DNA from: Clostridiales bacterium
Lineage (GTDB): Bacteria; Bacillota; Clostridia; Oscillospirales; Oscillospiraceae
NCBI GenBank assembly: GCA_021201635.1
Contig: JAJQEM010000126.1
Span: 1 to 33,190 of the forward strand
Length of the DNA: 33,190 bases
Direction: 5' to 3'
Shown in pieces: positions 1 through 33,190 of this stretch (positions within the stretch are counted from its first letter, which is position 1; each line of letters opens with the position of its first letter). The position numbers and the translations under genes were made by a program. Below the pieces are notes generated by a model, which saw only the letters and a program-made list of their open reading frames with translations, did not search any database and had not been told where the DNA came from.

Positions 1-164
1 GACTCTATTAAAAATTTTTCGCGGATGTGTTCAACTTGCACTTGCAATTTTCGTCTATAAATTAGTATAACAAAAAAGTGTGAATAAATCATGAAAAAGA
101 CGGCATTGTAACAGAGAATCGTCGTCGTTGCGTGCGAGGGTGCTGTGAAACGCCTGATTCCCCC

Positions 165-192
165 TTGCTTTTCCCCCCGATTTGCTTATAAT
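165..192 (+). promoter_or_regulatory. putative sigma-A promoter of fabF (TTGCTT-16-TATAAT)
   Basis: TTGCTT at 165-170 and TATAAT at 187-192, 16-nt spacer, upstream of fabF start at 268. Confidence 0.55.
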
Positions 193-267
193 GAATGGAA
201 AAAGTAGCGTGACCGGCTTATGGTCAGAGATAGCCCCCGCTGTTGGGCCAGAAGAGGAGCTTCCAAA

Positions 268-1497
268 ATGACACAGCGTAAGCGTATCGTTATCACCGGC
301 ATGGGCGCCGTCACCCCCATCGGCGTGGGGGTCACAGCCTATTGGAACAATCTCATTGAAGGAAAATGCGGCATTGGTCCGCTGACCCGGCTGGACACGG
401 CAAATCTGCCGGTACAGATCGGTGGAGAGGTGCGGGACTTCAACCCGGAGCAGTTCATCCCCAAAATGGACGTGGGCAAGATGGCCCGGTTCACCCAGCT
501 GGCCTACGCCGCCGCCGGAGAGGCCCTGTCGGACAGCGGCGTGGAGATCGACCCCTACCGCACCGGCCTCACCATGGGCACCGCCATGAACGGCGTGGCG
601 GAGATCAGCCAGACCCAGGATGCGTACACCCGGACGGGAAGAAAGGTCTCCCCCCGTTTCGTACCCAAGGTGCTGGGGAATATGGCCGCCTGTCAGATTG
701 CCATTGCTCACAACATCCAGGGACCTAGCTTTACCCTGAACACCGCCTGCTCCTCCGGCCTGGACGCCATCACCCTGGCGGTGATGCTGCTCCGCAACGG
801 CACTGCGGACGTGATGCTGGCGGTGGGGGGCGAGTCCATCGCCTGCCCCCCTGTGATCTCCTCCCTGGCTACCAGCAACGCCCTGAGCCGGAACAACGAT
901 GACCCCCTCCACGCCTGTCGGCCCTTTGACCGGAAGCGAGACGGCTTCGTCATGGGCGAGGGCGGCGGCGCTCTGGTACTGGAGACGGAGGAGCACGCCC
1001 TGGCCCGGGGCGCTCGCATCTACGGTGAGGTTTTGGGCTGTGGCAACAACAACGACGCCTATCACATCACCGCCCCCCGGCCCCACGGGGAGGGCGGAGC
1101 CAGATGTATGCAGCTGGCTCTGGAGGATGCAGGGCTGGCCCCGGAGCAAATCGGCTATGTCAACGCCCACGGCACCTCCACCCCGGTGGGGGACACCATG
1201 GAGTGCGACGCCATCCGCACCGTGTTCGGCGACTACGCCGCCCGGCTCCCCGTCTCCTCCACCAAGGGGGCCACTGGGCACCTGATGGGAGCGGGAGGCA
1301 TCACCGAGGTCATCGCCTGCGTCCTGGGCATCCGGGACGGGGTTTTGCCCCCCACCCTCAATGTCACCGACCCGGACCCGGCCTGTGGGCTGGACTGTGT
1401 CCCCCTGGTCGCCCGGCAGAAAACCTATGACATCGCCATGTCCAACGCCCTGGGCTTCGGCGGTCAGAACGCCAGTATCATTGTAGGACGGTATTGA
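268..1497 (+). CDS. fabF: beta-ketoacyl-ACP synthase II (FabF)
   Basis: MTQRKRIVITGMGAVTPIGVGV...; Cys-His-His triad motifs NTACSSG, NAHGTSTPVGD, STKGATGHLMGAGG; the ORF track start at 220 is upstream of the likely ATG at 268. Confidence 0.95.
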   Translation: MTQRKRIVITGMGAVTPIGVGVTAYWNNLIEGKCGIGPLTRLDTANLPVQIGGEVRDFNPEQFIPKMDVGKMARFTQLAYAAAGEALSDSGVEIDPYRTGLTMGTAMNGVAEISQTQDAYTRTGRKVSPRFVPKVLGNMAACQIAIAHNIQGPSFTLNTACSSGLDAITLAVMLLRNGTADVMLAVGGESIACPPVISSLATSNALSRNNDDPLHACRPFDRKRDGFVMGEGGGALVLETEEHALARGARIYGEVLGCGNNNDAYHITAPRPHGEGGARCMQLALEDAGLAPEQIGYVNAHGTSTPVGDTMECDAIRTVFGDYAARLPVSSTKGATGHLMGAGGITEVIACVLGIRDGVLPPTLNVTDPDPACGLDCVPLVARQKTYDIAMSNALGFGGQNASIIVGRY

Positions 1498-1518
1498 GAA
1501 TAAAATAGCTTTGACATG

Positions 1519-1563
1519 AAAAGCAGGACAGCGCTCCTCTGGGAGTGCTGTCCTGATGCTTTT
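1519..1563. terminator. bidirectional rho-independent terminator between convergent fabF and pgi
   Basis: aaaagcAGGACAGCgCTCctctggGAGtGCTGTCCTgatgctttt inverted repeat with flanking A/T runs. Confidence 0.8.
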
Positions 1564-1584
1564 ATGTTGCTGGAACGTTTGGCC

Positions 1585-2907
1585 TTACAGCCGGGCCTCC
1601 AAGGCGGCCTTCATGTCCTCATAGCCGGGCTTGCCGAGCAATGCGAACATATTCTTCTTGTAGGCCTCGACGCCCGGCTGATTGAACGGATTGACCCCAA
1701 GCACATAGCCGGAGATGCCGCAGGACAGCTCGAAGAAGTAGATCAGAGCACCGGTGTTGTAGGCGTCGATGGTGTCCACATTGACCAGGATGTTGGGCAC
1801 GCCGCCGTCCACGTGGGCCAGACGAGTGCCCCGCATGGCCTGCTCGCAGACGAATTTCAGCTCCTTCCCGGCCAGGAAGTTCAGGCCGTCCACATTGTCC
1901 TTATCCTCTCCTATGACCACGGAGCCGTGAGGCTTGTCATAGCGCACGATAGTCTCGAACATGATGCGCTCGCCCTGCTGAATATACTGGCCCATGGAGT
2001 GGAGGTCGGCGGTAAATTCCACGCTGGCGGGGTAGATGCCCTTGCCGTCCTTGCCCTCGCTCTCGCCGTAGAGCTGCTTCCACCACTCGCCGAAGAACCG
2101 GAAGCTGGGCTCATAAGCGCCCAGAATCTCCACCTTCTTGCCCTGATTATACAGGACATTCCGGGCTGCCACATACTGCCAGACCGGGTTTGCCATGCTC
2201 TTGTCTGCGCCGAAGGTGTTCATGGCGTCGGCGGCGCCCTGCATCAGGGCCTCGATGTCGATGCCCGCCACGGCGATGGGCAGCAGGCCCACGGCGGTGA
2301 GGACGGAGTAACGGCCTCCCACGTCGTCGGGCACCACGAACTCCTCATAGCCCTCGACATCGGCCAGGCCCTTGAGGGCCCCCCGGGCCTTGTCGGTGGT
2401 GGCATAAATCCGGCGGGCCGCCTCCGCCTTGCCGTACTTGTCCTCCAGTGCAGCCTTGAAGATGCGGAAGGCCACGGCGGGCTCGGTGGTGGTGCCGGAC
2501 TTGGAGATAACGTTGATAGAGAAATCCCGGCCTCCGATCAGCTCCAGGGTCTCCAGCACGGCGTCGGTGGACAGGGTATTACCGGCAAAGAAAATGTCCG
2601 GGGTGTCCTTCTTCTTCAGGTTGTAGTTGGGACTCTGGATCAGCTCCACCACCGCTCTGGCCCCCAGATAGGAGCCGCCGATGCCGATGACCACCAGCAC
2701 CTGGGAGTCGGACTGGATCTTTTTCGCCGCCTTCTGAATGCGGGCAAACTCATCCTTGTCATAGTCCACCGGGAGACGGACCCAGCCGAGGAAATCGTTG
2801 CCCTCTCCCTTCCGGGAGTCCAGCACCTGATGGGCAGCGGCTACCTGGGGGGCGATGGCCTCCAGCTCGGCCTTGGTGACGGCAGAGGAGACGTCTACTT
2901 GAATCAT
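1585..2907 (-). CDS. pgi: glucose-6-phosphate isomerase
   Basis: [10 protein letters not shown]...; motifs [40 protein letters not shown] 7-8 nt upstream of ATG at 2907. Confidence 0.95.
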
Positions 2908-3015
2908 GGGGAAAACCTCCTGTATCATAAAATGTATTGATATGTGTTCCTGGGATGACAGGTTCAGTTTACCACAGGATTCTCAAAAATACAACCGGAC
3001 AGAACGCTTTTGCCG

Positions 3016-5667
3016 CTATTTCTCCGCCCCCACCTCTTTCGGCATGCGCTCCGCCGTCCGCCGCCGCTGCATCCCCTTCACCCCCTCGCAGATGGGCAGG
3101 GGCAGCAGGGACAGCACCAGCACCGCTCCCCACTCGCCGGGGGAGAGGGGCACCACGGAGAACACGGACTGGAGGGGCGGCAGCAGCAGGACGGAGAGCT
3201 GGAGCAGCAGGCCGATGAGAAACGCCCGGTTCATGGCGGGGTTGGACAGCGCCCCGATCTCCCGCAGGGAGGCCCGGTCGCTGCGCACGTCAAAGGCGTG
3301 GAACAACTGGCACAAGGTCAGAGTGGCAAAGGCCATGGTGTTGGCCGCTTGATAGGCCTCCCCCGGGTCGGAGAGGACGTACTCTCCCAGGAAATAGGCC
3401 GCCAGGGTCAGCAGTCCCACCATCAGCCCCTGCCAGATGAGCTGGAAGGTGAAGGGGCGGGTGAACAGCGGCTCCTTCCCGGAGCGGGGCGGCTGGTCCA
3501 TCACCCCCGCCTCCACCGGCTCTACCCCCAGGGCCAGGGCGGGAAGGGAGTCGGTGACCAGATTGAGCCACAGCAGCTGCACAGGCACCAGGGGCGTCTG
3601 GTGGAAATTGCACACCGTGGCGATAAAAATGGTGAAGATTTCCCCGATATTGCAGGAGAGCAGATAGTGGATGGCCTTTCGGATGTTGGCATAGATGCCT
3701 CTCCCCTGCTCCACAGCGGAGACGATGGTGGTGAAATTGTCGTCGGTGAGCACCATATCCGCTGCACCCTTGGCCACGTCCGTCCCGGTGATGCCCATGG
3801 CGCAGCCGATGTCCGCCGCTTTCAGCGCCGGAGCGTCGTTGACCCCGTCCCCGGTCATGGCTACGATCTCCCCCTGTCTCTGGAGAGCCTGGACGATGCG
3901 CAGCTTGTGCTCCGGGGTGACCCGGGCAAAGACGGCACAGCGGCTCACCTGCTCCTCCAGCAGCTCCTGGGGCATGAAATCCAGCTCCGCCCCGGTGAGG
4001 GCGGTGGAGCCCTCCCGGTAGATGTCCAACTCCTTCGCCACGGCTACGGCGGTGAGCTTGTGGTCGCCGGTAATCATCACTGGGCGGATGCCCCCGTGGC
4101 GGCAGACGGCCACCGCATCCCGCACCTCCGGACGAGGCGGGTCCATCATCCCGATCAGGCCCACGAAGATCAGCTCCCGCTCCACCATGTCCGGGGTGAG
4201 CTGGCCGGGGATACGCTCCAGCTCCCGGTATGCCACCCCGATCACCCGGAGGGCCTGTCCCGCCATCAGGCGGTTGGCGGTCTCCGCCGTCACCCTGGCT
4301 CCCTCGTCCAGAGGACGGACGCCCCGGTCTAAGTAGGAGGTGCAGCGGCGGAGCAGCAGGTCGGGGGCACCCTTGACCATCACCCGGTAGCCCCCGGCGG
4401 GGCTGGGGTGGATGGTGGACATGAGCTTTCGGTCTGCGTCAAAGGGCAGCTCCGCCCGGCGAGGAAATTCCTCCTCCAGCTCCTGCTTGCGGATGCCCCG
4501 GCTCTGGGCGGCGACTACGATGGCGTTTTCCGTAGGGTCGCCGGAAAAAGTCCCGTCTGGCCGGGGGACGGAGTCACTGCACAGGGTTCCGATGGAGAGG
4601 GCCAGCTGCTCCCCCCTGCCGCTGGCCGTCCAGATTTGGGTGACGGTCATCTGATTTTTCGTCAGCGTCCCCGTCTTGTCCGAGCAGATGACACTGGCGC
4701 AGCCCAGGGTCTCTACGGCAGGGAGTTTTTTCACAATGGCGTGCTGTCCCGCCATCCGCTGGACGCCCAGGGCCAGGACGATGGTGACGATGGCAGGAAG
4801 TCCTTCGGGAATGGCAGCCACCGCCAGGGAGGCAGCGATGAGAAACATGGACAACAGCTCCTTTCCCTGGAGCAGTCCTACCCCGAACATGACGGCGCAG
4901 GCGGCCACGCAGAGGAAGGACAGGGACTTGGAGATCTCCCCCATTTTCCGCTGGAGGGGGGTCTCTCCCTGCTCCTGATTCTGGAGCAGGGCGGCGATGC
5001 GCCCCACCTCGGTGCGCATTCCCGTCTCCACCACCAGGGCCGTTCCCCGGCCCCCGGTGACGACGGTGGAGCCAATGAGCAGGTTGACCCGATCTCCAAG
5101 AGGGGTATCCCCCGCCAGGGCGACCTCCGCCCGCTTCTCCACCGGCACCGACTCCCCGGTGATGGCGGACTCGTCCGCCCGGAGGCCCGCCGCCTCCACC
5201 AGCCGGGCGTCCGCCGGGACCAGATCCCCCGCCTCCAGGCGGATCAGGTCTCCCGGCACCAGCAGGGCGGCGTCGATCCGGCAGAGCCTGCTGCTCCGGA
5301 GGACGCTGGCCTGGGGCGCCGCCATCTCCCGGAGAGCCTCCAGCGCCTTTTCTGCGTTGCTCTCCTGGACGATGGAGATCGCCCCGTTTACCAGGACAAT
5401 GACCAAAATAATAAGGGCGTCCAGCAGATCCTCCCCGCCGCTGGCCAGCCAGGAGAGGGCGGCGGCAGCCAGCAGAACGAGGATCATGGGGTCTTTCAGC
5501 TGCTCCCACAGGCGCAGGAGCAGAGGTTGTCCCCTGGTCTGCTCCAGCCGGTTGGGGCCACACTCCTCCAGCCTGGCCCTGGCCTCCCCGGGGGAGAGTC
5601 CCCGGACGGGGTCGGTCCTGAGCTGGGCTGCGGCCTCCTTTGGGGACATGGCGTGCCATTGCTGCAT
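3016..5667 (-). CDS. P-type (Ca2+-type) cation-transporting ATPase
   Basis: Phosphorylation motif ICSDKTGTLTKNQMT, TGES motif, GDGVNDAPALKAADIG; N-terminal cation ATPase domain; start at 5667 (MQQWHAMSPKEAAAQLRTD) with upstream GGAGG. Confidence 0.93.
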   Translation of the reverse strand: MQQWHAMSPKEAAAQLRTDPVRGLSPGEARARLEECGPNRLEQTRGQPLLLRLWEQLKDPMILVLLAAAALSWLASGGEDLLDALIILVIVLVNGAISIVQESNAEKALEALREMAAPQASVLRSSRLCRIDAALLVPGDLIRLEAGDLVPADARLVEAAGLRADESAITGESVPVEKRAEVALAGDTPLGDRVNLLIGSTVVTGGRGTALVVETGMRTEVGRIAALLQNQEQGETPLQRKMGEISKSLSFLCVAACAVMFGVGLLQGKELLSMFLIAASLAVAAIPEGLPAIVTIVLALGVQRMAGQHAIVKKLPAVETLGCASVICSDKTGTLTKNQMTVTQIWTASGRGEQLALSIGTLCSDSVPRPDGTFSGDPTENAIVVAAQSRGIRKQELEEEFPRRAELPFDADRKLMSTIHPSPAGGYRVMVKGAPDLLLRRCTSYLDRGVRPLDEGARVTAETANRLMAGQALRVIGVAYRELERIPGQLTPDMVERELIFVGLIGMMDPPRPEVRDAVAVCRHGGIRPVMITGDHKLTAVAVAKELDIYREGSTALTGAELDFMPQELLEEQVSRCAVFARVTPEHKLRIVQALQRQGEIVAMTGDGVNDAPALKAADIGCAMGITGTDVAKGAADMVLTDDNFTTIVSAVEQGRGIYANIRKAIHYLLSCNIGEIFTIFIATVCNFHQTPLVPVQLLWLNLVTDSLPALALGVEPVEAGVMDQPPRSGKEPLFTRPFTFQLIWQGLMVGLLTLAAYFLGEYVLSDPGEAYQAANTMAFATLTLCQLFHAFDVRSDRASLREIGALSNPAMNRAFLIGLLLQLSVLLLPPLQSVFSVVPLSPGEWGAVLVLSLLPLPICEGVKGMQRRRTAERMPKEVGAEK

Positions 5668-5858
5668 ATCGCATCCTCCTCTGTATCCGCCCCGGCACAA
5701 CGGGGACGGCTAAACTCTTCTCCCATTATAGAGGAGGACGGATGGGAAAAAGAGGGAATCATGGGAGGGGAGGATGTACCTCTCTCCTTCCGGTGTTGAG
5801 TCCCGTCCGTCCGTTCTCCCCTCAAAGCCGGATTTTTGTGACTGTTTTTGCATCTGCA

Positions 5859-5886
5859 TTGACAAATCTGCACATTCCCGTATAAT
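5859..5886 (+). promoter_or_regulatory. putative sigma-A promoter upstream of LytTR regulator (TTGACA-16-TATAAT)
   Basis: Perfect -35 at 5859-5864 and -10 at 5881-5886. Confidence 0.7.
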
Positions 5887-5971
5887 GAAATCAGGCAAAG
5901 GTTCCGTTCGGCGGAGGCACGTATCTGCCTTTTCGCCTGTGGCAGCGATATAACGGAGGGGGTACACAGGT

Positions 5972-6684
5972 ATGCAGCGTATCATCATCTGCGACGATGA
6001 CCGACAGGTCTGCGCTTCCCTGGCCGCCATGATCGACCAGATCTATGAACGTCCCCACCGGGTCAGGCAGGTCTACAGCTGGGATGCCCTTCGGGATGAG
6101 GTGTTGGTCATCACACCTGGAGAGGCAGACATCGTTTTATGGACATTCAGTTGGGGGCGGACAATGGCATTCTCGTCTCCCGGCAGCTTCGGGAGCGGTA
6201 TCCCCGCATCCGTTTCATCTATATCACCGGCTATATCCAATTTTCCGAGGCCATTTTCCACGGCTTTCCCACTGCCTTCCTGGTCAAGCCCATCAAGCCC
6301 GCCTCCCTCCTGTACGCTCTGGAGAAAGCCACTGCTGAGCTGGAGGCCATAGAGGATACCGTACTCTCTCTGAAGGTCAGAGGCGGACAGCTCTGCTCCA
6401 TCCCCCTGCGGCAAATTCGCTATATCGAATCCGCAGGCCGTCTGGTATTGATCCATACCGACGAAGGACCGTTGGAGTGCTATCGGCGGCTGGGGGAATT
6501 AGAAGCGCAGCTGTCAGGCAGCTTCGTTCGCTGTCACCAGAGCTTTCTGGTCAATCTGAGCCATGTGAGACAGATACAGGAGCTGCGGCTCCTTCTGTTC
6601 ACCGGCGAGACAATCCCCATCAGCCGGGTCCGTCTGAAAGCGACAAAGGAGCGGCTGATGCGGTACGCCGGAGAGAGCATCTGA
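5972..6684 (+). pseudogene. LytTR-family response regulator, apparent single-nucleotide frame disruption near 6135-6141
   Basis: ORF 5972..6352 starts MQRIIICDDDRQVCASLAAMI (receiver N-term); receiver continues in the -1 frame at 6139 (MDIQLGADNGILVSRQLRE...YITGY...FLVKPIKPASL) followed by LytTR domain (YIESAGRLVLIHTDEG...FVRCHQSFLVNLSHVRQI...ISRVRLKATKERL). Confidence 0.75.
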
Positions 6685-6689
6685 ACCGT

Positions 6690-6736
6690 CTTTCTGTAAG
6701 GACAGCTTGTCCTGTAGAAAGACGATTCTTTTTTCC
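6690..6736 (+). terminator. rho-independent terminator after LytTR gene
   Basis: CTTTCTGTAAGGACAGCTTGTCCTGTAGAAAG hairpin followed by T-rich acgattctttttt. Confidence 0.75.
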
Positions 6737-6919
6737 TTTTGGACAGTCCCAGCGCAGCAGACAGTTGCTGATTTTTACAAAAAAAGGACCGATTATGACA
6801 AATCAGTTGTAACGGAGCGGGCCATTGTCTACAATGGAACAATACAAGGGGCAGCTCTGCCCCATTCTTTCCTGACCGGCGGCCCTGCCCTGGTCATCCC
6901 TTGAAAGAGTGTGTTCTGA

Positions 6920-7444
6920 ATGAATCCCATCCGTATCCTGACTGTGACCCCTGTCAGTAACTACCGGCTGGTCGTTCTCTGGGATGATGAGACCCTCCGG
7001 CTCTGGTCGTTTCCCTTTCAGGGAAGGTCTCAGCGCTCCCATCCCCTCCGGGATAGTTCATTGTTCCAGCAGGCGGAGGTATCTCCGGACGGGCTCCAGG
7101 TCCTATGGCCCAACGGCGAGTGTCGCACCGCATCGGAGCTCTACTCTGCCAGCAAGTCCCTCCCCCTGACCATGAGCGACCTGATAGAGCTGTGTCGTCA
7201 AAATATCCTGTCCACCAGCGAGGCAGCGGAGCTGCTGAACTGTACCCGGCAAAATGTGGACAATCTGGCGATCCGTGGCAAGCTGCATCCCATCAAATCC
7301 TATAAGCGGAACCGCTTTTTCCTCCGGGGCGACGTGGTCCGCAGACGTTGGTGGAACGGCGCTGCTTTCCCGTCTCCTGACGTCAGTGGAAAAGTGTCTC
7401 CGGTGTCCCTGCCCTGTTCAGAACAGCGCCAGGAAACCACCTAA
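6920..7444 (+). CDS. DUF2442-like N-terminal domain fused to C-terminal helix-turn-helix (excisionase/MerR-like) protein
   Basis: N-term MNPIRILTVTPVSNYRLVVLWDDETLRLWSF...LRDSSLFQQAEVSPDGLQVLWPNGECRTASELY resembles the DUF2442 pattern; C-term ILSTSEAAELLNCTRQNVDNLAIRGKLHPIKSYKRNRFFLRGDVVRRR resembles HTH_17. Confidence 0.6.
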   Translation: MNPIRILTVTPVSNYRLVVLWDDETLRLWSFPFQGRSQRSHPLRDSSLFQQAEVSPDGLQVLWPNGECRTASELYSASKSLPLTMSDLIELCRQNILSTSEAAELLNCTRQNVDNLAIRGKLHPIKSYKRNRFFLRGDVVRRRWWNGAAFPSPDVSGKVSPVSLPCSEQRQETT

Positions 7445-7481
7445 TCCCGGGCTGGGCAAAACAGCCCGCCACAACCAAAGC

Positions 7482-7520
7482 AAAAACGCCCCCTGTCTGG
7501 TGTCTGACAGGGGGCGTTTT
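7482..7520. terminator. bidirectional rho-independent terminator between DUF2442-HTH gene and metG
   Basis: aaaaACGCCCCCTGTCtggtgtctGACAGGGGGCGTtttt. Confidence 0.85.
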
Positions 7521-7554
7521 ACAATATATGCTGTTGCGATGCGGCCCGGAGCGC

Positions 7555-9171
7555 TCAGCTCTCCTTCACCTCCAGCCGCTGATACAGGATGGGGCAGTCG
7601 CCCAGCACCAGGCCCTCCTTGATGTTGATGGGGCTCCAGGTGGGGGTCTCCGGCAGCTCCAGCATGGTGCGGAGCTTGGCACAGCCCCGGGTCAGCACCG
7701 GGTTGAGAAGGTTGGACATATTGGTGATGATATACATACAGGTGGCGGTGGTGTTGTTGAAGGTGGTCTTGTCCTCCGCCTTGACTTGGGTCCAGGGGGC
7801 CTGGCCGTCATAGTACTTGTTGGCGTCCTGGATATACTGGAGCATTTGCTCGGCAGCGGCCCGCAGCTCGCCCGCCTCCAGGTGTGCGCCGATCTCGTCG
7901 TACATCCGCTGGGTCTGAGCCTGGATGTCCGGGTCCACCGTTCCGGCGGGAACGACACCCTTGAACTTCTTCTTCAGGAAAGAGACGTTCCGGTTGACGA
8001 AGTTGCCGAAGGCGCCACAGAGGAACTTGTTGTGGGCGGCGATGAGCTCGTCCTCGCTGTAGCTGATGTCCCGGCGCTCCGGGTTGTTTACCGTGAAGAA
8101 GAAGCGGATGCTGTCCGGGTCGAACTGATCGGCCAGCTCCTGGATAGTCACCAGGTTTCCCTTACTCTTGGACATCTTGTCCTCCCCCAGCTTGACATAC
8201 TCACTGGAGACGATCATCTTGGGGCACTGCCAGCCCTTCTCCAACGCCATGATGAGGGCGGGGAAGATGACCGTGTGGAAGGGGATGTTGTCCTTGCCGT
8301 GGATATAGTAGGTGATGAGGTCGTCGCTGTCCTTCATGAACTCGTCAAAGTCGATGCCCCGCTCCTCGGCCACCTTTCTCCCGGCGGTGAGATAGCCCAT
8401 CACTGCCTCGAACCAGACGTAGATGCGCTTGTCCTCATAGCCCTCGAAGGGGACCTTGACGCCCCACTCCAGGTTCCGGGTGGCGTCCCGGTCCGGCAGT
8501 CCCTGCTCCAGATACTTCTTCGTCTCGTTGACCGCATTGGTGCGCCAGGCGGGGCTGTTCTTCTTATAGTAGTCCTCCAGCTTGTTCTGGAACCGGGACA
8601 GGGCGAACACCATCTCGTGGTTGGGCCGCTGGACGGTGGGATTGCCGCAGGTGATGCAGTGCTTGTCCTTCAGGTCCTCCGGGTCGAAGGAGGTCAGGCA
8701 GTGGTCGCACTGGTCGCCCTTGGCCGGCTTGCCGCACACCGGACACAGACCGGTAATCTCCCGGTCTGCCAGGAACTTGCCGCAGGTCTCGCAGTAGTCC
8801 TGCTGCTTCTCCTTCTCATAGAGGTAGCCGTTGTTGTAGATGTCCACCAGCATCTGGCGGACGTGCTCCTCATGATAATCTGTGAAGGTGGCGGTGTACA
8901 GGTCATAGGAGAAATCCATGGCCTCAAACGCCTTGACGAACTCCTCGTGATACTTGTGGGCAATGGCGGAGGGAGTGGTGCCCTCCTTCCTGGCCCGCTG
9001 GGTGATGGGGGTGCCGTGGGTGTCGGAGCCGGAGACGTAGATCACCTCATCCCCGTGCTGCCGGAAATACCGGGCCAGGATATCCCCGGGGAGCAGGGCC
9101 GCCAGGTGGCCCACATGGAGGGAGTAGTTGGCATAGGGCCAGGCGCCGCCCAGCAGGATCTTTCTCTTCAT
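7555..9171 (-). CDS. metG: methionyl-tRNA synthetase
   Basis: MKRKILLGGAWPYANYSLHVGHLAALLPGD (HIGH motif), zinc-knuckle CETCGKF..CPVCGKP..CDHCLTS..CITCGNP, KMSKSKGN; no C-terminal tRNA-binding extension in this 538-aa form. Confidence 0.95.
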   Translation of the reverse strand: MKRKILLGGAWPYANYSLHVGHLAALLPGDILARYFRQHGDEVIYVSGSDTHGTPITQRARKEGTTPSAIAHKYHEEFVKAFEAMDFSYDLYTATFTDYHEEHVRQMLVDIYNNGYLYEKEKQQDYCETCGKFLADREITGLCPVCGKPAKGDQCDHCLTSFDPEDLKDKHCITCGNPTVQRPNHEMVFALSRFQNKLEDYYKKNSPAWRTNAVNETKKYLEQGLPDRDATRNLEWGVKVPFEGYEDKRIYVWFEAVMGYLTAGRKVAEERGIDFDEFMKDSDDLITYYIHGKDNIPFHTVIFPALIMALEKGWQCPKMIVSSEYVKLGEDKMSKSKGNLVTIQELADQFDPDSIRFFFTVNNPERRDISYSEDELIAAHNKFLCGAFGNFVNRNVSFLKKKFKGVVPAGTVDPDIQAQTQRMYDEIGAHLEAGELRAAAEQMLQYIQDANKYYDGQAPWTQVKAEDKTTFNNTTATCMYIITNMSNLLNPVLTRGCAKLRTMLELPETPTWSPINIKEGLVLGDCPILYQRLEVKES

Positions 9172-9221
9172 CTATCCTCAATTCCTTTCGGTGTGGAATA
9201 CATTGATTCTGTGACAGGGTT

Positions 9222-9250
9222 ATTATAGTATGATTTTACCCGTTTCGCAA
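9222..9250 (-). promoter_or_regulatory. putative sigma-A promoter of metG (TTGCGA-17-TATAAT)
   Basis: Minus-strand TTGCGA (9250-9245), 17 nt, TATAAT (9227-9222). Confidence 0.6.
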
Positions 9251-9260
9251 GGGAGAACAA

Positions 9261-9293
9261 CAAAATGACCCTGTCGACCACAGGGTCATTTTG
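9261..9293 (-). terminator. rho-independent terminator downstream of ROK kinase
   Basis: Perfect inverted repeat CAAAATGACCCTGT-cgacc-ACAGGGTCATTTTG. Confidence 0.8.
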
Positions 9294-9308
9294 CGAAAAC
9301 CCATCGTT

Positions 9309-10271
9309 TTACTTTTTCTCCCTGGACATCTGGAGGGCCACTGCGCCGATGATGCCGGCGTCGTTGCCCAGGGTGGCCCGGACGGCGGGAGGGGGCGGGA
9401 ACTCGTCTGCGGCAAAGGAATACTTCCGGATGCCCTCGTTGAGGGGAATCATGAGATAGTCTCCCTGGTTGCAGATGCCGCCGCCCATAATAATCAGCTC
9501 CGGCCGGAAGGTGTCCACGATGCCCACAATGCCCATGGCCAGGTAGTCGATGTACTGTGCCACCACCGCCCGTGCGGTGCCGTCGTCCAGCTTGGCGGCG
9601 TCGAAGGGGACCTTGCCGTTGACCTTGTCGATGTCTCCGTCCACCAGTGCCCACATTTTAGAGTCCGGGTTTTTCTCCATGGCCCGGCGGGTCTGGCGGA
9701 TGAGAGCAGTGGCGGAGGTGTACGCCTCAAAGCAGCCCCGCTTGCCACAGCCGCACAGCTCCCCGCCGTAGCAGAAGGTGAAGTGGCCCGGCTCGGTGCC
9801 CTGACCGGTGCAGCCGCTGAAAATTTTGCCGTTGACGATAAAGCCGCCGCCGATACCGGTGCCCAGGGTGATCATCAGGGCGCTGTTGCAGTTGGCCCCG
9901 CTGCCGGCCACCACCTCGCCCAGGGCGGCGCAGTCGGCGTCGTTGCCCAGGTAGACAGGCAGACCCAGCCGAGAGGACATGATCTCCTGCAGGGGCAGGT
10001 TCTTCCAGCCCAGGTTCACCGCCTGGATGACGTTGCCGTCCGGCGTCACTGCCCCGGGCACGCCGATGCCGATGGAGCTGATGTCCGCCAGGGTCATCCC
10101 CGCCAGCTCCAGCACCGCCCGGACGGAGGCCACCATGTCGTCGATCAGCGCCTCCGCCTTCCGGTCTGCCCCGGTAGGGACGCTGAGCTTTTTCAGCATA
10201 TTTTTCTCTTCATCCACAACGCCCACGGCAATGTTGGTTCCGCCAATGTCTATTCCGATAAAGTAGCGCAT
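9309..10271 (-). CDS. ROK-family glucokinase
   Basis: MRYFIGIDIGGTNIAVGVVDEE (ATP-binding DxGGT), GTGIGGGFIVNGKIFSG, ROK zinc motif CGCGKRGCFEAYTSATAL; start placed at 10271. Confidence 0.9.
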   Translation of the reverse strand: MRYFIGIDIGGTNIAVGVVDEEKNMLKKLSVPTGADRKAEALIDDMVASVRAVLELAGMTLADISSIGIGVPGAVTPDGNVIQAVNLGWKNLPLQEIMSSRLGLPVYLGNDADCAALGEVVAGSGANCNSALMITLGTGIGGGFIVNGKIFSGCTGQGTEPGHFTFCYGGELCGCGKRGCFEAYTSATALIRQTRRAMEKNPDSKMWALVDGDIDKVNGKVPFDAAKLDDGTARAVVAQYIDYLAMGIVGIVDTFRPELIIMGGGICNQGDYLMIPLNEGIRKYSFAADEFPPPPAVRATLGNDAGIIGAVALQMSREKK

Positions 10272-10529
10272 AGTGCTTTCCCTCCAGGGCATATTTTGTT
10301 TTTGAAACGCCGTCCGTTTTCCCTTTGTCTCACACAGAGCAAACAGGAAGCGGCGAGCGTTTCCTGTTCCTGAATATTTTTCAACGGCTAGTCTGAGTTA
10401 TGAGCCAGCAAACTACTCATGGACACATTTTAGGCCATTGCACCGTCAGCCCGGCGGACTGCGTTTTTGTCTGACGACATTATACCAACAGAATTCAGAA
10501 TTTGCAAGGTTTCAACAGCGCTATCGGCC

Positions 10530-10558
10530 TTGAATTTTCGCTCTGGATTCGTTATACT
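10530..10558 (+). promoter_or_regulatory. putative sigma-A promoter of VanW-domain gene (TTGAAT-17-TATACT)
   Basis: -35 10530-10535, -10 10553-10558. Confidence 0.5.
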
Positions 10559-10626
10559 GAGTAGGACGCCACACAACGAACCATTCACCGCCTGCCCCGG
10601 GCAGGACGGTCTGACCCGGGAGGCAT

Positions 10627-12249
10627 ATGATGGCAAGCAAGGCAAAGACTGCGCCCAGTCGGGCGAAAAAAGCCGAACCCAAGGGAAAAAAGCACACTGG
10701 GCTCAAGGCGGCTCTGATCCTGATTCTTCTTCTGATTGCCCTGGTGTTCGCCGTCTATCTCTACCTGTGTATGCAGGTAGACCAAGACACCATCATCGGA
10801 GATGTGACCATCCAGGGGGTGGATGTCCGGGGTATGACCCGGGACGAGGCTGCCGCCGCCGTGGATGCGTCCATTGAAAGCGCCTATCAGGGCCAGACAG
10901 TGGACATCCTCCTGGCGGGAGAGGCCTACAGCGTCACTGTCTGGGACGAGGAGCAAAACCTTCTGACCTGGGATTACAGCGATGCCCTGGACGAGGCCAT
11001 GGAGCCGGGCCACGGGGACTTTCTCACCCGGGGCTGGGAGTGGCTCCAGGTGCAGATGGGTGATGTAGAGGAACAGACCGTCACCGTTTCCCCTGTCCTC
11101 ACCGACACGGAGACGCTGAAATCCCTCATCCAGGCCACCGGCATCGAGGCGGTGGACACCGCCGTGGAGACCACCTACACCATTGAGGACGACGCCGTGG
11201 TCATCACCAAGGGCAGCACCGGGGTGACGGCGGACGTGGATACCCTGACCGACCAGGTGGCCAGTCTGGTCAACTCCGGCGACTGGCCGGAGGAACACAC
11301 GGTGGACTGTGCCACTCTCTCCAGCGAGATCGCCGAGCTGGACATCCAGGCCATCTATGACCAGATCTACGTGGCGCCGGTCAGCGCCACCTTGGACCCG
11401 GCCAACGACTATGCCATCGTCCCCTCCACCGACGGGGTATCCTTCGACGTGGACGCCGCCACACAGGCGCTGGAGGAGGCCGAGGCGGGCAGTCAGGTGA
11501 CAGTGGAGCTGGTCTACACCGAGCCGGCCATCACCACGGAAAACCTGGAGGAAAACCTGTTCGCCGACGTGCTGGGGAGCTATACCACCACTGTCTCCGG
11601 CTCCTCTGGCCGGAAGAGCAACGTGAAGCTCTCCGCCCAGTTCTGCGACGGCACCATCCTGCTGCCGGGAGAAATTTTTGATTACAACGACACGGTAGGC
11701 GAGCGCACCACCGCCCGGGGGTTCTCTGCGGCCCCCGCCTATAACAACGGCGAGACCGTCCAGGAGGTGGGCGGTGGCATCTGCCAGACCTCCTCTACTC
11801 TGTACGCCGCCTGCCTCTACGCCAATCTGGAGATCGTCACCCGGACCAACCACACCTACGCCTCCAGCTACATCGGCCTGGGTCTGGACGCCACTGTCTC
11901 CTGGGGCGGCCCGGAGTTCGAGTTTGCCAACAACACTGACTATCCCATCAAGATCGTCACCAGCTACTCCGGCGGTAAGCTGACGGTGAGCATTTACGGC
12001 ACCAAGACGGACGACATCACAGTAAAAATCGTCAGCAAGACCCTGGAGACCATCCCCTATTCCACCACCTACACCACCGACAGCAGCCTGTCCTCCGGGC
12101 AGAGCAAGGTCATCACCACCCCCTACACCGGCTACAAAGTGCAGACCTACCGGGAGCTGTATGACGGGGACGGCAACCTCATCTCCTCCACAGAGGAGGC
12201 CTACAGCTACTACAAGGCCCGGAACAAGGTCATTGCCACCGGGGATTAA
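10627..12249 (+). CDS. VanW-family membrane-anchored protein
   Basis: N-terminal TM helix ALILILLLIALVFAVYLY; VanW domain ILLPGEIFDYNDTVGERTTARGFSAAPAYNNGETVQEVGGGICQTSSTLYAACLYANLEIVTRTNHTY...YPIKI; RBS gggagg. Confidence 0.9.
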   Translation: MMASKAKTAPSRAKKAEPKGKKHTGLKAALILILLLIALVFAVYLYLCMQVDQDTIIGDVTIQGVDVRGMTRDEAAAAVDASIESAYQGQTVDILLAGEAYSVTVWDEEQNLLTWDYSDALDEAMEPGHGDFLTRGWEWLQVQMGDVEEQTVTVSPVLTDTETLKSLIQATGIEAVDTAVETTYTIEDDAVVITKGSTGVTADVDTLTDQVASLVNSGDWPEEHTVDCATLSSEIAELDIQAIYDQIYVAPVSATLDPANDYAIVPSTDGVSFDVDAATQALEEAEAGSQVTVELVYTEPAITTENLEENLFADVLGSYTTTVSGSSGRKSNVKLSAQFCDGTILLPGEIFDYNDTVGERTTARGFSAAPAYNNGETVQEVGGGICQTSSTLYAACLYANLEIVTRTNHTYASSYIGLGLDATVSWGGPEFEFANNTDYPIKIVTSYSGGKLTVSIYGTKTDDITVKIVSKTLETIPYSTTYTTDSSLSSGQSKVITTPYTGYKVQTYRELYDGDGNLISSTEEAYSYYKARNKVIATGD

Positions 12250-12270
12250 GCCAGCCAACAGCCGCAGTTT

Positions 12271-12300
12271 CCCAGGGGCGGAGCTTCTCCGCCCCTGGGG
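12271..12300 (+). terminator. rho-independent terminator after VanW gene
   Basis: cccaggggcggagcttctccgcccctgggg hairpin followed by tctattt. Confidence 0.7.
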
Positions 12301-12333
12301 TCTATTTCAGATTCAGACAGGAGCGTATCACAT

Positions 12334-13023
12334 ATGTTTCAAGGCTTTTCCGACGAGACCATCCAGTTTCTCTGGGGGATTGCGCTGAACAACGAGCGGA
12401 GCTGGTTCAACGCCCACAAGGAGGAGTATCTGACCCATCTCTATCAGCCCATGCAGGAGCTGGGGCGGACGGTGTACGACCGGATACTGGAGCGGAATCC
12501 GGGACTTTTGGTCAACCTCCACGTCACCCGCATCTACCGGGACGCCCGGCGACTTCACGGGGGCGGGCCGTATAAGGACCATCTCTGGCTCTCCCTGGAG
12601 CGGCCCCACGACCGGGACGAGGACTGGCACGACATCCCCTCTCTCTGGTTCGAGGTCTCCCGCCAGGGCTACGGCTACGGCCTGGGCTACTGGGGGACAC
12701 CCGCCGACATGGAGGCCTACCGCCGCCGCATCCGCCGGGAGCCGGAGGCTTTGGAGGCGCTGGTCCGGGACTTTGAGCGGCAGGACACCTTTGTCCTGGA
12801 GGGGCAGTCGTACAAGCGGCCCAAGGGCAGTATCTCTCCCCTGCTGGACGGCTGGTACAACCGGAAATCTCTCAGCTTTGTCCGGGAGTGCCCCCCGGAC
12901 GAGCTGTTCTGTTCGCCGGAGCTGGCGGACGCCGTGGCGGAGGGCTGGGAGCTGCTGCTGCCCCTGTACCACTATTTTGACGATCTGCGCATGGAGCCGC
13001 CGGTGACGGAGCGTATCCTGTAA
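12334..13023 (+). CDS. DUF2461 family protein
   Basis: MFQGFSDETIQFLWGIALNNERSWFNAHKEEYLTHLYQPM...TRIYRDARRLHGGGPYKDHLWLSLE pattern of DUF2461. Confidence 0.85.
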   Translation: MFQGFSDETIQFLWGIALNNERSWFNAHKEEYLTHLYQPMQELGRTVYDRILERNPGLLVNLHVTRIYRDARRLHGGGPYKDHLWLSLERPHDRDEDWHDIPSLWFEVSRQGYGYGLGYWGTPADMEAYRRRIRREPEALEALVRDFERQDTFVLEGQSYKRPKGSISPLLDGWYNRKSLSFVRECPPDELFCSPELADAVAEGWELLLPLYHYFDDLRMEPPVTERIL

Positions 13024-13133
13024 AACCAGTATTTTGGCTCTTTCTCCGCTGCATAGCCGCTTTTGTACAAATGAAACACGTACGATTTTTCGGGCGGAAG
13101 GCCGGTCATTCCCGGCCCTCCGCCTGCGTTCAT

Positions 13134-13493
13134 TTATTCGTCACCGTGGTCCTCGCCGCCGTCACCCAGTCCAGACAGCCCTCCAAACAGCTGCCGGAGC
13201 TTCTCCGGCAGCAGCTGGGGATTGATCTCGCACACATTTTCCAAAATAGAGCCGGTCTCCATCAGGCTGATATAGGTGCACGCTGACCCGGCCACCGGCA
13301 GAGTCACCCCCAGGTCCAGATACCCCTGGGCATAGTCCACCAGCACCCCCAGAAGGATGACCAAAATCAGCCCAGACTTGTGAAACAGTCCCTCCCGCAT
13401 TTTGGTGCTGGAAAAGCTGGCCGTGGCAAAGGCTTTGATCAGGCCGGTGACAAAATCCAGCAGGATAAAGGCAAACACGATAGCATAGATCAT
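13134..13493 (-). CDS. phage holin (phage_holin_4/TcdE-like family)
   Basis: MIYAIVFAFILLDFVTGLIKAFATASFSSTKMREGLFHKSGLILVILLGVLVDYA typical holin; RBS ggaggg upstream of ATG 13493. Confidence 0.88.
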   Translation of the reverse strand: MIYAIVFAFILLDFVTGLIKAFATASFSSTKMREGLFHKSGLILVILLGVLVDYAQGYLDLGVTLPVAGSACTYISLMETGSILENVCEINPQLLPEKLRQLFGGLSGLGDGGEDHGDE

Positions 13494-13897
13494 AGTGCTG
13501 CTCCCTCCTCTGTCCATCCATACACTCCGGGTTCCCACACATTGTTGTCAATATCGGACACCCAGGTCTTGCCGTTGTGGGTCACAGTGTCACCCTGCAT
13601 ATACGGGTTGGTGCTGTCGGGTTGGACCCACTCGCCCACCTCAGAGCCGCCCTGTCCGGGCAGCACCTCCGCAAACAGGCTCGCCGCCGTGTCCGGGGTC
13701 CAGTCGCTCTGGCTGGTGTGGTCCTGCAAGACGGTGTAAACCGTCCCGCCGTACTGCACCTTTGTCCCCGCCTCGTAGGCCGTCTCTGCGCTCCACGCCG
13801 GGAACAGGGTGGGGACCTCCGCCGCCGTCTCATCGTCCAGCGATTGCACGGCTGTTTCAATCGCCGCCCGGTACTTCAATGCCTCCGCTCTTGTCAT
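13490..13897 (-). CDS. phage-associated protein with carbohydrate-binding (CBM5/12-like) motifs
   Basis: FPAWSAETAYEAGTKVQYGGTVYTVLQDHTSQSDWTPDTAASLFAEV ... VTHNGKTWVSDIDNNVWEPGVYGW: two Y/W-rich repeats typical of prophage CBM-like proteins; overlaps holin start. Confidence 0.75.
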   Translation of the reverse strand: MTRAEALKYRAAIETAVQSLDDETAAEVPTLFPAWSAETAYEAGTKVQYGGTVYTVLQDHTSQSDWTPDTAASLFAEVLPGQGGSEVGEWVQPDSTNPYMQGDTVTHNGKTWVSDIDNNVWEPGVYGWTEEGAAL

Positions 13898-14157
13898 GTC
13901 GTCTCGCCTCCTAAAATAATGCTGACTGCCTCAGTGTCAGAAATTTCGTCGCTCTCCACCTTCGTCCACTGACTGGACAGGTTCTCCTGGGTCAAAATGC
14001 TGAACGCCGCAGGCTCCACCACCTGCTGGCCGAACAGACAAGTCTCCCCGAAATCCTCCACATACGCCTCCGAGATGAGCAGCAGCTCCCGTCCCTCGTC
14101 CGGGGTAATGTGGTCCCCCACATAGAGGGCAGAGCCGTTTTTGTCGTAAAATGCCAT
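13894..14157 (-). CDS. small phage-associated hypothetical protein
   Basis: 87-aa ORF MAFYDKNGSALYVGDHITPDEGRELLLISEAYVEDFG... overlapping the next gene and lying in the tail/holin operon. Confidence 0.65.
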   Translation of the reverse strand: MAFYDKNGSALYVGDHITPDEGRELLLISEAYVEDFGETCLFGQQVVEPAAFSILTQENLSSQWTKVESDEISDTEAVSIILGGETT

Positions 14158-14167
14158 GGTATCCTCC

Positions 14168-16300
14168 TTAATAGACAGCGATCCAGCGTGTGCCGGTCTG
14201 GGTCGTATTGGTCCGGGTCACATAGACGGTGAAGCCCGTGCTGCTGGCCCCTGCCGCCGAGACGCCGATGGTGACGGTGCCCGGGTTGGTGACCGAGACC
14301 CCTGCCACCACAGTGGGCGTGCCGGAAAATGTCTTGCTGAACGTCACCGCCACCCCGGTAGGGGTATTGGCGGCGGACGGGGTCACGTAGGTAGCGCCGT
14401 GCTGGATTTCCGGAACCCGGAAATTTGTCGACGCCCCGATATAAAGATCGGAATATACATACAATTTGCTGGTATCGTAGGCCCCTATCCTAAGGTAATC
14501 GCTTGAACCGTAGGGATAGAGATAGATATTGGCGCTATAGTCTGACTTGATGTTGACAGCGCCGTTTGCTGTAATTTGCCCACCAGCAACAATTGCCCCA
14601 GACACATTAAGGGTACTACCTAGCTTAGTTGCCCCGCTGACGTTGAGGGTGCTGCTCAGCGTGGCTGCGCCCGCCGCCGCCAACGTGCCGTTTACCGAGC
14701 AGCCATTGGCCAGATAGGTGGAATAGGCCGTGCTCTCATCCCCGGAAACTCTGACCGCCAGTCCATCATATTTTCCGCCCAGATAGTATTGGATCGTATT
14801 TCCCGTCTCCACTGCGCTCCTGCCATAGAGTGCGCCGCAATTGATTACGGCGTAATTCCCGCTTTCGTCCGCATTGGAGGTAAAGGAGCTGCCGGAGATG
14901 GATCCGCCCACCAGAGCGGCGCCCGTGATGGTGCCCGTGGCGGTGATGTCCTGGGCAAACAGGTCGGTGACGTTGATCTGGTCTGCCGTCACCGAGTGAG
15001 CTGCCAGGACAGACCCGTCCAGGGCGGTTTGATATTGTTCCTCCGCCAGCTGGTCCGCAGTCAGCCCGCCCGCTGTTGCGTTGATTTCATAGATCAGCCC
15101 GTCCGCCCCGGTGAGGATGAGCTTGTTTGCCGTCAGAGTGTTTGCCTGGATCACATCGCCCACGATGGTCACGCCGGTCAGGTACTTGCTCGCATTGATC
15201 TCCACGCCGGAGAGAGTGTCGGTGACGATGCCGCCCCGCACCAGCAGGTCCTGGACCGCAAACAGGCTCTTAAAGCTGGCCATGTCCGCCGTATACCGCT
15301 CCAGGGCAGTGGTGGTGGGGCCCTTGTAGCTGGCGGAGTTGTCCGTCTCTGCGCTGCCATAGGCGGTGAGCTTTGTCTGAAAGCCCCCGTCGTAGGTGTG
15401 CTCCACGTTCATGACCGGGAAGGTGTAGCTCTCCCCGGCAAGGTCGGTGACGGTGACGATGTCTCCCGGCTCCAGCTGCAGGTCCCCGACTATCGTCACC
15501 TCTCCCGGCCGGTAGGTGAAGCCCTCCAGCCCGGCCCACACGGACTCCAGCGCCTCCTCCGTCATATAGGGGTCGGTCAGGGAGATGCCGCTGCCTCCCG
15601 TCCCAGCGGAGATCTGGTCGTCCTCCCCGGAGCCGGTGGCTACCGTCAGGCTGGACAGAACATAGTCATAGTCCTTCCGGGTGAAGCCGCCGCTGTAGTA
15701 GTCCTCCGGACCGATGTCCGCATCTGCGGCGGAGAACCACCGAAGTGCCAGCCTTCCCTCCCGGTCAAACAGGGCGTTGCACCCCAGCAGCACCGCCATA
15801 TACCCCGCCATCTCCCGGCAGGTATACCCGGAGGACACCCCGCTGACCGCCTGATCGGTCAGCCCGGACACGTCCCCTAGTTCCACCCCCGCCTGGTCGC
15901 AGATCTCCGCCAGCACCTCCAAAGCAGTGGCAGGAGCTGGGTCGGACGGGTAGTATCCCGACTCCATGGCCCAGATCATGGCGTCGGACGCCGTGACCTT
16001 CACCGTGCCCTCTCCCGTCTCCGGCGTCTCGAAGCGGAACCGGCCAAGGCTGAGCCACGCACCCCCGATCTCCACCTCCGGGGTAACATACGCCCCCTCC
16101 AGCGACGGAAGCCCGTCCCCGGCGAGAGTCACCGTTAGATACGCTGCCACCGTACTGCCCAGACTGGGCCCGGAGGTGTCGGAGCTGCACCCGGCGGTCA
16201 GGGTGAGCCGGATGATCTCCTCCTCCAGACAGGCGCCGCTGTCCAGCCGCAGCCGGAGCGGGACCCGGTCCTGGCCCTCATACGCAAATTCTGAAAGCAA
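14168..16300 (-). CDS. phage tail/baseplate-type structural protein with C-terminal H-type-lectin-like region
   Basis: 710 aa, TTG start with GGAGGGAGG RBS; N-term MLSEFAYEGQDRVPLRLRLDSG..., central LSGVEINASKYLTGVTIVGDVIQANTLTANKLILTG, C-term TGVAVTFSKTFSGTPTVVAGVSVTNPGTVTIGVSAAGASSTGFTVYVTRTNTTQTGTRWIAVY. Confidence 0.8.
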   Translation of the reverse strand: MLSEFAYEGQDRVPLRLRLDSGACLEEEIIRLTLTAGCSSDTSGPSLGSTVAAYLTVTLAGDGLPSLEGAYVTPEVEIGGAWLSLGRFRFETPETGEGTVKVTASDAMIWAMESGYYPSDPAPATALEVLAEICDQAGVELGDVSGLTDQAVSGVSSGYTCREMAGYMAVLLGCNALFDREGRLALRWFSAADADIGPEDYYSGGFTRKDYDYVLSSLTVATGSGEDDQISAGTGGSGISLTDPYMTEEALESVWAGLEGFTYRPGEVTIVGDLQLEPGDIVTVTDLAGESYTFPVMNVEHTYDGGFQTKLTAYGSAETDNSASYKGPTTTALERYTADMASFKSLFAVQDLLVRGGIVTDTLSGVEINASKYLTGVTIVGDVIQANTLTANKLILTGADGLIYEINATAGGLTADQLAEEQYQTALDGSVLAAHSVTADQINVTDLFAQDITATGTITGAALVGGSISGSSFTSNADESGNYAVINCGALYGRSAVETGNTIQYYLGGKYDGLAVRVSGDESTAYSTYLANGCSVNGTLAAAGAATLSSTLNVSGATKLGSTLNVSGAIVAGGQITANGAVNIKSDYSANIYLYPYGSSDYLRIGAYDTSKLYVYSDLYIGASTNFRVPEIQHGATYVTPSAANTPTGVAVTFSKTFSGTPTVVAGVSVTNPGTVTIGVSAAGASSTGFTVYVTRTNTTQTGTRWIAVY

Positions 16301-16393
16301 TTCGCCTCCCTCCTTTCACCTGCATTGTATCGTAAAAGACTGTCCGCCGAAATGCAACAAACAGGATTTGCCGGCCAAATGGGCAGAAAAATA

Positions 16394-16425
16394 CCGTAGA
16401 TTTGCGTTTTTCCGCAAATCTACGG
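16394..16425 (-). terminator. rho-independent terminator downstream of ECF transporter gene
   Basis: CCGTAGATTTGCG-tttttc-CGCAAATCTACGG, minus-strand U-rich tail. Confidence 0.85.
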
Positions 16426-16450
16426 CATCAATATTGCTGAAAGACGGGAT

Positions 16451-17062
16451 TTAGCTCCGCTTCAGGGCGTGGGCCACGGCCTTGCCGACGCCGCCGCCCA
16501 CGACAGCCCCGGTGATCCACTCCACCAGGCCCTGGACGCCCACGGACAGGGCGACGAACACGATCGGGCCGGTAGCGCCCAGAGTGCTGACCAGACCCTG
16601 AACATAGTCACAGGAGTAGAAGAACCAGACGATGTATCCCATAAACAGCAGGGTGTTTAGCAGAGGGCACAGGAGCCCGGTGGCGAAGTAGCAGACCGTA
16701 TCCGTCTTGTCGATCTTTTTCAGACCCCGGAAGATCCAGCCTGTGAGCGCTCCCACCAGCGTCCGGGTGCCCACGCACAGGACGAAGGTGGAGACGGGAC
16801 TAAGCTGGAAAAAGGCCCCGGTCATAAGGGATGCCCCGGTGACGGCGTCATAGAAGCTGGTGAAGCCAAAGACCATGCCCAGAATCGCTCCCGCCAGCGG
16901 CCCGGAAATCATGGCACCGATGGCAATGGGGATCATGGTAAAGGTCATCACCAGAGGACCCACCGGGATGCTGGCCAGTCCGGTGAGCTTCATCACCAGA
17001 ATAATGGCGATGAGCAGAGCTACCTCGGTGAGATAGCGCACCTTGTCGTTGCTGTTTTTCAT
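16451..17062 (-). CDS. ECF transporter S component (substrate unknown)
   Basis: MKNSNDKVRYLTEVALLIAIILVMKLTGLASIPVGPLVMTFTMIPIAIGAMISGPLAGAILGMVFGFTSFY... multi-TM S-component pattern; RBS AGGAGG upstream of ATG 17062. Confidence 0.85.
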   Translation of the reverse strand: MKNSNDKVRYLTEVALLIAIILVMKLTGLASIPVGPLVMTFTMIPIAIGAMISGPLAGAILGMVFGFTSFYDAVTGASLMTGAFFQLSPVSTFVLCVGTRTLVGALTGWIFRGLKKIDKTDTVCYFATGLLCPLLNTLLFMGYIVWFFYSCDYVQGLVSTLGATGPIVFVALSVGVQGLVEWITGAVVGGGVGKAVAHALKRS

Positions 17063-17214
17063 GATAGTTACCTCCTGCTGCCGTTCCGCCCTTCGTCGGA
17101 TACAGCGCAATATGATGTGCCGCCGCTGTGGTTTTATGTTTCTCCTGCCGTCCGCACCGGGTACAGCGGAGCAATGACAACAGCATTGGCCGCCGGGCAA
17201 GCCCGACGGCCATC

Positions 17215-17243
17215 ATTATAGTTCGGATGAGGAAAAATTGCAA
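17215..17243 (-). promoter_or_regulatory. putative sigma-A promoter of ECF S component gene (TTGCAA-17-TATAAT)
   Basis: Minus-strand -35 at 17243-17238, -10 at 17220-17215. Confidence 0.6.
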
Positions 17244-17312
17244 CTGTATTTTTCGCAGATGAGGCATAGACTGTCAATGCCGCACCTGCCCTGAATTTCT
17301 GCCTCCAACCAC

Positions 17313-17340
17313 TTGACATTGTTCAAAGAGATGCTATAAT
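17313..17340 (+). promoter_or_regulatory. sigma-A promoter of trp operon (TTGACA-16-TATAAT)
   Basis: Consensus hexamers immediately upstream of the T-box leader. Confidence 0.8.
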
Positions 17341-17346
17341 ATCGTT

Positions 17347-17635
17347 AACTGAACATCATCCATGAAACCGTTGAAGTGGAGATAACGGCAGGATACGCGT
17401 TTACAGAGAGCCGGGATGCTGAAAATCCGGCAGCAGACGGCCTGTCAAATGGACCACGGAGGGCACGGCGAACCGCCCAGGAGGGCGCAGTATCCCGTGA
17501 CGTGAGGGCATACGTCAATTGCCGGAAATGTGTTTGCATTTCGCAAAGTGCGCAGAGTTTCTGCGAAACAAGGTGGCACCGCGGTACATCCGTCCTTGGC
17601 TGAGCAACAGTCATGGGCGGTTTTCATTTTTCCCG
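17347..17635 (+). ncRNA. T-box leader upstream of trpE, predicted Trp (UGG) specifier
   Basis: Antiterminator T-box AGGTGGCACCGCGG at 17571-17584; Stem I AGAGAG...GATGCTGAAAATCC; candidate specifier TGG at 17450-17452 in tcaaaTGGacca; terminator CCGTCC...GGGCGGTTTTCATTTTT. Confidence 0.9.
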
Positions 17636-17677
17636 GGGCGCAGCCGCCCCCCACCTCTTTTCTCAGGAGATGATGTC

Positions 17678-19156
17678 ATGGAAAAACGCTACTATCCCAC
17701 TCTGGAACAGGCCCGGCAGTACGAGGTGGACTATCGCACCGTCCCCGTCACCCGTACCATCCTCTCCGACCGCTGCACCACCATCGAGACTCTGCGTATC
17801 CTGAAATCCGTCAGCCGCCACTGCTTCCTGCTGGAGAGCCTGGAGGACTCTGGCCGCTGGGGACGGTACACCTTCCTGGGCTATCAGCCCCGGCTGGAGT
17901 TCACCTGCCAGGACGGGGTCGTCCGGGTGCGCAACGGGTTCGAGATGACGGTGGAGACCCGGAATCCGGGAGAGATCATCCGCCAGATCGTCCGGGATAA
18001 CCGCAGCCCGAAAATCCCCGGCCTGCCCCCCTTTACCGGCGGTCTGATGGGGTACTTCTCCTACGACTACATCAAGTACGCCGAGCCCACCCTGAACCTG
18101 GAGGCCAGCGATCAGGAGTCCTTCAAGGACGTGGACCTGATGCTGTTTGACAAGCTCATCGCCTTCGACAATCTGAAGCAGACGGTGACAGTCATCTGCA
18201 ACGCCAAAACAGACGCCCTGGAGGAGAACTACCGCAGCGCCTGCCTGGAACTGGACGCCATGGTAGAGCTGCTCCTCCACGGGACCCCCGCCCCTAACCA
18301 ACCTCTCCGGTTAAAGAGCGACTTCACCGCCCTGTTTGACAAAGAGCGCTACTGCCAGATGGTGGAGACCGCCCGGCACTACATCTACGAGGGAGACATC
18401 TTCCAGGTGGTGCTCTCCAACCGGCTCCAGGCCCAGGTGGAGGGCAGTCTGCTGGACACCTACCGCCTGCTGCGCACCAGCAACCCCTCTCCCTATATGT
18501 TCTACATCTCCAGCGACGACGTGGAGATCGTGGGGGCCTCTCCGGAGACGCTGGTAAAGCTTCAGGACGGGGTGCTGCACACCTTCCCCCTGGCGGGCAC
18601 CCGGCCCCGGGGCAGGACGGAGGCGGAGGATCAGGCCCTGGAGCGGGAGCTGCTGGCCGACCCCAAGGAGCTGTCGGAGCACAATATGCTGGTGGACCTG
18701 GGCCGGAACGACATTGGCCGCCTGTCCAAATTCGGCACGGTGGAGGTAGAGAAATATCTCTCCGTGGAGCGGTACTCCCACGTCATGCACATCGGCTCCA
18801 CCGTCCGGGGGGAGATCCGGGATGACCGGGATGCCGTAGACGCCGTGGGCTGCGTCCTCCCCGCCGGGACTCTCTCCGGGGCCCCCAAGCTCCGGGCCTG
18901 TGAGATCATCCACGAGCTGGAGGGCAACAAGCGGGGCATTTACGGCGGGGCCATCGGCTACATCGACTTCACCGGCAACTTGGACACCTGCATCGCCATC
19001 CGCCTGGCCTTCCAGAAGAACGGCACCGTCTACGTCCGCTCGGGAGCGGGTATCGTGGCCGACTCCGTCCCGGAGAAGGAGTACCAGGAGTGCATCAACA
19101 AGGCCGCCGCCGTGATGAACGCCATCCGTGCCTCGGAGGGAGGGATCGACCAATGA
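17678..19156 (+). CDS. trpE: anthranilate synthase component I
   Basis: MEKRYYPTLEQARQYEVDYRTVPVTRTILSDRCTTIETLRIL...PYMFYISSDDVEIVGASPETLVKL...GTLSGAPKLRACEIIHELE; ATG at 17678 with RBS caggag. Confidence 0.96.
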   Translation: MEKRYYPTLEQARQYEVDYRTVPVTRTILSDRCTTIETLRILKSVSRHCFLLESLEDSGRWGRYTFLGYQPRLEFTCQDGVVRVRNGFEMTVETRNPGEIIRQIVRDNRSPKIPGLPPFTGGLMGYFSYDYIKYAEPTLNLEASDQESFKDVDLMLFDKLIAFDNLKQTVTVICNAKTDALEENYRSACLELDAMVELLLHGTPAPNQPLRLKSDFTALFDKERYCQMVETARHYIYEGDIFQVVLSNRLQAQVEGSLLDTYRLLRTSNPSPYMFYISSDDVEIVGASPETLVKLQDGVLHTFPLAGTRPRGRTEAEDQALERELLADPKELSEHNMLVDLGRNDIGRLSKFGTVEVEKYLSVERYSHVMHIGSTVRGEIRDDRDAVDAVGCVLPAGTLSGAPKLRACEIIHELEGNKRGIYGGAIGYIDFTGNLDTCIAIRLAFQKNGTVYVRSGAGIVADSVPEKEYQECINKAAAVMNAIRASEGGIDQ

Positions 19157-19734
19157 TCCTGCTGATCGACAATTATGACAGCTTTTCCTACAACCTCTAT
19201 CAGTTGGTTGGCTCCATCGACCCGGACATCCGGGTGGTGCGCAACGACGAGCTGACAGTGGCCCAGGCCGCCGACCTTCATCCCCAGGCTGTCATCCTCT
19301 CCCCCGGCCCGGGCAGGCCGGAGAACGCCGGCATCTGCATGGACGTGGTAAGAGAGCTGGGCGGGGCCGTCCCCATCCTGGGGGTCTGCCTGGGGCACCA
19401 GGCCATCTGCACCGCTTACGGGGGCACCGTGAGCTATGCAAAGGCGCTGATGCACGGGAAGCAGTCCCTGGCGGCTCTCGACCCCGCCTCTCCCCTGTTC
19501 CGGGGCTGCCGGGAGACGGAGCCGGTGGCCCGATACCACTCTCTCTCCGCCGTGGAGGACAGCCTGCCCGACTGTCTCCGGGTCACTGCCCGGACAGAGG
19601 ACGGAGAGGTCATGGCGGTGCAGCACACCGGGTATCCGGTCTTTGGCCTGCAATTCCACCCGGAGTCCATTCTGACCCCCTGTGGGAAAACGATACTGCA
19701 AAACTTCATTCAAATCGCAAACGGAGGTAAGTAA
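19153..19734 (+). CDS. trpG: anthranilate synthase component II (glutamine amidotransferase)
   Basis: [20 protein letters not shown]...[13 protein letters not shown]...GVCLGHQAI...[14 protein letters not shown] overlap with trpE. Confidence 0.95.
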
Positions 19735-19735
19735 A

Positions 19736-20758
19736 ATGATCAAAGAAGCAATTGTGAAAATCGTGAACAAGGAAGACCTGACCTACGACGAGGCGTATCA
19801 GGTGATGGGCGAGATCGTGCGTGGGGAGACCACCCCCACCCAGACCTCCGCCTTCCTGGCAGCCCTCTCCACCAAGAGCGCCAAGGCGGAGACCGCCGAC
19901 GAGATCTCCGGCTGCGCCGCCGCCATGAGTGAGCTGGCCGTGCCGGTGGACGGCGGCGGACTGCGCACCATGGAAATCGTGGGCACCGGCGGCGACAACG
20001 CCCACAGCTTCAACATCTCCACCACCTCCATGTTCGTCATGGCCGCCGGAGGGGTGAAGGTGGCCAAGCACGGCAACCGTGCCGCCTCCTCCAGCTGCGG
20101 CACCGCCGACTGTCTGGAGGCCCTGGGAGTCAACATCCAGGAGGGGCCGGAGACCTGCGCCCGTCTGCTCCAGGAGATCGGCATCTGCTTCATGTTCGCC
20201 CAGCGGTTCCACCCCGCCATGAAATATGTGGGGGCCATCCGCAAGGAGCTGGGCTTCCGCACCGTGTTCAACATCCTCGGCCCCATCTCCAACCCCGCCA
20301 AGCCCTACTATGAGCTGCTGGGGGTCTATGACGAATATCTGGTGGAGCCTCTGGCCCGGGTGCTCACCAGTCTGGGCGTGAAGCGGGGCATGGTGGTCCA
20401 CGGACAGGATAAACTGGATGAGCTGTCCATCAGCGCCCCCACCACCGTCTGCGAGTTCCATGACGGGGAGTATTACAGCTATATCCTCCAGCCGGAGGAC
20501 TTCGGCCTGACCCGGGCCACGAAGAAGGACATTGAGGGCGGCACGCCGGTGGAGAACGCCAAGATCGTCACCGACATCCTCACCGGCAAGCTCACCGGCC
20601 CCAAGCGGGACGTGGTGCTGATGAACGCCGGCTCTGCCCTGTACATCGCCGAGAAGGCCCCCTCCATCGCCGAGGGCGTCAAGCTGGCGGGTCAGCTCAT
20701 CGACTCCGGAGCCGCCTATGAGAAGCTCCAGGCCCTCATCCGGGAGTCCAACCGATGA
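19736..20758 (+). CDS. trpD: anthranilate phosphoribosyltransferase
   Basis: [31 protein letters not shown]...[22 protein letters not shown]...[21 protein letters not shown]. Confidence 0.96.
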
Positions 20759-21546
20759 GCAACATCCTGGACGCCCTGGCCGACCACGCCCGGGAGCGGG
20801 TGCTGCGGGACAGCGCAGAGAACTCCCTGGACGTGCTTCAGGAGCTGTGCTGTCAGGGGGGCATTGCCAACGGCGCCGCCTTTGACGCCGCCCTGCGCAA
20901 GCCTGGGCTCAGCGTCATCTGCGAGCTGAAAAAGGCCTCCCCCTCCAAGGGGCTCATCTCCCCGGACTTCCCCTATCTGGAGATCGCCCTGGACTACGAG
21001 GCGGCGGGGGCGGACTGCATCTCCTGCCTCACCGAGCCCAAGTGGTTCCTGGGGTCTGACCAGATCTTCCGGGAGGTGCGGCAGGCGGTCTACCTCCCCA
21101 TGCTGCGCAAGGACTTCGTGGTGGACGAGTATCAGCTCTATCAGGCAAAGCTGCTGGGAGCCAACTGTGTGCTGCTCATCTGTGCTATTTTGGACACCTC
21201 CACCCTGGCCCGGTATCTGGACATCTGCCATCAGCTGGGCCTGGCGGCTCTGGTGGAGGCACACGACGAGGGGGAGATCCGCTCCGCTGTCCAGGCCGGG
21301 GCCACCCTCATCGGGGTGAACAACCGGAATTTGAAGGACTTCTCCGTGGACCTGACCAACGCCGCCCGGCTCCGGGACTGCATCCCCCCGGAGGCGGTGT
21401 ATGTGGCCGAGTCCGGGGTGTGGACCCCGGAGGACGCCGCCGGCCTCCGCTCTGCCGGGGCGGACGCAGTGCTCATCGGGGAGAGCCTGATGCGCTCGAA
21501 CAACCGGGGAGCTTTCCTGGCCCGACTGCGGGAGGTGGCCCAATGA
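20755..21546 (+). CDS. trpC: indole-3-glycerol phosphate synthase
   Basis: [19 protein letters not shown]...[14 protein letters not shown]...[20 protein letters not shown] overlap with trpD. Confidence 0.95.
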
Positions 21547-22145
21547 GCAAAATCAAGATCTGCGGTCTGCGGCGAGGAATAGATGTAGATTATGTAAACG
21601 AAGCCATGCCGGACTACGCCGGGTTTATCCTCTGGCCCCACAGCCGCCGGTACATCACCCCGGCGCAGGCGCTGGAGCTGCGCCGGAGGCTGAACCCCTC
21701 CATCCCCACCGTGGGAGTATTCGTAGACCAGCCGTTGGAGGAGATTTTGGCTCCCGTCCGCAGCGGAGCCATCGACATCGTCCAGCTCCACGGCCACGAG
21801 ACGCCGGAGATGGTTCGCCTGGTGGCCCGGGAAACAGGGAAGCTGGTGTGGAAAGCCTTCAAGGTGTGCTCGGAGGACGACCTGAGCCGGGCGGCGGACA
21901 GCCCCGCCGATCTCATCCTGCTGGATAACGGCTACGGCACCGGGCAGAGCTTTGACTGGTCGCTCCTGTCCCGGCCCTTGGAACGGCCCTGGCTGCTGGC
22001 GGGAGGACTAACCCCGGAGAACATCCCCCAGGCCCTGGACCAGCTCTCTCCCTGGGGGGTGGACCTGTCCTCCGGCGTGGAGACGGAGGGCTGGAAGGAT
22101 CGGGAGAAGATTCTGGCAGCAGTACAGGCCGCACGGGGCAATTGA
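21543..22145 (+). CDS. trpF: phosphoribosylanthranilate isomerase
   Basis: [43 protein letters not shown]...[12 protein letters not shown]...[10 protein letters not shown]. Confidence 0.93.
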
Positions 22146-22176
22146 ACCAATCGGCCAATCAGAAAGAAGGTATCTC

Positions 22177-23364
22177 ATGTCCAACGGACGTTTTGGCATC
22201 CACGGCGGGCAGTACATCCCGGAGACGCTGATGAACGCTGTCATCGAGCTGGAGGAGGCCTATAACCACTATAAAGACGACCCGCAGTTCCAGGCGGAGC
22301 TGCACCAGCTGTTCACCCAGTACGCCAACCGCCCCTCCAACCTCTATTACGCAGAGCGGATGACGAAGGACCTGGGCGGTGCGAAAATTTACCTGAAACG
22401 GGAGGATCTGAACCACACCGGCGCCCACAAGATTAACAACGCCCTGGGGCAGGCTCTGCTGGCAAAAAAGATGGGCAAGACCCGGCTCATCGCCGAAACC
22501 GGCGCAGGTCAGCACGGGGTGGCCACCGCCACCGTGGCGGCCTATCTGGGCATGGAGTGCGACGTGTACATGGGCAAGGTGGATATGGAGCGTCAGGCCC
22601 TGAACGTGTTCCGGATGCGGCTCATGGGCGCACGGGTCCACGGTGTGGAGACCGGCACCGCCACTTTGAAGGACGCCGTCTCCGAGTGTATGCGGGAGTG
22701 GACCAACCGTATTGCCGACACCCACTATCTTCTGGGCTCCTGCATGGGGCCCCACCCCTTCCCCACCATCGTCCGGGACTTCCAGGCCGTTATCTCCCAG
22801 GAGATGAAGCAGCAGATTCTGGAGGCGGAGGGCCGTCTGCCCGACGTGGTGCTGGCCTGCGTGGGGGGCGGCTCCAACGCCATCGGCTCCTTTTACCACT
22901 TCATTGACGACAAGGACGTGAAGCTCATCGGCTGCGAGGCCGCAGGCCGGGGCATCGACACCTGGGAGACCGCCGCCACCATCAATACCGGCAGTTTGGG
23001 CATCTTCCACGGCATGAAGAGCTATTTCTGCCAGGACGAATACGGCCAGATCGCCCCGGTGTACTCCATCTCTGCCGGACTGGACTACCCTGGCGTGGGG
23101 CCGGAGCACGCCTGGCTCCACGACATCGGGCGGGCAGAGTATGTCCCCGTCACCGACGAGGAGGCAGTCTGCGCCTTTGAGTATCTCAGCCGCACCGAGG
23201 GCATTATCCCCGCCATCGAGTCCGCCCATGCCGTTGCCCACGCCATCAAAATTGCCCCGACCATGGGCAAGGACCAGATCATCGTCATCACCCTTTCCGG
23301 GCGTGGTGACAAGGACTGTGCGGCTATGGCCCGCTACCGGGGGGAGGAGTTGTACGATGATTAA
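22177..23364 (+). CDS. trpB: tryptophan synthase beta chain
   Basis: [26 protein letters not shown]...[47 protein letters not shown]. Confidence 0.97.
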
Positions 23365-24139
23365 AATTGTGGATGCCTTCCGCAACGGCAAGGCTTTTAT
23401 TCCCTTTCTCACCTGCGGGGACCCCGACCTGGAGACCACCCGCAGGCTGGTCTGCGCCATGGTGGAGAACGGGGCAGATTTGATTGAGCTGGGTATCCCC
23501 TTCTCCGACCCCACCGCCGAGGGTCCCGTCATTCAGGGAGCCAACCTCCGTTCTCTCTCCAACGGCTGCACCACCGACGACGTATTCGCCCTGGCGGAGA
23601 CCCTGCGGAAGGAGGACGGCATCACCGTCCCCATGGTGTTCATGACCTACGCCAACGTGGTCTATCACTACGGCACCGAGAAGTTCTGCGCCCGGGCCGC
23701 CCAGGTGGGGATGCAAGGGCTGATTTTGCCCGACGTGCCCTTTGAGGAGAAGGGGGATTTCGCCCCCGCTTGCCGGAAGTACGGCCTGGAGCTGGTGAGC
23801 CTCATCGCCCCCACCTCCCACCAGCGCATCAAGACCATCGCCGCCGACGCAGAGGGCTTTGTCTACTGTGTGTCCTCCCTGGGCGTCACCGGCGTCCGCA
23901 AGGAGATCACCACCGACATCGCCGGAATGGTGGAGCTGGTGCGGCAGGCGAAGGACATTCCCTGTGCCATCGGCTTCGGCATCTCTAACCCGGAGACCGC
24001 CCGCAAGATGGCCCAGTCCGCCGATGGTGCCATCGTGGGCTCCGCCATCGTCCGGCTCATCGGCCAGTATGGCCGGGAGGCCATCCCCCATGTGGCGGAG
24101 TACGTCCGGGAGATGAAGGCGGCCATCGCCGATCTTTGA
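23357..24139 (+). CDS. trpA: tryptophan synthase alpha chain
   Basis: [54 protein letters not shown]; 8-bp overlap with trpB. Confidence 0.96.
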
Positions 24140-24185
24140 GCCGTTTTCTTGGTCGGCATCCCATTGCTGTGAGGAATGAGATGAA

Positions 24186-24220
24186 CGCAGCGTGTCAAAA
24201 ATCCTTTTTGACACGCTGCG
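24186..24220. terminator. long perfect hairpin, probable terminator of trp operon
   Basis: CGCAGCGTGTCAAAAA-tcc-TTTTTGACACGCTGCG (16-bp perfect arms). Confidence 0.7.
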
Positions 24221-24307
24221 TACGATTCTTGTGCTTTTAAAAAATTTTTAAAATCGTTTTGCTGCATACGAAGGGGGCTTCTGATCCTTTTCCTTTTCGT
24301 CCCGCAG

Positions 24308-25276
24308 TTAATAGACCCGCACCATCATGACCACGCCGTATTCCGGGTCAAAGTGAGAGGGATAGACCGTCTGGCTTTCACCTGCCGCCAGGTCCTCCAG
24401 CTTCACGGTATAGGCGATGCCGCCCACATACTCCCCGGTGTCCAATTGGTTCTTGTAGAACAGCCGCAGCTCCGAAATGTCGTCTCCGCTGATGTTGGTC
24501 ACTGTGACTGCACCGGAGTCCGTAGAAATGGACACCTGGTCCTCACACAGGTCCAGAGCGGAAAGATAGGCGATCTCGCTGCCCCCATAACCAAAGGAAG
24601 CCGTCTCACTGCACGACTGTTTGTCCGCCTCCATCACCAGCACCGTCTCCCCGGCGGGGAGCAGGGACACCTCGAAATGCAGCTCTTTTCCATCCGCCGT
24701 CAGAGTGACCGTGGCATATTCGATCACCTGGTCGGAGAGGTTGGTCACCTCCAGGATGGCCACGCTGTCGATCTCGTCCTCTGAGCCGTCCTCGATGTAG
24801 TAGCCGCTGTAATTGTAGACGGCGATCAGCTTTAACTCATCCATAGACGAGGTATAGGGGAACGAAAAAGCAGTCTCCTCCTGTTCCGATGCGCTATCTG
24901 TCTCAACCGTACCCTGAGACGCTGTGGAGCCCTGGGCGTCGCTGTCCCCGTCGCTATCGCTGACGGTATCGGACGAGCCCTCGTCCACGGCGTCCGGCGT
25001 CTCCTCTGTGTCGCCGCTTTCTGCCGTATCGACGCTTTCCTCCGTATCGCTGTCGCTGTCGTCCAGCTCGGGCTCCGCTGTCTCGTCGTCCTCCGCCGGG
25101 AGCGTCTCATCGTCTGTCTCTGTCTCCGTGTTGAGAGCGGCGTCAGAATCCCCGTCCCCGCTGTCTCCCCCCAGGGAGACCAGGACGGCGATCAGGACCG
25201 CCGCCACGACCACGATCACCACGATCACGATAGGGAGCCAGCTCTTTTTTTCTTCCGTTTTTTCACGCTTTCCCAC
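24308..25276 (-). CDS. membrane-anchored protein with acidic Asp/Glu/Ser/Thr-rich linker and extracellular domain
   Basis: N-term basic + TM helix SWLPIVIVVIVVVAAVLIAVLV, then ETETDDETLPAEDDETAEPELDDSDSDTEESVDTAESGDTEE..., C-terminal beta-rich domain. Confidence 0.75.
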   Translation of the reverse strand: MGKREKTEEKKSWLPIVIVVIVVVAAVLIAVLVSLGGDSGDGDSDAALNTETETDDETLPAEDDETAEPELDDSDSDTEESVDTAESGDTEETPDAVDEGSSDTVSDSDGDSDAQGSTASQGTVETDSASEQEETAFSFPYTSSMDELKLIAVYNYSGYYIEDGSEDEIDSVAILEVTNLSDQVIEYATVTLTADGKELHFEVSLLPAGETVLVMEADKQSCSETASFGYGGSEIAYLSALDLCEDQVSISTDSGAVTVTNISGDDISELRLFYKNQLDTGEYVGGIAYTVKLEDLAAGESQTVYPSHFDPEYGVVMMVRVY

Positions 25277-25279
25277 GAT

Positions 25280-26419
25280 TTACTCCTCCCCTTTCAGTTG
25301 TTCCGCCAGACGTTTTGCCGCCTGGGGATAGGCCTCCGCCATGCGGCAGCGGTATTCCGGCACGTTGCAATAGGTCCCCGTCTCGGTCAGCACCGAGGCC
25401 GCACAGGGACGACAGATCTCCTTCTTCTTGCAGTTGGTGCACTTGGCGGGCAGCCGGATGGCCGCCGCCTCCTGGGTGGCTCTGCGCCAGGCCTCGTCAA
25501 AGCCGATGTCGAACACATCGGCGTTTTCTTTGCCCGGCAGCATTCCGCAGGGCAGGAGCCGCCCGTCCCAGGTCACCCAAAAGCTGCACTTCCCCGCCCG
25601 ACAGTGGATGCCCTCGCCCTCGATCTCCTGACAATCGCTGTCCTGGTCGGCGGAAAGGCCGGTCAGCTCCTCGTCGGCCACGTGCTGCAAAAACCGCTCC
25701 CGTCCGTTGGACAGGCACTCGATCTTGGCCGAGTACGCCGCCGCATCCTCCGGGGTGAAGCGGTCATTTTGGCCCACCATGGAGGCGTCCCGGCGCAGGG
25801 GCGGGAACATATAGCTGGTGGCCTGGACGATGAGCTGTTCTGTCTCGCAGAAGGCGAAAATCGCCTCCAGGTCGCGGGCGTTGTACGGCGTGACGCTGCA
25901 ATTGATCTTGATGGGGATACCCGCATCCTTTAACAGGTGAATCGCCCGGGTGACCTGGGTGAACCCCTTCGAGTTGCGGCAGAGACGCCCGTAGGTCTCG
26001 TCAGAGGCCCCGTACAGGGTGATATTCATGCGGACAGGGGGAACCTCCTGTAGCCATTTCACCGTCTCCTCCGTCACCAGGGTGGCGTTGGAGTTGATGG
26101 AGATCAGCAGCCCCATCCGGTGCAGCCCCTCCATGATTTCCCGGAAGTCCGGGCGGGAGAAGGGCTCCCCGCCAGTCAGCAGGAGGTAGAGCATACCCCG
26201 CTTTTTGGCGGTCTCCCCCAGGCGAAGCCACTCCTCCGCCGTGCGGAGGGGGCGGACGGCCTCCTGCTCCTGCTTCGTCATGCGCACATAGCACATCCGG
26301 CAGCTCATGTTGCACACCGGGGTCAGCTCAAAGGTGCCGCTGAGGGGGGACAGCAGCCGGGAGGCCTTTCGGTGGAGGTACTCCGTGATGGGGGCCTCCA
26401 CATACTTGATGTTGTTCAT
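25280..26419 (-). CDS. radical SAM/SPASM-domain protein (peptide-maturase-like)
   Basis: Radical SAM motif CNMSCRMC, LLTGGEPFSRPDF; C-terminal Cys cluster CRAGKCSFWVTWDGRLLPCGMLPG...CTNCKKKEICRPCAASVLTETGTYCNVPEYRC. Confidence 0.9.
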   Translation of the reverse strand: MNNIKYVEAPITEYLHRKASRLLSPLSGTFELTPVCNMSCRMCYVRMTKQEQEAVRPLRTAEEWLRLGETAKKRGMLYLLLTGGEPFSRPDFREIMEGLHRMGLLISINSNATLVTEETVKWLQEVPPVRMNITLYGASDETYGRLCRNSKGFTQVTRAIHLLKDAGIPIKINCSVTPYNARDLEAIFAFCETEQLIVQATSYMFPPLRRDASMVGQNDRFTPEDAAAYSAKIECLSNGRERFLQHVADEELTGLSADQDSDCQEIEGEGIHCRAGKCSFWVTWDGRLLPCGMLPGKENADVFDIGFDEAWRRATQEAAAIRLPAKCTNCKKKEICRPCAASVLTETGTYCNVPEYRCRMAEAYPQAAKRLAEQLKGEE

Positions 26420-27297
26420 AAACCCGCCGTTCCTTTCTCAGACGCCGCCAAAAGCGCCCGTCTCGCCGTCTCCGTCGCCCCTGCGTCCGGCAGACAGCGG
26501 AGCAGCCAGACGGGCACAGAGGTCACAAGCTGCTCGATGAGGGGCAGCACCTGCCGGACAAACGCCCCGTCCCAGCTGTGAATGGTGATTTGAGGGTAGA
26601 GCCGCCGGAGGGCCTGGGCCGGGGTCAGGGGCCGCGCCTCGTTTTCCTTTGCCTGCTCCAGCATGAAGATGGCGGAGACGGGGGCGACCTCGTTGCGGTA
26701 GACCCGGGAGGACCCGGCATAGGGCAGTCCGCAGGCGGTCCAGACCCCGTCCCGCCTGCGGAGCCCCGCCCGGTCGCCGTTGAGCACCTCCGCCCCCTGG
26801 TGGGCCACCCACAGGTCCGCCTGGGTGGACTTGCCCACCCCGGAGTCGGCGGAGAACAGGATGCCCCTCCCCTGCCAGCGGATGAACGAGCAGTGGAGGA
26901 TCATCCCGCCGAAGGGGAGCAGCAGGGACTCCAGCCCCAACAGGTCGCACAGCTTCATGGAGTAGTTCAGCCGGTGCTCCTGGCCCGCCAGATAGTCGCA
27001 GCGGAGGACCTCCGGCTGGGCGGCGGCCCAGGCGACACAGGCGTAGGGCGCACCGGTGGGCGACGGGCGGAAAAAGACCCGCCGCTCCCCCGCCGTCTCC
27101 ACATAACAGCGGTTGCTCTCCTCGTGGCCGTCCGGCGGCGGGGCCGGGAGGGACGGGACCGGACGTCAGAGAAAGCGCACGTCCGGCGGCCCCCCGGTGG
27201 GCGCTGTCAGAAAGGGGGCGGAGGAGGGCTGGACGGAGATGGTAAAGGGCAGCTCCAGCAGGACCCGCAGCCCGGCGATGTGATATTCGTAATTCAT
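26416..27297 (-). CDS. HPr kinase/phosphorylase (HprK)-like kinase, interrupted by in-frame TGA at 27168-27166
   Basis: Walker A SADSGVGKSTQADLW; ILHCSFIRWQGRGILFSADSGVGKST; C-terminal part is open from GTG 27102; same frame extends upstream to RBS-preceded ATG 27297 (MNYEYHIAGLRVLLELPFTISVQPSSAPFLTAPTGGPPDVRFL*RPVPSLPAPPPDGHEESNRCYVETAGERRVFF). Confidence 0.7.
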
Positions 27298-27387
27298 ATG
27301 GCCTTTTCCTTCACGAAAAAGGGCGGCCGGGCCATGCCCGACCGCCCCAGCGTGTTTGCCCGAGTGGGACTGTTGTTGAAGTTGGTA

Positions 27388-27669
27388 TCAGGAGCTAAAG
27401 ATGGTGTAGCCGTTGGACGGGGTGTTGTAGCAGTAGCCACCCACGTCGGTGTCTTCGGAAACGCCCTGTGAGCAAATATTCGTCATGCTTTCAAGCCAGA
27501 CAATGACATTCCCCATATCCCAGCCGCAGGTGGTCTTGCTTGAGTGATTCGGTTTACCCAGAGTGGTGCCGCCGCCGGGCACACCGCAGTTGTCTGCGAT
27601 GGACTGGCTCAACACAAAGCTCTCAAACAGGATCACAGGCTTTTCGTAATTTGTCGTCAAAGCGCTCAT
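27388..27669 (-). CDS. 93-aa Cys-containing small protein, candidate modified-peptide precursor
   Basis: MSALTTNYEKPVILFESFVLSQSIADNCGVPGGGTTLGKPNHSSKTTCGWDMGNVIVWLESMTNICSQGVSEDTDVGGYCYNTPSNGYTIFSS; ATGA overlap with upstream VWA gene stop; four Cys. Confidence 0.7.
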   Translation of the reverse strand: MSALTTNYEKPVILFESFVLSQSIADNCGVPGGGTTLGKPNHSSKTTCGWDMGNVIVWLESMTNICSQGVSEDTDVGGYCYNTPSNGYTIFSS

Positions 27670-30600
27670 CTCCTTCCGTTGAACCAGTTACGGATGGTGT
27701 CGAACAGGGTGCTGAAGAAGGACTGCTGGCTGCTGCCCTCGGTCTCCTCCTGCTCCTCCTCGGTGTCCTCCGTGGGATTGTCGATGACCACGTCGTCCTC
27801 GTCCAGGTCCTCGTAGGTGTCCCCGGTGTCGGCGTCGGTGTCGGTCTCAGTGTCGGTATCAGTCTCGGTGTCCACAACGCTGTCCTCGTCCACGCCGGTT
27901 CCGGTGTAGGCCACGGACTGCAGACTGTCGAAGCTGGCGGCGTAGACCATAATCTCGTTCACCTCGTCCGCACTCAGCAGGGCAATACCTTCAACATCAT
28001 ACACATCCTCACTTGTATCCACCGCCACAGCGCTGGTGACACGGAGCTTGGTGATGGACAGGAGGTTATTTCCGGTGTTCTTCACCATGATATAGCCGTC
28101 GCTGGTGGGGGTAATCTCATAGTAGAGGTCGGTGGTGTGTTTGATGTCCAGGTTGCTGGTGTTGCTACCGTTGGTCACGGTAGCCTCGGTGCCGCTGCCA
28201 TCAAGAGACTTAAGGCCCAGGTAGAAGTGAGCTTCAACGCTGCTATCCAGGTAAGCCTCATTTACCTTGAAGGCGATGGACTGGTTGGCTGCCAGATAGA
28301 CCTCGTTCTTGGGGCCAAGGTCTTCATAGGTGCCAACACTAATTACCGTACCCTCCCCATCATAGATGGTAACGACCTTCGACGTGCTGTTTTCCGTCTC
28401 GGTGTTGCTGCCTTCTTCAGCGTACACGTTGTCGTCGATGAAGACCACGCCGCCGCCTTCTTCGGTGAGTTCACCGTCGGCGGTGAAGCTCTCAGCGGTG
28501 ATCAGCAGGTCCCGGACCTCGGTGAACACGGCGTTCAGCTCGTTGTCGGCCTCGTAGGCGACATAGGCGTCGCCGTCGTCCTCGGTCACAGTGCCCAGGG
28601 GGTTGTAGACCCGGATGCCGTCCAGGTAGTAGGTGTAGCGTCCCTCTGCCGCCGTGGTGACGGTGATGGTCACGGTATAGGTGCCGTATTCCAATTCATC
28701 AAAGGACAGGGTCGGAACCTGGTAATAGGTGCCGCTCACAGACAGGGTGTCAACAATCAGCATCTTGGATACCGATGTACCGTCCACTGTGCCGGTCAGG
28801 GTCGCAAGCACAGTGCCGGTCTTATTACTGGTGCGGCTGTAGATGTCAACGCCGGTGCCGGTGAAGGTGAAGCTGGCCTTTGCGACATTGTTGTTGCTTG
28901 CCTCTGCATAATGGGAGTTGCCGTCGCTGTCGGTGGTGTCGTCGGCCAGCTGGATCTCCCAGCCGTAGGTATCGCCGTTGGCGGTCTCGGTGTTAGTATC
29001 GCCGCTGTCGTCGTTGGCGCTCGAATCCCAAGTGCCCGTGTAGACGATGCCCACAATGCCGCTGGACGAGTCGCCATATGTGGAATCTGTCGCATCGATG
29101 AAGGTATCCTCATAATACACGTTGTTGGCGGGGATGACGCTGACCTCGCTCCAGAGGTTGGCGGTGCCGTCAGTGCGGGCGGCGGTGTTGGTGGTATAGG
29201 TCATGACCGTCTCGTCGTCGGTCTGGCCGAACACATAGAAGCTGTCGTAGCCCTTCCACTGCATGGTGGTGGGGGTGTAGGTCAGGGCACCGGCGGCCAG
29301 TATCGACTTGCCGTAGCTCTGGGTCAGGGTCGTGGTTTCGCTGGCAGAAACCTTCTGATAGCTGCTGACGATATTGGTGATGCTGGTCTGGTCAAGTTTC
29401 TCCAGGCTGGCGGTCTTGGCGTAGTCCAGGACGTAGAGCTTTTTGGTGATGATGGTCTCGGGCTGGTCAAAGGCGGCGGTGGGGTCGGTGGCCTCGCTGT
29501 CGGCGTAGATGCCGGAGGCGGCGTCGTTGGTGTAGACTGCCTCGCCGGTGGTCACGCTCTCGGTGGGCAGGACGCCGGTGATGGTGACGCAGAGCATCTC
29601 GCCCTCGTGGCCGCTGGAGATGTAGTTGGTCGTATAGTCAAAGCCGGTGACGGAGACGGTGTTGTTTTCAACGTCCTTGGTGACGGTGCAGCTCGCAGAT
29701 GTATTTGTTGCAGTCGTGCCAAATGTGACGTTGCCGTCGTCGCCCACTGAGCCGGAATAGGTTGCAACTGTGACCTCGGAATCACTTGTCAGGGTGAAGC
29801 CGTCGGCCATGATGTCCTTTAGCACGGAGTTGGCGTCAAGGGTGGTGGAGGTGGAGGAGGTGGTGGCGTCGCTAGTGATTGTTGAGAATACGTTGTTCAG
29901 CTCATCCGCATCGGAAGCGGTCATGTAATACTTGGTAGCAGCCTGCGTTCCACCACTGCTCATTGATGTGGCGCTGGGATAGTTGGAGGACAGGTAGTTC
30001 ATGAAGTTAGTGACGTTGGTGCTTTGTGACGTCGTATACAGACCGACGGTATACACGGTTGCGCTGTAGTCCGTCTTCGCCGTATAGGCCGCACTGATGG
30101 CGGAGCCCGCTTCTGTGGTGTCGAAGCTGCTGCTGTTCTGGCCAGGCTGACCATCGGTGAACACGACCACGATGCGCTTACGGGTCGCAGGGTTGCCATT
30201 ATCGTCCGTGTAGGTGTTGCTGTTGTTGGCAAACACCTGATTTGCCATCGACATACCGTAAGAAGTCCGGGTCGCACCGCTGGCGGCAAAGTTGTTGATT
30301 GCCGCAGTGATGGAGGAAGCAACGCTGCCGTTGTCGTTGACGGAAACCAGAGCGCTTGTATAATCGCTGGTCTGCAACGAACCATAGTTCGTCAAATTGC
30401 CACTTGTTCCAAGAAACAGGCCCGTATTGACCCAGCTGGAGCTGCTGCTGCCGGAGCTAATGCTATATTTTGAACTACTACCACTTGATCCATCACTGCT
30501 ATTGGACGCAAATCCCACGATGGCGATACGGTGGTCAACGCCATAGGTTTCTGCGTTTTTCTGTATTGTGCTCACAAAGCTGGTGACGGCAGTTTTCAAC

Positions 30601-31199
30601 GCAGCCAGCTTGGTGGTAGAACCGCTCGTGGCAGTGTACAGAACGCCTGTCCAGATGACGGTGGAATTGCTGGACACATCCTCTGGCTGAGTTGTGGTGG
30701 TGCCGGTGCCGCTGAGATAATGGTAAGTACCGTTGCTATCTTTATATCTCAGGTAGTACTCAGGGTCACCATATAACCACGACCAACTGTTTCCGTTACC
30801 ACGGGAGACCTCATAATAGTTGCCGTCCTCAGCCAGATAATAATAGGTATTACTGCCATAGCTGCTATAGGTGTACTCATTGCTCTCCAGTGCAGTATAG
30901 CTCGTGCTGCTGATGGTATCCACCATAGACCCGGACTGGTCGATGACCAGAACGATGTCCAACGGAGCGCTGGTGGTGGTCGTCGTCGTGGTGGTGGTGC
31001 CGGTGGCATAGGCCGTCAGGTCGATGGTGTAGGTGCCGTCGTCCTCCAGGGTGGCGGTCTTGGTCAGTTCGATGCCGCTAGTGGTGGTGTCGCCGGTGTC
31101 ATCCGCAAAGGCCGCCACGGGCAGCATGGTCAGGAGCATGGCCAGAGACAGGACCCATGTCAGAATCCGCCCTGGTATCTTTTTCTTCATCTTTTTCAT
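27666..31199 (-). CDS. large secreted von Willebrand factor A (VWA) domain surface protein
   Basis: Signal peptide MKKMKKKIPGRILTWVLSLAMLLTMLPVAAFA; MIDAS motif LDIVLVIDQSGSM; acidic repeat tail TDTETDTDTETDTDADTGD; RBS AAGGAGG (start 31199 or 31190). Confidence 0.88.
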   Translation of the reverse strand: MKKMKKKIPGRILTWVLSLAMLLTMLPVAAFADDTGDTTTSGIELTKTATLEDDGTYTIDLTAYATGTTTTTTTTTSAPLDIVLVIDQSGSMVDTISSTSYTALESNEYTYSSYGSNTYYYLAEDGNYYEVSRGNGNSWSWLYGDPEYYLRYKDSNGTYHYLSGTGTTTTQPEDVSSNSTVIWTGVLYTATSGSTTKLAALKTAVTSFVSTIQKNAETYGVDHRIAIVGFASNSSDGSSGSSSKYSISSGSSSSSWVNTGLFLGTSGNLTNYGSLQTSDYTSALVSVNDNGSVASSITAAINNFAASGATRTSYGMSMANQVFANNSNTYTDDNGNPATRKRIVVVFTDGQPGQNSSSFDTTEAGSAISAAYTAKTDYSATVYTVGLYTTSQSTNVTNFMNYLSSNYPSATSMSSGGTQAATKYYMTASDADELNNVFSTITSDATTSSTSTTLDANSVLKDIMADGFTLTSDSEVTVATYSGSVGDDGNVTFGTTATNTSASCTVTKDVENNTVSVTGFDYTTNYISSGHEGEMLCVTITGVLPTESVTTGEAVYTNDAASGIYADSEATDPTAAFDQPETIITKKLYVLDYAKTASLEKLDQTSITNIVSSYQKVSASETTTLTQSYGKSILAAGALTYTPTTMQWKGYDSFYVFGQTDDETVMTYTTNTAARTDGTANLWSEVSVIPANNVYYEDTFIDATDSTYGDSSSGIVGIVYTGTWDSSANDDSGDTNTETANGDTYGWEIQLADDTTDSDGNSHYAEASNNNVAKASFTFTGTGVDIYSRTSNKTGTVLATLTGTVDGTSVSKMLIVDTLSVSGTYYQVPTLSFDELEYGTYTVTITVTTAAEGRYTYYLDGIRVYNPLGTVTEDDGDAYVAYEADNELNAVFTEVRDLLITAESFTADGELTEEGGGVVFIDDNVYAEEGSNTETENSTSKVVTIYDGEGTVISVGTYEDLGPKNEVYLAANQSIAFKVNEAYLDSSVEAHFYLGLKSLDGSGTEATVTNGSNTSNLDIKHTTDLYYEITPTSDGYIMVKNTGNNLLSITKLRVTSAVAVDTSEDVYDVEGIALLSADEVNEIMVYAASFDSLQSVAYTGTGVDEDSVVDTETDTDTETDTDADTGDTYEDLDEDDVVIDNPTEDTEEEQEETEGSSQQSFFSTLFDTIRNWFNGRR

Positions 31200-31263
31200 T
31201 CCTCCTTAGGTTGGGCCGGTATGATCGTCTATGTGAAATTGCGAAAGGCAATGGATCGCCGAA

Positions 31264-31551
31264 TCAGCACAGGAGCACTGCGCTGTGGGCCTGGGCCGCC
31301 TCCAGAAAGTCGGTCACGTCCCGGAGGCTCTGCTCCTCCGTCAGGTCATACTCTGCGGCGAACCGCTGGCACAGCTCCCCCAGGGAGCGCTCCTGCTCCA
31401 GCAGCGACCAGAGGAAAGCGCCGGTGCGGTTCATGGTGCCCATCCCCTGAAATTGTTTGCTTGCCTTGCCAGTAGGAACAATAACGCTCTCACCGACAAT
31501 TTCCCGAAAGATGTAATCGGGATTTCTGCGGAACCGGGATGATGTGTCCAT
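31264..31551 (-). CDS. PqqD-family (RiPP recognition element-like) protein
   Basis: FRRNPDYIFREIVGESVIVPTGKASKQFQGMGTMNRTGAFLWSLLEQERSLGELCQRFAAEYDLTEEQSLRDVTDFLEAAQAH matches PqqD pattern (N-term beta strands, then wHTH). Confidence 0.85.
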   Translation of the reverse strand: MDTSSRFRRNPDYIFREIVGESVIVPTGKASKQFQGMGTMNRTGAFLWSLLEQERSLGELCQRFAAEYDLTEEQSLRDVTDFLEAAQAHSAVLLC

Positions 31552-31710
31552 TTTATCGCCTCACTTTCCCGGTTCTGCTTCTCTGACCCGTTTCTCTTTT
31601 AAGTGTTTATTAAAAGGGCAAAACGCCAAAATCCCCTGAAATGCAAGGACAATTCCGACGTTTTGCGCTTTACTTTGACCACGAACCCCGACCACGAAAG
31701 GCTGGCTCGG

Positions 31711-32856
31711 TCAGCTTGTTGATCTGGTCTTTTTTAACGCCATAGATGGATGCACATAACGCTGCATGGTGACGGAGACGTTGGCGTGCCCCATCATTTC
31801 ACTGAGGGATTTGACATCGACCCCCTTTTCTATACAGCGGGTCGCAAACGTATGCCTGAGAATATGAAAATTATAATCAGGCAACCCAGCTCTGCGAAGC
31901 AGTCTTTTATACTTATCGAGGCAGACTCTTGGCTCCATCAATTTTTCGGTCCCGGTAACGATAAAGGCGTTGTCTTTCCCGCTCCGTGCGGAAAAGTAAT
32001 CCGCCAGGTCGTCCACGAGCGGGACGGTACGCAGGGAAGAGAGTGTTTTCGGTTTGTCGATCAGGATCTTCGTTCGTGCGGCGCTCTCCCCGTTCATATC
32101 ATAAATGCGCATCACTGTTTTATTGACCGTCACTGTGCCGGACGTGAAATGAAAATCGCCCCATTGCAGGGCGCAGACTTCGCCGATCCGCAGACCGGCA
32201 TACAGGGCAATCAAAATGCCAAGGGTGAATGGTGCCTCATGTTCCAGGACGTAGTTCACCAGCGCTTCCTGTTCTTCTCGAGACAGCACATGGATTCTGG
32301 GCCGAATATATGACATTGCCGGGCACTGCGGAACCGCAGGTATGACCCCATGAGACCGGGCATACTTTAGAATTTGTGTTAAAATCACCTTGATGTCCGC
32401 CACGCTGTTTGCAGATAAGGGAGCGCTCGCCGCCAATCTCCCTGACTGCCGCTTATCTGTCAGAAATGTTTCCAACATGGCGGAGTCAATTTCGCATACC
32501 GGGACCGTGCCAAGCGTTGGCAGCAAATGCTTTTCGACTTGATTGGCATAATGTATATATGTGGATTCCTTTACTAACGGCTGTTTTGCCGCAAGCCAGC
32601 TTGCGGCGACCTCTGAAAATAATACGTCATGATTCTCTCTATTTTCCCCTGTCGGCAATTGCCGCTGACCAGGCGTTGCCTGATCCGGGACGGTTTGCCC
32701 CCTTAAAAACGCTTCTCTGCGCTGTTTGGCCTCCCGGTAGCTCCTGCCGTAAATACACTTGTAGTGTTTCGCACCACTCTCTGGAGAAATAACGAGTGTC
32801 CTCGCCTCCCATCGCCCGTCCGTCCGCTGGCGAATATTTTCTCCATGTCGTCCCAT
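31711..32856 (-). CDS. tyrosine recombinase (phage/ICE-type integrase)
   Basis: N-term arm-binding-like MGRHGENIRQRTDGRWEARTLV; SAM-like core; catalytic ALYAGLRIGEVCALQWGD, HILRHTFATRCIEKGVDVKSLSEMMGHANVSVTMQRYVHPS; ATG at 32856. Confidence 0.93.
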   Translation of the reverse strand: MGRHGENIRQRTDGRWEARTLVISPESGAKHYKCIYGRSYREAKQRREAFLRGQTVPDQATPGQRQLPTGENRENHDVLFSEVAASWLAAKQPLVKESTYIHYANQVEKHLLPTLGTVPVCEIDSAMLETFLTDKRQSGRLAASAPLSANSVADIKVILTQILKYARSHGVIPAVPQCPAMSYIRPRIHVLSREEQEALVNYVLEHEAPFTLGILIALYAGLRIGEVCALQWGDFHFTSGTVTVNKTVMRIYDMNGESAARTKILIDKPKTLSSLRTVPLVDDLADYFSARSGKDNAFIVTGTEKLMEPRVCLDKYKRLLRRAGLPDYNFHILRHTFATRCIEKGVDVKSLSEMMGHANVSVTMQRYVHPSMALKKTRSTS

Positions 32857-33009
32857 AATGCAAGCCTCACTTTCTGATTTTTCAAAGCGCAGTCCTTGAC
32901 CACGAATGTGGCCATCAACCCGTCCCATTCAGCCGACCCTGCGCATCAAAGATCGCCGGAAACCCGCCCTTTTATCGTCATTCCCCCGAAAGCGAAAACC
33001 TTCGCGTTG

Positions 33010-33039
33010 CAAATTTAGTCAAAATTTCCTCTAAATTTG
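33010..33039. repeat. inverted repeat CAAATTTAG-12-CTAAATTTG (operator-like)
   Basis: Perfect 9-bp arms just upstream of a rightward promoter. Confidence 0.6.
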
Positions 33040-33052
33040 GCGGTTACGATAG

Positions 33053-33081
33053 TTGACATACCGGGATAAAGGGGTTAAAAT
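33053..33081 (+). promoter_or_regulatory. putative sigma-A promoter facing the right edge (TTGACA-17-TAAAAT)
   Basis: -35 33053-33058, -10 33076-33081. Confidence 0.6.
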
Positions 33082-33190
33082 AAATACCAAAGATTGGCGT
33101 GACCTGCCAGAGGGCGGCTTTCCGCCCCGGCAAGCTGTCGGTCAGGTCGATGGAACCTTCTGCTCTTGTATGACCACTCCTTTAATAAAC

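Follow-up and report, generated by a model that had tools for sequence, protein, structure and literature searches.

An apparently undescribed family of candidate modified peptides encoded beside radical SAM and HprK-like kinase genes in gut Clostridia

Among the closest described systems are the LPPs, linear polyphosphorylated peptides of Bacillota (PMC13381572, 2026), whose core set comprises SpI, an RRE, an HprK-like kinase, an NTP transferase and an MsbA-like transporter and is often found in capsule loci (PMC13381572). In lasso and LPP systems, discrete PqqD-type proteins bind leaders of the form [Y/W]xxPx[L/V/I/F/A] (PMC13381572; PMC10368454). With regard to the kinases, LppK acts on Ser3 of the LPP core and not on its C-terminus (PMC13381572), and BsfK also acts on Ser3 of the core, with the His, Lys, Ser and Asp pair corresponding to the kinase motifs being important in this enzyme (PMC10368454). 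In lasso precursors, PadeK and PsmK place the phosphate on the C-terminal Ser, which is conserved in clusters with a homologous kinase, and PsmN, annotated as a nucleotidyltransferase, is needed for the hexose on the phosphate (PMC9266682). In the open-access literature that we found, no radical SAM enzyme was described in LPP or paeninodin clusters (the term is absent from the main text of the LPP paper, PMC13381572), and no description of HprK, radical SAM enzyme and precursor in combination was found.

In this study, we analyzed a 33,190-nucleotide stretch of DNA (hereafter the window) from a Clostridiales bacterium, which carries a same-strand run of integrase, PqqD, VWA protein, small peptide, HprK-like kinase, radical SAM/SPASM enzyme and membrane-anchored protein genes, with no exporter gene in the cassette. 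The features are as follows.

31711-32928, minus strand: tyrosine integrase immediately preceding PqqD, as is also seen at four other loci
31264-31551, minus strand: discrete PqqD-family recognition protein (RRE; Pfam PqqD, 1.1e-14)
27666-31199, minus strand: secreted VWA protein of 1177 aa with a C-terminal amphipathic tail (...IRNWFNGRR; Pfam VWA, adjacency)
27670-27677, minus strand: Shine-Dalgarno sequence ggaaggag, 9 nt before TTG 27660
27388-27669, minus strand: 93-aa ORF as first reported, by translation, beginning at an ATG that overlaps the VWA stop
27388-27660, minus strand: putative precursor peptide, likely native 90-aa form from TTG (start register in homologs, Shine-Dalgarno spacing, HMM family, purifying selection)
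27631-27648, minus strand: leader motif YEKPVI, matching [Y/W]xxPx[L/V/I/F/A] (Tyr and Pro 100% conserved; motif function from PMC13381572 and PMC10368454)
27391-27399, minus strand: C-terminal F-S-S (F-x-S in the family), whose near-invariant terminal Ser is the proposed kinase target (alignment, C-terminus counts)
26416-27297, minus strand: HprK-like peptide kinase gene, in which a TGA (27168-27166) falls in frame (full-length homologs, conserved His, P-loop and Asp, HprK structure matches)
25280-26419, minus strand: radical SAM/SPASM maturase with CxxxCxMC and C-terminal SPASM-type Cys (Pfam Radical_SAM, 1.8e-25; alignment; SkfB profile match)
24308-25276, minus strand: membrane-anchored protein with an N-terminal TM helix, a low-complexity linker and beta-sandwich domains (AlphaFold2; 50 of 83 loci)

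First, this system shares with the LPPs a discrete PqqD-type RRE, a YxxP leader motif and an HprK-like kinase; some loci further share a PF14907 NTP transferase, a SipW-like signal peptidase, an ABC exporter and capsule genes. However, the LPP leader pattern YxxPxVLxHQxIxFETxxS was not matched by the family described here (YxKPx[LIV]xxExFxLxxxIA), the two being alike only in YxxP; LPP cores are phosphorylated at Ser3 and have a variable C-terminus, whereas this family, found in Clostridia, has conserved Cys and a C-terminal Ser and is linked to a large secreted protein. Second, the paeninodin and pseudomycoidin lasso systems (PadeK, PsmK, PsmN) have in common with it an RRE, an HprK-like kinase, in some cases a nucleotidyltransferase, and a precursor with conserved C-terminal Ser, but here a radical SAM/SPASM enzyme and a Cys-containing core are present instead; neither a lasso macrolactam cyclase (C) nor a B2 leader peptidase was recognised among the conserved neighbour clusters. 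Third, HprK-like ScmC, PqqD-like ScmD and radical SAM ScmE/F are named in NCBIfam as one cassette, SynChlorMet, and our kinase and radical SAM enzyme matched ScmC (2e-9) and ScmE (1e-24), although far below the curated cut-offs (37 vs 125 bits and 87 vs 400 bits, respectively) and with one radical SAM enzyme rather than two. Based on the literature on RREs and kinases and on accessory genes near some cassettes, the system is therefore read as an RRE-kinase RiPP with a radical SAM/SPASM enzyme in place of the lasso machinery. Near 83 confident peptides, these accessory clusters were the NTP transferase (PF14907 cluster; 13), SpI (11) and ABC (9). The genome of the window contains a SpI homolog, and PF14907 was not found there; at L068 both PF14907 and the ABC exporter were confirmed, the peptidase being a sub-threshold S24-type match. 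Capsule genes (CpsB/CapC, Wzz and others) occur in the flanks of L068 and L083, with CpsB/Wzz at L083, as reported for LPP and paeninodin loci.

The original prediction proposed that a 93-aa ORF, located between the VWA and kinase genes and without signal peptide, was a candidate precursor. The ORF, its position and the absence of a signal-peptide-like stretch in the 93-aa translation were all reproduced; its Cys are at residues 28, 48, 66 and 80, and its C-terminal end is GGYCYNTPSNGYTIFSS. The ATGA overlap with the VWA stop, taken in the prediction as the start, does exist, but TTG at 27660 is the likelier start codon. The Shine-Dalgarno sequence touches the ATG (zero spacing) but lies 9 nt from this TTG, and homologs start exactly four codons ahead of the leader Tyr (ATG in 68, TTG in 5 and GTG in 2). 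Thus, a native peptide of 90 aa appears most likely.

The peptide had no match in Pfam, NCBIfam or PHROGs, nor had 33 family members in Pfam/NCBIfam, and tblastn found none in phage and plasmid records. When the peptide alone was searched against 301 genomes of the same family, 13 genomes had a match, and a few of these matches were weak and were removed afterwards; two weak hits, L024 and L025, were discarded as lying in unrelated frames or long ORFs. An order-wide profile search added homologs, one of them a second copy within the genome of the window, and 78 named loci were then retrieved with the profile of the radical SAM enzyme. Most of these 78 loci come from metagenome-assembled genomes called Oscillospiraceae, Lachnospiraceae or Clostridia, many from gut or faeces according to their titles, and the isolates include Anaeromassilibacillus senegalensis An867, Faecalicatena contorta ET55 and Fusibacillus kribbianus. 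Iterated HMM search yielded 90 peptides (87 distinct, or 85 after removal of one fragment and one truncated copy).

In the family consensus, the leader reads Y-x-K-P-x-[LIV]-x-x-E-x-F-x-L-x-x-x-I-A; there are usually four Cys, spaced about 14-20 residues from one another, as well as a C-Y pair, and the C-terminus has the form F-x-S. Among 86 aligned rows, the leader Tyr and Pro were conserved in 100% and the Glu in 93%, Cys1 to Cys4 in 99%, 96%, 98% and 89%, the Tyr after Cys4 in 91%, Phe near the end in 84% and the terminal Ser in 94%. Ser ends 79 of the 85 distinct peptides while accounting for 8.4% of residues overall (a binomial comparison that ignores relatedness), and it is the majority C-terminal residue in 17 of 22 clusters at 40% identity. 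From the many Ser/Thr/Tyr/Cys targets that had been suggested, the choice can thereby be narrowed to the near-invariant Ser at the C-terminus, the four conserved Cys and the Tyr that follows the last of them. I-A-x-C was considered as a lipobox and rejected: no hydrophobic stretch precedes it, and over half of the members carry one additional residue. A divergent subfamily with the leader FxANEYVAAC was also observed (L129 4226-4573, L135 2499-2894, L069 13443-13820), with the radical SAM gene directly downstream, no kinase between, and a C-terminus of N-[SA]-S or N-[SA]-S-V.

A short ORF with no database family match could be a spurious frame in an intergenic gap; this explanation, to which we assign a negligible probability, is refuted by about 85 distinct homologs, the fixed start register, purifying selection and the fixed cassette. 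The dN/dS of the peptide gene was about 0.20 to its near relative L061 and 0.09 between L064 and L060, many other peptide pairs being saturated. Homologs found from the peptide alone, the ratio to L061 and the invariant leader Tyr and Pro confirm, at the level of sequence, that the small ORF is real and more than chance.

Simple BLAST clustering near the 83 confident peptides placed a radical SAM gene at 75, a kinase at 67, the membrane-anchored protein at 50, the large secreted protein at 47 and PqqD at 45, and HMMs find more neighbours; for L060-L137, which were fetched with the radical SAM enzyme, its presence is by construction, and adjacency was judged on peptide-first loci. Within 9 kb of the 24 peptide-first members, radical SAM and kinase genes were found at 18 and 20, respectively, and 21 of the 24 adjoin a cassette kinase or radical SAM gene (the three exceptions being two orphans and one at a contig end). 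Gene order varies: PqqD may stand at either end, and one arrangement places the large protein after the radical SAM enzyme. No peptide adjoins the enzymes at about ten loci, and a few peptides are orphans. The two outcomes named with the original prediction as refuting it were both looked for, and neither was observed: profile searches recovered about 85 distinct homologs in gut Clostridia, both YxKPxxxxExFxLxxxIA..C and CY...FxS are kept across them, and homologs are consistently found beside PqqD, radical SAM and kinase genes. In addition, dN/dS to the near relative indicates purifying selection. As expected of a RiPP locus, a short encoded precursor with a conserved leader lies beside modifying enzymes and an RRE, and this ORF very probably encodes a RiPP precursor, in support of the original idea.

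For the proposed pathway, it is highly likely that the PqqD-family protein would bind the leader through Y-x-K-P-x-[LIV] and present the peptide. The radical SAM enzyme, which has the CxxxCxxC and C-terminal Cys set of radical SAM/SPASM maturases, would cross-link the core, most likely through at least one of the four conserved Cys, a step that we consider somewhat probable. As in sactipeptides and ranthipeptides (SkfB, PapB), a SPASM radical SAM maturase is paired with a Cys-containing precursor, the best solved-structure match of the enzyme family is the sactipeptide maturase SkfB, and the PapB ranthipeptide model matched below cut-off, so that the product might be a bacteriocin of either type, with the kinase and the surface protein incidental. 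However, this appears unlikely: the Cys are widely spaced, the kinase and large surface-protein partner are conserved almost to the extent of the radical SAM enzyme, and the conserved neighbours include no dedicated immunity gene and mostly no exporter. The pairing of PqqD with a SPASM-type enzyme, together with weak similarity to mycofactocin and PQQ maturase models, could also point to the precursor of a PQQ- or mycofactocin-like redox cofactor. Yet all these scores were far below curated cut-offs, no dehydrogenase is present in the conserved neighbourhood, and neither the kinase nor the large surface protein fits into the PQQ or mycofactocin pathways, which makes a cofactor very improbable.

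Returning to the cross-linked, phosphorylated peptide that we favor, the HprK-like kinase would phosphorylate the hydroxyl of the C-terminal Ser, as PadeK and PsmK do in lasso peptides; by analogy, this is the likeliest reading, and we hold it with moderate confidence. In 92 family kinases, the His, the P-loop GK[ST]T and the Asp of NGDR were fully or nearly conserved. Compared with the paeninodin-type motif (His, GxxGxGK[ST], Asp-Asp), the His, GK[ST]T and second Asp are kept, whereas the first Asp is replaced by Gly (NGDR). The kinase profile matched HprK structures across the conserved stretch (E 0.004), and members matched ScmC and HprK-related models below cut-off. On the other hand, the kinase might act on a Ser/Thr near the leader/core border, with the C-terminal F-x-S serving as a recognition or export element. 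LppK and BsfK, of the same HprK-like type and with YxxP leaders, act on core Ser3 (PMC13381572; PMC10368454), and five of the only six peptides that have enough flank and no nearby kinase still end in Ser. However, no border Ser/Thr in the alignment is as conserved as the last residue, and paeninodin-type kinases modify exactly the C-terminal Ser (PMC9266682); border phosphorylation thus seems rather improbable. Three peptides with a nearby kinase end in FGSY or FASV, and kinase presence was not significantly associated with terminal Ser (Fisher p=0.27); peptides lacking a kinase are too scarce, and most of them retain Ser, for these counts to demonstrate a link of kinase to C-terminal Ser.

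In the window, the kinase gene contains an in-frame TGA (27168-27166) at a position where aligned relatives, which are intact, read through, and its catalytic C-terminal part is open from GTG 27102. Thus, this copy may reflect a real loss, perhaps being inactive, or an assembly error. The same genome carries two more cassettes with open kinase frames (L045, contig G000:C102, and L142, contig G000:C37), which could act in trans. The L142 cassette, the third of the genome, encodes a longer divergent peptide (1943-2383, plus strand; MSNKTYSRPDF...) with PqqD, kinase, radical SAM and integrase genes and no large protein on its short contig.

In five cassettes (the window, L142, L073, L082 and L089), two of which belong to one genome, PqqD is preceded on its own strand by a tyrosine integrase gene about 60-240 bp upstream, an arrangement that suggests cassette mobility or swapping. 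At L066 of Fusibacillus kribbianus, an apparent IS21-type transposase pair (7097-8980) replaces the expected peptide and kinase front half, and no VWA gene was found; this looks like a broken cassette.

Finally, the large protein appeared to be closely associated with the peptide. In 42 of the 82 cases, an ORF of 500 aa or more on the same strand ended between -60 and +20 nt relative to the peptide start; among control genes from the same loci, 31 of 942 (3.3%) were preceded in this way. In L050 and L127, the large protein stands beside the peptide and the enzymes are not near, so that large protein and peptide may be the minimal pair. Many large partners start with a Sec-type signal, and their content differs. 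At the C-terminus, several have a short amphipathic aromatic tail and others sortase-type signals. Many partners without LPXTG end in an acidic linker and a short amphipathic aromatic helix (IRNWFNGRR, FFKSLFRW, LLGWLFK), as at 27669-27735 (minus strand) in the window, which is possibly an unrecognised surface-retention signal. The predicted model of the VWA protein (pLDDT 55) was too poor for use; that of the membrane-anchored protein had pLDDT above 90 over most of residues 141-321, and a fold search with it returned only generic beta-sandwich matches. We infer that the product would act at the cell surface together with two proteins of the same gene run, the large secreted one and the membrane-anchored beta-sandwich one, a role to which we give even odds. 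In some loci, completion and export of the product would fall to the PF14907 nucleotidyltransferase, SipW-like signal peptidase and ABC exporter.

Taken as a whole, the explanation that best fits these sequence data is a PqqD-bound precursor that would be cross-linked by the radical SAM enzyme, phosphorylated by the kinase on its C-terminal Ser and active at the surface with the large protein (probability roughly 0.65). The family, which is widespread in gut Clostridia, is apparently an undescribed family of chemically modified peptides. It would combine two modification logics, radical SAM chemistry and HprK-like phosphorylation (probably of the C-terminal Ser), which the open-access papers found do not describe together. 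More tentatively, and with rather less than even confidence, it may represent a RiPP class of its own in gut Clostridia, in which a peptide cross-linked by the radical SAM enzyme, phosphorylated at its C-terminus and possibly sugar-capped serves as the dedicated partner of a giant surface protein (for example, a bound decoration or surface signal), with some cassettes moved by the adjoining integrase. The purpose of phosphorylated RiPPs has been stated as unknown for LPPs and paeninodins (PMC13381572), and the frequent pairing with large surface proteins provides a testable lead on it.
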